From the NCBI RefSeq assembly GCF_030705305.1, contig NZ_JAUZEE010000008.1, positions 1 through 64,000 on the forward strand: a stretch of 64,000 nt of DNA, in the 5' to 3' direction. Below are positions 1 through 64,000 of the stretch, piece by piece. The position numbers and the translations under genes were made by a program. The notes under the pieces are model-generated. The model did not search any database, was not told where the DNA came from, and saw nothing but the letters and a program-made list of their open reading frames with translations. This DNA is from Leptothrix discophora (GTDB taxonomy: Bacteria > Pseudomonadota > Gammaproteobacteria > Burkholderiales > Burkholderiaceae_C). Positions within the stretch are counted from its first letter, which is position 1. Every line of letters begins with the position of its first letter.

Positions 1-87
1 GCCCAGAGGCCGCTCGGGATGCCCGAGCCGGTCCGAGGCTTAAAGATACAAGGCCGGCGCACCGAATCCCACACCGGAACCCACGCC

Positions 88-1008
88 ATGAACGAAATCG
101 CCTTGCTGCTGGCCGCCACGCTGAGTGCCGGCACCGTGCTGGCCATCGCCGCGCTGGGCCTGCTGATCAACGAGCGGGCCGGCATCCTCAACCTCGGGGC
201 CGAAGGGATGATGCTGGTCGCTGCGGTCGCGGGCTTCGCGACCTCGGTGCACACCGGCAACGACTGGCTCGCCTTCGGTGCCGGCGCGCTGGCCGGGGCT
301 GGCATGGCCGCCGTGTTCGGCGTGCTGGTGATCTGGCTCAACACCAACCAGTACGCCTCGGGCCTGGCGCTGAGCCTGTTCGGCGGCGGCTTCTCGGCCT
401 TCCTGGGCATCAGCTACACGCAGGCCAAGCTGGCCGAGCGGCCGCGCTTCGAGATCCCCGTGCTAGCCGACCTTCCCTTCGTCGGGCCGGCCTTCTTCAA
501 GCATCACCCGATGGTCTACCTGACGGTGCTCTTCATGTTCGCGCTGGCCTGGTTCCTCTACCGATCGCGCGCCGGACTGGTGCTGCGCGCGATCGGCGAG
601 TCGCCTGAATCGGCGCATGCGCTGGGCTACCCGGTGCGCCGCATCCGCTTCATCGCGGTGCTGTCCGGCGGCGCGCTGTGCGGCGTCGCCGGGGCCTACC
701 TGTCGGTCATCTACACGCCGCTGTGGGTCGAGGGCATGACCGCCGGCAAGGGCTGGATCGCGCTGGCACTGACCACCTTCGCGACCTGGCGGCCGGCCCG
801 GGTCTTGCTGGGGGCCTACCTGTTCGGCGGCGTCACGATGCTGCAGTTCCACCTGCAGGGCGAAGGCGTGCAGATCCCCAGCCAGTGGCTGACCATGCTG
901 CCCTACCTCGCCACGGTGGTCGTGCTGGTGCTGATCTCGCGCAACCCGACGTGGATCCGCATCAACATGCCGGCGTCGATCGGCAAGCCGTTCTTCCCGG
1001 GCTCCTGA
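88..1008 (+). CDS. BMP-type ABC importer, second permease subunit
   Basis: Inner-membrane permease of an ABC importer of the BMP/nucleoside class (BPD_transp_2 family, YufQ/NupQ-like). The 306-residue protein is strongly hydrophobic with roughly eight to ten membrane segments and carries the family stretch NERAGILNLGAEGMM near its N terminus. ATG at 88 is chosen because the family starts just before the first membrane segment; the frame stays open upstream to 19 but that part is polar and unlike the family. The BMP lipoprotein gene follows 59 bp downstream, so this is the 3' part of an importer operon whose ATPase and first permease should lie before the window. A nucleoside or purine substrate is inferred from the family, not read from sequence. 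Confidence 0.88.
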   Translation: MNEIALLLAATLSAGTVLAIAALGLLINERAGILNLGAEGMMLVAAVAGFATSVHTGNDWLAFGAGALAGAGMAAVFGVLVIWLNTNQYASGLALSLFGGGFSAFLGISYTQAKLAERPRFEIPVLADLPFVGPAFFKHHPMVYLTVLFMFALAWFLYRSRAGLVLRAIGESPESAHALGYPVRRIRFIAVLSGGALCGVAGAYLSVIYTPLWVEGMTAGKGWIALALTTFATWRPARVLLGAYLFGGVTMLQFHLQGEGVQIPSQWLTMLPYLATVVVLVLISRNPTWIRINMPASIGKPFFPGS

Positions 1009-1067
1009 GCCAACCGATAATTTCACCCCCGCAGTCGTCAGTCACTCTCACAACATCTGGAGAACGC

Positions 1068-2228
1068 ATGACCAAGCTCTCGAAGCGCACGATCCTCAAG
1101 GCCACCAGCTGGGCGGCACTGGCCGCCACCGCCGCCCTCGTCGGCTGTGGCAAGAAGGAAGAGGCGGCACCCGCAGCCGCTCCGGCCGCCGCTCCGGCGT
1201 CCGCAGCCGCCGCCAAGCCCGAACCCCTGAAGGTTGCCTTCGCCTATGTCGGCCCGGTCGGCGACGCCGGCTGGACCTTCGCGCACGACAACGCCCGCAA
1301 GGCCGTCGAGGCCGAGTTCGGCGACAAGATCGTCACCAGCTTCGTCGAGAACGTGCCCGAGTCCGCCGACGCCGAGCGCGTCATGCGTGATCTGGTCGGC
1401 CAGGGCAACAAGCTGATCTTCGGCACCACCTTCGGCTACATGGAGCCGATGCTCAAGGTCGCGGGCGACACGCCGGACGTCAAGTTCGAGCACGCCACCG
1501 GCTACAAGACCGCGCCCAACCTGCGCACCTACGACAGCCGCACCTACGAAGGTGCCTACATGGCGGGCGTGATCGCGGGCAGCATGACCAAGTCCAACGT
1601 GCTGGGCGTGGTCGGCTCGATCCCCATCCCCGAGGTGATCCGCAACATCAACTCGTTCACGCTGGGCGCGCAGAGCGTCAACCCGAAGGTCAAGACCAAG
1701 GTCGTCTGGGTCAACAAGTGGTTCGATCCGCCCAAGGAAGGCGAGGGCGCGCAGAGCCTGATCTCCGGCGGCGCCGACGTGCTGTTCCAGAACACCGACT
1801 CCAGCGCGGTGCTGCAGAAGGCCGAGGAGAAGGGCAAGTTCGCCTTCGGCTGGGACTCCGACATGAGCAAGTACGCCGCCAACGCGCACCTGGCGTCGGC
1901 CATCATCAACTGGGCGCCGTACTACAAGAAGGCCGTCAAGGATGCGCTGGAAGGCACCTGGCAGACCGGCGGCGTGTGGTGGGGCGTCAAGGAAGGCGCG
2001 ATCGACATCGTTTCGGTCAGCGACAAGGTGCCGGCCGACGTCAAGGCGAAGGTCGACACGATCAAGGCCGGTCTGTCCGATGGCAGTTTCGTGATCTGGA
2101 AGGGTCCGATCCTGGGTCAGGACGGCAAGGAAGTCCTCAAGAAGGACGAGGCGGCCGACGACAAGTTCATGGGCGGCATCAACTTCTACGTCAAGGGAGT
2201 CGAAGGCAAGGTCCCGACCGGCAAGTGA
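1068..2228 (+). CDS. BMP family ABC importer substrate-binding lipoprotein
   Basis: Periplasmic substrate-binding lipoprotein (Bmp/Med family, PnrA-like) that feeds the preceding permease. The 386-residue protein has a signal peptide with a lipobox ending LVGC at residues 24-27, then a low-complexity Ala/Pro linker to about residue 50, then the Bmp fold beginning with the family stretch VGPVGDAGWTFAHD. ATG at 1068 has GGAG nearby. In this family the ligand is a nucleoside or purine; which one is not visible here. It is the last gene of its operon: a strong stem-loop follows 11 bp after the stop. Confidence 0.92.
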   Translation: MTKLSKRTILKATSWAALAATAALVGCGKKEEAAPAAAPAAAPASAAAAKPEPLKVAFAYVGPVGDAGWTFAHDNARKAVEAEFGDKIVTSFVENVPESADAERVMRDLVGQGNKLIFGTTFGYMEPMLKVAGDTPDVKFEHATGYKTAPNLRTYDSRTYEGAYMAGVIAGSMTKSNVLGVVGSIPIPEVIRNINSFTLGAQSVNPKVKTKVVWVNKWFDPPKEGEGAQSLISGGADVLFQNTDSSAVLQKAEEKGKFAFGWDSDMSKYAANAHLASAIINWAPYYKKAVKDALEGTWQTGGVWWGVKEGAIDIVSVSDKVPADVKAKVDTIKAGLSDGSFVIWKGPILGQDGKEVLKKDEAADDKFMGGINFYVKGVEGKVPTGK

Positions 2229-2239
2229 GCCGCTGACGG

Positions 2240-2270
2240 CAGGCGCCCGCGCCTCTGACGCGGGCGCCTG
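2240..2270 (+). terminator. stem-loop after the BMP gene
   Basis: Perfect 12-bp inverted repeat (CAGGCGCCCGCG at 2240-2251 and its complement at 2259-2270) with a 7-base loop, starting 11 bp after the stop codon. There is no T-run behind it, so it is either a weak terminator working with the next hairpin or a 3'-end stabiliser. Confidence 0.5.
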
Positions 2271-2293
2271 AACGGCACGGGTCACCGACCAGG

Positions 2294-2337
2294 CCCGCGA
2301 GTGAGCGCATGCGCTATACTCGCGGGCTTTTCCGTTT
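2294..2337 (+). promoter_or_regulatory. hairpin plus -10-like box upstream of rplM
   Basis: A perfect 9-bp inverted repeat (CCCGCGAGT at 2294-2302, ACTCGCGGG at 2318-2326) encloses a second palindrome, AGCGCATGCGCT at 2304-2315, and is followed by CTTTTCCGTTT. As RNA this is a classic intrinsic terminator for the importer operon. The same bases contain TATACT at 2315-2320, a good -10 box for rplM, though no clear -35 is visible 17 bp upstream. Terminator and promoter, or promoter and operator, may overlap. The leader from here to rplM is about 140 bases with a further small hairpin (TTCCGT/ACGGAA at 2330-2350). Confidence 0.5.
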
Positions 2338-2466
2338 GAGCTACACGGAAACACAGGGGTCGTCCTTCGGGGCGGTTCCGAAGCCTGCCCTGAGAGGCCG
2401 CAACGACAAGCGGCACCGATGGAACGGGGTTCAGTAGCACCTCAACCCGCAAATGAAAGATTTGCC

Positions 2467-2895
2467 ATGAAGACCTTCAGCGCCAAGCCGGCCGAGGTCG
2501 TGCATGAGTGGTTTGTGGTTGACGCGACCGACAAGGTCCTCGGACGGGTGGCCAGCGAAGTCGCCCTCCGCCTGCGCGGCAAACACAAAGCCATTTACAC
2601 GCCTCACGTGGATACCGGTGACTTCATCGTCGTCGTCAACGCAGAAAAGCTGCGCGTGACCGGCACCAAGTCGCTCGACAAGAAGTACTACCGTCATTCG
2701 GGCTTCCCGGGCGGGATCTACGAGACCAACTTCCGTGACCTGCAGGCCAAGCACCCCGGCCGCGCGCTCCAGAAGGCGGTCAAGGGCATGCTGCCCAAGG
2801 GTCCGCTGGGCTACGCGATGATCAAGAAGCTGAAGGTCTATGCCGGTGGTGAACACCCGCACGCCGCTCAGCAGCCCAAGACGCTGGACATCTAA
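2467..2895 (+). CDS. rplM: 50S ribosomal protein L13
   Basis: Large-subunit ribosomal protein L13, an early assembly protein. The 142-residue length from ATG 2467 is exactly the bacterial norm, and the family is recognisable from the N-terminal [20 protein letters not shown] through the [10 protein letters not shown] and [10 protein letters not shown] stretches. It is co-transcribed with rpsI, 9 bp downstream, the usual pairing. The long structured leader upstream is a plausible place for autogenous control by L13, but that is inference. Confidence 0.98.
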
Positions 2896-2904
2896 GGAGC
2901 CGCG

Positions 2905-3297
2905 ATGATCGGTGAATGGAACTACGGCACGGGCCGTCGCAAGTCGTCGGTGGCGCGCGTCTTCATCAAGAAGGGCACGGGCCAGATCACGGTCAACGGC
3001 AAGCCGGTCGAACAATACTTCGGCCGTCAGACCTCGATCATGATCTGCAAGCAGCCGCTGCTGCTGACCAACAATGCCGAAGCGTTCGACATCAAGGTCA
3101 ACGTGCACGGTGGCGGTGAGTCGGGTCAGGCTGGTGCCGTGCGTCACGGTGTGACGCGCGCGCTGATCGACTACGACGCAGCGCTCAAGCCCGAGCTGAG
3201 CAACGCCGGCTTCGTGACGCGTGACGCGCGCGAAGTCGAGCGCAAGAAGGTCGGTCTGCACGGCGCTCGCCGTCGCAAGCAGTTCAGCAAGCGCTGA
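2905..3297 (+). CDS. rpsI: 30S ribosomal protein S9
   Basis: Small-subunit ribosomal protein S9, whose C-terminal tail reaches the P-site tRNA. The protein is 130 residues, the normal length, begins with the typical [14 protein letters not shown] and ends in the conserved basic tail [14 protein letters not shown] 2905 is preceded by AAGGAG. It lies 9 bp behind rplM in one operon, and three hairpins in a row follow it. Confidence 0.98.
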
Positions 3298-3306
3298 TCG
3301 CTCGCG

Positions 3307-3404
3307 CAGGCGGACACCACCTCTCCAGGTGGTGTCCGCCTGCGGACTGGAACAGGGTGCAACCCTGTTCACAAGACGAAGGGCCACCGTGGGTGGCCCT
3401 TCGT
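3307..3404 (+). terminator. three consecutive stem-loops after rpsI
   Basis: Three perfect stem-loops in 98 bases: a 16-bp stem at 3307-3322/3327-3342 (loop CTCC), a 9-bp stem at 3350-3358/3362-3370, and a 13-bp stem at 3376-3388/3392-3404 (loop GTG). None is followed by a T-run. Together they probably end or protect the rplM-rpsI transcript and separate it from the next gene, which starts at 3471. Confidence 0.6.
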
Positions 3405-3470
3405 GTATGGTGCGGCCCCTGCCGTGCCCATGGGGGCATGTCTCGTACCCCCCTGTCCCACTTCTCATTC

Positions 3471-4184
3471 ATGCGCTGGAAGCTCCTCCGTCGTCGTCTG
3501 TCGGTCAGTGCGCCCCGGGTGGCCGTGCGCAGTCGCCTGCCGTGGCCGCTGCGCTGGGCTGCCGTGGCGCTGATGCTGGGTTTCTGTGCCGCCCTGGGTC
3601 TGTGGGCCTACGAGTTCGGCAAGGACATCGCCGGCATCGACCGCGATGCGCAGCAGGAACTGGTGCGGCTGCGCGAGGAGATCGGCCGTCTGCGTGGCGA
3701 ACACGATCGGGCCGTGTCGGTCGCCAACTCGGCCGATACCCTGCTCAAGACCGAGAAGGCGACGCAGGACAGCCTGGCCGCGCGGGTCAAGTCGCTCGAG
3801 GCCGAGAACCTGGCCCTGACGCGCGACCTCGCCTTCTTCGAGCGACTGATGCCATCGACCGGCGGTAACCGTGTCTTGAACCTGCGTGGCCTGCAGGTCG
3901 AGGTCGAGGCGCCGGGACGTCTGCGCTACCAGAGCCTGCTGATGCAGGCCAGCGGCCGTACCGCCGCCTTCCAGGGGCGCTACGAGCTGTCGCTCAGCGG
4001 CTTGCTCGACGGCAAGGCCTGGTCACATGTGGTGCGCGAGGCCAGCCAGAGCGTGAATCTGAAGCAATATCAACGCCTTGAAGGGACGGCCGACTACCCT
4101 TCAGCGGCGGTTGTGAAAATAGTGGAAATCAAGGTCTACGATGCGGCCGGCAAGGTCCAGACCTCCGACATGGCCCGTCTCTGA
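3471..4184 (+). CDS. DUF6776 family membrane-anchored coiled-coil protein
   Basis: A 237-residue protein of unknown function that I match to DUF6776. After a basic N terminus (MRWKLLRRRL) comes one membrane segment at about residues 30-50, then a coiled coil rich in Glu/Leu/Arg to about residue 120, then a small beta-rich domain beginning near LNLRGLQVEVEAPGRLRYQ. This suggests an inner-membrane protein with its bulk in the periplasm. ATG 3471 was chosen because the family starts with this basic stretch; ATG 3438 in frame is possible. The next gene, 61 bp on, is a bactofilin, a pairing seen in Burkholderiales, so a joint role in cell shape or envelope organisation is plausible but unproven. 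Confidence 0.75.
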   Translation: MRWKLLRRRLSVSAPRVAVRSRLPWPLRWAAVALMLGFCAALGLWAYEFGKDIAGIDRDAQQELVRLREEIGRLRGEHDRAVSVANSADTLLKTEKATQDSLAARVKSLEAENLALTRDLAFFERLMPSTGGNRVLNLRGLQVEVEAPGRLRYQSLLMQASGRTAAFQGRYELSLSGLLDGKAWSHVVREASQSVNLKQYQRLEGTADYPSAAVVKIVEIKVYDAAGKVQTSDMARL

Positions 4185-4245
4185 CGGGCGTTGTCCGACA
4201 CGCAAGGCCGCATCGCTCACTCACTGATCTCTCCAGGAAACACAC

Positions 4246-4671
4246 ATGTTCGGTTCGAAGAAACAGCCTGCCATCCGCAGCCTCGTCGGCGAAGGCACCG
4301 TCGTGCAGGGCCTGCTCCGCTTCAGCGGCGGCCTGCGCATCGACGGCGAGGTCCAGGGTGACGTGGTCGCCAGCGCCGACGACACCAGCATCCTCGTGAT
4401 CAGCGAGAAAGCCAGGGTCGTGGGCACGGTCAAGGCGGGTCATGTCATCATCAACGGAACCGTGATCGGGCCGGTCGAATCGACCCACCTCCTCGAACTG
4501 CAGCCTCGGGCCCGCATCGAAGGTGAAGTCCGCTACGAGTCGCTCGAGATGCACCAGGGCGCATCGATCGACGGCGCCCTTCAACGCATGAGCGGTGGCT
4601 CGGTGTCCGGCGCGGTAATCGATGACAAGCCCGCCTTGAAGCTGCTGGCCACCGGCAACGACACGAACTGA
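4246..4671 (+). CDS. bactofilin family cytoskeletal protein
   Basis: Bactofilin (polymer-forming cytoskeletal, DUF583). The 141-residue protein has a short N-terminal tail (MFGSKKQPAIRSLVGEGTVVQG) followed by the right-handed beta-helix core, visible as repeating short hydrophobic-Gly units such as LRIDGEVQGDVVASADD and VGTVKAGHVIINGTVIGPVES. Bactofilins polymerise without nucleotide and help place cell-wall enzymes or stalk and flagellar proteins. ATG 4246 has AGGAAAC upstream. It lies between the DUF6776 gene and erpA on the same strand. Confidence 0.93.
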   Translation: MFGSKKQPAIRSLVGEGTVVQGLLRFSGGLRIDGEVQGDVVASADDTSILVISEKARVVGTVKAGHVIINGTVIGPVESTHLLELQPRARIEGEVRYESLEMHQGASIDGALQRMSGGSVSGAVIDDKPALKLLATGNDTN

Positions 4672-4735
4672 AGACCTCACCCCGGGACATCCGAAGGTGC
4701 CCCGAATTTCATCGAGCTGATTGCAGGAGTCGCCC

Positions 4736-5101
4736 ATGAGCGCAGTTGCGGAAAACGTCCAGACCGAGATGCCCGCGCCCATCATCTTCACCGACAGTGC
4801 CGCCGCCAAGGTGGCCGATCTGGTGGCCGAGGAGGGCAACCCGGACCTGAAGCTGCGCGTGTTCGTGCAAGGAGGCGGTTGCTCGGGCTTCCAGTACGGC
4901 TTCACCTTCGACGAGATCGTCAACGACGACGACACGCAGATGGCCAAGAACGGCGTCACGCTGCTGATCGACGCGATGAGCCTGCAGTACCTTGTCGGCG
5001 CCGAGATCGACTACAAGGAAGACCTCCAGGGCGCGCAGTTCGTGATCAAGAATCCGAACGCGTCGACCACCTGCGGTTGCGGATCGAGCTTCTCGGTCTG
5101 A
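4736..5101 (+). CDS. erpA: iron-sulfur cluster insertion protein ErpA
   Basis: A-type iron-sulfur carrier that delivers [4Fe-4S] or [2Fe-2S] clusters to apo-enzymes, including those of isoprenoid synthesis. The 121-residue protein has the three invariant cysteines of the IscA/ErpA family: C49 in [11 protein letters not shown] and C113 and C115 in TTCGCGSSF near the C terminus. The start is ATG 4736, with GGAG 6 bases upstream, rather than the in-frame TTG at 4721. A T-tailed terminator follows at 5124. Confidence 0.95.
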
Positions 5102-5123
5102 GGCTTCTCGCCGCCCTGTCAAG

Positions 5124-5145
5124 AGCCGCCTCCGGGCGGCTTTTT
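5124..5145 (+). terminator. rho-independent terminator after erpA
   Basis: 7-bp stem AGCCGCC (5124-5130) / GGCGGCT (5135-5141), 4-base loop, and a run of five T ending at 5145. A second inverted repeat, GCTTGCAG/CTGCAAGC at 5153-5176, lies between this and the convergent anmK stop and may end transcripts arriving from the other side. Confidence 0.85.
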
Positions 5146-5177
5146 CATGCCAGCTTGCAGACCGCAGGCTGCAAGCG

Positions 5178-6311
5178 TCAGGCCGGGTAGAACGCGCCCA
5201 GGATGCGCGGACCGCGTGCGCCGGTGACGGTCGGCTCGTTGCCAGGCAGACCACGCAGATGCTGGTGAGCCAGCCATGCGAACGCGGCCGCCTCGACCTG
5301 GAAGGGCGGTAGCCCGGCGACCGCGGTCGAGGCCACGCTGAGCTGCGGCAACGCGGCCTGCAGCCGTTTCATGAGCCGTCGATTCAGCGCACCGCCACCG
5401 CAGACCAGCAGCTCGGACGGTGCAGGCGTACTGCGCAGCACGTCGGCCGCGATGGTCCGTGCGCTCAGCTCGCACAGCGTCGCCTGGACATCCTCTGGCG
5501 AGATGGGCGAGCCGTGAGCGGCCAGCGCCGTGTCCAGCCAGGCCGCGTGGAAGAGGTCGCGCCCGGTGCTCTTGGGTGGCGGCAGGTCCAGGAAGGGCTC
5601 GGACAGCAGGTGCGCCAACAGACCGGCATCGACGCGGCCCTGTGCAGCCCAATGGCCGTCGGCGTCGTAGGCCAGCCCTTGGTGGCGTGCGATCCAGCCG
5701 TCCATCAGCACATTGCCCGGGCCGACGTCCCAGCCGCGCGGCGGGGCGCCGGGCACCAGCACGGTCAGGTTGGCGATGCCGCCGATGTTGACGACCGCTC
5801 GCGCGGCGTCTTGACGTCCGAAGACGGCCTGGTGGAAGGGCGGCACCAGCGGCGCGCCCTGGCCGCCGGCGGCCACGTCGCGGCGGCGGAAGTCGCCGAT
5901 CACGGCGATGCCGGTGCGCTCGGCCAGCAAGGCCGGGTTGTCGAGCTGGCAGGTGTAGCCGATGCCGTCATGCAGGCCGGGCTGGTGGCGCACGGTCTGG
6001 CCGTGGGAACCGATGGCCGCGATGTCGGCGGCGCTCAGGCCGGTGTCGGCGAGCAGCTGTTCGACGGCCCGGGAATAGGCTTTGGCCAGGGCGTTGGCCG
6101 CCAGCGCGGCGCGGTGCAGTTCATCCGGGCCGCTGCGCTGGAGCGCCATCAGCGCATCGCGCAGCTCGCTCGGAAAGGGCTGCTGGACATGGGCTTCGAC
6201 GCCGCGCCAGCTGCCATCGGCGTCCCAGCGGGCAACCACGCTGTCGACACCGTCAAGCGAGGTGCCCGACATCAGGCCGATGCAGCGCATCGCGGCAGGC
6301 CCGCCGTTCAC
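5178..6311 (-). CDS. anmK: anhydro-N-acetylmuramic acid kinase
   Basis: Recycles cell-wall anhydroMurNAc by opening the 1,6-anhydro ring and phosphorylating it with ATP to MurNAc-6-phosphate. The protein is 377 residues (family about 370), with the N-terminal sugar-kinase signature GLMSGTSLDGVD, the mid-region GDFRRRDVAAGGQGAPLVP, and the C-terminal CGGGALNRRLM. Start ATG 6311 overlaps the stop of the upstream M23 peptidase gene by four bases; an internal ATG at 6290 (MRCIGLMSG) is the other candidate. Translational coupling to a peptidoglycan hydrolase fits a role in murein turnover. Confidence 0.95.
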   Translation of the reverse strand: MNGGPAAMRCIGLMSGTSLDGVDSVVARWDADGSWRGVEAHVQQPFPSELRDALMALQRSGPDELHRAALAANALAKAYSRAVEQLLADTGLSAADIAAIGSHGQTVRHQPGLHDGIGYTCQLDNPALLAERTGIAVIGDFRRRDVAAGGQGAPLVPPFHQAVFGRQDAARAVVNIGGIANLTVLVPGAPPRGWDVGPGNVLMDGWIARHQGLAYDADGHWAAQGRVDAGLLAHLLSEPFLDLPPPKSTGRDLFHAAWLDTALAAHGSPISPEDVQATLCELSARTIAADVLRSTPAPSELLVCGGGALNRRLMKRLQAALPQLSVASTAVAGLPPFQVEAAAFAWLAHQHLRGLPGNEPTVTGARGPRILGAFYPA

Positions 6312-7663
6312 TCCATCTGCGCAACCGCGCCGGCCGAGGCGATCGCGCCGTCCAGCTGGCCTTGCGCGGTCTGCGAGACGCTGCGGAAGCGGCTCAGCGC
6401 AGCGGCGCTCAGGCTGACCGCTTCAGAGCTTCGGGCCACCTTGATCGGATCGACCTGGCGGCCGCCTTGCTTGAACTCGAAGTGCAGGTGCGGGCCGGTG
6501 GCCCAGCCGGTGCTGCCGACTGCGCCCAGCGTGTCGCCCTGAACGACCTTCTGGCCAACCCGCACGCCGATGCGGCTGAGGTGGGCGTAGACCGTGCTGT
6601 GCTCGCCGCCGTGGCGGACCATCACGACGTTGCCATAGCCGTTCTGCACGCCGGCAAATTCGACCGTGCCATCGCCGACGCTGCGCACGGCGGTGCCGGT
6701 CGGCGCGGCGTAGTCGACGCCCAGGTGGGCCCGCCACTGCTGCAGGATCGGGTGGAAGCGCATCGAGAAGCCGGAGCTCACGCGCGAGAACGCGAGCGGC
6801 GAGGCGAGGAAGACGCGCGCCTTGCTCTTGCCATCGGCACCGTAGTAGCCGCCGCGCTGCTCGCCGTCCTGATACCAGACGGCATCGAGCGTGTGGCCGT
6901 CGTTGACGAAGCGTGCCGACAGCACGCGGCCGACGTTGACGCCCCAGGTCAGCGGCTCGCCGTCGGCCGACAGCGCTTCGTAGACCACCGCGAAGGTATC
7001 GCCCTTGCGCAACTCGCGGCGGAAGTCGATGTCGCTGCCGAAGATCTCGGCCATCTGGACCGTCACCGAATCCGGCAGGCCGGCCTGGTCGGCTGCGGCG
7101 AACAGGCTGGACCGGATCGTGCCGGCGCCGCTGCGCAACTGAACGCCCAGTGCGACATCCTCTTCCTGGATGCTGAAGCCGTTGGCCACACGCTGCAGCG
7201 TGACGCGGGAGAAGTGGGTCAGGGCCTTGGCGCTGTCCAGCGCCGGGCCGCGCACGACCAACTGCTGGAGCTGGCCGCTCGGTCCGGCCACGCTGGTGGC
7301 CTGCACGCGCTTGCCGGTGCGGCCAATGAGGATGCGCTGTGCCGCTCGGTCACGGCGCAGGAAGGCGGCGGCTTCGGCGTCCTGGATGCCCAGGCGCGAC
7401 AACAGCGTGTCGGCGGTGTCGCCGGCGCGGGTCAGGTCGTTGCGGTGCAGGGCCAGCGAGAGCGCGTCGAGCGCCTGTTCCTGCGCACCGAGATCGGGCA
7501 CGCCCAGGGTCTCGGTGATGATGCGGGTGCTCACCGGCGTGGTGTCGATCGGCGTGAGCGGCGCGACGCCGAATGCCGTCACCGCGCTGCCCAGCAGCAC
7601 CGTCAGGGCCGCTCCGCTGAGCACCCGGGGATGTTGGCGCAAGGCCAGTTCTGCACGTGCCAT
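6308..7663 (-). CDS. M23 family murein metallopeptidase (MepM-like)
   Basis: Periplasmic zinc endopeptidase cutting peptidoglycan cross-links. The 451-residue protein has an N-terminal hydrophobic anchor (ALTVLLGSAVTAFGVA), a middle region like the OapA/LysM-like parts of MepM relatives, and a C-terminal LytM domain with the metal-binding H..D motif in HLGVDYAAP (about residue 310) and the HLHF motif in GPHLHFEF (about residue 390). All zinc ligands are present, so it should be active. ATG 7663 is the best-placed start, although no clear ribosome site precedes it and the frame runs open further upstream. It overlaps anmK by four bases and is divergent from tyrS. Confidence 0.9.
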   Translation of the reverse strand: MARAELALRQHPRVLSGAALTVLLGSAVTAFGVAPLTPIDTTPVSTRIITETLGVPDLGAQEQALDALSLALHRNDLTRAGDTADTLLSRLGIQDAEAAAFLRRDRAAQRILIGRTGKRVQATSVAGPSGQLQQLVVRGPALDSAKALTHFSRVTLQRVANGFSIQEEDVALGVQLRSGAGTIRSSLFAAADQAGLPDSVTVQMAEIFGSDIDFRRELRKGDTFAVVYEALSADGEPLTWGVNVGRVLSARFVNDGHTLDAVWYQDGEQRGGYYGADGKSKARVFLASPLAFSRVSSGFSMRFHPILQQWRAHLGVDYAAPTGTAVRSVGDGTVEFAGVQNGYGNVVMVRHGGEHSTVYAHLSRIGVRVGQKVVQGDTLGAVGSTGWATGPHLHFEFKQGGRQVDPIKVARSSEAVSLSAAALSRFRSVSQTAQGQLDGAIASAGAVAQME

Positions 7664-7868
7664 GCAGGAGCGCACGTGTTCGCTGCTTATCTTCAACCGG
7701 ATCACCTGGTGAGGGCCTGCACGCAGGACATGTCGGACCGGGAAGGCCCGTGCCAACCCGTCGGGGGCGTGGTGAGCGCCGCCTAGAATCCGGGGCCGCC
7801 GCACGCGTCAAACGAGTATACCGACGCGTACCACCGTGAAATTTGTAATAACCCGTAGCGAAATCTTC

Positions 7869-9119
7869 ATGTCCAGCCAGCCTGAACGCACGTCCGAGAA
7901 CTCCGCGCGGGAGCCCCTGTCCGAGGCTGTCCAGGCCGCCTTGCAGGTGACCCGCCGGGGCTGCGAGGAGCTGTTGCCGGAGGCCGACTGGATCCGCAAG
8001 CTGCAGCGCTCCGAGGCGAGTGGCCAGCCGCTGCGCATCAAGCTGGGCCTGGACCCGACCGCACCCGACATCCACCTGGGCCACACGGTGGTGCTCAACA
8101 AGCTGCGCCAGCTGCAGGACATCGGCCACACGGTGATCTTCCTGATCGGTGACTTCACCTCGATGATCGGCGACCCGTCCGGCCGCAACACGACGCGCCC
8201 GCCGCTGACGCCCGAGCAGATCAAGGCCAATGCCGAGACCTACTACCGCCAGGCCAGCCTGGTGCTGGATCCGGCCCGCACCGAGATCCGCTACAACTCC
8301 GAATGGAGCGACCCGCTGGGCGCGCGCGGCCTGATCTCGCTGGCCTCGCGCTACACCGTCGCGCGGATGATGGAGCGCGACGACTTCACCAAGCGCTACA
8401 AGGCCGGCACACCGATCTCGGTCCACGAGTTCCTCTACCCGCTGATGCAGGGCTATGACTCGGTGGCGCTGCGCAGCGACCTTGAGCTTGGCGGCACCGA
8501 CCAGAAGTTCAACCTGCTGATGGGTCGACACCTGCAGCAGGAATACGGCCAGGAGCCGCAGTGCATCCTGACGATGCCGCTGCTGGTCGGCCTGGACGGC
8601 GTCGACAAGATGTCCAAGTCCAAGGGCAACTACATCGGCATCAGCGAGCCCGCGAATGCGATGTACGCCAAGATCCTGTCGGTCAGCGACGAGCTGATGT
8701 GGACCTACTTCACGCTGCTGAGCTTCCGCAGCGAGGCCGACATCGCGGCGCTCAAGGCCGAGGTAGCCGCCGGCCGCAATCCGAAGGACGCCAAGGTCCA
8801 GCTGGCCCGCGAGATCACCACGCGCTTCCACGGTGCGGCGGCGGCCGACGGGGCCGAGCAGGACTTCGAGAACCGCGCCCGCGGCGGTGTGCCGGACGAC
8901 ATCCCGACGGTGACGCTGTCGGGCGCGCCACTGGGCATCGGCGCGCTGCTACGCCAGGCCAACCTGGCGCCTTCGTCCAGCGAGGCCAACCGGCTGATCG
9001 AGCAGGGCGGCGTGCGCGTCGATGGCAACGTCGTGTCCGACAAGGGCCTGAAGCTGGCGGTCGGCAGCTACGTCGTGCAGGTCGGCAAGCGAAAGTTCGC
9101 CCGGGTCGAGCTGGCCTGA
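7869..9119 (+). CDS. tyrS: tyrosine--tRNA ligase
   Basis: Class I aminoacyl-tRNA synthetase charging tRNA-Tyr. The 416-residue protein has the HIGH-type motif HLGH at residues 69-72 and KMSKS at 247-251, followed by a C-terminal S4 RNA-binding domain ([18 protein letters not shown]). ATG 7869 is preferred over the in-frame GTG at 7836, as it fits the family N terminus; neither has a strong ribosome site. It is divergent from the M23 peptidase gene, a conserved betaproteobacterial arrangement. Confidence 0.97.
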
Positions 9120-9130
9120 GCGGCGGGGCC

Positions 9131-10528
9131 TCAGGCGCCGGAGCTGACGCGCTCGGGCGTCGATGCGGCCGAGCCTGCGTCGCTCGGGGCCGCGATGGCC
9201 ACCGGGAAGCTCAGGCTGACTTCGAAGCGCCAGTCCGGGCCGCTCAGAGGCGTGAAGCGCAGCACCGCGCCGGACTGCCGCGCCACCGTCTGCACCATCG
9301 TCAGCCCGAGCCCGGAGCCTTCGGCCACGGTCGAGCCCCGCTCGAAGGGCAGGGCCAGTCGCGACACCTGGTCGGTCGGAATGCCCGGCCCGTTGTCCTG
9401 CACCGCCAGCCGGCCCGGGCCGACGCAGATGCGCACGCGTGCGCCGCTGCCGCCGTGCTTCAGCGCGTTGTCGATCAGGTTGCGCAGGGCGATGCCCAGC
9501 GCGTCGATGTCGCCGTCGACCGCTTCGAGCGGCTGGGATTCGACGTGGATGTCGAGTTGCCCGTGCGCACGTGCTTCGCCGAACTCGTCCATCACCAGGC
9601 CGGCGAGCTGGCTCAGGTCGATCGGTTCGCGGCGCAGCGCCACGCCCGAATCGATGCGGGCCAGCTGCAGCAGGCGGCTGGCCAGGCGCGTCAGGCGGTC
9701 CAGCTGCCGGACCAGCGCCTGGGTCCGTTCGGCCAGGCGCGGCACGCCGTGTTCCTGGGCCTCCTGAGCCAGCCGCTGGGCCTGGGCGCGGGCGGCGGCC
9801 AGCGGGGTGCGCAACTCGTGGGCGGTGTGGGCTGCGAAGGCGCGCTCGGCCTCGATCAGCTTGCTGACCCGGGCCATCAGCATGTTGACGGTCTCCAGCA
9901 TGGGCTGCAGCTCCTGCGGCACATGGTTGGGCTCGACCGGATGCAGCTGGTGCGGCGCGCGCGAGGACAGGTCGGCGCGGACCGGTTCCAGCGTCAGGAA
10001 GCTGCGCCGCAGCACGTGGTGCAGCATCCAGGCCGACAGGGGCAACACCAGCAGCAGGGGGCCCAGCAGCCAGGCGTAGACGCTCCACAGCGTGGCCTGT
10101 CGTTCCGCGCGGGCCTGGGCGACGATGACCCGGCGTGTGCGGTCCGGGTGCTTCACGACCAGCGCATACCACTGGGTGTTCTCCACCAGCCCTTCGCTGT
10201 CGGTGAGGACCAGGGGCTCGACCGGCGCGGCGTGCGAGCGCAGTCGCAGCGTGCCCGTGCCGTCGAAGACCTGGTAGGCGATGTCGGTCTCGTCGCCGCC
10301 GATTTCCAGCACGCGGGGCGGTGCCTCGCCCTGGCCGAGTGCGGCCTCTGGCATGGCCAGCAGCTGTTCGGCGGCTTCGAGCAGCGTGTCGTCGAGCAGG
10401 ATGCGGGCCTTCTCGCGCAGGCCGTAGAAGGCGGCCGCCGAGGCGATCAGCCAGAGCGTGCCGATCAGCAGCAGCACGCGACGTCGCAGCAGCCCCTCAA
10501 GGCTGTAGGCCGCCGGGTGCTCAGACAT
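9131..10528 (-). CDS. two-component sensor histidine kinase (QseC/TctE-like)
   Basis: Membrane sensor kinase of 465 residues: membrane segments at about 18-35 and 148-171 enclosing a periplasmic sensor region, then a HAMP-like stretch, a HisKA domain with the phospho-accepting His at about residue 237 (HELRTPL), and an HATPase domain with the N box LIDNALKHG and the G2 box GSGLGLTMV. All catalytic boxes are intact. Its first bases overlap the end of the response-regulator gene by 8 bp, so the two are made together. The signal is unknown; such pairs in Burkholderiales often control tricarboxylate uptake or envelope genes. Confidence 0.93.
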   Translation of the reverse strand: MSEHPAAYSLEGLLRRRVLLLIGTLWLIASAAAFYGLREKARILLDDTLLEAAEQLLAMPEAALGQGEAPPRVLEIGGDETDIAYQVFDGTGTLRLRSHAAPVEPLVLTDSEGLVENTQWYALVVKHPDRTRRVIVAQARAERQATLWSVYAWLLGPLLLVLPLSAWMLHHVLRRSFLTLEPVRADLSSRAPHQLHPVEPNHVPQELQPMLETVNMLMARVSKLIEAERAFAAHTAHELRTPLAAARAQAQRLAQEAQEHGVPRLAERTQALVRQLDRLTRLASRLLQLARIDSGVALRREPIDLSQLAGLVMDEFGEARAHGQLDIHVESQPLEAVDGDIDALGIALRNLIDNALKHGGSGARVRICVGPGRLAVQDNGPGIPTDQVSRLALPFERGSTVAEGSGLGLTMVQTVARQSGAVLRFTPLSGPDWRFEVSLSFPVAIAAPSDAGSAASTPERVSSGA

Positions 10529-11162
10529 CGAGCCGGTAGCCCAGGCCGCGGTGCGTGCTGATGGCTTCGGTGCCCATCTTCTTGCGCAGCCGGCTGATGA
10601 TCACTTCCAGCGTGTTGCTGTCGCCGCTGTGCAGGCCCCCTGCGGAGATCTCGGACTCGATCTCCGCACGGCTGTGGATGCGTCCCGGCCGGTTGGCCAG
10701 GCAGCGCAGGATGGCCCACTCCAGCGCGGTCAGGTCCAGCACCAGGCCGCCGCGGATGACCGTGCGGTGCTCCAGGTCGATCTCGTTGTCGCGCACCTTC
10801 AGGCGCGGCGAGGGCGTGCTGCGCCGGCGCACGGCTTCGACGCGGGCCAGCAGCTCGTCGAGGTCGAAGGGCTTGACCAGGTAGTCGTCGGCGCCGGCCT
10901 GCAGGCCGCGGATGCGGTCACTGACCTGATCGCGCGCGGTCAGCGCGAGCACCGGCGTCTGGATGCCCTGCTCGCGCCAGTCACGCAGCAGGGTGGTGGC
11001 GTCGCCGTCGGGCAGGTTCAGGTCGAACAGGGCCATGTCGCAGGTGATGCCGCGGGCCTGCGCGATCAGCTTGCACCAGTACACCTCGTGACCGGCGGAT
11101 TCCAGGTGGTCGCTGACCGCCTGTCCGAGGTCGATGTCGTCTTCGAGCAGCAGGATGTGCAT
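10521..11162 (-). CDS. OmpR-family response regulator
   Basis: DNA-binding response regulator of 213 residues, partner of the overlapping sensor kinase. The receiver domain has acidic residues D8/D9, the phosphorylation site D47 (LFDLNLPDG) and K97 (LVKPFD); the C-terminal winged-helix domain contains the OmpR-type LTALEWAILRCLANRPGRIHSR and ends GLGYRLDV. It is divergent from the cation-efflux gene, with 107 bp between the starts, so that gene is a candidate target. An orphan TctC gene about 1 kb away could also be, if this is a TctD-like system. Confidence 0.94.
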   Translation of the reverse strand: MHILLLEDDIDLGQAVSDHLESAGHEVYWCKLIAQARGITCDMALFDLNLPDGDATTLLRDWREQGIQTPVLALTARDQVSDRIRGLQAGADDYLVKPFDLDELLARVEAVRRRSTPSPRLKVRDNEIDLEHRTVIRGGLVLDLTALEWAILRCLANRPGRIHSRAEIESEISAGGLHSGDSNTLEVIISRLRKKMGTEAISTHRGLGYRLDV

Positions 11163-11213
11163 GGGTGAGGTGTGCGAGCGATTCAGGACTTGCAGCCGGA
11201 CCGGCCTGGGCGC

Positions 11214-11264
11214 GATTGTCGAGCCACCACCGGGGGTCGGTTCAGGGGATCGACCCCGACAATC
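11214..11264 (+). promoter_or_regulatory. nested inverted repeat in the leader of the CDF transporter
   Basis: Two nested inverted repeats immediately upstream of the CDF start: outer arms GATTGTC (11214-11220) / GACAATC (11258-11264) and inner arms GGGGTCG (11233-11239) / CGACCCC (11251-11257) with an 11-base loop. It ends 5 bases before the ATG, where the ribosome site should be, so folding could block translation. It could equally be an operator for the divergent response regulator. Confidence 0.4.
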
Positions 11265-11269
11265 ACGCC

Positions 11270-12160
11270 ATGCAAGTCAGCAGCTATCTCAAGTTGTCCG
11301 TGGTGGTGGCCCTGGTCACGATCGTACTCAAGACCGCTGCGTGGTGGACGACCGGTTCGGTCAGCCTGTTGTCCGACGCCCTCGAATCGTTGGTGAATTT
11401 GGCAGGTGCGATGTTTGCGCTGGCGATGGTCACGCTCGCGGCGTTGCCACCGGACGACAAACACCCGTATGGCCACCACAAGGCCGAGTACTTCTCGTCG
11501 GGCTTCGAAGGCATCCTGATCTTCGTCGCGGCGCTGGCGATCATCGTCACGGCCGTGCAGCGCTGGCTGAATCCGCAGCCGCTGGAGGCGCTGGGCCTGG
11601 GCCTGGCGCTGTCGGTGGTCAGCTCGGCACTCAACGGCGCGCTGGCCTGGACGATGCTGCGCAAGGCCCGCGAGCACCGCTCGATGGCGCTCGAGGGCGA
11701 CGCGCGGCACCTGTTCACCGACGTCTGGACCTCGGTCGGCGTGGTCCTCGGGCTGATCGCCGTCGGGCTGACCGGCTGGACCTGGCTCGACCCGGTCATC
11801 GCCATCGCGGTGGCGCTCAACATCCTGCGCGAGGGCAGTTCGCTGGTCTGGCGTTCGGCCAACGGCCTGATGGACCAGGCCGTCGAGCCCGAGGTGCAGG
11901 CCCGCATCGCCCAGGTGCTGAAGGACTTCGAGCACCCGACCCTGCGCTTCGACCACGTCAGCACCCGGCGGGCCGGCGCGCGCAACTTCGTCGACCTGCA
12001 CATGCACATGCCGGCCGCCTGGTCACTTGGACGGGCCGCCGCGTTGCGCGCCTCGGTCGAGCAGGCGCTGATGAGCGCGGTGCCCGGTCTGCGCGCCTCG
12101 ATTCAGCTGCTGCCCTGGGATGTCGAGTCGCATGGCCAGGACGTCGACGACCTCATCTGA
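11270..12160 (+). CDS. cation diffusion facilitator family transporter
   Basis: Inner-membrane proton-coupled exporter of divalent metals (CDF/cation_efflux family). The 296-residue protein has about six membrane segments, the metal-site stretches LLSDALESLVNLAG and GDARHLFTDVWTSVG, the family motif HPYGHHKAEYFSSG, and a C-terminal cytoplasmic domain ending near VHLHM-type residues (VDLHMHMPAAWSLG). ATG 11270 fits the family N terminus (MQVSSYLKLSVVVAL). The metal (Zn, Fe, Mn or Co) cannot be told from sequence alone. It is divergent from a two-component system and has a structured leader. Confidence 0.92.
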   Translation: MQVSSYLKLSVVVALVTIVLKTAAWWTTGSVSLLSDALESLVNLAGAMFALAMVTLAALPPDDKHPYGHHKAEYFSSGFEGILIFVAALAIIVTAVQRWLNPQPLEALGLGLALSVVSSALNGALAWTMLRKAREHRSMALEGDARHLFTDVWTSVGVVLGLIAVGLTGWTWLDPVIAIAVALNILREGSSLVWRSANGLMDQAVEPEVQARIAQVLKDFEHPTLRFDHVSTRRAGARNFVDLHMHMPAAWSLGRAAALRASVEQALMSAVPGLRASIQLLPWDVESHGQDVDDLI

Positions 12161-12170
12161 GCGGCCATGA

Positions 12171-12204
12171 AAAAGGCCGCAGTCCCGGCAGGGACTGCGA
12201 CCTT
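12171..12204 (-). terminator. rho-independent terminator of the tctC-like gene
   Basis: 9-bp stem (12178-12186 / 12191-12199, loop 4 bases) extended by AAGG/CCTT pairs. On the minus strand it is followed by a run of T, so it ends the transcript of the TctC-like gene whose stop is at 12223. It may also work, more weakly, for the convergent CDF gene. Confidence 0.8.
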
Positions 12205-12222
12205 CGCGCGGCGCGGACCGGA

Positions 12223-13197
12223 TCAGTCGGCGTACTGGCCGGCGGCCTTGATGACCGGGCCCCACTTGTTGATCTCGGCCTCGACGAACTTCTTGTGATC
12301 GGCCGGGTTGTTGCGGGCGTCATGCACGATCACGGCGCCGAGCGCTTCCTGGCGCTTGCCGAAGTCGGCGTCGTTGAGCGCCGTCTTGAGCGCCGCATTG
12401 AGCTTGTCCAGCACCGCCTTGGGCGTGCCCTTGGGAGCGTACAGGCCGTGCCAGATGGTGACGTTGAAGCCCTTCATCCCGGCCTCGTCCAGCGTCGGCA
12501 GCTTGGCGTAGGCGGGCGTCGTCAGGCGCTTGGTGGTCGTGACCGCATAGGCCTTGACCTTGCCCGCCTCGACCTGCGAGGTGGTGTTGGTGGTCTGGTC
12601 GCACATGATGTCGACCTGGCCGCCGAGCAGGTCGTTCATGGCCGGCGCGGTGCCCTTGTACGGGACCGTGGTCATGTCGATCTTCAGGCTTTGCTGGAAC
12701 AGCAGGCCGCACAGGTGCGAGGCCGATCCCAGGCCCGCGTTGGCGAGGTTGATCTTGCCCTTGTTCGCTTCCAGCCACTTGCCGAGATCGGCGAAGTTGT
12801 TCGCCGGCAGCGTGCTGCGGCCGATCACCGTCATCGGCACCTCGTTGATCAGGCCGACGTACTCGAAGTCCTCAAGCGTCTTGTAGGGCATGTTGCGGTA
12901 CAGCGCCGGCGAGGTCGCCATGCCGATGTGGTGCAGCAGCAGCGTGTAGCCGTCCGGTGCGGCCTTGGCGGCCTTGGCCGCACCCAGCGTGCCGCCGGCA
13001 CCGCCGACGTTGTCGATCACGACGGACTGGTTGTTGAGGTTCTTGCGCAGCGCCTCGGCGAAATCGCGTGCGACCTTGTCGGTCGGGCCACCGGCGGTGA
13101 AGGGCACCACGATGGTCACGGGCTTCTCGGGGTAGCCCTGGGCCAGCGCGGCGCCGGCGGTCAGCGCCGCGAGGGCGCCCAGCATCAGTCGTTTCAT
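12223..13197 (-). CDS. orphan TctC/Bug family periplasmic binding protein
   Basis: Extracytoplasmic solute receptor of the tripartite tricarboxylate transporter type (Bug family, greatly expanded in Burkholderiales). The 324-residue protein has a signal peptide cleaved after ALAQ-type residues (GAALAQ|GYPEKP), then the family hallmarks YPEKPVTIVVPFTAGGPTD and a loop NVGGAGGTLGAAKAAKAAPDGYT. ATG 13197 has AGGAGA upstream. No tctA or tctB membrane genes are nearby, so it is an orphan receptor; ligands in this family include citrate, aromatic acids and amino acids. Its position behind a CoA ligase suggests an organic acid. Confidence 0.93.
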   Translation of the reverse strand: MKRLMLGALAALTAGAALAQGYPEKPVTIVVPFTAGGPTDKVARDFAEALRKNLNNQSVVIDNVGGAGGTLGAAKAAKAAPDGYTLLLHHIGMATSPALYRNMPYKTLEDFEYVGLINEVPMTVIGRSTLPANNFADLGKWLEANKGKINLANAGLGSASHLCGLLFQQSLKIDMTTVPYKGTAPAMNDLLGGQVDIMCDQTTNTTSQVEAGKVKAYAVTTTKRLTTPAYAKLPTLDEAGMKGFNVTIWHGLYAPKGTPKAVLDKLNAALKTALNDADFGKRQEALGAVIVHDARNNPADHKKFVEAEINKWGPVIKAAGQYAD

Positions 13198-13303
13198 CAG
13201 GGTCTCCTGGAAAGTGCGGAACAGTGCAGGCATCGTAGGTGCGGCTCCGCGCGCCGCCATGACGGGAAACACGTAAGCCCCGCCGCCAGACTGACGTGAC
13301 GGT

Positions 13304-14575
13304 TCAGCGGTAGCTGCGCGCGTCCTCGATGACCTTGCCGTCGTTGGGGAGGCTGCCGGGCGCGACCAGCTGGACCTCGGCACGCAGCTTGGTGACGTCG
13401 CGCACGCTGTCGGCCACGCGGGCGACCAGGCCCTCGGGCGCCGGCGCGGTGACCTCGACCTGCAGCGTCATGCGGTCATCGGCCATCTCGCCGGAGACGA
13501 TCAGGCGGGCGCGCTGCAGCTCGGCGTGGCGACGTCGCACCTGCTCGACCTGGCCGGGGTGCACGAACATGCCGCGCACCTTGGTGGTCTGGTCGGCCCG
13601 GCCCATCCAGCCCTTGATGCGGGCGTTGGTGCGGCCGGTCGGGCAGCGGCCGGGCAGCACCGCCGACAGGTCGCCGGTGCCGAAGCGCACCAGCGGGTAG
13701 TCGGGGTTGAGCGTCGTGATGACCAGCTCGCCGACCTCGCCTTCGGGCACGGGCTCGCCGGTGCCCGGGCGCACGATCTCGACGATCACGCCCTCGTCGA
13801 TCACCAGGCCTTCGCGGGCCGAGGTCTCGTAGGCGATCAGGCCGAGGTCCGCCGTCGCGTAGCACTGGTAGCCGGCGATGCCGCGTTCGAGCAGCCAGTC
13901 GCGCAGGCTGGGCGGGAAGGCCTCGCCGCTGACCAGTGCCTTGCGCACGCTGGCGATCGGCACGCCGGTCTCGGCGGCCTTCTCGACCAGGATCTTCAGG
14001 AAGCTCGGCGTCCCGATGTAGCCGGCCGGCCTCAGCTCGGCCATGGCCTGCAGCTGCAGCTCGGTGTTGCCCACACCGCCGGGGAAGACGGTGCAGCCGA
14101 GCGCGTGGGCGCCGGTCTCCATCATCGAGCCGGCGGGGGTCAGGTGGTAGCTGAAGCTGTTGTGGATCAGCTCGCCGGCGCGGAAGCCCGCCGCATGGAT
14201 GGCCCGCGACATGCGCCAGTAGTCGCGCGCCTCGCCCTCGGGTTCGTAGATCGGGCCGGGCGACTGGAAGACGCGGCGGGTGCGGTGCAGGCCCGGCTGG
14301 CCGATCCAGCCGATGGCCGAGTGCCCGCCGAAGACGTCCTGGGCGCGCTGCGCCTTCTGCCGCTCCAGCAGCTCGCCCTTGCGCGTCACCGGCAGGGCGG
14401 CCAGGGCGGCGCGTGTCGTCACGTGGCTGGCATCGATGCCCGCGAGCATCTCCGCGAACGCCGGCGCATGCCGCTGCGCATGCGCCACCTGACCCGGCAG
14501 GGCCGCCATCAGCGCCGCTTCGCGGTCGACCGGATCGCGTGTCTCCAGCGTATCGAGGTGCTCACTCATCGTCAT
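13304..14575 (-). CDS. phenylacetate-CoA ligase (PaaK)-like AMP-forming ligase
   Basis: Adenylate-forming ligase of the PaaK branch, about 423 residues, joining an organic (probably aromatic) acid to CoA with ATP. Seen features are the N-terminal LPVTRKGELLERQKAQ, GGVGNTELQ, the acceptor-region ATADLGLIAYE, and the C-terminal core GRADQTTKVRGMFVHPGQVEQV plus a small lid domain. Starts at 14575 or 14569 overlap the upstream 99-residue gene by 14 or 8 bases, so the two are coupled. It lies downstream of livF on the same strand; substrate not determined. Confidence 0.88.
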   Translation of the reverse strand: MTMSEHLDTLETRDPVDREAALMAALPGQVAHAQRHAPAFAEMLAGIDASHVTTRAALAALPVTRKGELLERQKAQRAQDVFGGHSAIGWIGQPGLHRTRRVFQSPGPIYEPEGEARDYWRMSRAIHAAGFRAGELIHNSFSYHLTPAGSMMETGAHALGCTVFPGGVGNTELQLQAMAELRPAGYIGTPSFLKILVEKAAETGVPIASVRKALVSGEAFPPSLRDWLLERGIAGYQCYATADLGLIAYETSAREGLVIDEGVIVEIVRPGTGEPVPEGEVGELVITTLNPDYPLVRFGTGDLSAVLPGRCPTGRTNARIKGWMGRADQTTKVRGMFVHPGQVEQVRRRHAELQRARLIVSGEMADDRMTLQVEVTAPAPEGLVARVADSVRDVTKLRAEVQLVAPGSLPNDGKVIEDARSYR

Positions 14576-14861
14576 CGCTCCAGGCGCCCAGTTGTTTCTT
14601 CACGAGGTTGACGAAGTCGCGCACCTCCGCGCCCGACTTCAGCTGACGTGTCCGCCAGCGCGGACTGCCGTGCGACGGCCGCTCCACGATCGCCGCCTCG
14701 ACGACCCCGTCGCCCGCCGCAACCCTGGCGATCGCCGCCCCGCGCCGCTCGAACACGCCATCGCGCTCGACCAGCCCCGACTCGCGCAGGTCCCGTCGCA
14801 AGCGCCCCAAGGCCTCCTCGACCCTGAACGCCGGCGCCGCGAACCCCCACTCCTCGCCCAT
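14562..14861 (-). CDS. hypothetical 99-residue protein coupled to the CoA ligase
   Basis: A small soluble protein I do not recognise. It has no signal peptide or membrane segment; it contains FVNLVKKQLGAW near the end and a strongly acidic tail (SDDDE). Its stop lies inside the start region of the PaaK-like ligase, indicating translational coupling. Codon use and the overlap support it as a real gene. It may be a subunit or chaperone of the ligase, but nothing in the sequence shows this. Confidence 0.6.
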   Translation of the reverse strand: MGEEWGFAAPAFRVEEALGRLRRDLRESGLVERDGVFERRGAAIARVAAGDGVVEAAIVERPSHGSPRWRTRQLKSGAEVRDFVNLVKKQLGAWSDDDE

Positions 14862-14904
14862 GAACCCCTCACGCAGTCAAAGAAGCATTCATCCAGCACA
14901 TCCC

Positions 14905-14975
14905 GTGGATCCGGCTCCGCCGGTCCACCAGGATGGCCCCCTTGAGGGGGCGGCCGAAAGGCCGTAGGGGGTGGG
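14905..14975. repeat. dispersed intergenic repeat (copy 1)
   Basis: Begins with GTGGATCCGGCTCCGCCGG, which forms an imperfect inverted repeat to 14928, followed by GCCCCC..GGGGG and GGCCGAAAGGCC hairpins, filling the gap between the 99-residue gene and livF. The first 21 bases recur nearly unchanged at 18528 and, inverted, at 25824. It probably acts as a 3'-end hairpin. Confidence 0.6.
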
Positions 14976-15791
14976 CTACGCCAACCATCGCTTGCGCCGC
15001 TTGTAGGACTTGACGTCCTTGAAGCTCTTGCGATCGCCGCCGCCCATGCCGAGGTAGAACTCCTTGACGTCCTCGTTCTCGCGCAGGTCCTTGGCGGCGC
15101 CGTCCATCACGATGCGGCCGTTCTCCAGGATGTAGCCGTAGTCGGCGTAGCGCAGCGCGATGTTGGTGTTCTGTTCGGCCAGTAGGAAGGTCACGCCTTC
15201 CTTGGTGTTGAGGTCCTTCACGATCTCGAAGACCTCCTCGACGATCTGCGGCGCCAGGCCCATCGAGGGCTCGTCGAGCAGCACCATCTTCGGGTTGGCC
15301 ATCAGCGCACGGCCGATCGCGCACATCTGCTGTTCGCCGCCCGAGGTGTAGGCCGACTGGCTGGTGCGGCGCGTCTTCAGGCGGGGGAAGTAGTTGTAGA
15401 CCTTCTCCAGCGTCTGCGCCACGGCGGCCTTGCCGTCGCGGCGGGTGTAGGCGCCGGTCATCAGGTTTTCCTCGATGGTGAGATGGGCGAAGCAGTGCCG
15501 ACCTTCCATCACCTGCACGACGCCGCGCTCGACCATGTCGGACGTGCTGAGCTTCTCGATGCGCTCGCCGCGCAGCTCGATGCTGCCCTTGGTGACATCG
15601 CCACGTTCGCCGGCCAGCAGGTTGCTGACGGCCCGCAGCGTGGTCGTCTTGCCCGCCCCGTTGCCACCGAGCAGCGCCACGACCTTGCCCTCTGGCACCT
15701 GCAGGCTCACGCCCTTGAGCACCAGGATGACGTGGTTGTAGATGACCTCGATGCCGTTGACGTTCAGAAGGATGTTGGGCTGCTCGTTCAT
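14976..15791 (-). CDS. livF: branched-chain amino acid-type ABC importer ATPase LivF
   Basis: ATP-binding subunit of a HAAT-family importer, 271 residues. Walker A GGNGAGKTT, signature YTSGGEQQM, Walker B MVLLDEPSMGL and the switch His region LLAEQNT are all present. ATG 15791 has GAGG upstream. The C terminus is longer and more basic than E. coli LivF (KSYKRRKRWLA). It sits 185 bp behind the binding-protein gene with three hairpins between them. The cluster's acyl-CoA synthetase suggests the cargo may be an aromatic or other organic acid rather than a branched-chain amino acid. Confidence 0.94.
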   Translation of the reverse strand: MNEQPNILLNVNGIEVIYNHVILVLKGVSLQVPEGKVVALLGGNGAGKTTTLRAVSNLLAGERGDVTKGSIELRGERIEKLSTSDMVERGVVQVMEGRHCFAHLTIEENLMTGAYTRRDGKAAVAQTLEKVYNYFPRLKTRRTSQSAYTSGGEQQMCAIGRALMANPKMVLLDEPSMGLAPQIVEEVFEIVKDLNTKEGVTFLLAEQNTNIALRYADYGYILENGRIVMDGAAKDLRENEDVKEFYLGMGGGDRKSFKDVKSYKRRKRWLA

Positions 15792-15808
15792 GGTGTGCCT
15801 CGTGTCTC

Positions 15809-15969
15809 GTTCAAGCACAGCGCGCTGCGCTTGAACCAGGGGCCGGATGGGGGCCGGGCGGTGGGGAATGAAGAGGGGGAGGTGGCGTACTGCCATCGCT
15901 CCCCACGCCCCGGCTTGCAAGCCGGGGCGCTGAGCCTGGCACCTGAAGCCACGCAGGTGGCTTCAGGTG
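15809..15969 (-). other. three stem-loops between the binding-protein gene and livF
   Basis: In transcript order: a perfect 13-bp stem (15957-15969 / 15940-15952, loop 4) ending 7 bases after the binding-protein stop region, a perfect 22-bp palindrome with 11-bp arms (15907-15928), and GTTCAAGC/GCTTGAAC arms at 15809-15816/15829-15836. No T-run follows. Such hairpins behind a binding-protein gene usually protect its mRNA and lower expression of the next gene. Confidence 0.6.
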
Positions 15970-15976
15970 TCCGGAC

Positions 15977-17308
15977 TCAGCCCTGGCAGTCTGCCGGGGT
16001 GCGGCGGTCGAGCTTCTTCTCGGCGGCGTACTTGTCGGCGGCGGTCTTGACCATCGGCTTGATGATCTGTTCGTCGGCCTGCAGCCAGTCGGAGGTGAAG
16101 TTCCACTTCGCGCCGTCCCAGGTGTGCACGCGCACCCAGCTCGAGCCGACGTGGTCGACGCAGCTGGTCGACACCGGGCGCATCACGCCGGAGAAGCCCA
16201 GGCCGTCGAGCTTCTTCTGGTCCAGGGCCAGGTTCTCGAGGCCCCAGCGGACCTGCTCGCCGGTCATGACCTTGCCCTTGCCGTACTTCTCCTGGGCGCG
16301 CTTGACGCCTTCGACGGCCAGCATCGCGGAGATCATGCCGCGCATGTAGAGCACCGAGCCGACCTCTTCCTTCGGGCCCGTGCCCTGGTTCTTGCCATGG
16401 ACCTTGGCGATGATGTCCTGCACCACCTTGGCATCGGGCTGGGCACCGTGCTGCATGGCCGCCGCGTTGTAGCCCTTGGCCGCATCACCGACGTCCTTGA
16501 CGTCCGGCTCGGCACCGGCCCACCACACGCCGTACATCTTGTCGCGCGGGTAGCCGGTGGCCACGGCCTCCTTGAGCGCCGTCGAGTTCATCACGCCCCA
16601 GCCCCACAGGAAGACGTAGTCCGGACGGCTCTGGCGGATCTGCAGCCAGGTCGACTTCTGCTCCACGCCCGGTGCGGTCACCGGCAGCAGTTGCAGGTCG
16701 AAGCCATGCATCTTGGCGCGTTCCTGCAGCAGCGGGATCGGCTCCTTGCCGAACGGCGAGTCGTGGTAGACCAGCGCGACCTTCTTGCCCTTGAGCTTGT
16801 CGAGGCCGCCTTCCTTCTTGGCCACATGCTGGACCAGCACGTCGGCGTTGATCCAGTAGGTGCCCAGCAGCGGGAAGTTCCACTTGAACACGCCGCCGTC
16901 CTGCGATTCGCTGCGACCGTAGCCCGCCGTGATCAGCGGGATCTTGTCGCCAGGTGCCTTCTCGGTCAGGGCGAAGGTGATGCCGGTCGACAGCGGCTGG
17001 AACACCGAGGCGCCCTTGCCCTTGAGGCGCTCGTAGCACTCCACGCCCTTGTCGGTGGCGTAGCCGGTCTCGCACTCCTCGTAGCTGATCTTCACGCCGT
17101 TCATGCCGCCGTTGGCATTGACCAGCTTGATGTAGTCGACGTAGCCATTGGCCCAGGGGATGCCGTTGGGTGCATAGGCACCGGTGCGATAGACCAGCAC
17201 CGGGAAGTACTGTTCCTTGGCCTGTGCCTGCGCGGCCGTGCTGGTCAGCAGGCTGGCCATGGTGCTGGCGGTCAATGCCGCGACGAGGGCGAGGGACTTC
17301 AGTTTCAT
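15977..17308 (-). CDS. HAAT-type ABC importer substrate-binding protein
   Basis: Periplasmic binding protein of the Liv/urea/aromatic type (Peripla_BP_6 fold), 443 residues. A signal peptide ends at about residue 29 (AAQAQA|KEQYFP), followed by VLVYRTGAYAPNGIPWANGYVDYIKLVNANGGMNG-type family sequence. It is longer than LivJ (about 370), as in the Burkholderiales subfamily that travels with acyl-CoA ligases. ATG 17308 is preceded by CAGGAGA. It lies between livM and livF in the operon. Ligand unknown. Confidence 0.92.
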   Translation of the reverse strand: MKLKSLALVAALTASTMASLLTSTAAQAQAKEQYFPVLVYRTGAYAPNGIPWANGYVDYIKLVNANGGMNGVKISYEECETGYATDKGVECYERLKGKGASVFQPLSTGITFALTEKAPGDKIPLITAGYGRSESQDGGVFKWNFPLLGTYWINADVLVQHVAKKEGGLDKLKGKKVALVYHDSPFGKEPIPLLQERAKMHGFDLQLLPVTAPGVEQKSTWLQIRQSRPDYVFLWGWGVMNSTALKEAVATGYPRDKMYGVWWAGAEPDVKDVGDAAKGYNAAAMQHGAQPDAKVVQDIIAKVHGKNQGTGPKEEVGSVLYMRGMISAMLAVEGVKRAQEKYGKGKVMTGEQVRWGLENLALDQKKLDGLGFSGVMRPVSTSCVDHVGSSWVRVHTWDGAKWNFTSDWLQADEQIIKPMVKTAADKYAAEKKLDRRTPADCQG

Positions 17309-17326
17309 GGACGTCTCCTGGGTGTT

Positions 17327-17391
17327 GCGCCGTGCACGGCGCGTCGATGAATGAGGGGGCGAGTGGACTCTGATCGCGCCGCAGGGCGATC
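17327..17391 (-). other. palindrome and hairpin between livM and the binding-protein gene
   Basis: A perfect 16-bp palindrome (GCGCCGTGCACGGCGC, 17327-17342) and a second hairpin with GATCGC/GCGATC arms at 17372-17391 lie in the 92-bp gap. Possible RNA processing or regulatory elements; no function can be assigned. Confidence 0.35.
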
Positions 17392-17400
17392 GTTCCGGTG

Positions 17401-18458
17401 TCAATGGGGGAAGGGCCAGAGGCGCAGTTTTTCCTTGCCGATGGCCCACAGGCGCGCAAGGCCATGCGGTTCGACGATCAGGAAGAAGACGATCAGCGCG
17501 CCGAAGATCATCGAGGTCAGGTGCGCGGCCGTCGCGGTCGACAGGCCCAGCAGCACGGTCACGTTGTCGAGCACGATGGGCACGATCACGATGAAGGCCG
17601 CACCGAAGAAGCTGCCCATGATCGAACCGAGGCCGCCGATGATGACCATGAAGAGCAGGTCGAAGGAGCGGTTGATGTTGAAGGCCGCCGGCTCCCAGGA
17701 GCCGAGGTGCACGAAACCCCACAGCGCGCCGGCCACGCCGACGATGAAGCTCGACACCGCGAAGGCGGTCAGCTTGGCGTAGACCGGCCGGATGCCGATG
17801 ACCGCGGCCGCCACGTCCTGTCGCGCATGGCCATCCACTCGCGGCCGATGTTGCTGCGCACCAGGTTCTTGGCCAGCACGCCGAAGACGCACAGGAAGGC
17901 CAGGCAGAACAGGTACTTCTGAACGGGGGTCTCCACCGGCAGGCCCAGCACCTTCAGGCCGGCCACGCTGACCGAACCCGAGGCCGAGTCGTTGGTGAAC
18001 CACTTGATGCGCAGGAAGGACCAGTCGACGAAGAACTGGGCCGCGAGCGTCGCCACCGCCAGGTAGAGACCCTTGATGCGCAGCGACGGCACGCCGAACA
18101 GGACGCCCACCACCGTGGCGCACACCCCGCCCATCAGCAGCGAGCCGATCAGCGGCATGCCCTCGATGCGCACCGCGAAGTTGTAGGCCGCGTAGGCGCC
18201 CACCGCCATGAAGGCGCCGGTGCCCAGCGAGATCTGGCCGCAGTAGCCGACCAGGATGTTCAGCCCCAGCGCGGCGAGCGACAGGATCAGGAAGGGGATC
18301 AGCACGGCCCGGAACAGGTACTCCGGCGCGATCATCGGCACGACGATCGCCGCGAAGGCGATCAGCAGGCCGATGGCGACGCGGTCCTGCCGGATCGGGA
18401 AGATCTGCTGATCCGCCGGGTAGCTGGTCTTGAACTGCCCATTTTCACGATAGATCAT
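17401..18458 (-). pseudogene. livM: ABC importer permease livM, frameshifted
   Basis: Permease of the HAAT importer, broken by one missing base. From ATG 18458 (AGAGGAA upstream) the frame reads a normal LivM to WMAMRD and then shifts near 17818-17819, stopping at 17769 after 229 residues. The remaining LivM sequence (VAAAVIGIRPVYAKLTAFAVSS and on to the C terminus at 17401) continues in the next frame. Adding one T on the coding strand restores MRDMDVAAAV and a 352-residue protein. The site is not a homopolymer. It could be a sequencing error or a true recent mutation; all neighbours are intact, which favours error or very recent loss. Confidence 0.85.
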
Positions 18459-18527
18459 GGCATTCCTCTGCAGCGGCACATGCCGCGATGCCCGACAGGG
18501 GCACGAAATCTTCATCAAGTGACAGGC

Positions 18528-18600
18528 GTGGATCCGGCTCTGCCGGTCAGCCGCCTGAGCCCCCTCGGGGGGCAGCGAGCGAAAGCGAGCGTGGGGGCTT
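18528..18600. repeat. dispersed intergenic repeat (copy 2)
   Basis: Carries GTGGATCCGGCTCTGCCGG at 18528 and the second module CCCCCTCGGGGGG followed by GCAGCGAGCGAAAGCGAGCG and GTGGGGGCTT, up to the livH stop. The same two modules occur in inverted order at 25770-25844. It sits between livM and livH. Confidence 0.65.
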
Positions 18601-19529
18601 CATACCCGGTCGATGATCTTTTCGCCGAACAGGCCTTGAGGCCTGACGAGCAGGAAGATCAAGGCGAGCACGTAGGCGAACCAGATCTCGATGCCGCCGC
18701 CGACCAGCGAGCCGATGTAGACCTCGCTGAGCTTCTCGCCCACGCCGATGATCAGCCCGCCGATGATGGCGCCGGGCACGCTGGTGAGACCGCCCAGGAT
18801 CACCACCGGCAGGGCCTTGAGGGCGACCAGCGAGAGCGAGAACTGCACACCCAGCTTGCTGCCCCAGATGATCCCGGCGACCAGCGCGACAAAGCCTGCG
18901 ACCGACCACACGATGACCCAGATGCGGTTCAGCGGGATGCCGATCGACTGGGCCGCCTGGTGGTCGTCGGCGACCGCGCGCAGCGCCCGCCCGGTCGCCG
19001 TCTTCTGGAAGAACAGGCTGAGCGCCGCGACCAGCGCCGCCGCGATCAGCGCGGCATAGAGGTCTTCCTGGCTGATCAGCACGCCGCCCTGGAAGGTGCT
19101 CTCGAACAGGAAGATCGGGTCCTTGGGCAGGCCCACGTCGATCTTGTAGATGTCGCTGCCGAAGATCGTCTGGCCGAAGCCGTCGAGGAAGTAGGTGATG
19201 CCCAGCGTGGCCATCAGCAGCGTGATGCCTTCCTGGTTGACCAGCTTGCCCAGCACCAGGCGCTCGATGATCCAGGCCACCGCGATCATCACCATCATGG
19301 CCAGCGCGAAGCCGAGGATGTTGGCCAGGATCTTGTTGTCGAAGCCCAGCAACTTGGGCCCCCACTCCGCGAAGCGTGCCATCGCCAGCGCCGCGAACAG
19401 CACCATCGCGCCCTGCGCGAAGTTGAAGACGCCGCTGGCTTTGAAGATCAGCACGAAGCCCAGCGCGATGAGCGAATACAGCATGCCCGCCATCAGGCCG
19501 CCGAAGAGCGTCTCAAGGAAGAAACCCAT
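18600..19529 (-). CDS. livH: ABC importer permease LivH
   Basis: Membrane permease of the HAAT importer, 309 residues with about eight membrane segments. The family N terminus is clear (LFGGLMAGMLYSLIALGFVLIFKASGVFNFAQGAM), and the EAA-like loop GRALRAVADDHQAAQSIGIPL contacts the ATPases. ATG 19529 lies 15 bp behind the livG stop, in one operon with livG upstream and livM downstream. Confidence 0.95.
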   Translation of the reverse strand: MGFFLETLFGGLMAGMLYSLIALGFVLIFKASGVFNFAQGAMVLFAALAMARFAEWGPKLLGFDNKILANILGFALAMMVMIAVAWIIERLVLGKLVNQEGITLLMATLGITYFLDGFGQTIFGSDIYKIDVGLPKDPIFLFESTFQGGVLISQEDLYAALIAAALVAALSLFFQKTATGRALRAVADDHQAAQSIGIPLNRIWVIVWSVAGFVALVAGIIWGSKLGVQFSLSLVALKALPVVILGGLTSVPGAIIGGLIIGVGEKLSEVYIGSLVGGGIEIWFAYVLALIFLLVRPQGLFGEKIIDRV

Positions 19530-19544
19530 CTCGTTGCTCCTGGC

Positions 19545-20348
19545 TCAGTGGCTGGTGCCGAGGTACGCCGAGATGACGTCCTCGTTGTTGCGGACCTCGT
19601 CGGGCGTGCCGTCGCCGATCTTCTTGCCGTAGTCGAGCACGACGACGCGGTCGGAGATGTCCATCACCACGCCCATGTCGTGCTCGATCAGCACGATGGT
19701 GGTGCCGAACTCGTCGTTGACGTCGAGGATGAAGCGACACATGTCCTGCTTCTCCTCGACGTTCATGCCGGCCATCGGTTCGTCGAGCAGCAGCACCTGC
19801 GGCTCCATCGCCAGCGCGCGGCCGAGGTCGACCCGCTTCTGCAGGCCATAGGGCAGTCGGCCGACCGGCGTCTTGCGGAAGGCCTGGATCTCCAGGAAAT
19901 CGATGATCCGCTCGACGTGCGCGCGGTGTTCGGCTTCCTCGCGCCGCGCCGGCCCGAGGTGGAAGGCCTGCTGGAACAGGTTGGTCCGCATCTTCAGGTT
20001 GCGGCCCGTCATGATGTTGTCGATCACGCTCATGCCCTTGAACAGGGCCAGGTTCTGGAAGGTGCGCGCGACGCCCATCTCCGCGACCTGGCGCGAGTTC
20101 ATGTGGCTGAAGGTCTGGCCGCGGAAGGTGATGCGGCCTTCCTGCGGCGTGTAGACACCGTTGATGCAGTTGAGCATCGAGCTCTTGCCCGCGCCGTTCG
20201 GGCCGATGATGGCGCGCACCTCGTGCTCGCGGACGTTGAAGCTGATGTCGGTCAGCGCCTTCACGCCGCCGAAGCGCAGGCTGATGTTGCTCACGTCGAG
20301 GATGACCTCGCCGATGACCTTGCCGGTCATGCTGTTGTCGTCGGCCAT
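19545..20348 (-). CDS. livG: ABC importer ATPase LivG
   Basis: ATP-binding subunit, 267 residues, forming the ATPase pair with LivF. Walker A GPNGAGKSS, signature-region LPYGLQKRVDLGRAL (a variant of LSGGQ, usual in this subfamily), Walker B VLLLDEPMAGMN and the LivG-type C-terminal extension VLDYGKKIGDGTPDEVRNN are visible. Its ATG shares one base with the stop of the upstream acyl-CoA synthetase gene (TGATG), so translation is coupled. Confidence 0.95.
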   Translation of the reverse strand: MADDNSMTGKVIGEVILDVSNISLRFGGVKALTDISFNVREHEVRAIIGPNGAGKSSMLNCINGVYTPQEGRITFRGQTFSHMNSRQVAEMGVARTFQNLALFKGMSVIDNIMTGRNLKMRTNLFQQAFHLGPARREEAEHRAHVERIIDFLEIQAFRKTPVGRLPYGLQKRVDLGRALAMEPQVLLLDEPMAGMNVEEKQDMCRFILDVNDEFGTTIVLIEHDMGVVMDISDRVVVLDYGKKIGDGTPDEVRNNEDVISAYLGTSH

Positions 20349-22297
20349 CAGGCGGCCCTCCTCACGGCCGGGAAGGTCTGGGTATCGATGATCTGCAGCG
20401 TCGCCGAGACGCTGCCGGTGCGGCCGTCCTCGAACTTCACGACGGTCTCGATGAACTGCTCGGACTTGCCGGCGTAGAGCGCCTCGACCAGCACCTGGTA
20501 CTTGTCGTTGATGAAGCCGCGCTTGACCTTGCGGGTGCGCGTCATCTCGCCGTCGTCGGCATCGAGTTCCTTGTGCAGCACGAGGAAGCGGCTGATCTGG
20601 CTGCCGGCGAGCTTGTCGTCCTGCGCCAGGTCGGCGTTGACCTGTTCGACGCACTGGCGGATCAGTTCCTGCACCTCGGGCTTCTGCGACAGGTCGGCGT
20701 AGCCGGCGTAGGGCAGGTTGCGCTTCTCGGCCCAATTGCCGACCGCCTCGACGTCGATGTTGACGAAGGCGCAGACCTTCTCGCGGCCATCGCCGAAGGC
20801 GACCGCCTCCTTGATGTGCGGGAAGAACTTCAGCTTGTTCTCGACGTACTTGGGCGCAAACATCGCGCCGTCGTTGGCACCCCCCTTGAGGCGGCCGACG
20901 TCCTTGACCCGGTCGATGATCTTCAGGTGGCCGTGGCCGTCGATGAAGCCGGCGTCGCTGGTGCGGTACCAGCCGTCGGCGGTCAGCACCTTGGCGGTCG
21001 CGGCGGGGTTCTTGTAGTACTCCTTGAGCAGGCCACCGCTCTTGACGAGGATCTCGCCGTTGTCGGCCAGCTTGATCTGCACGCCCTCGATGGGCACGCC
21101 CACCGTGTCGGCGCGGGCCTCGTGGTCAGGCTGCAGGCAGACGAACACGGCGGTCTCGGTCGAGCCGTAGAGCTGCTTGAGGTTGATGCCGATCGAGCGG
21201 TAGAAGGTGAACAGGTCCGGCCCGATCGCCTCGCCGGCCGTGTAGGCCACGCGCACCCGGCTGAAGCCCAGCGTGTTGCGCAGCGGACCGTAGATCGCCA
21301 GGTCGCCGAGCGTGTACTTCAGGCGGTCCAGCAGGCCGACCGGCTGGCCGTCCATCAGCGTCGGACCGATGCGTCGTGCCAGCGCCATGCAGCGGTGGAA
21401 CAGCGCCTTCTTGAGCGCGCTGGCATCCTCCATGCGGATCATCACGCTGGTGAGCAGGCCCTCGAACACGCGCGGCGGGGCGAAGTAGTAGGTCGGGCCG
21501 ATCTCCTTCAGGTCGATCGTGACCGTCGCGCCCGACTCGGGGCAGTTCACCACGTAGCCGCAGACCAGCCACTGCGCGTAGCTGAAGCAGTTCTGGCCGA
21601 TCCAGGCCGGCGGCAGGTAGGCCAGCACTTCCTCGGCGCTGCCGAGCTTGTCGAAGCGGGCGCCGGCGCCGGCGCGGTCGATCAGCGAGGCGTGCGTGTG
21701 CACGACGCCCTTCGGATTGCCGGTCGTGCCGGAGGTGAAGAACATCGCCGCGACGTCGGTCGTGCGGGTCTTCTCGATCGCCGCTTCGAGGAAGCCAGGG
21801 TGGCTCGCCGCGTGAGCCTGTCCGGCGGCGGCGAGGTTGTCGAGCGAGTCCAGGCCCGGCTCGTCGTACTTGCGCAGGCCGCGCGGATCGTCGAACCAGA
21901 TGCGGGCGAGGGCGGGGCACTGCTCGCGCACCTCCAGCAACTTGTCGACCTGCTCCTGGTCCTCGACCACCGCGAAGGCGACCTCGGCATTGGTGACCGG
22001 GAAGACGAACTCGGCGGCGACCGCGTCCTGGTAGAGCGGCACCGGCACGGCGCCCAGCGACTGCGCGGCCAGCATCGTGGCGTACAGGCGCGGCCGGTTG
22101 TCGCCGACGACGATGAGGTGCTGGCCTGGCTGCAGGCCGGCCTGGGCCAGGCCGCTGGCCAGTGCGCGGACCTGTTCGCGCAGGTGCTGCCAGGTCCAGG
22201 TCTGCCAGATGCCGTATTCCTTCTCGCGCAGCGCGGGCGCATTGGGGCGCTGCTTCGCATGCGCCAGCATCAGGCGCGGGAACGTGTCGGTCACCAC
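20348..22297 (-). CDS. long-chain-type acyl-CoA synthetase (AMP-forming)
   Basis: AMP-binding ligase of 649 residues, first gene of the liv operon. It has the P-loop-like AMP motif FTSGTTGNPKGVVHTH, the adenine motif YGSTETAVF and the C-terminal KSGGLLKEYYKNP and WYRTSDAGFIDGHGH. Start GTG 22297 is chosen because GAGGAG lies just upstream; a second GTG follows directly. Long-chain ligases of this form are often fused in context with Liv importers in Burkholderiales, pointing to import and CoA activation of a fatty or aromatic acid. The exact substrate is unknown. Confidence 0.9.
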   Translation of the reverse strand: MVTDTFPRLMLAHAKQRPNAPALREKEYGIWQTWTWQHLREQVRALASGLAQAGLQPGQHLIVVGDNRPRLYATMLAAQSLGAVPVPLYQDAVAAEFVFPVTNAEVAFAVVEDQEQVDKLLEVREQCPALARIWFDDPRGLRKYDEPGLDSLDNLAAAGQAHAASHPGFLEAAIEKTRTTDVAAMFFTSGTTGNPKGVVHTHASLIDRAGAGARFDKLGSAEEVLAYLPPAWIGQNCFSYAQWLVCGYVVNCPESGATVTIDLKEIGPTYYFAPPRVFEGLLTSVMIRMEDASALKKALFHRCMALARRIGPTLMDGQPVGLLDRLKYTLGDLAIYGPLRNTLGFSRVRVAYTAGEAIGPDLFTFYRSIGINLKQLYGSTETAVFVCLQPDHEARADTVGVPIEGVQIKLADNGEILVKSGGLLKEYYKNPAATAKVLTADGWYRTSDAGFIDGHGHLKIIDRVKDVGRLKGGANDGAMFAPKYVENKLKFFPHIKEAVAFGDGREKVCAFVNIDVEAVGNWAEKRNLPYAGYADLSQKPEVQELIRQCVEQVNADLAQDDKLAGSQISRFLVLHKELDADDGEMTRTRKVKRGFINDKYQVLVEALYAGKSEQFIETVVKFEDGRTGSVSATLQIIDTQTFPAVRRAA

Positions 22298-22371
22298 GGA
22301 TCTCCTCGAGGTCGGCGGGCCCGGACGGGGCCACGCAGCGATGTCGTCTGAAGTCGATCCTAAGGCTGTGT

Positions 22372-22401
22372 TTGACGTCAGGTTGTCAGCCCGACGACAA
22401 T
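22372..22401 (+). promoter_or_regulatory. candidate promoter with Crp/Fnr-type operator
   Basis: In the 181-bp gap between the acyl-CoA synthetase and the Crp/Fnr gene: TTGACG (22372-22377) and GACAAT (22396-22401) spaced 18 bp form a plausible promoter for the regulator. An inverted repeat TTGTC-N8-GACAA (22383-22400), of the size bound by Crp/Fnr proteins, covers the spacer and -10. A short palindrome TGACGTCA (22373-22380) overlaps the -35. Predicted autoregulation and control of the divergent operon. Confidence 0.45.
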
Positions 22402-22478
22402 TTGCGGGACTTCCCTCGGCAGGACTTTCCCGGGGCAGTCGTGTCAGCGTCCCGACAGCGTGCCTCAGGAGCGGATCG

Positions 22479-23237
22479 ATGAGCGACCCCGACACCTTGC
22501 TCGACAGCCCCGTCCATCCCCCCTTGCGCGCGCCGCTGCGCCAGCGCGCCCGGCCCGCCCTGGCGGCTGAACTCGACATGGTTCCCTGGCTGCCGCTGCT
22601 CGCGCCGGACGAACGTTCGCGCGTGGTGGCCGACCTTCAGGTGGCCGATGCGGCGGTCGGCGACTACGTCTGCAAGATCGGCCGCCCGGCAGGCTTCTGG
22701 TTCGGCGTGGTCGACGGCCTGTTGAAGATGAGCAACGACAGCACGCAGGGCGCCTCCATCACCTTCACCGGCGTGCCGCCGGGGGCCTGGTTCGGCGAGG
22801 GCACGCTGCTCAAGCACGAGGTCTACCGCTACAACATCGAGGCCTTGCGCAAGAGCACGGTGGCCGGCCTGCCGGTGACGACCTTCGAATGGCTGCTCGG
22901 TCGCAGCATCGCCTTCAACCGCTACGTGATGAACCAGCTCAACGAGCGGCTCGGCCAGTTCATCGCGGCACGCGAGATCGACCGCATGAACGACCCCGAC
23001 ACCAAGGTCGCCCGCAGCCTGGCCGCGCTGTTCCACCCGGTGCTCTACCCCGGCGTCGGCGAGGTGCTGCGCATCACCCAGCAGGAACTCGCCTACCTGG
23101 TCGGACTGTCCCGCCAGCGCGTCAACGAGGCCCTGCAATCGCTGCAGGGCCAGGGCCTGATCCGCATCGAGTACGGCGGCGTGCGCGTGCTCGACCTGGC
23201 GGGGCTGCGGCGGGTGGTGGGGCGCGGGAGCGCCTAG
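22479..23237 (+). CDS. Crp/Fnr family transcriptional regulator
   Basis: DNA-binding regulator of 252 residues: an N-terminal cyclic-nucleotide-binding-like beta barrel (about 50-165, e.g. GVPPGAWFGEGTLLKHEVYRYN) and a C-terminal winged helix with ITQQELAYLVGLSRQRVNEAL. There are no clustered cysteines, so it is not an iron-sulfur FNR. ATG 22479 has AGGAG upstream. It is divergent from the acyl-CoA synthetase/liv operon, its most likely target, with a matching inverted repeat between them. Its stop codon shares the CTAG palindrome with the stop of the convergent ATPase gene. Confidence 0.92.
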   Translation: MSDPDTLLDSPVHPPLRAPLRQRARPALAAELDMVPWLPLLAPDERSRVVADLQVADAAVGDYVCKIGRPAGFWFGVVDGLLKMSNDSTQGASITFTGVPPGAWFGEGTLLKHEVYRYNIEALRKSTVAGLPVTTFEWLLGRSIAFNRYVMNQLNERLGQFIAAREIDRMNDPDTKVARSLAALFHPVLYPGVGEVLRITQQELAYLVGLSRQRVNEALQSLQGQGLIRIEYGGVRVLDLAGLRRVVGRGSA

Positions 23238-24238
23238 TTCATGAACCCGATCGACGCCCGCTTGCCCGCGCCCGCGTCGGGCAGGTCGGCCGGGACGATG
23301 CGTTCGCGGTGGGCGAGCTTGGCGTTGCCGAAGGCGGTCATCCAGGCGCGGCGCATCTCGCGCGGGGCCAGCTCGGCCATGGCGTCGAGCACGTCGTCGC
23401 CGGGCTGCTCGTCGAAGCGGCGGCCCCAGTCGTGGCCGGCGCGGATGCCCTGGTACAGGCGCACGGCGATGCGGCGCGCGGCGTCGCGGTCGGGCATCTG
23501 CACCTCGTAGACGTTCATCCGGTTGAGGATGGGCTCGGGGATCGCGCGCTCGTCGTTCGCGGTGGCCACCCAGATGACCTGGCTGGCATCGATCGGGACC
23601 TCGGCGAACTCGTCGATGAAGGTGTGCGCGGTGTCGTGCTCCAGCAGGCCGTAGAGCGCACCCAGCGGGTCGTAGGCATGTTCGCCGCCGGCCTTGTCGA
23701 TCTCGTCGACCACCATCACCGGGTTGGCGTAGGAGCCGTCGACCAGGGTCTCGAAGACCTTGCCCGGCCGTGCGCCCTTCCACTGCGAGCTGGCGCCCGA
23801 CAGCACCCAGCCGGCGGTCAGCGAGCTCATCGAGATGAAGCCCATGCCGGTGCCCAGCAGCTGCGAGATCTCGCGCGCGAAGTGGGTCTTGCCGACACCG
23901 GGCGGGCCGAGCAGCAGCATCGGCGTGATCTCCAGCGCGTCGCGGCTGTCCTCGCACAGCGCCAGCTGGCGGCGCACGTCGTCGAGCACCTCGTGGAAGT
24001 TGGGCAGCGTGTCGTAGAGGTGGTCCATCGCCGGCAGCGACGAGGGCTTGACCTGGAAGCGCTCGGGACCCTTCTCGAGCATGCGCTCGTAGGTGGCGCG
24101 CAGGTTCTCGTGTTCCTTCTGCGGCAGCTTGGTCAGCCGCTTCTCGACCTCGTCGAGGCGGTAGACATGCCGCATCTGCGCGATCGGGATCGCCTTGGCG
24201 CAGGTGGGAACCAGTTCGGTCGATGGCGACGGGTTCAT
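23234..24238 (-). CDS. stand-alone Lon-like AAA ATPase
   Basis: AAA+ ATPase of 334 residues with Walker A GPPGVGKT (111-118), Walker B VMVVDEID (175-181), sensor-1 WVATAND and an arginine-rich second-region homology. The core resembles the ATPase of Lon proteases, but there is no Ser-Lys protease domain and no long N-terminal substrate domain. It may therefore be an unfoldase or remodelling factor acting with a separate partner. ATG 24238 has GGAGG upstream. It is convergent with the Crp/Fnr gene, overlapping by four bases. Target unknown. Confidence 0.85.
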   Translation of the reverse strand: MNPSPSTELVPTCAKAIPIAQMRHVYRLDEVEKRLTKLPQKEHENLRATYERMLEKGPERFQVKPSSLPAMDHLYDTLPNFHEVLDDVRRQLALCEDSRDALEITPMLLLGPPGVGKTHFAREISQLLGTGMGFISMSSLTAGWVLSGASSQWKGARPGKVFETLVDGSYANPVMVVDEIDKAGGEHAYDPLGALYGLLEHDTAHTFIDEFAEVPIDASQVIWVATANDERAIPEPILNRMNVYEVQMPDRDAARRIAVRLYQGIRAGHDWGRRFDEQPGDDVLDAMAELAPREMRRAWMTAFGNAKLAHRERIVPADLPDAGAGKRASIGFMN

Positions 24239-24505
24239 GCAGACCTCCAGGTACGGAAAAGCTGTCACGTCATTGCAGCAAAGCATGCCGCAGCCATGGC
24301 CCGGATATCACCCCGGAAGGCCCCTCAATCCGGAGGATGGCCACCATGCCGGCACGCCCTGGCGTGACGCAGTGCGGGCAGAACTAGCAATGCGCATGCC
24401 GATGCGACCGGTCATGGCAGGACTCGACAAGGTCTGGACGAGCCCGCATCAGCGCGTGACACTGCGTGCCGCACCGGCCCGGAAGGCTGGCGACGAGGAG
24501 ACACG

Positions 24506-25759
24506 ATGGCGACAAAGAAACCGGCGGCCCGCACGGCCGCCAGCGCGAAGGGCCGGGTCGGGAAGACGGACGCGAAGCCCGCAGTCCAGGCATCCGGCAA
24601 GTCAGCCGGCAAGTCAGCCGGCAAGACTGCCCCGCGCGAGCTGGTCCTGCTGGTGGCGACCCGCAAGGGTGCATGGATCCTGCGCGGCGACGCCAAGCGC
24701 AAGACCTGGGCACTGGAAGGGCCGCACTTCCACGGCCACGTGGTCCAGCACCTCGTGCTCGACCCGCGCGACGGTCGCACGCTGCTGGCCTCTGCCAAGA
24801 CCGGTCACCTCGGGCCGACCATCTTCCGCTCGACCGACTTCGGCCGGAAGTGGACCGAGGCCGAGCGTCCCCCAGCCTTCGACAAGGCGCCCGAAGGCCA
24901 GGTCGGCCGCAGCGTCGACCACACCTTCCACCTCGCGCCCGGCCCGGCCGACGAGCCCGGCAGCTGGTATGCCGGCACCTCGCCCCAGGGCCTGTTCCGC
25001 AGCGACGACGGTGGCAAGACCTGGCGCGGCCTGCCCGGCGTCAACGACAACATGACGATGCGGCCGTGGATGGGCACGGTGCAGGACGGCACGCCCGACG
25101 GGCCCAAGCTGCACTCCATCCTGATCGATCCGCGCGACCGCCGGCACCTCTACTTCGGCATGTCCGGCGGCGGCTTCCACGAGTCGCTCGACGGCGGCGA
25201 GACCTGGCAGCCGCTGCTCGACGGCATGGAAGTCGTCGGCGGCTTCGAGGCCAGCGAGCCGACCTTCCACGACCCGCATTGCGTGCGCCTCGCGCCGAGC
25301 AACCCGGACCGGCTCTGGCAGCAGAACCACTGCGGCATCTACCGCCTCGACCGGCCCGGCACGACCTGGACGCGGGTCGGCCGCAAGATGCCCAAGAAGG
25401 TCGGCGACATCGGCTTTCCCATCGTGGTGCACCCGCGCGAGGCCGACACCGCCTGGGTCTTCCCGATGGACGGCACCGACGTGTGGCCGCGCACCGCGCC
25501 GCAGGGCAAGCCGGCCGCCTACGTGACCCGCAACGGCGGGCGCACGTGGACCCGCCAGGACCAGGGTTTCCCGCCCGAACAGGCCTGGTGGACCATCAAG
25601 CGCCAGGCCATGACGGGCGACGACTGCAAGCGCGTGGGACTCTATGTCGGCACGACCCAGGGCGAGCTGTGGGCCAGTGCCGACGAGGGCGAGAGCTGGC
25701 GCTGCATCGCGCGGCATCTGCCCGAGATCTATTCGGTGGAAGCGGCCTGGAGAACGTGA
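24506..25759 (+). CDS. Asp-box/BNR repeat (sialidase-like propeller) protein
   Basis: A 417-residue beta-propeller-type protein. After a Lys/Ala-rich N-terminal tail (to about 42) come at least five Asp-box motifs: STDFGRKW (about 109), SDDGGKTW (about 166), SLDGGETW (about 227), TRNGGRTW and SADEGESW near the end. There is no signal peptide, so it is probably cytoplasmic. The usual automatic label is exo-alpha-sialidase, but sialidase catalytic residues are not evident and I would not claim that activity. GAGGAGA precedes ATG 24506. A MoaD/ThiS-like gene follows 138 bp later, and the two are often neighbours. Confidence 0.85.
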   Translation: MATKKPAARTAASAKGRVGKTDAKPAVQASGKSAGKSAGKTAPRELVLLVATRKGAWILRGDAKRKTWALEGPHFHGHVVQHLVLDPRDGRTLLASAKTGHLGPTIFRSTDFGRKWTEAERPPAFDKAPEGQVGRSVDHTFHLAPGPADEPGSWYAGTSPQGLFRSDDGGKTWRGLPGVNDNMTMRPWMGTVQDGTPDGPKLHSILIDPRDRRHLYFGMSGGGFHESLDGGETWQPLLDGMEVVGGFEASEPTFHDPHCVRLAPSNPDRLWQQNHCGIYRLDRPGTTWTRVGRKMPKKVGDIGFPIVVHPREADTAWVFPMDGTDVWPRTAPQGKPAAYVTRNGGRTWTRQDQGFPPEQAWWTIKRQAMTGDDCKRVGLYVGTTQGELWASADEGESWRCIARHLPEIYSVEAAWRT

Positions 25760-25769
25760 GCCAGGATGT

Positions 25770-25844
25770 GAGCCCCCAAGCTCGCTTTCGCTCGCTACCC
25801 CCCGAGGGGGCTGCCCGACGATGGACCAGCGGAGCCGGATCCAT
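25770..25844. repeat. dispersed intergenic repeat (copy 3, inverted)
   Basis: Inverted copy of the element at 18528: AGCCCCCAAGCTCGC and CCCCCCGAGGGGGCT module first, then GACCAGCGGAGCCGG ATCCAT (25824-25844), which is the reverse of the GTGGATCCGGCTC module. It lies between the Asp-box gene and the MoaD-like gene and could form a long hairpin in the transcript. Confidence 0.65.
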
Positions 25845-25897
25845 GGCGGGGGGCTGGATGAATGGCCGGCGCGGTCGAGTACGTTGGAGAAGAACAG

Positions 25898-26155
25898 GTG
25901 AAGGTGCTGATTCCGTCGTCCTTGTTGTCGTACACCCGGCGCATGTGGGTCGAGGCCGACGGCGCGACGCTGGACGCGTTGCTGCGGGACCTTGACCGGC
26001 AGTACCCCGGCCTGCGCTTCCGCATGGTCGACGAGCAGGACCGGCTGCGGCCGCACATGCGCGTGTTCATCGATGCCCGGCCGGTCCACGACCTCGGCCG
26101 CCCGCTCGATCCGGCCGTACCCGTGCACATCGTGCAGGCCCTGAGCGGCGGCTAG
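25898..26155 (+). CDS. MoaD/ThiS family ubiquitin-like sulfur carrier
   Basis: An 85-residue beta-grasp protein ending in the diglycine ALSGG, the hallmark of MoaD/ThiS carriers that are adenylated and turned into a C-terminal thiocarboxylate. GTG 25898 (MKVLIPSSLLSYT) is chosen because GGAG lies 8 bases upstream and it matches the family N terminus; ATG 25862 in frame is the alternative. No moaE, moeB, thiG or thiF gene lies nearby, so its partner is elsewhere. Its neighbour is the Asp-box propeller protein; the purpose of the pair is not known to me. Confidence 0.85.
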   Translation: MKVLIPSSLLSYTRRMWVEADGATLDALLRDLDRQYPGLRFRMVDEQDRLRPHMRVFIDARPVHDLGRPLDPAVPVHIVQALSGG

Positions 26156-26324
26156 CGCAGAAACGGCGCCGGGTTGCCGCCAACCTGCCCAGTCGCGCCT
26201 GTTGGCCCAGCGCGGCGAATGACAACGCGCCGGTGACCCGAGCGCCGTGCCGCCGCAAGAACAGGTCCCCGCCATCGTGGACCGGCGCAAGGACCCTCAC
26301 CTGCCGCGCCCGCAGGCCAGCGCC

Positions 26325-26394
26325 GGGCCGCCCCAAGCGGCCTGCGCCAGCCCCCCCGGGGGGCGGATCACGCGTACCCGCGTGACCGGGGGCC
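26325..26394. repeat. GGGCCGCCCCAAG-type intergenic repeat (copy 1)
   Basis: Starts GGGCCGCCCCAAG, contains CCCCCCCGGGGGG and a 7-bp hairpin TCACGCG/CGCGTGA (26368-26374/26379-26385), and ends at the gspF stop. The 5' module recurs at 27655 and 48323. It probably marks the end of the gsp transcript. Bases 26156-26324 before it show no gene. Confidence 0.55.
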
Positions 26395-27615
26395 TTATTT
26401 CACCCAGGTGTTGAGCTGGATGATGGGCAGCAGCACGGCCAGCACGATCAGCATCACGGCCAGGCCCATCACGACGATCAGCAGCGGCTCCAGGATGGTG
26501 GCCGTCTGCATGGCGCGGCGCTGGACCTCGGTGCCGAGCTGGTTGGCGGCGCGCTGCAGCATCTGCGGCAGCTCGCCGGTCTGCTCGCCCAGGCGGGCGA
26601 ACATGGCCAGCAGGCCGGGAAAGCGCTTCTTGGCGGCCAGCGCCGATCCCAGTGGCGCGCCTTCACGGACCTGCGCCAGCGCGTCCATCGCGTCGGCCCG
26701 CATGGCCTCGTTGGACAGCGTCTCGGCCGCCGCCTGCAGCGCCTTGAGGATGGGCACGCCCGCGCCAGCCAGCATCGCCAGCGTGCCGGCGAAACGGGCC
26801 GCGTTGTAGCCGCGGGCGAGCTTGCCCAGCAGCGGCAGCGTCAGGAAGCCGGCGTCCAGCCGCTCGCGCGTGGCGGCGTTGCGGCGCATCAGCTTGAGCG
26901 TGCCGACCGCGCCGGCGACCGCCAGCAGCAGCAGCCAGCCCCAGCCGCGCAGGAAGGCGCTGATGCCCAGCATGGCGCTGGTCAGCCAGGGCAGCGCGCG
27001 CTTGCCGCCAACGAAGACCTGGGCGACCTGCGGCACCACGTAGGTGACCAGGAAGACGACGATGACGATCGCCACCAGCGAGACGATGGCCGGGTAGAGC
27101 GCCGCGCCGATCAGCTTGGCCTTCAGCGCCTGGCGTTCTTCCAGGTCGTCGGCCAGCTTCTCGAGCACGCGGCCGAGCTGGCCGGTCTGCTCGCCGGCCG
27201 AGACCACCGCGCGGTAAATGTCGTCGAACTCGCGTGGCGCGGTGCCGAGCGCGCGGGCGAAGGTGGAGCCGGCGTTGACCTCGGCGCGCAGGTGCGCCAG
27301 CAGCTCGGCCTGGCGCGGCTCCTCGGCCTCGTCGGCCAGGGCGGTCAGGGCGCGTTCGAGCGGCAGTCCGGCGGCGACCAGGCCGGCGAGCTGGCGGGTC
27401 CAGATCGCCAGCGTGGTCGAGGTGAAGACCCGCTTGCGCATCATCGACGCCCCGACCTGCGCGCCGCTCTCGTTGCTGGCCACCGGCTGCACCTCCATCG
27501 GCACCAGCGCACGGGCGCGCAGCATCGAGCGCACCGCCTTGGCGTTGTCGCCGTCCAGCAGCCCGGTCTGGGTCTTGCCGTCGGCGTCGAGGGCTTCAAA
27601 ACGGTAGGCGGGCAT
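26395..27615 (-). CDS. gspF: type II secretion inner-membrane platform protein GspF
   Basis: Polytopic membrane protein of 406 residues at the centre of the type II secretion assembly platform, linking the GspE ATPase to pseudopilus growth. Two repeated GspF cytoplasmic domains (about 70-195 and 275-400) alternate with three membrane segments (near 170-195, 220-240 and 375-400), with the typical PLERALTALADE and AGEQTGQLGRVLEKLADDLE stretches. It is the last gene of the gspG-to-gspF operon, behind gspE with a 110-bp gap holding a repeat. Confidence 0.96.
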   Translation of the reverse strand: MPAYRFEALDADGKTQTGLLDGDNAKAVRSMLRARALVPMEVQPVASNESGAQVGASMMRKRVFTSTTLAIWTRQLAGLVAAGLPLERALTALADEAEEPRQAELLAHLRAEVNAGSTFARALGTAPREFDDIYRAVVSAGEQTGQLGRVLEKLADDLEERQALKAKLIGAALYPAIVSLVAIVIVVFLVTYVVPQVAQVFVGGKRALPWLTSAMLGISAFLRGWGWLLLLAVAGAVGTLKLMRRNAATRERLDAGFLTLPLLGKLARGYNAARFAGTLAMLAGAGVPILKALQAAAETLSNEAMRADAMDALAQVREGAPLGSALAAKKRFPGLLAMFARLGEQTGELPQMLQRAANQLGTEVQRRAMQTATILEPLLIVVMGLAVMLIVLAVLLPIIQLNTWVK

Positions 27616-27654
27616 GGCTCAGATTCCTTCAGGGCCGGCGCACGCTCGGCCGGC

Positions 27655-27723
27655 GGGCCGCCCCAAGGCCGGGCGCGCCCCTCCGGGGGGCAGCGCGGGG
27701 CCGAAGACATCAGCGTGGGGGCC
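27655..27723. repeat. GGGCCGCCCCAAG-type intergenic repeat (copy 2)
   Basis: Starts GGGCCGCCCCAAGG at 27655 and continues with CCCCTCCGGGGGGCAGCG and a GTGGGGGCCC end. It fills most of the gap between gspE and gspF, so it could reduce gspF expression by pausing or ending part of the transcription. Confidence 0.55.
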
Positions 27724-27725
27724 CG

Positions 27726-29141
27726 TCATTCCCGGGTGACGCGGAGCAGTTCTTCGCTGGACGTGATGCCGGCGGCGACCAGCCGCATGCCGTCCTCGCG
27801 CATCGTCTTCATGCCGCCCTGCTCGGCCGCCACGAAGAGCTGCGATTCGGCCGCGCGGTTGTGGACCAGCGCGCGGATCTTGTCGTCGGCCACCAGCAGC
27901 TCGTAGATGCCGGTGCGGCCGCGGTAGCCGGTGCGGCCGCAGGCCTCGCAGCCGACCGCATGCCAGCGGCCGCGCTCGTCCTGGCGCTTGCAGTCGCCGC
28001 AGAGCTTGCGCACCAGGCGCTGGGCCAGCACGCCGATCAGGCTGGAGCTGAGCAGGAAGGGCTCGATGCCCATGTCGGTCAGGCGGGTGACGGCGCTGGG
28101 CGCGTCGTTGGTGTGCAGCGTGGCCAGCACCAGGTGACCGGTCAGCGAGGCCTGCACCGCGATCTGCGCGGTCTCGTGGTCGCGGATCTCGCCGATCATG
28201 ATGACGTCCGGGTCCTGCCGCAGGATGGCGCGCAGGGCCTTGGCGAAGGTCAGGTCGATGCGGGCGTTGACCTGCGTCTGGCCGATGCCGGGCAGCTCGT
28301 ACTCGACCGGGTCCTCGACCGTCAGCACGTTGGTCGTGCTGGTGTCGACCTCGGCCAGGCCGGCGTAGAGCGTGGTGGTCTTGCCCGAGCCGGTCGGGCC
28401 GGTCACGAGCACGATGCCGTGTGGCTGGGCGATCAGGCGCTGGAAGCGCGCCAGCGTGTCGCCTTCCATGCCCAGGCCGGCCAGCGAGAACTTGGCCTCG
28501 CCCTTGTCCAGCAGGCGCAGCACCGCGCGTTCGCCATGCACGCCGGGCAGGGTCGAGACACGCACGTCGATGGCCCGCCCGCCGATGCGCAGCGAGATGC
28601 GGCCGTCCTGCGGCAGGCGCTTCTCGGCGATGTCCAGCTCGGCCATGATCTTCAGGCGCGAGATCAGCGCCGCATGCAGCGCCTTGTTGGGCTGCACCAC
28701 CTCGCGCAGCGTGCCGTCGACGCGGAAGCGCACCGCGCTGCTGCGCTCGTAGGGCTCGATGTGGATGTCGCTCGCGCCGTCCTTGGCCGCCTGCGTCAGC
28801 AGCGCGTTGAGCATGCGGATGATGGGCGCGTCGTTGCTGGCTTCCAGCAGGTCCTCGACCGCTGGCAGGTCCTGCATCATGCGGCTCAGGTCGACGGCGC
28901 TCTCGACCTCGCCGACGACCGCGGCGGCGCTCGACTCGCCGCCGGCATAGGCCGCGGCGATGCGGCGGGCCAGCGACTCGGGCGGCTCCAGTTCCAGCGC
29001 GTCGACCGCGTAGAGGCGCTGGACCTCGGCCAGCGCGCTGCGGTCGACGGCGGCGTCGGTCCACAGCACCAGGCGCTGGCCGTCGTCCTCCAGCAGGATG
29101 CGCTGGGCCTTGGCCCAGGCGTAGGGCAGCGGATGGCGCAT
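27726..29141 (-). CDS. gspE: type II secretion ATPase GspE
   Basis: Cytoplasmic hexameric ATPase that powers pseudopilus assembly, 471 residues. Walker A GPTGSGKT at 248-255, the Asp box and Walker B region (IMIGEIRDHETAQIA), the His box (ATLHTND) and a four-cysteine zinc motif (LCGDCK and CEACGRTGY) are all present. The N-terminal domain is shorter than in E. coli or Vibrio GspE (about 500), as in the Burkholderiales form. It lies 13 bp behind gspD. Confidence 0.97.
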   Translation of the reverse strand: MRHPLPYAWAKAQRILLEDDGQRLVLWTDAAVDRSALAEVQRLYAVDALELEPPESLARRIAAAYAGGESSAAAVVGEVESAVDLSRMMQDLPAVEDLLEASNDAPIIRMLNALLTQAAKDGASDIHIEPYERSSAVRFRVDGTLREVVQPNKALHAALISRLKIMAELDIAEKRLPQDGRISLRIGGRAIDVRVSTLPGVHGERAVLRLLDKGEAKFSLAGLGMEGDTLARFQRLIAQPHGIVLVTGPTGSGKTTTLYAGLAEVDTSTTNVLTVEDPVEYELPGIGQTQVNARIDLTFAKALRAILRQDPDVIMIGEIRDHETAQIAVQASLTGHLVLATLHTNDAPSAVTRLTDMGIEPFLLSSSLIGVLAQRLVRKLCGDCKRQDERGRWHAVGCEACGRTGYRGRTGIYELLVADDKIRALVHNRAAESQLFVAAEQGGMKTMREDGMRLVAAGITSSEELLRVTRE

Positions 29142-29154
29142 GCGGCGTCCCTGC

Positions 29155-31422
29155 TCAGCGGCCGGTGGCCGGCTTGCCCCAGTCGGCCGGAGCCGCTGCG
29201 GCAGGCGCAGCCGGTGCCGACCCGGCAGTCCCCGGCCGGCGGATCTCGGGGATCACGGCCGACTCGTTGATGTTGCCGATCACCGAAGGCTTGGGCTGGC
29301 CGTTGAGCTGCTGGGCCCGGATCGCGTCGTAGCGGTCCAGCGTCAGCGCGTTGGCATCGTCCTGCGTGCGCATCACGACCGGGCGCAGGAAGACCAGCAG
29401 GTTGCTCTTGGTGCGCTGGCGCTTCTCGGAGCGGAACAGGTTGCCCAGCAGCGGGATGCTGGCCAGGCCGGGGACCTTTTCCTCGTTGTCGCCGAAGTCG
29501 TCCTTGAGCAGCCCGCCGAGCACCATGATCTGGCCGTCGTCGACCACGACGGTGGTCTCGATCGAGCTCTTGTCGGTGGTCGGGCCGGCGGTCGACGAGA
29601 CCGAGGTGACGGTCGAGTTCTCCTGGAAGATCACCATGCGCACGGTGCCGTTCTCGCCGATCTGCGGCTTGACCCGCAGCGTCAGGCCGACGTCCTTGCG
29701 CTCGATGGTCTGGAACGGGTTGGTCGCGCCGGTGCCGGTGCCGGTGTTGGTGAAGGTGCCGGTCACGAAGGGCACGTTCTGGCCGATCACGATCTTGGCC
29801 TCCTCGTTGTCGAGCGAGACGAGGTTGGGCGTCGACAGGATGTTGGCGCCGGTGTTCGATTCGAGGAAGCGGGCCAGCGCGCCCAGCGTGTAGACGCCGT
29901 TGATGGCCTTGAACAGGCCGACGTTCAGGCCGGTGCCCAGCGACGGCGCGGTGTTGGTCGACGCGGCCAGCGACAGGTTGACGATGTTGGAGCCGGCCCC
30001 GGCCGTGGCCGAGTAGTTGGTGCCGACCGCCACGCCGTACTTGTCGCCCTTGCTGCCCAGCAGCGTCTGCCACTGGAAGCCGAACTCGGCCGCCTGGGTC
30101 GCGTCCATCTTGACGATCATCGACTCGACATAGACCTGCGCGCGGCGCGCGTCGAGCTGGTCGATCACGCCGCGCAGCTGGCGGTAGACCGGTTCGGGTG
30201 CGCTGATGATGAGCGAGTTGGTGGCCGGGTCGGCCTGGATGAAGCCGCCGGTCGACGGGCTGGCGGCTGCGGCGACCGGGGCCGTGCTCTGCGGCGACGC
30301 GGCGTTGTTGCCGCCGGCCGCCGCCAGTGTCTGGCCCTGGCCCGGCGTGCCGGCCGACAGGCCGGTCGCGCCGCTGCCACCGGCGCCGCCGCCGGAGCCG
30401 CCACCCGCGCCGTAGGCCGCACGCAGCACCTGGGCGAGCTTCACCGCATCGGCGTTCTTCAGGTAGACGACGTAGATGTTGCCGGCCGGCCCGCCGGCGG
30501 GCGTCGGTCGGTCGAGCTTGTCGATCACCGCGATCACGGCGGCCAGCCGGGCCGGGTTGGGTGCGCGGATCAGCAGCGCGTTGGTGCGCGGGTCGGCCAC
30601 CACCGACACGACCGCAGTACCCGGCGCCGCACCCGCCGCGGCCGCGCCACCGTCGGCGAAGCGCTGGACGATGGGCGCAAGGTCCGAGGCCAGCGCGTGC
30701 TGCAGCGGGAAGACCTCCAGCCCGCTGTGCGAAGGCACGTCCAGCGCCGCGATGATCTTGGCCAGGCGCTGCAGGTTGTCGGCGTAGTCGGTGATCACCA
30801 GGCTGTTGTTGCCCGGGTTGGCGTTGATCGTGTTGTTCGGCGTGATCAGCGGGCGCAGCACGGTCACCAGGTTGTTGGCGTTCTCGTGCTGGATGCGGAA
30901 GATCTGGGTCAGGATCTGGTCGCCGCGTCCGACCACCGATCCGACCGAGACCGAACCGGTCTGCAGCTTGGCCTCGGCCTCGGGCACGACCTTGAGCAGC
31001 CCGGCGACCTCGACCACCGCGAAGCCCAGGCCGCGCAGCGCGGCGAGGTAGTTCAGGAAGGCCTCGCGCTGGGTCAGCTTCTGCTCGCTGTAGAGCGTCA
31101 TCGTGCCCTTGACGCGCGGGTCGACCACGATCTGGCGGTCCAGGATCGCGGCCATCGCACGCGACACCGCGTCGATCTCGGCGTTGACGAAGTTGATCTG
31201 CACCAGCTCGCGCTGGGCCGCGCGGCTGCGGGTGGACGAGGCGGCGCTGGCCGGCGGCTTGGCGGCGGCGGGCGGCGTCGCGGCGCCGGGGTTCTGCGCC
31301 CAGGCCAGCGGCGTCAGCGACGGGGCCAGCACCGCGCAGGACAGCAGCGTGGCGGCCAGCCCTTGCAGGCGCAGCCGGGCAGGGCGGGATGCGGCCGGAG
31401 CGGGACGCAGCTTCATGGTCAT
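29155..31422 (-). CDS. gspD: type II secretion outer-membrane secretin GspD
   Basis: Outer-membrane secretin channel of 755 residues. A signal peptide ends near residue 42 (PLAWA|Q), then an N0 domain (INFVNAEIDAVSRAM), N1-N3 domains with a Gly/Ala-rich insert (GAGGGSGGGAGGSGATG), and the C-terminal secretin barrel with VPLL-type motif PGLASIPLLGNLF. ATG 31422 overlaps the gspN stop by four bases. It lies late in the operon, between gspN and gspE. No pilotin gene was seen near it. Confidence 0.96.
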   Translation of the reverse strand: MTMKLRPAPAASRPARLRLQGLAATLLSCAVLAPSLTPLAWAQNPGAATPPAAAKPPASAASSTRSRAAQRELVQINFVNAEIDAVSRAMAAILDRQIVVDPRVKGTMTLYSEQKLTQREAFLNYLAALRGLGFAVVEVAGLLKVVPEAEAKLQTGSVSVGSVVGRGDQILTQIFRIQHENANNLVTVLRPLITPNNTINANPGNNSLVITDYADNLQRLAKIIAALDVPSHSGLEVFPLQHALASDLAPIVQRFADGGAAAAGAAPGTAVVSVVADPRTNALLIRAPNPARLAAVIAVIDKLDRPTPAGGPAGNIYVVYLKNADAVKLAQVLRAAYGAGGGSGGGAGGSGATGLSAGTPGQGQTLAAAGGNNAASPQSTAPVAAAASPSTGGFIQADPATNSLIISAPEPVYRQLRGVIDQLDARRAQVYVESMIVKMDATQAAEFGFQWQTLLGSKGDKYGVAVGTNYSATAGAGSNIVNLSLAASTNTAPSLGTGLNVGLFKAINGVYTLGALARFLESNTGANILSTPNLVSLDNEEAKIVIGQNVPFVTGTFTNTGTGTGATNPFQTIERKDVGLTLRVKPQIGENGTVRMVIFQENSTVTSVSSTAGPTTDKSSIETTVVVDDGQIMVLGGLLKDDFGDNEEKVPGLASIPLLGNLFRSEKRQRTKSNLLVFLRPVVMRTQDDANALTLDRYDAIRAQQLNGQPKPSVIGNINESAVIPEIRRPGTAGSAPAAPAAAAPADWGKPATGR

Positions 31423-32411
31423 CCGATCGTGAGCACGGAGCGCGCGCCGTCGCGCCGTCCGATGATGTTGAGCAGGTTGCTGAGCGCGGCCTGGTCGGCC
31501 TCGGCCGCGCTGGCCTCGCCGCGCAGGCGCAGGCCGCTGGCACTCCAGCTGCCCTGGCCCGACAGCAGCAGGGCGCCGTCGAGGGTGCTCAGGCCGACCT
31601 GGGCGGTGCCGGCCTGGGCCGGGTCGGCGCTGATGGCGATGCGGTAGCTGCCCAGGCGCGGCAGCGTGGCCAGGCGCGAGGAAAAGTCGCGCAGTTCCAG
31701 GACGGCCTGGCCTTCCATCGAGAACCGCCCGGCGGCCCATTCGAGCTTCAGGCCTTGCGTGCCCAGGCGCAGCGCACCGCCGGGCTGCAGCGTGTTCCAG
31801 GGCGTGCCCAGGCCGACCAGCCAGGCGGCCGGCCACTGGGCGATCCAGCGGCTGCCGTCGGGTTCAGGGGCGGCGGCGCCGGGGCTGCGGCTGCCGGGAT
31901 CGTCCAGACCCTGCACCCGCACGGCGACGCGGCCCCAGCCGGGCTGCACGCGGACTTCGGCGGTGCCTTGGATGCAGCAGTCCTGGCGCAGGTTCAGGGC
32001 CAGGCCGAGGCCGTCGAGCAGCGTCGGGCGCAGCGTCCAGCCCAGCCGGCCGGGCAGGGCACGGGCATCGCGGCTGCCGGCGCCGGCACCCAGCACGAGC
32101 ACCGCGTCGCCGGACCAGACGGTGCCGCGCGCGTCGGCCAGCTGGACCTGGTCGCGGCTGGCGCTGGCGACCGCATCGGCCAGCCAGCGCGCCGGCGCGA
32201 AGGCGACCAGCGTCAGCAGGCCGCCCAGCAGCGCACCCCAGAAGGCCCAGCGGCGCGGCTGGCGCTCGGCATGGGCGGCCTCGCGTTCACGCTGCAGCGT
32301 GGCCAGGCGCCGGCCCGGCGCGCCGCTGCCGAAGGCCGACGGCAGACCGGCGAGCGAGGGCTCGCGGCGGCGCAGCGACCAGGCAGGGAGGGCGGGCAGG
32401 CGGCGGGACAT
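31419..32411 (-). CDS. gspN: type II secretion protein GspN
   Basis: Accessory type II secretion protein of 330 residues, found only in some systems, thought to sit in the inner membrane with a periplasmic domain. A basic, Arg-rich cytoplasmic tail of about 50 residues precedes one membrane segment (FWGALLGGLLTLVAFAPARW), followed by the GspN domain (VQLADARGTVWSGDAVL). The cytoplasmic tail is longer than usual. It is coupled to gspD by a 4-base overlap and separated from gspM by 117 bp with a tandem repeat. Confidence 0.88.
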   Translation of the reverse strand: MSRRLPALPAWSLRRREPSLAGLPSAFGSGAPGRRLATLQREREAAHAERQPRRWAFWGALLGGLLTLVAFAPARWLADAVASASRDQVQLADARGTVWSGDAVLVLGAGAGSRDARALPGRLGWTLRPTLLDGLGLALNLRQDCCIQGTAEVRVQPGWGRVAVRVQGLDDPGSRSPGAAAPEPDGSRWIAQWPAAWLVGLGTPWNTLQPGGALRLGTQGLKLEWAAGRFSMEGQAVLELRDFSSRLATLPRLGSYRIAISADPAQAGTAQVGLSTLDGALLLSGQGSWSASGLRLRGEASAAEADQAALSNLLNIIGRRDGARSVLTIG

Positions 32412-32464
32412 GGGCTGAGGGCGTCGCGTGATGGGGGTGTGGTCGTTGCAGGGAGTGCGAGATG

Positions 32465-32519
32465 GGTGGGCGTTGTGTGGGCGTTGTATGGGCGATGTGT
32501 GGGCGATCTGTGGTCGATC
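32465..32519. repeat. 11-bp tandem repeat, five units
   Basis: Five imperfect direct repeats in register: GGTGGGCGTTG (32465), TGTGGGCGTTG (32476), TATGGGCGATG (32487), TGTGGGCGATC (32498), TGTGGTCGATC (32509). The 11-bp period is about one helical turn. It occupies the gap between gspM and gspN inside the secretion operon. Confidence 0.8.
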
Positions 32520-32528
32520 CGCTTGCGA

Positions 32529-33095
32529 TCAGCCCGGACGCCCCAGCGCCAGCACGACGCTGCCGCCGTACAGCGCCCCAATGCGGTTGACCTGCAGCTC
32601 GACGACGCGGGCGCGGGCCGCGCCGCGCACCTCGGCCAGCCAGCCGGTCAAGGTGGCCGCATCAAGGCCGGTCAGCGTGATGGTCGCGCGGTCGCCGGCC
32701 ATCTGCAGCTTGGCGTTGGCGCCCAGCCGGGTGACGGCCGCGCGCAGCGCCGCCTCGGCCTGCTCGGGCGAGATCGGCGGCAAGGCCCGCAGCTCGCGCG
32801 CTTCCTGCGCCAGCAGTTGCATCTCGGCCAGCTGCAGGTCCAGCGCGGCGCGTTGTGCCGGCACGGTCCGCAGCGTGTTCAGGGCCGGCTGCACCGCGAT
32901 CTGCCAGACCAGCAGCAGGCCGACCGCCGCGGCGGCCCAGCCCACCATGCGGCGCTCGCGCGGGGCCAGCGCGGACCAGCGTTCGCGCAGCGGCGCGGTG
33001 TGCGGTGCCAGTGCCGCCGCCAGCGGCTGCAGCCGCGCGCCAAGGGCGCTGGCCGGCGCCGGTCGGTGGCGCGTGGGCGTCAGGGACCGGCTCAT
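32529..33095 (-). CDS. gspM: type II secretion protein GspM
   Basis: Bitopic inner-membrane protein of the assembly platform, 188 residues, that binds and stabilises GspL. One membrane segment (GWAAAAVGLLLVWQIAV, about 52-68) is followed by a coiled region and the ferredoxin-like periplasmic domain (ATITLTGLDAATLTGWLAEV). Start ATG 33095 overlaps the gspL stop by four bases. Confidence 0.93.
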   Translation of the reverse strand: MSRSLTPTRHRPAPASALGARLQPLAAALAPHTAPLRERWSALAPRERRMVGWAAAAVGLLLVWQIAVQPALNTLRTVPAQRAALDLQLAEMQLLAQEARELRALPPISPEQAEAALRAAVTRLGANAKLQMAGDRATITLTGLDAATLTGWLAEVRGAARARVVELQVNRIGALYGGSVVLALGRPG

Positions 33096-34378
33096 CGCGC
33101 GGCTCCGGCGGTTGCGCGGGTCAGCGCCAGCTGCTGGGCGCCGCCCTCGATGCGCCAGCCGGCTGGCTGCAGCCGGCTGCGCAGCTGCGCGACCTCGTCG
33201 TCGCCGAGCTGCGGCGCGGCCAGCGTCAGGCGGCCGTTGTCGTAGCGCAGCGTCTGCACCGGCAGCTTGTCGGGCCAGGCGCTGGCGAGGGCCTGCAGCA
33301 TCGGCTCCAGGTCGGTGTCGCCGGCCTTGCCGGCGGCGGCGCGCAGCGACTCGTTCTCGCGCCGCATCTGCACCGGCGCGTCCAGGATGGCGCGCACCTG
33401 CGGGTGGGCGCTGCGCAGCAGCTGGGTCATGCGCTCCTTGCGGTCGGCCAGTTCGCTGCGCTGCTGCCAGGCCCAGGCGTTCAGGCCGATCAGCTGCACG
33501 CCGATCAGCCCGGCCAGGCCCCAGCGCACCGGACGCCAGGCGGGGCTGCGCAGGCGGGTCAGGGCATCGCGCAGCACGGTCGCGCCGCGGTGGCGCGGCG
33601 TCAGTCCGAACTGGCGCAGGTTCCAGCGGCCTTCCGAGGCGCCCAGCAGGCGCTGGGCCGGCGTGCGCACGGCCACCGGTCGACCCAGCCAGGCCTCGGC
33701 GGCCTGCACCAGCGCCGGGCTGGCGCTGCACTGCAGGTCGTCGGGCAGCGGGTCGGGCAGCAGGGCCTGGGTCAGCGCGCCGGGGCGTCCGGCAGCGGTG
33801 TTCCAGGGCCACGCGAGCAGCCCGTCGGATTGGCTCAACGTGACCCAGGCGCGGCCGTCGTCGGCACCGGCGTCGTCCGCTTCGGCCAGCACGCTGGCGA
33901 TGTCCAGCATGGCCGGCAGAGCGCCCGGCACCTGGGCCGGCACGACCCGGTCGACCGGCCTGCCGGCGGCTTCCAGGCGCTCGATGGCGGCCTTCAGCGC
34001 GGTGGCGTCCATCACCGCGACCCAGGCGTCCGAGCCGGGCTGCGCACCCGGTTCGAGGGCCAGGTGCAGCCCGTCGATGTCGTCGAGCACGAGCTCTTCG
34101 AGCAGGCCGCGCAGCGCGCCGTCCATGCGCGAGGCCGGCGCACGCGGCACGGTGATGCGGTGGAAGCTGACGTCGCCGGGTGCGCAGACCAGCACCGTGC
34201 TGGTGGCCGCGGGCAGCAGCGCGAGCGGGGCCCGGCCTTCGCTGCCGACCGAGCGACCGTCCGCGCTGAGGACGTGCTGCCAGCCTTCCGGGCCTCGCCC
34301 CGCGCCGTCCGGATTGCCCGCAGCGGCACCTGCCAGCAGGCGTGCGCGGGGGGGCAATTGAAGGATCAGCACGCTCAT
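33092..34378 (-). CDS. gspL: type II secretion protein GspL
   Basis: Inner-membrane platform protein of 428 residues that anchors GspE. The N-terminal part is the actin-like cytoplasmic domain (to about 270), then one membrane segment (LAGLIGVQLIGLNAWAW) and a periplasmic ferredoxin-like domain. ATG 34378 (MSVLILQLPPRARL) matches the family start; the frame continues upstream to 34450 but is not family-like. It is coupled to gspM by a 4-base overlap; 73 bp separate it from gspK. Confidence 0.93.
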   Translation of the reverse strand: MSVLILQLPPRARLLAGAAAGNPDGAGRGPEGWQHVLSADGRSVGSEGRAPLALLPAATSTVLVCAPGDVSFHRITVPRAPASRMDGALRGLLEELVLDDIDGLHLALEPGAQPGSDAWVAVMDATALKAAIERLEAAGRPVDRVVPAQVPGALPAMLDIASVLAEADDAGADDGRAWVTLSQSDGLLAWPWNTAAGRPGALTQALLPDPLPDDLQCSASPALVQAAEAWLGRPVAVRTPAQRLLGASEGRWNLRQFGLTPRHRGATVLRDALTRLRSPAWRPVRWGLAGLIGVQLIGLNAWAWQQRSELADRKERMTQLLRSAHPQVRAILDAPVQMRRENESLRAAAGKAGDTDLEPMLQALASAWPDKLPVQTLRYDNGRLTLAAPQLGDDEVAQLRSRLQPAGWRIEGGAQQLALTRATAGAAR

Positions 34379-34451
34379 GGGGATGTGGAAAAGCCGTCGG
34401 CGATTGTAGGTGGCAGGGTACGGAAATCCCGCCGAATCATGGGGTTGCAAT

Positions 34452-35450
34452 TCATTGCTGGAGTGACGTGCGAACTGTTGCCGGATCGATCCGGCGCGAC
34501 ATCAGCACCCGCACGTCGCGGCTCTGCGGGTTGCGTTCGAGCAGCGAGCGCTGGCTGACGACCAGCGTGTCCAGGCGCATGGTGCCGTCGACCTCGAAAT
34601 AGCGTGAGTTGACGCCCAGGCGCTGGCTGTCCAGCGCCGCGCCCGGCCCCAGCACCTCGCGGGCGTCCTCGACCTGCTGAAGGTGCTTGCGCAGCCGCGC
34701 CTGCACCAGCCGTTCCGCGCCGGCCAGGTCGACCCCCGCCACGACCGCGACGATGACCTCGCGCGGCGCGGTGTTCAGGTTGACCGGGGTGTTGGCCGGC
34801 AGCCAGGCGACAAAGGGCGCCAGGCGCTGCACCGTCGCCGGTGTGAGGCCCAGCCAGCCCAGGTCGTCGACGCTGGCCGGCAGCAGCGGGGTGCGGCGGC
34901 GGCTGTCGTCGATGCCGTTGAGTTCGACCGTCGTGCCCGGCATGGCCTGGCGCAGGCTGTCGGCGATCAGCGGCGCGACCGACGGCGGCAGGCCGATCAG
35001 CTCGCACAGCCGCATCAGCGTCTTCAGCTCCTCGGGCTGGACCTTGCCTTCCCGCACCAGGTTGCGCAGGTTGTAGCGGGCCTGCACATCGCGGATCACG
35101 CCCGACAGGTAGGCCTCGGGTGCGCCGGCCTCGTCGGCGTTGTTGTTGCGGTCTGCGGCCAGGAAGGTCGACAGCTTGGCCTCGGCCAGCGGCACCGCCC
35201 AGGGCTCGCCGAGGTGGTCGACGTCGCTGGTGCGCTGGTCCTCGCGCAGGATCAGCCGGGCCCAGTCGAGCGCGCCGTTGAGGATCCAGCGCGCCTGCGC
35301 CTGGCTGCGCTCGGCCGCCTCGACCTGCACGGCGACCCATTGCTGCCAGACCATGCCGGCGGCCAACGTCGTGATCAGCGTGACGATGATCATGGCCGTC
35401 AGCAGCGCCGCGCCGCGCTGCGCACCCATCGGAGCGGGTCGGCGTGTCAT
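34452..35450 (-). CDS. gspK: type II secretion minor pseudopilin GspK
   Basis: Tip pseudopilin of 332 residues. The prepilin leader is cut at G13|A14 (QRGAALLTAM); position +5 is Thr rather than Glu, as is normal for GspK. The helix MIIVTLITTLAAGMVWQQWV is followed by the large GspK alpha domain (NLVREGKVQPEELKTLMRL, and PVNLNTAPREVI). ATG 35450 overlaps the gspJ stop by four bases. Confidence 0.95.
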   Translation of the reverse strand: MTRRPAPMGAQRGAALLTAMIIVTLITTLAAGMVWQQWVAVQVEAAERSQAQARWILNGALDWARLILREDQRTSDVDHLGEPWAVPLAEAKLSTFLAADRNNNADEAGAPEAYLSGVIRDVQARYNLRNLVREGKVQPEELKTLMRLCELIGLPPSVAPLIADSLRQAMPGTTVELNGIDDSRRRTPLLPASVDDLGWLGLTPATVQRLAPFVAWLPANTPVNLNTAPREVIVAVVAGVDLAGAERLVQARLRKHLQQVEDAREVLGPGAALDSQRLGVNSRYFEVDGTMRLDTLVVSQRSLLERNPQSRDVRVLMSRRIDPATVRTSLQQ

Positions 35451-36133
35451 GGGTGGACCAGCCGGATGTCGCGCTGCAGCGTGCCGGCGTGGGTCGCGCC
35501 CTCGCCGAACTTCAGCAGCAGCCGGACGCCGTCGGGCAGCGCCTCGCGCAGGCCGGTGGCTGGCTTGGCCTTGTTGCCGTCGCCGCTGGAGCCGCCGTTC
35601 GTGGCGCCGCCGTTCGTCGCGACGTCGCCGCTGGATTGCGCGTTGCTCCAGGCGTTGCTGCTCGACAGGAAGACGTACACCTGCATCGTCGCGACCCGTT
35701 CGAGCAGCGTCAGCGTGCCGGGCTCGTTGCCCAGCAGCTGGTAGCTGCGCAGCCAGCCGTCCTGCAGCGTTTCGGCATCGCGCAGCGTCGAGCTGGTCCA
35801 GCGCTGCAGGCGGCCGCCGCGCAGGGTCCAGGCGACCACCTGCACGCCGTCCTCGAAGCGCCGCGTCAGGCGCAGCGTCGCGCCGTCGAAGTTCAGGCCC
35901 GGCACCTGCTGCGTGTCCAGCACGTTGCCCAGGTCGGCTTCCCATTGGCCGGTCACCGACTGCAGGCGCAGCAGGCCGTCCATGCGCGCCTGCACGGTCT
36001 CGCGGCTGCGCACCACCATGTCGACGCCTTGCCAGGCCATGCCCGCCATCAGCGCGAGGATGAAGAGCGAGACCAGCACCTCGATCAGCGTGAAGCCCCG
36101 ATCGGCGCGGGCGGGATGGGCGATCGGCTTCAC
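35447..36133 (-). CDS. gspJ: type II secretion minor pseudopilin GspJ
   Basis: Minor pseudopilin of 228 residues that forms the tip complex with GspI and GspK. Prepilin cleavage at G13|F14 in DRGFTLIEVLV with Glu at +5. The start is GTG 36133, whose GTGA overlaps the gspI stop. Unusually, residues near 180-200 hold a Gly/Asn/Ser-rich insert (NGGATNGGSSGDGNK). Confidence 0.94.
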   Translation of the reverse strand: MKPIAHPARADRGFTLIEVLVSLFILALMAGMAWQGVDMVVRSRETVQARMDGLLRLQSVTGQWEADLGNVLDTQQVPGLNFDGATLRLTRRFEDGVQVVAWTLRGGRLQRWTSSTLRDAETLQDGWLRSYQLLGNEPGTLTLLERVATMQVYVFLSSSNAWSNAQSSGDVATNGGATNGGSSGDGNKAKPATGLREALPDGVRLLLKFGEGATHAGTLQRDIRLVHP

Positions 36134-36507
36134 TGGCGCGGCAGGATGGTCGTGAGCTGCAGGATGGGCTGGCCCTGCAGGTCGGTGATGCGGGCGTCGA
36201 CGCGGCGGAAGTTCGGGTTCGGCGTGGGTCGCACCACCAGCACGCCGCGGTAGCCGGCGCCGAGCTGCTCGCAGTTGATGTCGGTGTCGCCGACGGCCGG
36301 GAACTGGCGCGTCAGGCGCAGCTCGGTCAGCAGGTTGTCGGCACACCACTGCGCCGCCAGCGTGTCGGCAAGGCGCTGGGTGTTGGACGTCAACGCCGCC
36401 GACGCCTTCAGGCCGGCTGCCAGCGTGATCGCCACGATGGCCAGCGCGACCAGCACCTCGATCAGCGTCAGGCCGCGGCGCGGCCTGGCCTCAGGGCTGC
36501 GCCGCAT
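36130..36507 (-). CDS. gspI: type II secretion minor pseudopilin GspI
   Basis: Minor pseudopilin of 125 residues, the scaffold of the tip complex. Prepilin cleavage is at G12|L13 in RRGLTLIEVLVALAI, with Glu at +5. Length is normal for the family. Its start overlaps the end of gspH by 17 bases. Confidence 0.95.
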   Translation of the reverse strand: MRRSPEARPRRGLTLIEVLVALAIVAITLAAGLKASAALTSNTQRLADTLAAQWCADNLLTELRLTRQFPAVGDTDINCEQLGAGYRGVLVVRPTPNPNFRRVDARITDLQGQPILQLTTILPRQ

Positions 36508-37015
36508 CGTCGTTCACCACGCGGAAGGGGCCGATGCCGTCGCTGGCCAGTGCGATGCGGCGTTCGCCCAGCCGCAGCACGACGCGCTGTGCGCCGATCA
36601 CCGGCTCGGGGCCGAGCGGGATGGACGTCCGGCCCGGCGGCAGCTCGACCTGCAGCGCTTCGGCGCTGGGCACCAGCCAGCGCAGCGGCAGGTCGTGGCC
36701 TTCGGGCAGGCCGTCGAAGTGGAAGGCATCGGGCGGCGCGTCGAGGGGGCGGGTCACCGAGCCGGCATCCGGCCGCGTCGACGGACCCGGACCCCAGCGC
36801 ACGGGCAGGCCCAGCGCGCGCGACTGGGCTCGGCCGGCCTCTAGCAGCGTCGCCAGCCGCGCGGCTTCCTGTTCGAGCCGCGTATGCGCCGGATCGGGCA
36901 GGGCCAGGCTGGCAACCGCGCTGGCCACAGCGATCAGCGCCACCACGATCATCAGCTCCAGCAGCGTGAAGCCGCGCTGGGCACCCGGATGCCGGGCCGG
37001 CTGGCCGCGGCTCAC
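36491..37015 (-). CDS. gspH: type II secretion minor pseudopilin GspH
   Basis: Minor pseudopilin of 174 residues joining the tip complex to the GspG shaft. Prepilin cleavage is at G15|F16 in QRGFTLLELMIVVALI, with Glu at +5, followed by a helix and the GspH beta domain (VVLRLGERRIALASDGIGPF). The gene lies 10 bp behind gspG. Confidence 0.94.
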   Translation of the reverse strand: MSRGQPARHPGAQRGFTLLELMIVVALIAVASAVASLALPDPAHTRLEQEAARLATLLEAGRAQSRALGLPVRWGPGPSTRPDAGSVTRPLDAPPDAFHFDGLPEGHDLPLRWLVPSAEALQVELPPGRTSIPLGPEPVIGAQRVVLRLGERRIALASDGIGPFRVVNDDAAQP

Positions 37016-37025
37016 GGCTGCAGGC

Positions 37026-37496
37026 TCACTGCCAGGAGCCGAGGTCGGCGTCCTTGCCTTCGCCGCCGGGCTGGCCGTCCGCGCCGAGCGAGAACACGTC
37101 GATCTCGCCCTTCACGCCGGGGTTGGCGAACTGGTAGGGGCGGCCCCACGGGTCGTTGGGCAGCTTCTCGAGGTAGGGCTTCCAGTTGGGCGGGTTCGGT
37201 CCGGACGACGGCCGCGCGACCAGCGCCTGCAGGCCCTGTTCGCCGGTCGGGTAGCGCTGGTTGTCGAGCTTGTAGAGCTTGAGCGCCTGCATCAGGTTGC
37301 CGATGTCGGTGCGTGCGGCGGTGACGCGGGCATCGTCGGCGCGGTCGAGCACGTTGGGCACGACCAGGGCGGCCAGCACGCCGATGATGACCAGCACCAC
37401 CATCAGCTCGATCAGGGTGAAGCCGCGCCGGATCAGGTGGCGGGCACGTGGGGACATCGGGGACAGGGCAGTCATCGGGGCGGTCTTGTGGTCCAT
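37026..37496 (-). CDS. gspG: type II secretion major pseudopilin GspG
   Basis: Major pseudopilin of the shaft, about 156 residues. Prepilin cleavage is at G25|F26 in RRGFTLIELMVVLVIIG, with Glu at +5; the calcium-binding C-terminal region is clear (LPNDPWGRPYQFANPG, DVFSLGADGQPGGEGKDADLGSW). The leader looks long; ATGs at 37475 and 37457 are alternatives, none with a strong ribosome site. It is the first gene of the gspG-F operon, divergent from gspC. Confidence 0.96.
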   Translation of the reverse strand: MDHKTAPMTALSPMSPRARHLIRRGFTLIELMVVLVIIGVLAALVVPNVLDRADDARVTAARTDIGNLMQALKLYKLDNQRYPTGEQGLQALVARPSSGPNPPNWKPYLEKLPNDPWGRPYQFANPGVKGEIDVFSLGADGQPGGEGKDADLGSWQ

Positions 37497-37624
37497 CGTC
37501 GGGCAGGCCGGCAGGAAGTCGGCAGGAGGTCGGCGGCCGTGGTCGGACGGGTCGGCCGGTGCTCACGGTTGCTCACCGTGGCGCCCCTCCCAGGCAGGGA
37601 GCCGTCCATCATAATGGTCGGATC

Positions 37625-38230
37625 ATGGCAGCACGTTCGACAGCTTGGCTGGTCTGGGCGGCCCTCGCGGGCAGTCTGGTGTTCTGGGGTTTGCGCCTGG
37701 GCGTGCAGCCGCAGGGCGTGCCTGCGCAGGTCCAGACCGTGGGCGCGGACCAGTCGGCGCGTGGCGACATCTTGCGATTGTTTGCAAATCCGTCCGGTCC
37801 CGGCGCCGCTCCGGCACCGCAGCAGGTCGCCGCCGCCAGCCGACTCCGCCTGCTGGGTGTCGTGGCCGGTGCCGGTGACACGGCGCGTGGCTGGGCCCTG
37901 CTGGCGGTCGATGGTCAGCCAGCCCGCATGATCCCGGTCGGTGCGGCCGTGACGGACGAATGGGTGGTTCAGACGGTGAGCCAGCGCCAGGTCGAGATCG
38001 GACCGACGGGTCAGCCACCGGTGGCCGTGCTGGACCTGCCGTTGCCCGCCGCTGCCGCGACCGGCACGCTCGGCCCGGCCGGCACCTTGTCGACGCCGCA
38101 GCCCTCGCCGGCCCTGGTCGCGCCCGGTGTCCCGGTCCCGCCGCCGGTCGTGCTGGCGCCGGATGGTTCGGTGGTCCAGCCGGGCCTCGAAGGCCAGCCG
38201 CCCCCTCCGCCGCCGGTCGTCGTCCGCTGA
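37625..38230 (+). CDS. gspC: type II secretion protein GspC (short, no PDZ domain)
   Basis: Inner-membrane protein of 201 residues connecting the platform to the secretin. One N-terminal membrane segment (AWLVWAALAGSLVFWGLRLG) and an HR domain (LRLLGVVAGAGDTARGWALLAVDG to QRQVEIG, about 70-130) are followed by a Pro-rich tail ending in PPPPPPVVVR. There is no PDZ domain, as in the Xanthomonas/Burkholderiales type. It is transcribed divergently from the other gsp genes, so it needs its own promoter. Confidence 0.88.
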   Translation: MAARSTAWLVWAALAGSLVFWGLRLGVQPQGVPAQVQTVGADQSARGDILRLFANPSGPGAAPAPQQVAAASRLRLLGVVAGAGDTARGWALLAVDGQPARMIPVGAAVTDEWVVQTVSQRQVEIGPTGQPPVAVLDLPLPAAAATGTLGPAGTLSTPQPSPALVAPGVPVPPPVVLAPDGSVVQPGLEGQPPPPPPVVVR

Positions 38231-38259
38231 TCGCGGGCGGGAGGACGGGCCGGCGCGCC

Positions 38260-39354
38260 TCAGCGTTCGGGCAGGTGGATGAACTCGCGCACGGCCGCGT
38301 TCAGCACCGCGTCGGCCGGCTCGTCGTTCAGCGTGATCGGCTCGGGGCCGTCGGCCACGTCCGACAGCATCGACGCCGCGCTGGCCACCAGTGGCCAGCT
38401 CACCGCGATGCCGGTGCCGTCCAGGCTGTCCATGCCGAGCGTCAGCAGGGCCGTGCTCTTGAAGCCGCCCAGGACCGCGTCGAGCCCGGCGTGGTCGGTG
38501 CTGCGGCAGAACACGCAGTAGTCGGCCACCGGGCCGGCGATGTGCGAGGCCACGATCAGCGCCGCGCAGGCGACGATGCCGTCGATCAGGATCAGGTGGC
38601 GCTTCTCGGCCGCCTTGAGCAGCGCGCCGACCATCATCGCGGTCTCGAAACCGCCGAAGGCTGCCAGCACCTCGACCGGGTCCTCGACCGCACCGTGGCG
38701 GTTCTGGGCCGCCTGCAGCACCACCATCAGGTGCTCCAGCGTCATCGACGGCATGCGGTCGCCGGCGTTGAGGATGGTGCGCAGCTGCATCCCGGTGATG
38801 CGCGAGATGACCAGCCCCGCCGCCTCGACCGCGCCGACGCCGATGCCGGCACAGCCCAGCACGTTGCCGGGCAGCGCGTCGGTGATCTCCATGCCAGCGC
38901 GTATGGCCGAATTCAGCTGGTCCAGCGTCATCGCCTGGGCGACGCGGCAGTTGCGCGTGCCGTGCGCGATCTTGCGGGCCATCACGCCGGGCTGGACCCG
39001 CAGCGGCGTGGTCAGGCCGCAGTCGACCACGTTGAGCGTCAGGCCCTGGCGATGGGCCAGCACCGGCAGCGGGACGCGGCTGTTGACGATGTCCTCGACC
39101 GTCTGGACCGTGCTGCGGTGCTGCGGCGAGGACACGTCCACCGCCAGCCCGTGATCCCCCGCGAAGACCAGCAGCTGCGGCTGGCGCAGGCGCGGCCGCA
39201 GCGCGTTCTGGATCAGCCCGAGCCGGACCGCCAGGGGTTCGAGTTCGCCCATGTGACCGCCCAGTGCGGCGCGGCGCTGCAGCTTGAGCTGCAGCGCCTG
39301 TTCCAGCGACGGGCGCAGGGTGGGCGCCACCAGCGGCGGGGTCTCGGTGAACAT
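38260..39354 (-). CDS. cobT: nicotinate-nucleotide--dimethylbenzimidazole phosphoribosyltransferase
   Basis: Makes alpha-ribazole phosphate, the lower-ligand precursor of cobalamin, from nicotinate mononucleotide and dimethylbenzimidazole. The 364-residue protein has the family stretches VFAGDHGLAVDVSS, the glycine-rich NVLGCAGIGVGA, FGGFETAMMVGALL and DGIVACAALIVA. Start ATG 39354. No other cobalamin genes are visible here. It is convergent with gspC (29 bp between stops). Confidence 0.95.
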   Translation of the reverse strand: MFTETPPLVAPTLRPSLEQALQLKLQRRAALGGHMGELEPLAVRLGLIQNALRPRLRQPQLLVFAGDHGLAVDVSSPQHRSTVQTVEDIVNSRVPLPVLAHRQGLTLNVVDCGLTTPLRVQPGVMARKIAHGTRNCRVAQAMTLDQLNSAIRAGMEITDALPGNVLGCAGIGVGAVEAAGLVISRITGMQLRTILNAGDRMPSMTLEHLMVVLQAAQNRHGAVEDPVEVLAAFGGFETAMMVGALLKAAEKRHLILIDGIVACAALIVASHIAGPVADYCVFCRSTDHAGLDAVLGGFKSTALLTLGMDSLDGTGIAVSWPLVASAASMLSDVADGPEPITLNDEPADAVLNAAVREFIHLPER

Positions 39355-39400
39355 GGGTCGTCTCGGGTCGGCGGCCGGGGAGCGTCGGCCTGGGCGCGGG

Positions 39401-40993
39401 TCAGCGCAGGAAAAGACGGTACACCGGGTTGTCGGTTTCCTCGACACAGGGGTAGGCCAGCGTGTCCAGGAATTGGCGGAACTTTGTCCGGTCCGACTTC
39501 GGAACCTGGATGCCCACCAGGATGCGGCCGTAGTCGGCACCCTGGTTGCGGTAGTGGAACAGGCTGATGTTCCAGCCCGGGTGCATGCTCGACAGGAAGC
39601 GCATCAGCGCGCCCGGACGCTCCGGGAAGACGAAGCGGAACAGCCGCTCGTCGGCCGCCAGCGGCGAGTGCCCGCCCACCAGGTGGCGGATGTGGTCGGC
39701 GGCCAGCTCGTCGTGGCTCAGGTCGATGGCGCGGAAGCCGTTGCGCGCGAAGAGATCGGCGATCTCGGCCGACTCGCCGGGCTTGCTCAGGCTCAGGCCG
39801 ACGAAGATGTGGGCCTGGCTGGCGTCCGAGATGCGGTAGTTGAACTCGGTCACGCTGCGCGGGCCGATCAGCTCGCAGAAGCGCTTGAAGGAGCCGCGCT
39901 CCTCGGGGATCGTGACGGCGAACAGGGCCTCGCGGGCCTCGCCGAACTCGGCCCGCTCGGCCACGAAGCGCAGGCGGTCGAAGTTCATGTTCGCGCCGCA
40001 GGTGATGGCCACCAGCGTCTCGTCGCGGATGCCGGTGCGCTCGACGTACTGCTTGATTGCCGCCACGCCCAGCGCGCCGGACGGCTCCAGCACCGAGCGG
40101 GTGTCCTGGAAGACATCCTTCATGGCCGCGCAGACCGCGTCGGTGTCGACGCGGATGAACTCGTCGACCAGCACGCGGGCGATGCGGAAGGTCTCCTCGC
40201 CGACCTGCTTGACGGCGGTGCCGTCCGAGAACAGTCCGACGTCGTGCAGCCGCACGCGCTTGCCGGCCTCGACCGAACGCGCCATCGCGTCCGAGTCGTG
40301 GGTCTGCACGCCGATCACCCGGATCTCCGGGCGGACCGCCTTGAGGTAGGCCGCCACGCCCGAGATCAGGCCGCCGCCGCCGATCGCCACGAAGACCGCG
40401 TGGATGGGGCCCTGGTGCTGTCGAAGGATCTCCATGCCGATGGTGCCCTGGCCGGCGATCACGTCCGGATCGTCGAAGGGGTGGACGAAGGTCAGGCCCT
40501 GGTCGCGGGCGACGCCGAGTGCGTGCTCGTAGGCGTCGGAATAGCTCTCGCCGTGCAGCAGCACCTCGCCACCCCGGGCGCGCACCGCGTCGACCTTGAC
40601 CGCCGGCGTGGTCGTCGGCATCACGATGACGGCCCGGCAGCCCAGCCGCTGGCCGCCCAGTGCGACGCCCTGGGCGTGGTTGCCGGCCGAGGCGCAGATC
40701 ACGCCGCGGGCGAGCTGCCCGGGCGTCAGGTGGGCCATCTTGTTGTAGGCGCCGCGCAGCTTGAAGCTGAAGACCGGCTGGTTGTCCTCGCGCTTGAGCA
40801 GCACCCGGTTGCCCAGCCGCGCCGACAGGTTCTGCGCCGGCATCAGCTCGGTTTCGTGAGCGACGTCGTAGACCTTGGCGTTCAGGATGCGCTGCAGGTA
40901 GCTGCTGGCCAGCGCGAGCTTGGCGGCCTGTGCCTTGGCGGGGCTGACCTTGGCGGGCGCCTTGCCCTTGGTCTTCGCGGCGGTCCGTGCCAT
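39401..40993 (-). CDS. ilvA: threonine ammonia-lyase, biosynthetic
   Basis: PLP enzyme turning threonine into 2-oxobutanoate, the first step to isoleucine. About 530 residues: catalytic domain with the PLP lysine K78 (FSFKLRGAYNK), the phosphate-binding GGGGLISG loop and SAGNHAQGVA, then two C-terminal ACT-like regulatory domains (ALFAVTIPEERGSFKRFCEL and RLFRFVFPERPGALMRFL) for isoleucine feedback. ATG 40993 has AGGCGAG upstream and gives near-normal length; an in-frame ATG at 41077 would add a basic 28-residue tail. A terminator-like hairpin and a candidate small RNA lie upstream. Confidence 0.95.
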   Translation of the reverse strand: MARTAAKTKGKAPAKVSPAKAQAAKLALASSYLQRILNAKVYDVAHETELMPAQNLSARLGNRVLLKREDNQPVFSFKLRGAYNKMAHLTPGQLARGVICASAGNHAQGVALGGQRLGCRAVIVMPTTTPAVKVDAVRARGGEVLLHGESYSDAYEHALGVARDQGLTFVHPFDDPDVIAGQGTIGMEILRQHQGPIHAVFVAIGGGGLISGVAAYLKAVRPEIRVIGVQTHDSDAMARSVEAGKRVRLHDVGLFSDGTAVKQVGEETFRIARVLVDEFIRVDTDAVCAAMKDVFQDTRSVLEPSGALGVAAIKQYVERTGIRDETLVAITCGANMNFDRLRFVAERAEFGEAREALFAVTIPEERGSFKRFCELIGPRSVTEFNYRISDASQAHIFVGLSLSKPGESAEIADLFARNGFRAIDLSHDELAADHIRHLVGGHSPLAADERLFRFVFPERPGALMRFLSSMHPGWNISLFHYRNQGADYGRILVGIQVPKSDRTKFRQFLDTLAYPCVEETDNPVYRLFLR

Positions 40994-41184
40994 CGACTCG
41001 CCCTTCGCCTTCCCGATGGACTTGCCGGCAGCAGCCGGAAGGGAGGGCGAGGCGGGGGTCTTGCGCGCGGAAGGCATGGTCGGGAAGGCGGGTCGGAAGG
41101 GGCGTCGATCATAAGTGAGCCCCCCCGGGCATCCCCCGCGCACGCGGCCCCGCGCGGGGCCGCTGGCCTTCCCTGCTCGGGCAG

Positions 41185-41317
41185 AAAAAAAGCCCAAGAC
41201 CGGAGGCCTTGGGCTTAATCCACCTTTTGAGGAGGGTGGAGGAGACAACTTGTGGAAATCACCCGACATGCGGGCAGCACTTGATTGACTTTTGGTGGCT
41301 GACCGCTCGGTTTCCTT
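41185..41317 (-). ncRNA. candidate small RNA (or terminated leader) upstream of ilvA
   Basis: A self-contained 133-base transcription unit with no convincing reading frame. A good sigma-70 promoter lies at 41325-41354, and the predicted start is A at 41317. The 3' end is a 9-bp hairpin (41190-41198 / 41208-41216, 9-base loop) followed on the minus strand by a T-run, a textbook terminator. Inside, CCACC/GGTGG (41235-41239 / 41220-41224) forms a hairpin whose loop shows CUCCUCAAAA, an anti-Shine-Dalgarno sequence; a second UCUCCUCC lies just before it. No Ile- or Thr-rich leader peptide is present. It could also be a conditional terminator for ilvA. Confidence 0.6.
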
Positions 41318-41324
41318 GAGGATG

Positions 41325-41354
41325 ATTCTATGCGTGCGCCATGTTGCAATGCAA
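41325..41354 (-). promoter_or_regulatory. sigma-70 promoter of the candidate small RNA
   Basis: On the minus strand: -35 TTGCAT (41354-41349), 18-bp spacer, -10 TAGAAT (41330-41325). The start point about 7 bases further lies just upstream of the small-RNA hairpins. Confidence 0.6.
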
Positions 41355-41547
41355 CGTACACGCATGAATTCCCCTGCCAGTTCGACGCACAAGGCATGAC
41401 GTCCCGCACGGTCTGCCTGCTTGGGTTAGTGCTGCGTGGGGCGCCAGGGTCACAATCCGCGACTCGGCGAGGGGCACGGGCCCGCGACACCGGTTCCGGA
41501 TACCTCGCCTCAACCGCAGCGCGGCGCGTCGGCGCCGATCGACCACC
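41355..41547. other. gap before the OsmC gene
   Basis: With the small-RNA region this makes a stretch of over 500 bases without a protein gene between ilvA and the OsmC gene. I see no reading frame, terminator or clear promoter in these 193 bases; the promoter of the OsmC-family gene should be here. Confidence 0.4.
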
Positions 41548-41973
41548 ATGGAATGCACGATCAACTGGATGCCGTCCAACGGCATGGCCTTCTCCGCAGA
41601 AACCGGCAGCGGACACCTGCTGACGATGGACGGCGCGCCCGAGGGCGGTGGCCGCAACCTCGCGCCTCGGCCGATGGAGACGCTGCTGGCCGGCGCCGGT
41701 GCCTGCGCCGCCTATGACGTGGTGCTGATCCTCAAGCGCGGACGCCACGCCATCAGCGGCTGCAAGGTCCAGGTCCAGGCCGACCGCGCCGAGGTCGACC
41801 CCAAGGTTTTCACCCGCATCGTGATGACCTTCATCGTCACCGGCAAGGGCCTGCCAGAGGTCGCCGTGCAGCGCGCGGTGCAGATGTCGCACGACAAGTA
41901 CTGCTCGGCCACCGCGATGCTGGCCAAGACCGCCGAGATCGAGGTCAAGGTCGAGGTCGTGAACGAGGCCTGA
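41548..41973 (+). CDS. OsmC family protein
   Basis: OsmC/YhfA-like protein of 141 residues, a group that includes thiol peroxidases. It has the two conserved cysteines of the fold, in AGACAAYDVV and in DKYCSATAML, so peroxide or organic-hydroperoxide reduction is possible; YhfA-type members have no proven role. Start ATG 41548 gives the usual MECTINWMPSNGMAF N terminus. It is convergent with coq7, 12 bp between the stops. Confidence 0.9.
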   Translation: MECTINWMPSNGMAFSAETGSGHLLTMDGAPEGGGRNLAPRPMETLLAGAGACAAYDVVLILKRGRHAISGCKVQVQADRAEVDPKVFTRIVMTFIVTGKGLPEVAVQRAVQMSHDKYCSATAMLAKTAEIEVKVEVVNEA

Positions 41974-41985
41974 CGGCCCGGCCGC

Positions 41986-42627
41986 TCAGATGCGGTGGGC
42001 GGCGGTCGTCATGACCTTGGCGGCCGCACGCATCAGCCAGCGCACTGGCGGCGGCGGCGGCAGGCCGCCAGCGTCCTGCGCCTCGATGGCGTGACGGGCT
42101 TCGTCGTCGCGCATCTGCGTGACGATGGCCCGCGAGCTGCGGTCCTGCGCCGGCAGCCGGTCCAGGTGGCTCTGCAGGTGCTGTTCGACCTGGCGTTCGG
42201 TCTCGATGACGAAACCCAGGCTGGCGCGACGACCCATGCGTCCGGCGGCCAGCCCGATCGCGAAGGCACCGGCGTACCAGAGCGGGTTCAGCACCGAGGG
42301 CCGCGTGCCCAGCTCGCGCAGGCGTTGCTCGGTCCAGGCCAGGTGGTCGACCTCGTCGGCTGCGGCGGCATCGAAGTGGGCACGCAAGCCCGGATCCGGC
42401 GTCGCCAGGGCCTGGGCGTTGTAGAGCGCCTGCGCGCAGACTTCGCCGACGTGGTTCACGCGCATCAGCGCACCGGCCAGCGCTCGCTCGGTCTCGGTCA
42501 TCGGCGCGTCATCCACACCGTCCACCTGCGGCCGGGGTCGTTGAGCGTGGTGATGACCCCACACTGTGCGCAGTCCGATGTCGACCGTGCCCAGCACGCG
42601 ATCCAGGGTGTCTCTTGTTTGCATCAT
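41986..42627 (-). CDS. coq7: 2-nonaprenyl/octaprenyl-3-methyl-6-methoxy-benzoquinol hydroxylase
   Basis: Di-iron monooxygenase for the last ring hydroxylation of ubiquinone synthesis (COQ7 family). The 213-residue protein shows the iron ligands in [32 protein letters not shown] (E-x-x-H) and [12 protein letters not shown] (E-x-x-H), with a hydrophobic central helix binding the membrane. Start ATG 42627; a second ATG follows directly. It is divergent from the first porin gene. Confidence 0.95.
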
Positions 42628-42779
42628 GAATAACTTTATGCGGCGGGTTACATCAGAGCGTCATCTTGCGTGTGCCGCCATCTGGCGGCGCCCGCAGCGT
42701 GATGAAATCGAATGTTGCGGTCGGACAACGCAACGCCCTTCTTGTGGGTAGTACGTCTTGGCAAGGACTTCGGGCGTCT

Positions 42780-42803
42780 GTTGGAATCATGACAACTTCC
42801 AAC
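42780..42803 (+). promoter_or_regulatory. inverted repeat upstream of the first porin
   Basis: GTTGGAA (42780-42786) and TTCCAAC (42797-42803) with a 10-base spacer lie about 90 bp before the porin start, inside the 265-bp gap shared with coq7. Either an operator or a leader hairpin. No clear -35/-10 pair was found for the porin. Confidence 0.35.
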
Positions 42804-42892
42804 ACGGAGGTTGGCCGAAGCGGCGGACGGTAAAGCAGTTCCAGACCTCCTCGCTCGCGGTTCCTCAATCCTGTCCCCCTAGGAGATTCTTG

Positions 42893-43972
42893 ATGAAAAA
42901 GTCCCTGATCGCTCTCGCCGTCCTGAGCGCATTCGCTGGTGTGGCTTCGGCTCAGTCGTCGGTGACCCTGTCGGGCGGCCTGGACGCTGGTCTGCGTCGT
43001 ACGGCGAATGCCACCAGCGTGGGTGGCGCAGCTTCTTCGCGTAACAACATCACGTTCTCGGGCACGGAAGACCTGGGCAATGGCAACAACGTGTTCTTCA
43101 CGTTGAACCACCGCTACAACATCCAGAACGGCACCCAGAACGGCGCGAACAACACGTCGCAAGACGGCAACTCGGGTGACCCGGCTGCCCAGTTCTGGCG
43201 TAACACGTTCGTTGGTTTCAAGAACACCAACGTTGGTGACGTTCGCGTCGGCCGCATGCTGATGCCCCTGCAAGAACTGAACGGTGGTTTCGAGGCTTGG
43301 TACGGTGGAGACACTGTTGCCGCCGTGCACACGGACGGTCGTTCGGCCAACGCTGCCACCTCAGGCCTGCGTACCAACCAGGGCACCTATCTGCGCAGCG
43401 CCAACTTCGGCGGCGTGGTCCTGCACGCTGGCTACGGCCGCAAGGAAGTGTCGCCGACGGCTTCGCCCAACACCACCCAAGACGATACCGTGGCTCCGAA
43501 GGGCTTCGGCGCAACCTTCACCTTCGGTCCCGCGACTCTGGGTGCTGCCACCGACACCAACGGCAACAACAAGAAGTCGGTCGGTCTGTACGGCAAGTAC
43601 AACGCTGGCGTGGCCATCGTCTACGCTCAGTTCGAGCGCAGTGACACCAATGCAACGGCCACGGGCACGAACACCGACAAGGACAAGCGCTTCTCGGTGA
43701 GCGCGGACGTCCCGGTCGGCGCGATTACTTTCAAGGTCGGCTATCGCCAGATGGATCGTGCCGACATCGCTGGCACCAACAAGAAGGTTGGCGCTGGTCT
43801 TGAGTACGCCCTGTCGCCGCGTACCAAGCTGTATACCAACCTGAGCAAGGTGAGTGGTTCGGACGGTGAAGTTGCGAACACTTCCGCTACGACGCTGTCG
43901 ACTGCCCAGACGACCACGGCTGTCAACGGCAAGAAGCTGTCCGCTGACGTGGGCATCTGGCACAAGTTCTGA
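42893..43972 (+). CDS. outer-membrane porin (Gram-negative porin family)
   Basis: General diffusion porin of 359 residues, Burkholderiales Omp32/OpcP type. The signal peptide MKKSLIALAVLSAFAGVASAQ is cut after VASA, and the mature protein starts SSVTLSGGLDAGL. Alternating beta strands run to the C-terminal Phe (VGIWHKF), the outer-membrane insertion signal. AGGAGA precedes the ATG. Codon use looks biased towards fewer codons than in neighbours, as in highly expressed genes. A T-tailed terminator follows. Confidence 0.95.
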   Translation: MKKSLIALAVLSAFAGVASAQSSVTLSGGLDAGLRRTANATSVGGAASSRNNITFSGTEDLGNGNNVFFTLNHRYNIQNGTQNGANNTSQDGNSGDPAAQFWRNTFVGFKNTNVGDVRVGRMLMPLQELNGGFEAWYGGDTVAAVHTDGRSANAATSGLRTNQGTYLRSANFGGVVLHAGYGRKEVSPTASPNTTQDDTVAPKGFGATFTFGPATLGAATDTNGNNKKSVGLYGKYNAGVAIVYAQFERSDTNATATGTNTDKDKRFSVSADVPVGAITFKVGYRQMDRADIAGTNKKVGAGLEYALSPRTKLYTNLSKVSGSDGEVANTSATTLSTAQTTTAVNGKKLSADVGIWHKF

Positions 43973-44012
43973 TCAACCCGTCGATCACGACCTCAGCCTG
44001 AGCTGAACTGGA

Positions 44013-44036
44013 AGCCGCCCCTCGGGGCGGCTTTTT
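44013..44036 (+). terminator. rho-independent terminator after the first porin
   Basis: AGCCGCCC / GGGCGGCT stem with a short CTCG-type loop (44013-44032) and a run of five T (44032-44036). Confidence 0.9.
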
Positions 44037-44108
44037 CATGTCCGGTCGTGTCGCTAGGGAAAGCCTGCGTGTCCGACCGGCAACGCGGGGCCCCCAATCG
44101 CGCTGGCC

Positions 44109-44138
44109 TTGGACAAAATAGAACGGTCGTTCTATTCA
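44109..44138 (+). promoter_or_regulatory. promoter of the second porin with TetR-type operator
   Basis: -35 TTGGAC (44109-44114) and -10 TATTCA (44133-44138) are spaced 18 bp. The spacer is filled by a perfect inverted repeat, AATAGAACG-GT-CGTTCTATT (44117-44136; 9-bp arms, 2-base centre), the form typical of TetR-family operators. A bound repressor would block the polymerase. No TetR gene lies in the window, so the regulator is unlinked. Confidence 0.65.
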
Positions 44139-44154
44139 ACCCTCGGAGACTCGG

Positions 44155-45402
44155 ATGCAGAAGAAGATCCTCGCCCTGACCGCGCTGGCCAGCGCCTGTG
44201 GTGCCGCGATGGCCCAGACGTCGACGTCGACGCTGGAGCTGTATGGCCTGGTCGATGCGGGCCTGAACTACGTCAGCGGGACCCAGGGCGCGAGCACGCG
44301 CCTGGTCAGCGGCATCATGGATGGCTCGCGCCTGGGCGTGCGCGGCAACGAGGACATGGGTGGCGGCTGGCGCGCACTGTTCGTGCTTGAGAACCGGCTC
44401 GAGGTGAACAACGGCACCGTGGGCAACCGGCCGCAATCGGGCTCGCAGCTGCCGGACCGCCTCAGCGCTGCAGCGTCGCTGGGCCTGCCGGGCGCGTTGC
44501 AGACCGCCGTCAGCGGCGTGGCCAGCACCATCGGCAGCCAGGTCGGCGTCAACCTCCGCAACGGGTTCTGGGACCGTCAGGCCTATGTCGGCCTGGTGAC
44601 GCCGGTCGGCGGCATCCTGGCCGGCCGCCAGTACACCCCGGCCTACGAGGTCTTCGCGACTTTCGACGCGACCAAGACCCAGTCCAGCCTGTCGGCCGGC
44701 CAGGTCAGTGCCTTCCCGCCGACGATCGACATCCGCGTCGACAACGCCTTGGCCTACCGCATCCAGCTCGACGGCCTGTCGGCTGCGGCGATGATGACCT
44801 TCGACGGCGCCTCGCCGTCGAACGCCAACCGACTCAAGGCGATCAACGCGATCTACAAGGCGGGGGGCTGGTCGGTCGGAGCCGGCTACAACACCCGCAA
44901 CAACGAGCTGGGCGAATCCAGCCTGAAGTCGGCCGTGTTCGGCGCGACGCTGGCGGCCGGACCGGGCACGCTGTCGGGCATGGTCGGATCGGTCAAGGAC
45001 GACCACCCGACCGGCCTGTCGGCGATCCCGACGGCGCTCATCGCGGGTGGCGCAACGGCGGGTCAGGCCGCGGTGGTGCAGGGCGCGTTCGCGACCGCGC
45101 TGAAGCAGGACTCGCGCGTCTACAACCTCGGCTACACCCTGACCGTCGGCCAACTGACCTCGACGGTCGCGGTCTCCAAGTACGACGACCGGACGACCTT
45201 CGACGCCGACACGACCTCCTTCGGCGTCGCCTGGACGTATGCGCTGTCCAAGCGGACCGACGTGAACCTGGTGCTGACCCGCTTCAACAACAACCCGCTG
45301 GCGCAAGCCGCTCCGGGTGGCGCGGGCTTTCTCGGCGGATTCACGAAGACGGCCGGCACGGACTCGAACAACGTCGCGGTCGGCCTGCGCCACCGCTTCT
45401 GA
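44155..45402 (+). CDS. outer-membrane porin, second copy (longer)
   Basis: Gram-negative porin of 415 residues. The signal peptide MQKKILALTALASACGAAMAQ is followed by TSTSTLELYGLVDAGLNYVSG, the usual first strand; the protein ends in GLRHRF with terminal Phe. It is about 55 residues longer than the first porin and clearly divergent from it, so not a recent duplicate. CGGAGA precedes the ATG. Its promoter carries a TetR-type operator, suggesting induction by a specific compound. Confidence 0.94.
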   Translation: MQKKILALTALASACGAAMAQTSTSTLELYGLVDAGLNYVSGTQGASTRLVSGIMDGSRLGVRGNEDMGGGWRALFVLENRLEVNNGTVGNRPQSGSQLPDRLSAAASLGLPGALQTAVSGVASTIGSQVGVNLRNGFWDRQAYVGLVTPVGGILAGRQYTPAYEVFATFDATKTQSSLSAGQVSAFPPTIDIRVDNALAYRIQLDGLSAAAMMTFDGASPSNANRLKAINAIYKAGGWSVGAGYNTRNNELGESSLKSAVFGATLAAGPGTLSGMVGSVKDDHPTGLSAIPTALIAGGATAGQAAVVQGAFATALKQDSRVYNLGYTLTVGQLTSTVAVSKYDDRTTFDADTTSFGVAWTYALSKRTDVNLVLTRFNNNPLAQAAPGGAGFLGGFTKTAGTDSNNVAVGLRHRF

Positions 45403-45439
45403 TCCCGCGTTCCGGCGGTCGCTGACCGCTGCCTGAACC

Positions 45440-45465
45440 AGGGCCGCCGCGTGCGGCCCTTTTTT
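45440..45465 (+). terminator. rho-independent terminator after the second porin
   Basis: AGGGCCGC / GCGGCCCT stem (45440-45447 / 45453-45460), 5-base loop, six T ending at 45465. Confidence 0.9.
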
Positions 45466-45576
45466 GTGGCCGGCTGTCGACGATTGCGGGTTCTGCCCCG
45501 TTGGCGAGTGCACGCTGCCGGCCCGATGCTCGCGCCCGCTGTCTCCCGAACCGATCTGCACCGAACGCTCCCGTCC

Positions 45577-46386
45577 ATGCGCCCGAACCGCTCTGACCTG
45601 TCCGTCCCTGGCCTCTCGCGACGCAGCTGGCTCGCTGTCTTCGCGGCCACGCTGCTGGCGGGTTGTGCGGTCACGCCGGGCTCGCCGGGTGCGCTGGGCG
45701 TGCCGGTCACGTCCGGCGTGTCGACGCCGACCGACGGTGCCGCGTGGGCCGCCGGCTTCGGTCCGGACTGGCAGGGCGTGCCGCTGCCCGGCAAGCGTCA
45801 CACGAACTACAGCCCCGCCAGCGACGCCGGCCGGGCCTGCGTTCATGCGGCGGCCGACCGGTCGGCCAGCATGTGGCGGCGCAAGGTCCACATCGCACCG
45901 GCCGAACTGGGCCAACTGCGCTTCAGCTGGAAGGTGCCGGGCCTGATCCCGGAGGCCGACCTGAGCGACCGCGATGCCGAGGACGCGCCGGTGCGCATCG
46001 TGCTGGCCTTCGACGGCGACCATGCCCGTCTGGGCATGCGCGACCGCATGCTGTTCGAGCTGGCCGAGACCCTGACCGGCGAGCGCCCACCCTATGCGAC
46101 GCTGATGTACGTGTGGGACAACCGTGCGCCGGTCGACAGCGTGATCCACGCCGCCCGCACCGACCGCGTGCGCAAGCTGGTGCTGGAGTCCGGCCCGTCG
46201 CGCCTGAGCCGCTGGCTGGACTACCAGCGCGACGTCGCCGCCGACTTCCGCCGCCTCTATGGCGAGGAGCCGGGTGCCCTGATCGGCGTGGCCATCATGA
46301 CCGACGCCGACAACACGCAGAGCCGCAGCGAGGCCTTCTATGGCCCGATCCGGCTGACCGGCGCGGACGGCCGGCCGCTGTTCTGA
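45577..46386 (+). CDS. DUF3047 lipoprotein
   Basis: A 269-residue lipoprotein: a twin-Arg-containing n-region (SRRSWLAVF), hydrophobic stretch and lipobox LAGC ending at C30. The rest matches DUF3047, with LRFSWKVPGLIPEADLSDRDAEDAPVRI-type sequence and the C-terminal IGVAIMTDADNTQSRSEAFYG. The fold looks like a carbohydrate-binding or jelly-roll domain; function unknown. It is convergent with lysA (16 bp between stops). Confidence 0.8.
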   Translation: MRPNRSDLSVPGLSRRSWLAVFAATLLAGCAVTPGSPGALGVPVTSGVSTPTDGAAWAAGFGPDWQGVPLPGKRHTNYSPASDAGRACVHAAADRSASMWRRKVHIAPAELGQLRFSWKVPGLIPEADLSDRDAEDAPVRIVLAFDGDHARLGMRDRMLFELAETLTGERPPYATLMYVWDNRAPVDSVIHAARTDRVRKLVLESGPSRLSRWLDYQRDVAADFRRLYGEEPGALIGVAIMTDADNTQSRSEAFYGPIRLTGADGRPLF

Positions 46387-46402
46387 CGAGCCTGGCGGGC
46401 CG

Positions 46403-47677
46403 TCAGTCCCGCAGCAGGCGCTCGCCGGCGAACTGCTGCACGGCGGTCTCGCGTTCGCGGACCAGATCGGCACGCGCGCCACGCACCAGCACCTCGGCGG
46501 CGCGGCCGCGGGTGTTGTAGTTGCTCGCCATCGACATGCCGTAGGCGCCGGCCGAGACGATCGCCAGCGTGTCGCCCGGCTGAACCGCCAGCGCGCGGTC
46601 GCGGCCCAGCCAGTCGCCCGATTCGCACACCGGCCCGACGACGTCCCAGGTCGTCGCCTCGGTGTCGGCCCGCTCGACGCAGGGCACGATGCCCATCCAG
46701 GCCTCGTACATGGCCGGACGCATCAGGTCATTCATGGCGGCGTCGACGATGCAGAAGTTCTTGGTCTCGCCGGGCTTGAGGTACAGCACCTCGGTCAGCA
46801 GCACGCCGGCATTGCCGACCAGCGAACGGCCCGGTTCGAACACCAGCTCGCGATGGCCGTGGCCGCGTGCGTCGATGCGCGCCAGCAGCGCGGCCAGCAG
46901 CGCATCGGCAGCCGGTGGCGTCTCGTCGGTGTAGGTGATGCCCAGGCCACCACCGAGGTCCAGGTGGTGGATGGGGATGCCGGCGGCCTCGATCGCCTCG
47001 ACCAGGTCCAGCACGCGGTCGAGCGCATCCAGGAAAGGCGCGACCTCCGTCAGCTGCGAGCCGATGTGGCAGTCGATGCCGCGCACCGCCAGGCCCGGTA
47101 GCGAGGCGGCGTGGCGGTAGACCTCGACCGCGCTCTGGTGCGCGATGCCGAACTTGTTGCCCTTCAGGCCGGTGGAGATGTAGGGATGGGTGCCGGCGTC
47201 GACGTCCGGGTTGACGCGCAAGCTGACCGGTGCGACGCGGCCCAGCGAGACGGCCACCTCCGACAGCGCGTCCAGCTCGGGCTCGCTCTCGACGTTGAAG
47301 CAGCGCACGCCGGCTTCGAGCGCCAGCTTCATCTCGGCGCGGGTCTTGCCGACGCCCGAGAACACGACCTTGCCGACGTCGCCACCGGCCGCGATCACGC
47401 GCTGCAGCTCGCCGCCGGAGACGATGTCGAAGCCGCATCCGGCGCGTGCGAAGGTTTGCAGCACGGCCAGGTTGGCGTTGGCCTTCATCGCGTAGCAGAC
47501 CAGGTGCGGGCGACCCGCCAGGCCGCGCTGGTAGCTGGCCAGCGCGCCCAGCATCGCGGCCTGCGAATAGACGTACAGCGGCGTGCCGAACTCGCGGGCG
47601 AGGGCGTCGAGCGCGACGTCCTCGAGCTGCAGTCGGCCGTCGCGACGGGACAGGTAGGGGGCGCCGGGGAGGGTCAT
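46403..47677 (-). CDS. lysA: diaminopimelate decarboxylase
   Basis: PLP enzyme for the last step of lysine synthesis. The 424-residue protein has the PLP lysine K65 in CYAMKANAN, the phosphate-binding DLGGGLGITY, FEPGRSLVG and the second-subunit active-site Cys in CESGDWLG. ATG 47677 overlaps the stop of lptM by four bases, a conserved arrangement. Confidence 0.97.
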   Translation of the reverse strand: MTLPGAPYLSRRDGRLQLEDVALDALAREFGTPLYVYSQAAMLGALASYQRGLAGRPHLVCYAMKANANLAVLQTFARAGCGFDIVSGGELQRVIAAGGDVGKVVFSGVGKTRAEMKLALEAGVRCFNVESEPELDALSEVAVSLGRVAPVSLRVNPDVDAGTHPYISTGLKGNKFGIAHQSAVEVYRHAASLPGLAVRGIDCHIGSQLTEVAPFLDALDRVLDLVEAIEAAGIPIHHLDLGGGLGITYTDETPPAADALLAALLARIDARGHGHRELVFEPGRSLVGNAGVLLTEVLYLKPGETKNFCIVDAAMNDLMRPAMYEAWMGIVPCVERADTEATTWDVVGPVCESGDWLGRDRALAVQPGDTLAIVSAGAYGMSMASNYNTRGRAAEVLVRGARADLVRERETAVQQFAGERLLRD

Positions 47678-47919
47678 GGTGCGGAGCGGGGAGCGGAGGA
47701 GCGGGTGGGGGCGGCGGCGGGCGCCGAGGCGGCGGCTGCCGATGCGGCCGATGCCGCCGTGACGTCGGCTGGCCGCTGCAGGGGGCCTTTCTGGCCGCAG
47801 CCCGCGAGCAGCGACAGGCACGTCACGGGCAACGACAGCACGACGGCGAGGGTCAGCCTCGAGGGCTGAGTCCAGCCCCGGAACCCCGGCGCTAAACTCG
47901 TTTGACGTCTTGAAAACAT
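47674..47919 (-). CDS. lptM: LPS translocon maturation chaperone LptM
   Basis: Small lipoprotein (YifL family) of about 81 residues that helps the LptD/E outer-membrane LPS translocon mature. The lipobox is LLAGC with Cys at about 41, directly followed by the invariant GQKGPL; the tail is Ala/Ser/Pro-rich. ATG 47919 gives a rather long n-region, so a later start is possible. Only 19 bp separate this start from that of cyaY on the other strand. Confidence 0.88.
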   Translation of the reverse strand: MFSRRQTSLAPGFRGWTQPSRLTLAVVLSLPVTCLSLLAGCGQKGPLQRPADVTAASAASAAAASAPAAAPTRSSAPRSAP

Positions 47920-47938
47920 CACCGGAATTCTACCGACC

Positions 47939-48304
47939 ATGACCCTGCTGACCGTCCCCGCCGCCACGCCACTGAGCGATGCCGACTACCGCAGCCGATC
48001 GGGCGCGGTGCTCGCGGCGATCGAGGGCTGCGTCGATCGCTGGCTGGACGAGGACGTGGTCGACATCGATGCGCACCGCACCGGTGGCCTGCTCGAACTC
48101 AGCATGCCGGGCGGCAGCAAGCTGATCATCAACACGCAGCCGCCGCTGCAGGAAATCTGGCTGGCGGCACGTGCCGGCGGCTACCACTTCCGCCACGTCG
48201 ACGGCCGCTGGCTCGACACCCGCAGCGGCGCCGAATTCTTCGAGCTGCTGTCGATCCAGGCCAGCGCGCAGGCCGGCAAGGCGCTGCGCTTCGAGCCGGC
48301 CTGA
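47939..48304 (+). CDS. cyaY: iron donor protein CyaY (frataxin)
   Basis: Bacterial frataxin of 121 residues, an iron-binding modulator of iron-sulfur cluster assembly. The acidic helix-1 region (CVDRWLDEDVVDIDAHRTGG) and the sheet stretch KLIINTQPPLQEIWLAARAGGYHF are diagnostic. Start ATG 47939. It is divergent from lptM-lysA and convergent with mrcA. Confidence 0.95.
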   Translation: MTLLTVPAATPLSDADYRSRSGAVLAAIEGCVDRWLDEDVVDIDAHRTGGLLELSMPGGSKLIINTQPPLQEIWLAARAGGYHFRHVDGRWLDTRSGAEFFELLSIQASAQAGKALRFEPA

Positions 48305-48322
48305 GCCGTACGGGGCGGAGCC

Positions 48323-48352
48323 GGGCCGCCCCAGGCCGACGGCCCCCGGAGC
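48323..48352. repeat. GGGCCGCCCCA-type intergenic repeat (copy 3)
   Basis: GGGCCGCCCCAGGCCGACGG CCCCCGGAGC fills the space between the convergent cyaY and mrcA stops and shares its 5' module with the elements at 26325 and 27655. Short and GC-rich; it may end transcripts from both sides. Confidence 0.45.
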
Positions 48353-50716
48353 TCAATTCCTGAACAGGTCCAGGATGCTGCGGCGCTCTTCGGAGGCGGC
48401 CGGGGCGGCGCTGTTCGGGTTGTCCTCGATCCGGCTGACCGTGGCGCCGTTCTCTTCGTAGGCCCAGTCGCCATTGAACTGGACCAGGCCGGGCACCGGC
48501 GCGATCTCGTTGACCGGCACGTTGCGCAGCGCGTAGGACATGTAGTCGATCCAGGCCGGTAGCGCCAGGCCGCCACCGGTCTCGCGGTCACCGAGCTTGC
48601 GCGGCTGGTCGTAGCCGATCCAGACCACCGCCACCAGGCCCGGCTGGTAGCCCGCGAACCAGGCATCGTTGGAATCGTTGGTCGTGCCGGTCTTGCCGTA
48701 CAGGTCGGCTCGCTTGAGCGTGGCCTGGGCCCGCGCCGCCGTGCCGCTGCGCGTGACCTCCTGCAGCAGGCTGCTCATCATGAAGGCATTGCGGGCGTCG
48801 ATGGCGCGCATCGATTCGTCCAGCGGCACCGGCTGGGTCTGGCTCAGGACCTTGCCGCGCGCGTCGGTGATGCGGTTGATCAGCATGGGCGCGACCCGGT
48901 AGCCGCCGTTGGCGAAGACCGAGTAACCCGTGGCCATCTGCAGCGGCGTGACGGTGCCCGAGCCCAGCGCCATCGTCAGGTAGGCCGGGTGCTTGTCGGC
49001 CTCGAAGCCGAAGCGGCCGATCCACTGTTGCGCATAGTCCGGACCGATGTGCTGCAGCACCCGGATCGAGACCATGTTCTTGGACTTGGCCAGGGCCTTG
49101 CGCAGCGGCAGCGGACCTTCGAAGGTGCCGTCGTAGTTCTTCGGCTCCCAGGGCTGGCTGCCGGTGGCGTCGGCGCCGAAGAACAGCGGCGCGTCGTCCA
49201 CGATGGTCGACGGGCCGATGCCCTTCTCCAGCGCCGCCGAGTAGATGAAGGGCTTGAAGCTGGAGCCGGGCTGTCGCCAGGCCTGCGTGACGTGGTTGAA
49301 CTTGTTCTTGAGGTAGTCGAAGCCGCCGACCATCGCGCGGATCTCGCCCGTGTTCGGGTCGACCGAGACGAAGGCGCCTTCGACCTGCGGCAACTGGCCG
49401 ATCGACCAGGCCTTCCTGGCGTCCTGCATGACCCGGATCACCGCACCGGGCCGGATCTGCACCTGCGGCTGCGCGTTGCTGCCGAGCGCGCTGGAGACGT
49501 TGCGCAGGCCTTCGCCGGTGATCTCGATGGCGTCGCCGGTCTGCAGCATCGCGACGACCTTCTTCGGGCTCGCCTCGGTCACCACGGCGGCGCGCAGGTC
49601 GTCGTTGTCGGGATGGTCTTCCAGGGCCTCGGCCACGCGGGTGTCGAGCACGCGCTTGTCGGCCGGCAGGTCGATCGTGCCCTCCGGGCCGCGGTAGGCC
49701 TTGCGGCGCTCGAAGTCGAGGATGGTCCGGCGCAGCGCCTTGTAGGCCGCGTTCTGGTCACCGGCCCGGATCGACAGGTAGACGTTCAGTCCGCGGGTGT
49801 AGGCGTCGTCACCGTACTGGGCGTGGACCAGCTGGCGGGCCGCCTCGGTGACGTACTCGGCATGCGTGGCGTCGTCGCGCGGGGCGCGGTAGCGCAGCGC
49901 CTGGGCCAGGGCCTGTTCACGCTGCGCGTCGCTGATGTAGCCGTTCTCGCGCATGCGCTCGATGATGTAGCGCTGACGCTGCTCGGCGCGCTGGCGGTTG
50001 CTCAGCGGGTTGTAGGCCGAGGGCGCCTTGGGCAGGCCGGCCAGCATCGCCGCCTCGGCGATCGTCACGTCCTTGAGCGGCTTGCCGAAGTAGATCTCGC
50101 TGGCCGCCGCGAAGCCGTAGGCGCGGTGTCCCAGGTAGATCTGGTTCATGTAGACCTCGAGGATCTGGCGCTTGCTGAGCGCCGCCTCGATCTTGAAGGA
50201 CAGCAGGATCTCGTAGATCTTGCGCGTCAGCGTCTTCTCGGTCGACAGGTAGAAGTTGCGCGCGACCTGCATCGTGATGGTCGAGGCGCCCTGGCTGCGG
50301 ACCTCGCGCAGGTTGCCGATCGCCGCCCGCAGCGCGCCGCGCCAGTCGATGCCGCCGTGCTCGTAGAAGCGCGAGTCCTCGATGGCCAGCACCGCGTCCT
50401 GCATCACCTTGGGGATCTCGTCGATCGTCAGGTAGCTGCGGCGCTCCTCGCCGAACTCGCCCAGCAGCGTGCCTTCGACCGAGTAGATCCGCATCGGCAG
50501 CTTGGGCCGGTAGTCGACCAGGCTGCGGATCTCGGGCAGGTTGGGGTAGGCCGTGGCCAGCGCGATGCCCAGCAGCATGGCCACGGCGAGCGCACCACCG
50601 CCGATCAGGCCGATCGTCCAGGCCAGCACACGCAGCAGCAGTCCGCGGGGCGGGTGACGACGCGGGCTCGCCGGCGGTTCGGAGGCGGGCGACGAGGCGG
50701 GCGAGGAATCGCTCAT
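48353..50716 (-). CDS. mrcA: penicillin-binding protein 1A
   Basis: Bifunctional peptidoglycan synthase of 787 residues. After a Pro/Ser-rich cytoplasmic tail and one membrane segment (about 28-52) comes the GT51 glycosyltransferase domain (EDSRFYEHGGIDW, GASTITMQVARNF, KILLSFK-type KIYEILLSFKIE), an OB-like insert, and the transpeptidase with SSFK (PGSSFKPFIYSAALE), SKN (KSKNMVSIR) and KTGTT (LYGKTGTTND). All active-site motifs are intact. It is divergent from pilMNOPQ, as in most betaproteobacteria. Confidence 0.97.
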   Translation of the reverse strand: MSDSSPASSPASEPPASPRRHPPRGLLLRVLAWTIGLIGGGALAVAMLLGIALATAYPNLPEIRSLVDYRPKLPMRIYSVEGTLLGEFGEERRSYLTIDEIPKVMQDAVLAIEDSRFYEHGGIDWRGALRAAIGNLREVRSQGASTITMQVARNFYLSTEKTLTRKIYEILLSFKIEAALSKRQILEVYMNQIYLGHRAYGFAAASEIYFGKPLKDVTIAEAAMLAGLPKAPSAYNPLSNRQRAEQRQRYIIERMRENGYISDAQREQALAQALRYRAPRDDATHAEYVTEAARQLVHAQYGDDAYTRGLNVYLSIRAGDQNAAYKALRRTILDFERRKAYRGPEGTIDLPADKRVLDTRVAEALEDHPDNDDLRAAVVTEASPKKVVAMLQTGDAIEITGEGLRNVSSALGSNAQPQVQIRPGAVIRVMQDARKAWSIGQLPQVEGAFVSVDPNTGEIRAMVGGFDYLKNKFNHVTQAWRQPGSSFKPFIYSAALEKGIGPSTIVDDAPLFFGADATGSQPWEPKNYDGTFEGPLPLRKALAKSKNMVSIRVLQHIGPDYAQQWIGRFGFEADKHPAYLTMALGSGTVTPLQMATGYSVFANGGYRVAPMLINRITDARGKVLSQTQPVPLDESMRAIDARNAFMMSSLLQEVTRSGTAARAQATLKRADLYGKTGTTNDSNDAWFAGYQPGLVAVVWIGYDQPRKLGDRETGGGLALPAWIDYMSYALRNVPVNEIAPVPGLVQFNGDWAYEENGATVSRIEDNPNSAAPAASEERRSILDLFRN

Positions 50717-50757
50717 GGAGGCGCCCCGGAAGGGGGCTCGACTGGCAGGGGAGCGCG

Positions 50758-50763
50758 ATTATA
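50758..50763 (-). promoter_or_regulatory. consensus -10 box of mrcA
   Basis: TATAAT on the minus strand, about 42 bp before the mrcA start; the predicted transcript starts near 50751. The -35 is poor (TCATTT at about 18 bp). Confidence 0.55.
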
Positions 50764-50930
50764 GGAAGCGGGAAACACCTGAAATGACCGAGTCCGGATA
50801 CGCTCGTCCGGCGCGGTTGCCAGGTCCGGACGTGACAATCCGCACGCTGCTTGGGGTGCCTCCGCTTCGTCGGTACGGCGCAACTCAGGTGAGACCCGGA
50901 ATCCGGAAAAATCTTTGTGCGTCAACTACT

Positions 50931-50959
50931 TTGTTGCTAGCATTGAAGTAAGTTATTAA
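50931..50959 (+). promoter_or_regulatory. candidate promoter of the pil operon
   Basis: TTGTTG (50931-50936), 17-bp spacer, TATTAA (50954-50959) in an unusually AT-rich patch about 40 bp before the pilM start. Confidence 0.45.
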
Positions 50960-50999
50960 CAGTCCGCCACAGGTGGATGTGCCGTCATTGGGGAAGCGC

Positions 51000-52079
51000 G
51001 TGAGTGTTCTCGACATCCTTTTGGGTCGCAAGCATGCGTCGCTGATCGGACTGGACATCAGCTCTTCAGGCGTCAAGCTCGTTGAGCTGGGGCAGACCGC
51101 CTCCGGCGAATATGTGGTCGAACGTTTTGCCAGCGAATCGTTCGAGAAGGGCTGGATCACCGACGGCCAGATCGAGAAGTTCGACGAGGTCGCCGAGGCG
51201 GTCCGTCGCGTCGTTCTCAAGAGCGGCACCAAGACCAAGAACGTGGCGCTGGCGATGCCGCAGTCCTCGGTGATCACCAAGAAGATCATCCTTCCCGGCG
51301 GCTTGCGCGAGGAGGAGATGGAAATCCAGGTCGAGGCCGAGGCGAACCAGTACATCCCGTTCTCGCTCGACGAGGTCAGCCTCGACTTCTGCGTGATCGG
51401 CCCGAGCCCCGACCAGGTCGGTGACGTCGAGGTGCTCATCGCCGCCTCCCGCAAGGACCGCGTGCAGGACCGCCAGGGCCTGGCCGAGGCCGCCGGCCTC
51501 AAGCCGGTCGTGCTCGACATCGAGTCCAACGCCTCGCGCATGGCCATCGGCCGGGTCGTCGCGGCGCTGCCCAACGAAGGCCGCGACGCGCTGGTCGCGC
51601 TGTTCGAGATCGGCGCGGACACCACCAGCCTGAAGGTGCTGCGCGACGACGAGATCCTCTACGACCGCGACCAGGCCTTCGGCGGCGCCCAGCTCACGCA
51701 GCTGATCTCGCGCCAGTACGGCCTGTCGTTCGAGGAAGCCGAGACCAAGAAGCTCGCCGGCGACCTGCCCGAGGACTACGAGAGCTCGCTGCTCGCGCCC
51801 TTCGTCGACAGCCTCTCGCAGGAGATCGGCCGGGCGCTGCAGTACTTCTTCACCAGCACGCCGCACCACCGCGTCCACTACGTGATGCTGTCGGGCGGCA
51901 CCGCCACGCTGCCCGGTCTGAAGGACCGCGTCACCGAGCTGACCGGCTTCGCGTCGATGGTGGTCAATCCCTTCGAGGGCATGAAGCTCGGCGGCTCGGT
52001 GCGTGAATCCAAGTTGCGGCGCGAGTCGCCGGCCTACCTGACCGCATGCGGGCTGGCGATGCGGAGGTTCCTGCAATGA
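51000..52079 (+). CDS. pilM: type IV pilus assembly protein PilM
   Basis: Actin-like cytoplasmic protein of 359 residues that binds the PilN tail and links the pilus motor to the periplasmic alignment complex. Actin-fold phosphate loops are visible (IGLDISSSGVKLVELG near the N terminus, LFEIGADTTSLKVL, and LSGGTATLPGLKDRV). GTG 51000 (MSVLDILLGRK) is chosen because GGGGAAG precedes it and it matches the family; GTGs at 50973 and 50979 are alternatives. It overlaps pilN by four bases and opens the pilMNOPQ operon. Confidence 0.95.
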   Translation: MSVLDILLGRKHASLIGLDISSSGVKLVELGQTASGEYVVERFASESFEKGWITDGQIEKFDEVAEAVRRVVLKSGTKTKNVALAMPQSSVITKKIILPGGLREEEMEIQVEAEANQYIPFSLDEVSLDFCVIGPSPDQVGDVEVLIAASRKDRVQDRQGLAEAAGLKPVVLDIESNASRMAIGRVVAALPNEGRDALVALFEIGADTTSLKVLRDDEILYDRDQAFGGAQLTQLISRQYGLSFEEAETKKLAGDLPEDYESSLLAPFVDSLSQEIGRALQYFFTSTPHHRVHYVMLSGGTATLPGLKDRVTELTGFASMVVNPFEGMKLGGSVRESKLRRESPAYLTACGLAMRRFLQ

Positions 52080-52705
52080 TCCTCATCAACCTCCTGCCGC
52101 ACCGCGAGGAGCGGCGCCGTCGTCGCAAGCAGGCCTTCTATGCGGGCATGGTCGTGGCGGCGGTGTTCGGCCTGCTGCTGGCCGGCGTCTGGTACTTGGC
52201 GCTGGTCGAGATGATGCGGGTCCAGCAGTCACGCAACGAGTTCCTGCAGACCGAGATCAAGCGGCTCGAGGTCCAGATCAAGGACATCGCATCGCTGAAG
52301 ACCGAGATCGAGGCGCTGAAGGCGCGCCAGAAGGTCGTCGAGGACTTCCAGATCGACCGCAACATGCCCGTGCACCTGCTCAACGAGCTGGCCGCGCGCA
52401 CGCCCGAAGGCGTCTACCTGACCACGGTCCGGCAGGAAGGCCAGTCGGTCGCCGTCACCGGCATCGCGCAGACCAACGAGCGGGTGTCCGAATTCCTGCG
52501 CAACACCGCCTACAACTCGACCTGGCTGGAGCGTCCGGAGCTGGTCGAGATCAAGGCCGCCGCGCAGGCCGGCACGGTGCGCGACCCGAAGCGCCTGTTC
52601 GATTTCTCGGTGCGGCTGACCCTCAAGCGGCCGCAGGACCTGGAGACGGTGCCCCGTCCCGGCGAGTCCAGCCCGGCGCCGGCCCGTGCGGCCTCGGCGT
52701 CCTGA
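52076..52705 (+). CDS. pilN: type IV pilus assembly protein PilN
   Basis: Bitopic inner-membrane protein of 209 residues. The short cytoplasmic tail carries the PilM-binding motif INLLPHREERRRRRKQ, followed by one membrane segment (about 20-42), a coiled coil and a ferredoxin-like periplasmic domain that pairs with PilO. ATG 52076 overlaps the pilM stop by four bases. Confidence 0.96.
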   Translation: MILINLLPHREERRRRRKQAFYAGMVVAAVFGLLLAGVWYLALVEMMRVQQSRNEFLQTEIKRLEVQIKDIASLKTEIEALKARQKVVEDFQIDRNMPVHLLNELAARTPEGVYLTTVRQEGQSVAVTGIAQTNERVSEFLRNTAYNSTWLERPELVEIKAAAQAGTVRDPKRLFDFSVRLTLKRPQDLETVPRPGESSPAPARAASAS

Positions 52706-52718
52706 GGGAGACACAGAC

Positions 52719-53444
52719 ATGGCCACCTCGCGCCAGAACCTCAACTTCGACCTCGAGAGCACGCTCGCGCAGGTCCGCTCGCAGTTCCGCGGCCTCAACT
52801 TCAACGAACCGGGCCAGTGGCCGGCGCTGCCCAAGATCGTCGCGGGCGTCGTCGTGTCGCTGTTCGTGCTCGTGCTGGTCTGGTTCGCGATGCTTTCGGG
52901 CGTGATGGACGAGCTGTCCTCCGAGAGTGCCCGCGAGCAGCAGCTCAAGGACGAGTTCAAGGGCAAGCTGGCCCAGGCCATCAACCTCGACGAACTGCGC
53001 AAGCAGAAGCTGCAGGTCCAGGAATACGTCACCCAGCTGGAACGCCAGCTGCCGGGCAAGGCCGAGATGGACGCGCTGCTGTCGGACATCAACCAGGCGG
53101 GCCTCGGTCGCGGCCTGCAGTTCGAGCTGTTCCGGCCGGGCCAGGTCGTGGTCAAGGACTACTACGCCGAGCTGCCGATCGCGCTGCGCGTGACCGGCCG
53201 CTACCACGACATCGGCGCCTTCGCGGCCGACATCGCGAACCTGTCGCGCATCGTCACGCTGCACAACCTGAACATCATGACGCCGACGCAGCCGGGCACC
53301 ACGACCGCCTCCTCGCCCGGCGCCGGCAACAGCCAGCTGGCGATGGAGGCGACGGCGCGGACCTACCGCTACCTCGATCCGGCCGAGGTCGAGTCGCGCC
53401 GCAAGGCCGCCGCCGACGCCAAGAAGGCCGGGGGAGGCAAGTGA
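52719..53444 (+). CDS. pilO: type IV pilus assembly protein PilO
   Basis: Bitopic inner-membrane protein of 241 residues, partner of PilN. The longer N-terminal tail (LESTLAQVRSQFRGLN) precedes a membrane segment (IVAGVVVSLFVLVLVWFAML), a coiled coil and the periplasmic domain (PIALRVTGRYHDIGAFAADIANLSRI). ATG 52719 has GAGGGAG upstream. Its stop shares one base with the pilP start (TGATG). Confidence 0.96.
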   Translation: MATSRQNLNFDLESTLAQVRSQFRGLNFNEPGQWPALPKIVAGVVVSLFVLVLVWFAMLSGVMDELSSESAREQQLKDEFKGKLAQAINLDELRKQKLQVQEYVTQLERQLPGKAEMDALLSDINQAGLGRGLQFELFRPGQVVVKDYYAELPIALRVTGRYHDIGAFAADIANLSRIVTLHNLNIMTPTQPGTTTASSPGAGNSQLAMEATARTYRYLDPAEVESRRKAAADAKKAGGGK

Positions 53445-54025
53445 TGGCCGCACGCCTTCATGGCACCGCAGCGACCGGTCGCCGCACGGGTCTCGCCCTG
53501 CTGGTCGCGCTGGGCTGTTCATTGATGCTGAGTGCTTGCGGCGACGCGCACCAGGAACTGCAGGAATGGATGGACCAGCAGCGTCGCGAGGCCAAGCCGC
53601 GCGTGCCGCCACTGCTGCCGCCGCGCAAGTTCGATCCGCAGCCCTACATGGCCGTGCGCGACGTCGAGCCCTTCAGCAACCAGAAGCTGCAGGTCGCGCT
53701 CAAGCAGGAGACGCGTCAGCCGAACTCGCTGCTGGCGGCCGAGATGAACCGCCGGCGCGAGCCGCTGGAGGCCTATCCGCTGGACAACCTGTCGATGGTC
53801 GGCAGCGTGGTGCGCGGTGGCCGTCCCTATGCCTTGCTGCGGGCCGACAACCTGCTCTACCAGATCAAGGTGGGTGACTACATCGGCCAGAACTACGGCC
53901 GCATCACCCGCATCACCGAAACCGAGATCACCTTGCGTGAGATCGTGCAGGACGCGCTCGGCGAGTGGACCGAGCGCATGAGCACCCTCACGCTGCAGGA
54001 ACGCGCCCAGGAGAGAAGTCGATGA
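53444..54025 (+). CDS. pilP: type IV pilus assembly lipoprotein PilP
   Basis: Inner-membrane lipoprotein of 193 residues joining PilNO to the secretin PilQ. Lipobox LSAC with Cys at about 32, then an unstructured region with the PilNO-binding stretch, then the beta domain (NLSMVGSVVRGGRPYALLRADNLLYQIKVGDYIGQ-type, about 105-190). Its stop overlaps pilQ by four bases. Confidence 0.96.
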   Translation: MAARLHGTAATGRRTGLALLVALGCSLMLSACGDAHQELQEWMDQQRREAKPRVPPLLPPRKFDPQPYMAVRDVEPFSNQKLQVALKQETRQPNSLLAAEMNRRREPLEAYPLDNLSMVGSVVRGGRPYALLRADNLLYQIKVGDYIGQNYGRITRITETEITLREIVQDALGEWTERMSTLTLQERAQERSR

Positions 54026-56271
54026 GTACCGTCGCAACCCATACGCGGTCCAACGCGTGGCGTGCCCGCGGCCGGGCCCTGCTGACGGGGCTCGTCGCCA
54101 GCTTCGCGGCAGTGACCGCGCTCGGCCTGTCGGCCACGCCGGCACAGGCCCAGACCGTGATCCAGTCGATCACCAGCAGCCAGCAAGGTGGCAGCGAGAC
54201 GCTGCGCATCGAGCTGGACGAACCGCTGATCAATCCGCCCCGCGGCTTCGTGCTGCAGTCGCCGGCCCGCATTGCGCTGGACCTGCTGGGCGTCATCAAC
54301 GGCAGCACGGTGCGTGCCACGCAGGAGGTCAACCTCGGCAACCTGCGCTCGTATGCGCTGGCGCTGGCCGGCGACCGCACGCGGCTGGTGCTGAACCTGC
54401 GCCAGCCGACCCGCTACCGCACCGAACAGGTCGGCAAGACGCTGGTCGTGACGCTCGATCCGGTGCCGCTGGCGGCCAACCTGGCGTCGACCACCGCGGC
54501 CGCTCCGCTGGTGGCCACGTCGGCGCCCAAGGCCAACGAGCCGGTCCATTTCGCCGACAGCCAGAACAGCACGCCCGAGCGCATCCGCGACATCGACTTC
54601 CGCCGTGGCCGCGATGGGGCCGGCCGCGTCGTGGTCGACCTGCCGAGCAACCAGGTCGGCGTCGACATCCGCCAGCAAGGCCAGAACCTGGTCGTCGAGT
54701 TCCTGCGTTCGACCGTGCCGGACAGCCTGATCAAGCGCCTGGACGTGACCGACTTCGGCACCCCGGTGCAGGCCTACTCGGCCAGCCAGACCGGCGACCG
54801 CGTGCGCCTGGTGGTCGAGCCGCGCGGCAGCTGGGAGCACAGCGCCTACCAGACCGACAACCAGTTCGTGCTGGAGGTCCGGCCGCAGAAGCCCGATCCG
54901 CAGAAGCTCACCGCCGGTCCCGGCTTCAACGGCGACAAGCTCTCGCTGAACTTCCAGAGCATCGAGGTCCGATCGCTGCTGCAGGTCATCGCCGACTTCA
55001 CCAACTTCAACGTCGTGACCAGCGACACCGTGACCGGCAACGTCACGCTGCGCCTGAAGGACGTGCCCTGGGACCAGGCGCTGGACATCATCCTGCAGGC
55101 TAAGGGCCTGGGCGTGAAGAAGACCGGCAACGTGCTGTGGATCGCGCCCAAGGACGAGCTGGCGGCCAAGGAAAAGCAGGAGCTGGAGTCGCGCAAGCAG
55201 ATCGCTGACCTGGAGCCCTTGCGCACGCAGAGCTTCCAGCTCAACTACACCAAGTCCGAGGAAGTCTCCAAGGGCCTGACCGGGCAGCAGTCCGGTAGCT
55301 CGAGCGCGCAACAGGGCGGCGTCACGCGCATCCTGTCGCCGCGCGGCAGCGTGGTCTACGAGACCCGCACCAACCAGCTGTTCGTCACCGACATCCCGTC
55401 CAAGCTCGAGGAGGTCGGCCAGCTGATCGCCAAGATCGACGTGCCGGTGCGCCAGGTCATGATCGAGGCGCGCATCGTCGAGGCCGAGGACACCTTCGGC
55501 CGCACGCTGGGCGTCAAGCTCGGCGCGACCGACCTGCGCGGGGTCAACGGCGGCACGCCGGGCTGGGGCGGCAACACGCGGGTGGCGGTTGGCGGCAACT
55601 ATTCGTCCATCGGTGACACGACGCTGCAATCCGCGACGGGCACGCTCTACGCCAATTCGCAGTTCGTGAACCTGCCGGCCAACACGAGTTCGCTGGGCGG
55701 TGCCTCGGCGGCGACCTTCGCGCTGTCGCTGTTCGGCGCGGCGTCCAACCGCTTCCTGAACCTGGAGCTGTCGGCCCTGGAAGCCGAAGGCAAGGGCAAG
55801 CTGGTGTCCAGCCCGCGCGTCGTCACGGCCGACCAGGTCAAGGCGCTGATCGAGCAGGGCACCGAGCTGCCCTACCAGACCGGCGGCAACCAGAACACCG
55901 CGCCGTCGATCGCCTTCCGCAAGGCGACGCTGAAGCTGGGGGTCACGCCGCAGATCACGCCCGAGGGCAACATCATCATGGACGTGGACGTCAACAAGGA
56001 CAGCGTGGGCCAGCAGACCTCGGCCGGCTTCGCGATCAACACCAAGCACGTCAAGACGCAGGTGCTGGTCGAGAACGGCGGCACCGTGGTGATCGGCGGC
56101 ATCTTCGAGACCACCGAGACCGAGTCGGTCAACAAGGTCCCGCTGCTGGGCGACCTGCCCTACCTCGGCGCGCTGTTCCGCAACAAGACGCGGGTGGCCA
56201 ACAAGACCGAGCTGCTGGTGTTCCTGACGCCCAAGGTGATCACGGACCGGAATGCGGCGCTGACGCGCTGA
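54022..56271 (+). CDS. pilQ: type IV pilus secretin PilQ
   Basis: Outer-membrane secretin of 749 residues through which the pilus emerges. A signal peptide ends in PAQAQ (about 40), followed by two AMIN domains that bind peptidoglycan (about 45-140 and 185-290), an STN/N0 domain (LSLNFQSIEVRSLLQVIADFTNFN), N1 and the secretin barrel (VPLLGDLPYLGALFRNK). ATG 54022 has GGAGAGAAG upstream. It is the last pil gene; twitching, adhesion or competence would depend on pilin and motor genes elsewhere. Confidence 0.97.
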   Translation: MSTVATHTRSNAWRARGRALLTGLVASFAAVTALGLSATPAQAQTVIQSITSSQQGGSETLRIELDEPLINPPRGFVLQSPARIALDLLGVINGSTVRATQEVNLGNLRSYALALAGDRTRLVLNLRQPTRYRTEQVGKTLVVTLDPVPLAANLASTTAAAPLVATSAPKANEPVHFADSQNSTPERIRDIDFRRGRDGAGRVVVDLPSNQVGVDIRQQGQNLVVEFLRSTVPDSLIKRLDVTDFGTPVQAYSASQTGDRVRLVVEPRGSWEHSAYQTDNQFVLEVRPQKPDPQKLTAGPGFNGDKLSLNFQSIEVRSLLQVIADFTNFNVVTSDTVTGNVTLRLKDVPWDQALDIILQAKGLGVKKTGNVLWIAPKDELAAKEKQELESRKQIADLEPLRTQSFQLNYTKSEEVSKGLTGQQSGSSSAQQGGVTRILSPRGSVVYETRTNQLFVTDIPSKLEEVGQLIAKIDVPVRQVMIEARIVEAEDTFGRTLGVKLGATDLRGVNGGTPGWGGNTRVAVGGNYSSIGDTTLQSATGTLYANSQFVNLPANTSSLGGASAATFALSLFGAASNRFLNLELSALEAEGKGKLVSSPRVVTADQVKALIEQGTELPYQTGGNQNTAPSIAFRKATLKLGVTPQITPEGNIIMDVDVNKDSVGQQTSAGFAINTKHVKTQVLVENGGTVVIGGIFETTETESVNKVPLLGDLPYLGALFRNKTRVANKTELLVFLTPKVITDRNAALTR

Positions 56272-56317
56272 GTGGTCCGATCAAGGACAAGACAAGAATC
56301 TCAGGGGAGTCAATTCA

Positions 56318-58027
56318 ATGCGTTCGATGAAGCTGGTCCGGACGATGGCAGTCTGCTTGCTCGCCACCGTCCTTTCATCCTGCGGCGGCGGTGGTGGCAG
56401 TGATGCCGGTACGTCGCCGTTCGGAGGCAACACGACACCCGTTGCCGGCGACACGACCGGCGGCACGGTCGCACCGCTCACGGCGTCTGACTTGCTCGTC
56501 ACGCTCAGTTCGACCAGCCTGAGCAACTCGGGCGCATCAACCGTCGGCGTCACGGTCACCGCCGTCAATGCCAACCGTGTCGCGCTGGCCAACGTGCCGA
56601 TCACCGTCCGTGTCGACAACAACGCGGTGATCGCCCTGTCGGGAACGGCGACCGCGTCCAACGGCACGCTGACGGGTACGGTGGGAATCGGAACCGATCG
56701 GTCCAATCGCATCGTGACGGTCACGGCCATCAGCGGCGGCGTCAGCCGTTCCGCCTCGTTCAACGTGGTGGGCGCCCAGCTCAATGCCACCGTCCTCCAG
56801 GCCGTGCTGGCGCCGAGCGGTGCGGGTCAGATCGACTACCGGTTGCTGGATGTGAACAGCAACGCGATGGTCGGCCTGCCGATTTCCGTGTCTGCCGCAG
56901 GCTTGGCGACCGGCTCGGGCGTCACCGACAGCAATGGCGTCTACACCTACCGCTTCACGGCTCCTTCGACCGCCTCCACGCTGAACATCTCAGCCGTCGC
57001 CGGTGGGGTGTCGCGGACCGACACGGTCATCGTCCAGGCGGGCAGCGGAAGCATTCCCGCGGTCACGGCGACCATCGCGTCGGCGACGGTCACGTCCAAT
57101 CCGAGCGTCGTGTCAGTGAACAGCAGCACGTCGAACAATCGGTCCGAGGTGCGTGCCTTGTTCCTCGGCTCGGCAAACTCCCGCATTCCCAACGTTCGCG
57201 TTCGCTTCGACCTCAACAATGATCCCAATTCGATCGGTGGCACCTTGTCGACCGGCAACAACGTCGTCTATTCGGATGCCAATGGCGTCGCTTCGACGGC
57301 CTACATCCCGGGTCCCGTGAGCAGCCCGACCAACGGCGTGACCGTGCGTGCTTGCTACTACGAGACGGACGCCGATGCGACTGCGGGTGCTTGTCTGAAG
57401 TCGGCCCTGACGACGCTGACGGTGATCTCCGAGCCGCTCTCCGTGTCGATCGGCACCGACAACACGATCTCGGAAGGCGCGGGTGGCCTGACCTTCGTGA
57501 AGCGTTTCGTCGTGCTGGTGGTCGACTCGGCAGGCCAGGCCAAGGCCAACGTGCGCATCACGCCGTCCGTGGATCTGCTGTCCTACGTGAAGGGCATCTA
57601 CGGTCGAGGGACCAAGTGGACGACCGACCAGGCCTCGGGGGGCTATCGGTCGGCGAACTGCATCAACGAGGACGGCAACCGGAACTCGGTGCTCGAGACC
57701 GGCGAGGACATCAACGGCAACGGCCAGCTGGACCCGCGCAAGTCCGATGTCGCGATCAGCATGATCGGCACCGGCGAAACCGACGCCAGCGGCGTGGCGA
57801 CGCTGCAGATCCAGTACCCGAAGAACGTCGCGACCTGGGTCAACTACCGCATCCTCGTGTCGGCCGCAGGCATTGCCGGCACCGAAGGACGGGCAGAGTG
57901 GGTCGACACGCTGGGTGCGGCGGCATCCGAGTTCGACAACGCGACGTCTCCGTCGTTCGCGGTCAGCCCTTACGGCGTCGGTGACCCGAGCCGGATCGGA
58001 GCGACGGAGTGCACGTTCCCCGACTGA
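56318..58027 (+). CDS. Ig-like repeat surface lipoprotein with a calcium-type loop
   Basis: A 569-residue secreted lipoprotein. The lipobox LSSC ends at C22 and is followed by five glycines and a Thr/Gly-rich linker. Several bacterial Ig-like (Big-type) domains follow (VTAVNANRVALANVPITV; AVLAPSGAGQIDYRLLDVNSN; VSVNSSTSNNRSEVRALF), each about 90-110 residues. Near 448-477 is a dockerin/EF-hand-like loop, INEDGNRNSV and EDINGNGQLDP, likely to bind calcium. It sits between pilQ and aroK, genes that are usually adjacent. It could be a pilus-associated or adhesin-like surface protein; this is inference from position and fold. Confidence 0.8.
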   Translation: MRSMKLVRTMAVCLLATVLSSCGGGGGSDAGTSPFGGNTTPVAGDTTGGTVAPLTASDLLVTLSSTSLSNSGASTVGVTVTAVNANRVALANVPITVRVDNNAVIALSGTATASNGTLTGTVGIGTDRSNRIVTVTAISGGVSRSASFNVVGAQLNATVLQAVLAPSGAGQIDYRLLDVNSNAMVGLPISVSAAGLATGSGVTDSNGVYTYRFTAPSTASTLNISAVAGGVSRTDTVIVQAGSGSIPAVTATIASATVTSNPSVVSVNSSTSNNRSEVRALFLGSANSRIPNVRVRFDLNNDPNSIGGTLSTGNNVVYSDANGVASTAYIPGPVSSPTNGVTVRACYYETDADATAGACLKSALTTLTVISEPLSVSIGTDNTISEGAGGLTFVKRFVVLVVDSAGQAKANVRITPSVDLLSYVKGIYGRGTKWTTDQASGGYRSANCINEDGNRNSVLETGEDINGNGQLDPRKSDVAISMIGTGETDASGVATLQIQYPKNVATWVNYRILVSAAGIAGTEGRAEWVDTLGAAASEFDNATSPSFAVSPYGVGDPSRIGATECTFPD

Positions 58028-58126
58028 GTGACGGGTGACGGACGGACGGTGGTGGATGCGGTCCATTGCCGGGCTTGGTGAACGTCAGGCGACAATCGCC
58101 GGGATCACCAAACGGCAAGAAGCAGA

Positions 58127-58744
58127 TTGACTCCACTCACGTCAGATACCGCTGCGACGGGTGAACCAGCGGCTCTCCAGCGCTCCCTCAGCCTCGTCGC
58201 CATGCCCGGTGCCGGCAAGTCGACGGCTGGTCGGCATCTGGCGCATGCGCTGGGGGTGGCCTTCGTCGATGCCGATCATGTGATCGAGCAGCGGCTGGGC
58301 TGCTCGATCCGTTCGTTCTTCGAGCGCGAGGGCGAGGCCGCGTTCCGGGACATCGAGCAGCAGGTCATTGCCGACATCGTCGCGCAGCCGCCGCAGGTCA
58401 TCGCCACCGGCGGCGGGGCGGTGCTGCGGGAGGCCAACCGCCAGTCGCTGCGCGAAGGCAGCACCGTGGTCTACCTGCGGGCCTCGCCCGAGGAACTGTT
58501 CCGCCGGCTGCGCCACGACACCCAGCGGCCGCTCCTGCAGGTGGCCGATCCGCTGCGCAAGCTGCGCGAGCTGTTCCGGGATCGCGATCCGCTCTACCGC
58601 GAGACGGCGCACTTCATCATCGAGACCGGCCGCCCGTCGGTCGCCACGCTGATCAACATGGTGCTGATGCAGCTGGAGCTGGCCGGACTGGTCGATCCGC
58701 AGCGCGTGCCGTCCAGCGTCCTGCCCCGAGCTCCCCGAACATGA
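58127..58744 (+). CDS. aroK: shikimate kinase
   Basis: Phosphorylates shikimate at the 3-hydroxyl with ATP, fifth step of the aromatic pathway. The 205-residue protein has Walker A MPGAGKST (26-33), the shikimate-binding D and R of FVDADHVIE and [14 protein letters not shown], and GGGAV. It starts with TTG 58127; no better start is available before the Walker loop. The stop overlaps aroB by four bases. Confidence 0.94.
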
Positions 58745-59853
58745 CGTCCGCCTCCACACCTGTTGCCATCCCCGTCGCCACCGTGCGCGTCGCGCTCGAC
58801 GAGCGCAGCTATGACATCCTGATCGGCGCCGGCCTGCTCGGCGCGCCGGCCACCTGGCAGGGCCTGCCGGCGGCCAGCACCGCGGTCATCGTCACCAACA
58901 CCACCGTCGCGCCGCTGTACGCGGAAACGGTCCGGCGCGGCCTGTCGGCCCACTACCGGCGCGTGCTGACGGTCGAGCTGCCGGACGGCGAGGCGCACAA
59001 GGACTGGCAGACGCTCAACCTGATCTTCGACGCGCTGCTCGGCGCTCCGTGCGACCGCAAGACCGTGCTGGTCGCGCTCGGCGGCGGCGTGGTCGGCGAC
59101 ATGACCGGCTTCGCGGCGGCCTGCTACATGCGCGGCGTGCCCTTCGTGCAGGTGCCGACGACGCTGCTGGCGCAGGTCGATTCATCGGTCGGTGGCAAGA
59201 CCGCCGTCAACCACCCGCTGGGCAAGAACATGATCGGCGCGTTCTACCAGCCGGTGCGGGTGGTCTGCGACCTCGACACGCTGGACACGCTGCCGCCGCG
59301 CGAGCTGTCGGCCGGCCTGGCCGAGGTCATCAAGTACGGCCCGATCGCCGACGCCGCCTTCCTCGACTGGATCGAGGCCGAGCTGCCCGCGCTGATGGCG
59401 CGCGACAAGGCCGCGCTGGCCCGCGCCGTGGCGCGTTCCTGCGAGATCAAGGCCGAGGTGGTCGGCGGCGACGAGCGCGAAAGCGGCAACCGCGCCATCC
59501 TCAACTTCGGCCACACCTTCGGTCACGCGATCGAGGCCGGCATGGGCTACGGCGCGTGGCTGCACGGCGAGGCGGTCGGCTGCGGCATGGTCATGGCCGC
59601 CGACCTGTCGGTCCGGCTGGGCCTGATGCCGGCGGACTTCGTCGTGCGCATGCGCCGCATCTGCGAACGGGCCGGCCTGCCGGTGCGCGCGCCCGACCTG
59701 GGCGCCGAGCGCTACCTGGCGCTGATGCAGATCGACAAGAAGGCCGAGGCCGGCGAGATCCGCTTCGTCGTCATCGACCGCATGGGCCACGCGCGCATGC
59801 AGGGCGCGCCCGAGCCGATGGTGCGCGAGGTCCTCGCGGCGGCCTGTGCCTGA
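58741..59853 (+). CDS. aroB: 3-dehydroquinate synthase
   Basis: NAD- and zinc-dependent enzyme closing DAHP into 3-dehydroquinate, second step of the aromatic pathway. The 370-residue protein has the NAD-binding [30 protein letters not shown] and the metal ligands in LAEVIKYG (Glu) and [10 protein letters not shown] (His), plus LHGEAV (His). It is coupled to aroK upstream and overlaps dgt by 8 bases downstream. Confidence 0.97.
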
Positions 59854-61045
59854 GTCGCCGCGCCGGTCCGACCGGACGGGTTCGACCGGCCCCGGCCGGC
59901 GCCTGTCGCCGTGGGCCAGCGACCCGCGCCACAGCCGCGGCCGACGCCATGCCGAGCCACCTGCGCCGACCCGCAACGCCTTCCAGCGCGACCGCGACCG
60001 CATCGTCCACAGCACCGCGTTCCGGCGCCTGGTCTACAAGACCCAGGTCTTCCTGAACCACGAGGGCGACCTGTTCCGGACCCGGCTGACGCACACGCTG
60101 GAGGTGGCTCAGCTGGGCCGCTCGATCGCCCGTTCGCTGGGCCTGCACGAGGACCTGGTCGAGGCCGTCGCGCTGGCGCATGACCTCGGCCACACGCCCT
60201 TCGGCCATGCCGGCCAGGACGCGCTGCATGCCTGCATGGGTCCGCACGGCGGCTTCGAGCACAACCTGCAGAGCCTGCGCGTGGTCGACGTGCTCGAGCA
60301 GCGCTACCCCGACTTCAACGGCCTGAACCTCAGCTTCGAGACCCGCGAAGGCATCCTCAAGCACTGCCCCTTGCGTGTCGCGCGCTGGATCGAGCGCCAC
60401 GAACCCGGCGGCATCGGCCGGCGCTTCATCGAGCGCAGCCAGCCCGGCCTGGAAGCGCAGCTGGCCAACCTCGCCGACGAGATCGCCTACAACGCGCACG
60501 ACGTCGATGACGGCGTGCGCTCCGGCCTGATCACGCTCGACCAGGTCTGCGCGCTGCCGCTGCTGGGCGAGCACCGCGAGGCGGCCTTGCGCGAGCACCC
60601 GTCGCTGCGGCAGGCCCGGCCGCGCCGGCTGTTGTTCGAGATCCTGCGGCGCATGCTGTCGGCCCAGGTCTACGACGTCATCGACGCGACCCGCGCCGCG
60701 CTGGCCGAACAGCGTCCGGCCGATGCCGATGCGGCCCGGGCCATGGCGCCGCTGGTGCGCTTCAGCCCTGCCATGCGCGCGGCCAGCACCGAGCTGAAGC
60801 GGCTGCTGTTCAAGGCGCTCTACCGCCACCCGGCGGTGATGGAGACGACGCAGACCGCGCAGCGCATCGTCGCCGAGCTGTTCGAGGTCTACGTCGACCG
60901 GCCGCAGGAGATGCCGGCCGACTTTGCCGGCTCGCCCCTGCGCGAGCGCGCGGTGGCCGACTACATCGCCGGCATGACCGACCGGTTCGCGATCCGCGAG
61001 CACGAACGGCTGACCGGCCAGCGGCTGTTCCGCGCGCCCGGTTGA
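59846..61045 (+). CDS. dgt: deoxyguanosinetriphosphate triphosphohydrolase-like protein
   Basis: HD-superfamily dNTP triphosphohydrolase, 399 residues, removing triphosphate from dGTP and other dNTPs and so limiting nucleotide pools. The metal ligands are seen in [10 protein letters not shown] (His), [15 protein letters not shown] (HD plus His) and [16 protein letters not shown] (Asp). The start is GTG 59846 inside the end of aroB; the first 40 residues are Arg/Pro-rich and may be dispensable. This aroK-aroB-dgt order is standard in betaproteobacteria. Confidence 0.94.
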
Positions 61046-61075
61046 CGCGCACGCGCGGGCTCGCGGTCCTGCGGC

Positions 61076-61999
<924 letters not shown>

Positions 62000-62161
62000 G
62001 GGTGGAACTCTCCGTGGTCGGGTGTCAGGCACGATGCATGACCCGCTCCGATTCTGTCGCAGCGATCCCGATGATCAAGCCGGCAGCGACCGGACAATGT
62101 GCACTTGGCCGGCTTCAGCCGGCGTGCTGGCCCTCGCCCTTGCTCCCGCCCCCTTGCCACC

Positions 62162-62875
62162 ATGGCCCGACTGCCCCGACTGGCGCTCGCCGGACTGCCC
62201 CACCTCGTGCTGCAGCGCGGACTGGCGCACCCGCCGGTCTTCGCCGATGCCGAGGACCGGCGCGCCTACCTGGCCGCCCTGCACGAGGCGGCGGCCAACC
62301 TCAAGATCGTCGTGCACGCCTATGCGCTGCTGGACGACCAGGTCCGCCTGCTGCTGACGCCGCCAGACGCGCAGGCGCTGAGCAAGCTGATGCAGGCCGT
62401 CGGCCGCCGCTACGTGAGCGCCCACAACCGTCGTCACGGCCGTGCCGGCACGCTCTGGGACGGCCGCTTCCGCGCCACCGTGATCGAGGCCGAGCCCTGG
62501 CTGCTGCTCGCGGCGCGTCACATCGAGCAATCGCCGCTGCGGGCCGGGCTGGTCGTGCAGGCGTCGGACTGGCCCTGGTCCAGCGCCGCGCATCACCTCG
62601 GCCGGCTGCGTGACACGGTGGTGAGCGCCCACCCGCTGTTCTGGGGGCTGGGCAACACGCCCTTCGAGCGCGAGCTGGCCTGGCAGCGCCTGCTCGACGA
62701 GCCGCTGCCGGTGGTGCAGCAGCAACAGATCGAGGCGGCCATGCTCAAGGGCTGGCCGCTCGGATCGGGCGCGTTTCTTGCCCATCTCGGCGGCTCGACC
62801 GACCGGCCGCTGGTGCCCAGGCCCCGTGGTCGCCCGCCTCGCGCACCAGGACAGGGCGCCGGGCCGCGCGGCTGA
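62162..62875 (+). CDS. RAYT-family (Y1 transposase-like) protein lacking catalytic residues
   Basis: A 237-residue member of the REP-associated tyrosine transposase group. The frame of the family is clear: MARLPRLALAGLPHLVLQRG, RRYVSAHNRRHGRAGTLWDGRFRA and a C-terminal SDWPWSS block. But the HUH metal motif (normally PNHVHLL) is DDQVRLL at 58-64, with both His lost, and the catalytic Tyr of the usual RYIELNPVRAG is His (ARHIEQSPLRAG, about 120). It should be unable to cut DNA, yet the frame is intact over its whole length. REP-like repeats lie just downstream, and gltB follows. Confidence 0.82.
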   Translation: MARLPRLALAGLPHLVLQRGLAHPPVFADAEDRRAYLAALHEAAANLKIVVHAYALLDDQVRLLLTPPDAQALSKLMQAVGRRYVSAHNRRHGRAGTLWDGRFRATVIEAEPWLLLAARHIEQSPLRAGLVVQASDWPWSSAAHHLGRLRDTVVSAHPLFWGLGNTPFERELAWQRLLDEPLPVVQQQQIEAAMLKGWPLGSGAFLAHLGGSTDRPLVPRPRGRPPRAPGQGAGPRG

Positions 62876-62879
62876 CCGG

Positions 62880-62968
62880 CGCCGGTGCGTGCCACCGGCG
62901 TTGATCTGTCCCCATTTATGCCAGCAGGGAATTGACCCCTTTCTTTAATGAGTCTGACCCCATTTATT
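62880..62968. repeat. REP-like hairpin and CTGACCCC repeats behind the RAYT gene
   Basis: An 8-bp hairpin CGCCGGTG/CACCGGCG (62880-62887 / 62893-62900) starts 4 bases after the RAYT stop. Then come three related direct repeats: TCTGTCCCCATTTAT (62905-62919), TTGACCCCTTTCTTTA (62932-62947) and TCTGACCCCATTTATT (62953-62968). These look like remnants of the REP/ITR elements that RAYTs act on. Confidence 0.6.
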
Positions 62969-62973
62969 TGGTG

Positions 62974-63002
62974 TTGAGGCTCACGCTGCAGTGCAGTAAA
63001 TT
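62974..63002 (+). promoter_or_regulatory. promoter of gltB
   Basis: -35 TTGAGG (62974-62979), 17-bp spacer, -10 TAAATT (62997-63002), 34 bp before the gltB start; GCAGGAG is the ribosome site. Confidence 0.6.
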
Positions 63003-63035
63003 GCGGCGGTTTTTCTCTCATCGCAGGAGTGCGCC

Positions 63036-64000
<965 letters not shown>

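Follow-up and report, generated by a model that had tools for sequence, protein, structure and literature searches.

Small RNAs of the Rfam family RF02278, which carries the Rfam name "Betaproteobacteria toxic small RNA," have been described in Burkholderia, Bordetella, and Herbaspirillum, and members of the family were seen as free RNAs in Northern blots in other species. The family was reportedly named for growth inhibition in E. coli, an account that citing papers trace to Kimelman 2012. Among the best-described members are four double-hairpin RNAs of Burkholderia cenocepacia, ncS03, ncS05, ncS27, and ncS62 (PMC5688073, PMC4603805), which share with the RNA reported here two hairpins, a CU-rich loop and 5' site, and an intrinsic terminator; their reported targets are transport and metabolism genes, and three of the four are reported to share an upstream motif for which no regulator is named (PMC5688073). 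S17 of Bordetella pertussis is reported to lie between a glycosyltransferase gene and coq7, to be cut by RNase E from a 190-nt form to 67 nt, and, when absent, to leave 92 genes raised, 70 of them with matching ribosome binding sites and transporters among them (PMC11722255). The same source describes S17 as Bvg-dependent in Bordetella and postulates that its promoter is under unidentified repression. The NmsR RNAs of Neisseria meningitidis are called structurally similar in PMC5688073 and, likened by description, also have two CU-rich stretches; they differ in their tandem copies and TCA-cycle targets. The targets of the family are partly known, and its controlling signal is described as unknown (PMC5688073, PMC11722255).

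The PHB storage regulator PhaR has been studied apart from these RNAs. In Ralstonia eutropha the reported PhaR consensus is YTKNTGCRNYGCANMAR, with up to three mismatches allowed and sites adjoining the phaP1 -35 and -10 (PMC12849132), and in Herbaspirillum seropedicae TG[N]TGC[N]3GCAA is reported with a footprint (PMC3206438). Both regulons have the TGC-N3-GCA core that we find here, at a position that would block polymerase, and their reported targets are protein genes; neither "sRNA" nor "small RNA" appears anywhere in the text of PMC12849132. A precedent for a PhaR-controlled small RNA comes from another class, in MmgR of Sinorhizobium meliloti, which is reported to be repressed by PhaR/AniA and tied to PHB (PMC12542648, PMC8401924); its control works alike, whereas it belongs to another RNA family (alpha-r8) and its reported targets are phasins. 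The text of PMC11722255 contains no mention of PhaR, polyhydroxy-, or phasin, that of PMC5688073 none of PhaR or polyhydroxy-, and PMC7011215 names PHB once only, in a reference. According to a 2021 review, the role of riboregulation in PHB storage by Cupriavidus necator "remains undeciphered." A literature search by titles found none joining RF02278 RNAs with PhaR, and priority is therefore not certain.

We analyzed a 64,000-nucleotide stretch of the Leptothrix discophora genome (contig NZ_JAUZEE010000008.1, positions 1 to 64,000; here called the window). The RNA found in it is a new member of an already known family; the new part is its wiring.

A small RNA gene on the minus strand

An earlier note on this DNA had proposed that a small RNA acting in trans is made here from a promoter of its own, with a terminator and two anti-Shine-Dalgarno stretches, and had suggested a covariance search. 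That search returned RF02278 at 41184-41247 on the minus strand, over the full length of the model (1-64), with 65.8 bits against a cut-off of 50 (E 5.1e-11); it is the only gathering-level Rfam match in the window. Fold and alignment likewise gave the two hairpins, CU-rich single-stranded sites, and intrinsic terminator of the family. Together with the literature on the family, this match bears out the proposal, and the element is almost certainly an RF02278 small RNA gene. The features of the locus are as follows.

41341..41357, minus strand: PhaR-type box ACGTTGCATTGCAACAT, covering the -35 TTGCAT (phasin-trained matrix, score 21.5)
41354-41349, minus strand: -35 TTGCAT, inside the PhaR-type box (read from the sequence)
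41325-41330, minus strand: -10 TAGAAT (read from the sequence)
41249..41317, minus strand: leader of the predicted primary transcript, poorly conserved (alignment of 13 same-genus loci)
41184..41248, minus strand: conserved small RNA body, RF02278 (Rfam match 41184-41247; 28 copies aligned)
41241..41248, minus strand: site 1 UUGUCUCC, an anti-Shine-Dalgarno stretch left single-stranded by the predicted fold
41219..41240, minus strand: hairpin 1 UCCACC/GGUGGA (predicted fold; nearly invariant in 28 copies)
41234-41225, minus strand: site 2 CUCCUC, anti-Shine-Dalgarno, in the 10-base loop of hairpin 1 (predicted fold)
41184..41216, minus strand: intrinsic terminator, 12-pair stem 41216-41190 plus T-run (terminator search; folds)

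The -35 and -10 are present as the earlier note had read them, with a spacing of 18 bp. A strict sigma-70 consensus scan of 40500-42000 reported no promoter-like site. Judged by consensus, the predicted promoter is therefore weak, and what supports it is that 12 same-genus relatives conserve it. The start predicted from the -10 lies near 41317-41319, which would give a transcript of ~133 nt to the terminator. That this transcript ends in a hairpin and T-run, as had been claimed, was correct, except that the stem has 12 pairs and not 9 bp. The claimed CCACC/GGTGG hairpin with CUCCUC in its loop also folds, with six predicted pairs (41240-41235 with 41224-41219) closing the 10-base loop, and GUCUCCUC of site 1 is invariant across the alignment of 28 copies. 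The 66-nt body folds with z = -4.64 (0 of 200 shuffles equally stable) and the 136-nt transcript with z = -3.63 (1 of 200). RNAalifold on the 28 copies gave 6 pairs, one of them with a two-sided change in 2 copies; the terminator, which differs in length between copies, was missed. Covariation was set aside as proof of the structure because the core is too conserved and the signal correspondingly thin.

In the alignment of 13 same-genus loci, the ~68-nt leader is without conservation and only the last ~65 nt are conserved, beginning at about UGUCUCC, the region in which RNase E is reported to cut S17. An unconserved leader ahead of a conserved ~65 nt would fit processing to a short form, by analogy with S17. 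S17L is reported with a 32-residue ORF (PMC11722255); no leader peptide is claimed here, because the frame runs open into ilvA and the leader is not conserved.

The earlier note had named a lack of conservation outside close relatives as one outcome that would tell against it, and the core turned out to be kept far beyond them: of 60 relatives, 47 have RF02278 matches at E ≤0.001 and 38 have one that passes the cut-off, and of 300 genomes of the order, 137 have matches at E ≤1e-6 and 114 pass the cut-off. The genome of L. discophora itself holds one copy above the cut-off, compared with three to five reported in Burkholderia. Judging by its family, the RNA very probably blocks ribosome binding sites.

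Gene neighborhood and the relation to ilvA

Three protein genes flank the RNA.

39401..40993, minus strand: ilvA, threonine dehydratase (Pfam PALP, Thr_dehydrat_C), downstream of the terminator in the same direction
41548..41973, plus strand: osmC-like gene, divergent neighbor (Pfam OsmC)
41986..42627, minus strand: coq7, next after osmC (Pfam COQ7)

With osmC and then coq7 on one side, the locus resembles that of S17 in its near neighbor coq7, its own promoter, its terminator, and a long form with a downstream core. The 27-nt core reported as 100% identical in several Betaproteobacteria is not preserved, and the hairpin loop is AAAA here versus CTTT in an Achromobacter copy (genome G538) that served as a stand-in for the S17 sequence.

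Synteny was compared in 32 loci, this one and L009-L039, for which ~1.5 kb was fetched. The alternative raised in the earlier note, a conditional terminator belonging to the ilvA leader (or an attenuator there) in place of a free RNA, draws some support from this set, since ilvA follows the RNA in the same direction in 28 of the 32 loci, and from the ilvA reading frame, which at this locus stays open upstream through the whole small RNA (39401-41392, minus strand). It is nonetheless very improbable. In four of the 32 loci, all from other families, the RNA is present and ilvA is missing from the ~1.5 kb fetched, and for this reason the attenuator was set aside; the RNA does not always precede ilvA, and osmC adjoins it in 30 of the 32 loci. 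A conserved regulatory leader was not found in the 13 same-genus loci, and free RNAs of the family are reported from Northern blots elsewhere. Since the frame stays open through the small RNA, automatic annotation could put the ilvA start too far upstream.

A PhaR-type box over the -35

The palindrome that covers the -35 was scored with a 17-base matrix built from phasin promoters alone, namely 66 TGC-N3-GCA sites lying ≤300 nt upstream of phasin genes in 30 phasin loci (29 from the same family as L. discophora and one from another). At this locus the box scores 21.5 and has the complete TGCRNYGCA core; it departs from the R. eutropha consensus at 3 of 17 positions, all outside the core, which is the limit allowed in PMC12849132. 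Its symmetric bases beyond the -35 are conserved in the 13 aligned same-genus promoters, and the same palindrome precedes a phasin gene in the L. discophora genome. Across the small RNA loci, 28 of 31 score ≥11.5 with shuffle p ≤0.01 (the exceptions are L030, L035, and L038; L027, with too little upstream sequence, was left out of the 32), and 32 control stretches taken downstream reached 6.3 at most. A TANNNT follows the box after 8-10 nt in 25 of the 28 boxed loci and after 14 nt in one, and was not found within 22 nt in the other two; by this spacing the box goes with the small RNA promoter rather than with osmC.

A loose form of the box pattern occurs at 31 sites in the L. discophora genome versus 6 in the reversed control, and the small RNA box ranks eighth among the 30 sites scored. 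The higher-scoring sites precede the first phasin gene (two sites), the second phasin gene, and a PHB depolymerase gene; one lies in a CoA-ligase region, and the remaining two lie upstream of DEAD-box RNA helicase genes (L069:1498 and L073:1498), where the PhaR-type boxes score 22.2 and 22.0.

Distribution of the box in genomes with and without PhaR

PhaR was detected with PF07879 in 202 of the 300 genomes of the order. Of the 137 RF02278-bearing genomes, 97 were tested by their best RF02278 locus, with a box defined as a score of ≥8 within 250 nt; 11 were counted apart, and 29 had no RF02278 match among the matches listed. The box was present in 60 of 70 genomes with PhaR versus 2 of 27 without it. 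Raising the threshold to ≥10 and ≥12 left 53 of 70 and 40 of 70 with PhaR, against 2 of 27 without it each time. At ≥8, the downstream control gave 3/70 with PhaR and 0/27 without, reversed sequence from the 97 genomes gave no boxes, and 60 column-permuted matrices gave means of 0.6/70 (maximum 3) and 0.3/27 (maximum 3). The difference held in each of three GC bands (PhaR versus none: 30/35 versus 2/14, 38/47 versus 1/12, and 26/31 versus 0/9). The per-genome p of 5e-13 is too good because the genomes are related; the fairer figure is one median per family and PhaR state, which gives 16/19 versus 1/10 (Fisher p 0.0002, with G044 entered manually among the families). In the 11 genomes counted apart, the same cut-off found the box in 7 of 9 with PhaR (not in G283 or G038) and in 0 of 2 without (G044, G049).

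The box is thus lost where PhaR is absent, with exceptions. Ten of the 70 PhaR-bearing genomes are without a box, and two boxed genomes are without PhaR, G523 (85% complete) and G445 (100% complete, one contig); absence of PhaR from a draft genome may be an assembly gap. Four of the 60 boxes lie >150 nt upstream and are doubtful. Within genus g397 the genome with PhaR (G575) has the box and the one without PhaR (G695) lacks it, and genus g33 is split, with a box in G698 (PhaR) and none in G044 (no PhaR) or G542 (PhaR). Family f217 runs opposite to the rule, family f224 is mixed, and in family f8 the box sits at -25/-26 rather than at -35.

A further 80 named genomes stand outside the PhaR test. 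Their loci were found by the exact core pattern, with at least 80 loci listed and one copy per record; one of the loci, L218, has only 23 nt of upstream sequence. The copy of the cultured relative Sphaerotilus hippei DSM 566 (L210) has the box, with a score of 17.8. Among the 80 listed, 25 score <8 for the box, and 18 of those 25 are from Cupriavidus, Burkholderia, Paraburkholderia, Trinickia, or Ralstonia. Several genomes of this kind hold more copies than the one listed. None of the five Cupriavidus copies among the matches listed reaches 8, and Burkholderia copies among them score at most 8.0. PhaR is best known from Cupriavidus, and there the copies among the matches listed do not support PhaR control. 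Four Cupriavidus/Ralstonia copies (L198, L205, L246, and L260) have another palindrome in common, approximately ATTTCGCANTGCAAATT, which precedes the core by ~150-175 nt and may be either an altered PhaR box or the operator of something else. Another genome of the order, G042, holds nine RF02278 matches (L180-L182, L184, L187, L190, L193, and L196 among the loci named), and in several of these a box, complete or in part, sits near -25, not far from the start.

Copies behind phasin genes

Copies of the RNA also lie in the tails of phasin genes. The count was based on 77 RF02278 matches in 60 genomes (76 plus a sub-threshold copy in the L. discophora genome), of which 14, in 14 genomes, lie on the same strand 117-394 nt past the phasin domain; ~0.01 such placements would be expected by chance. 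In the 12 loci that could be read (two were unparsed), the RNA starts 17-135 nt past the phasin stop, with no box between the two. GUCUCCU is kept in 14 of the 14 copies and UGUCUCCU in 11, while hairpin 1 differs, and for this reason site 1 seems to be the shared working part of the RNA copies.

The L. discophora copy, L002, scores 29.5 bits against the cut-off of 50 and falls outside RF02278; it shares the 5' site and the terminator with the main RNA and not hairpin 1, and on both grounds we call it a diverged relative. The phasin gene that precedes it has two PhaR-type boxes. The tail RNAs could, we infer, be cut from the 3' end of a PhaR-controlled phasin mRNA.

Candidate targets

The complement of site 1, GAGGAGACA, followed by ATG within 2-9 nt, occurs at 18 sites in the L. 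discophora genome and at 0 in the reversed control. AGGAGACA occurs before ATG at 44 sites, including those 18, and GGAGGAGACA before ATG at 0 sites in this genome. According to Pfam, transport proteins are the products of 8 of the 18 GAGGAGACA genes: six are binding proteins, one is a TRAP small permease, and one is a purine-type permease. Among the remaining genes are those for a hydrogenase subunit, an aldehyde dehydrogenase, an AMP-binding enzyme, and two iron-sulfur subunits. A control set with the Shine-Dalgarno sequence GAGGAGT had 28 sites, 16 of which were dropped because they looked internal or short; of the 12 kept, 10 were scanned with Pfam, giving one binding protein and one porin. 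One dropped control gene, L482, resembles an ABC permease by eye. The same filter drops 4 of the 18 GAGGAGACA genes, one of them a binding protein, which makes the filtered comparison 7/14 versus 2/12, in sets too small to carry weight. RNAduplex energies, which ignore intrastrand folding, were left out of the target evidence. The transport-rich candidates agree with the reported targets of S17 and NcS27, which by itself is weak. A target-like GAGGAGACA start also precedes the aldo/keto reductase gene that follows the second phasin gene (L428, contig 29 at 80514).

Proposed regulation and alternatives

The analysis establishes the family to which the RNA belongs, its predicted structure and its synteny, the box and the link of that box with PhaR across genomes, and the phasin-tail copies; transcription, processing, PhaR binding, the repressive sign, and the targets we infer. 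We give a probability of about 0.72 to the account as a whole, in which a trans-acting RF02278 small RNA has a PhaR operator at its promoter and takes part in granule-linked feedback on uptake. Control of the small RNA by PhaR is itself probable. Free PhaR on the box would keep RNA polymerase off, as the box covers the -35. Under carbon excess, PHB granules would bind PhaR and draw it off the DNA, as described for phasin genes, and the small RNA would then appear together with phasin. Processing of the ~133-nt transcript would probably leave a stable ~65-nt form whose two CU-rich sites are single-stranded. By pairing with Shine-Dalgarno regions these sites would block translation of, for the most part, uptake and catabolic genes, so that a filling carbon store would turn down further uptake. 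The second copy and the main small RNA should rise together, because the former sits behind a phasin gene with PhaR-type boxes. Repression is a likelier sign than activation because the box overlaps the -35; PhaR is also reported as an activator of phaP3 (PMC12849132).

An unlikely but more serious rival accepts the RF02278 small RNA and takes the palindrome for the site of another regulator or for a promoter constraint, with the PhaR tie arising from shared ancestry or lifestyle. A box that covers the -35 is constrained anyway, related genomes inflate the per-genome p, two comparisons within families are mixed (f224) or opposite (f217), and the Cupriavidus copies among the matches listed are without a good box. 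However, no promoters other than those of phasin genes went into the matrix that finds the box, and conservation extends to symmetric bases beyond the -35; in some families, f8 for example, the box lies at the -10 or the start instead. The family medians still differ, and in genus g397 the box goes with PhaR. It is far less probable that the RNA has no regulon and slows growth through unspecific pairing of its anti-Shine-Dalgarno sites with messages in general. The growth inhibition in E. coli for which the family is reportedly named is the point in favor of such an RNA, whereas a conserved promoter box speaks for control. The 92 genes reported as raised without S17, 70 of them with matching sites, also tell against unspecific pairing, and S17S is reported to have barely slowed E. 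coli growth (PMC11722255).

Returning to PhaR control of an RF02278 RNA, a broader form of that account has, in our estimate, an even chance of being right: at its root the family would be the RNA arm of the PhaR storage switch, older than the order in view of the RF02278-like RNAs of other orders, with PhaR as the repressor postulated for S17. The switch would release phasin and an anti-Shine-Dalgarno RNA, the latter from its own promoter or, in some lineages, from the tail of a phasin mRNA, and uptake would shut down. A PhaR box at the small RNA promoter and copies in phasin tails would join the RNA family to PHB storage, and the cell would read how full its carbon store is and lower uptake through an RNA. 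The present data suggest that the cell uses the small RNA to lower nutrient uptake as the carbon store fills, with possible relevance to bioplastics production.

RF02278-like RNAs in other orders

The Rfam name may understate both the age and the range of the family. Among 369 genomes searched from other orders of the class, 75 have RF02278-like RNAs below the cut-off. Of the 27 loci fetched (L040-L066), 3 have a PhaR-type box and 7 have coq7 within ~1.5 kb.
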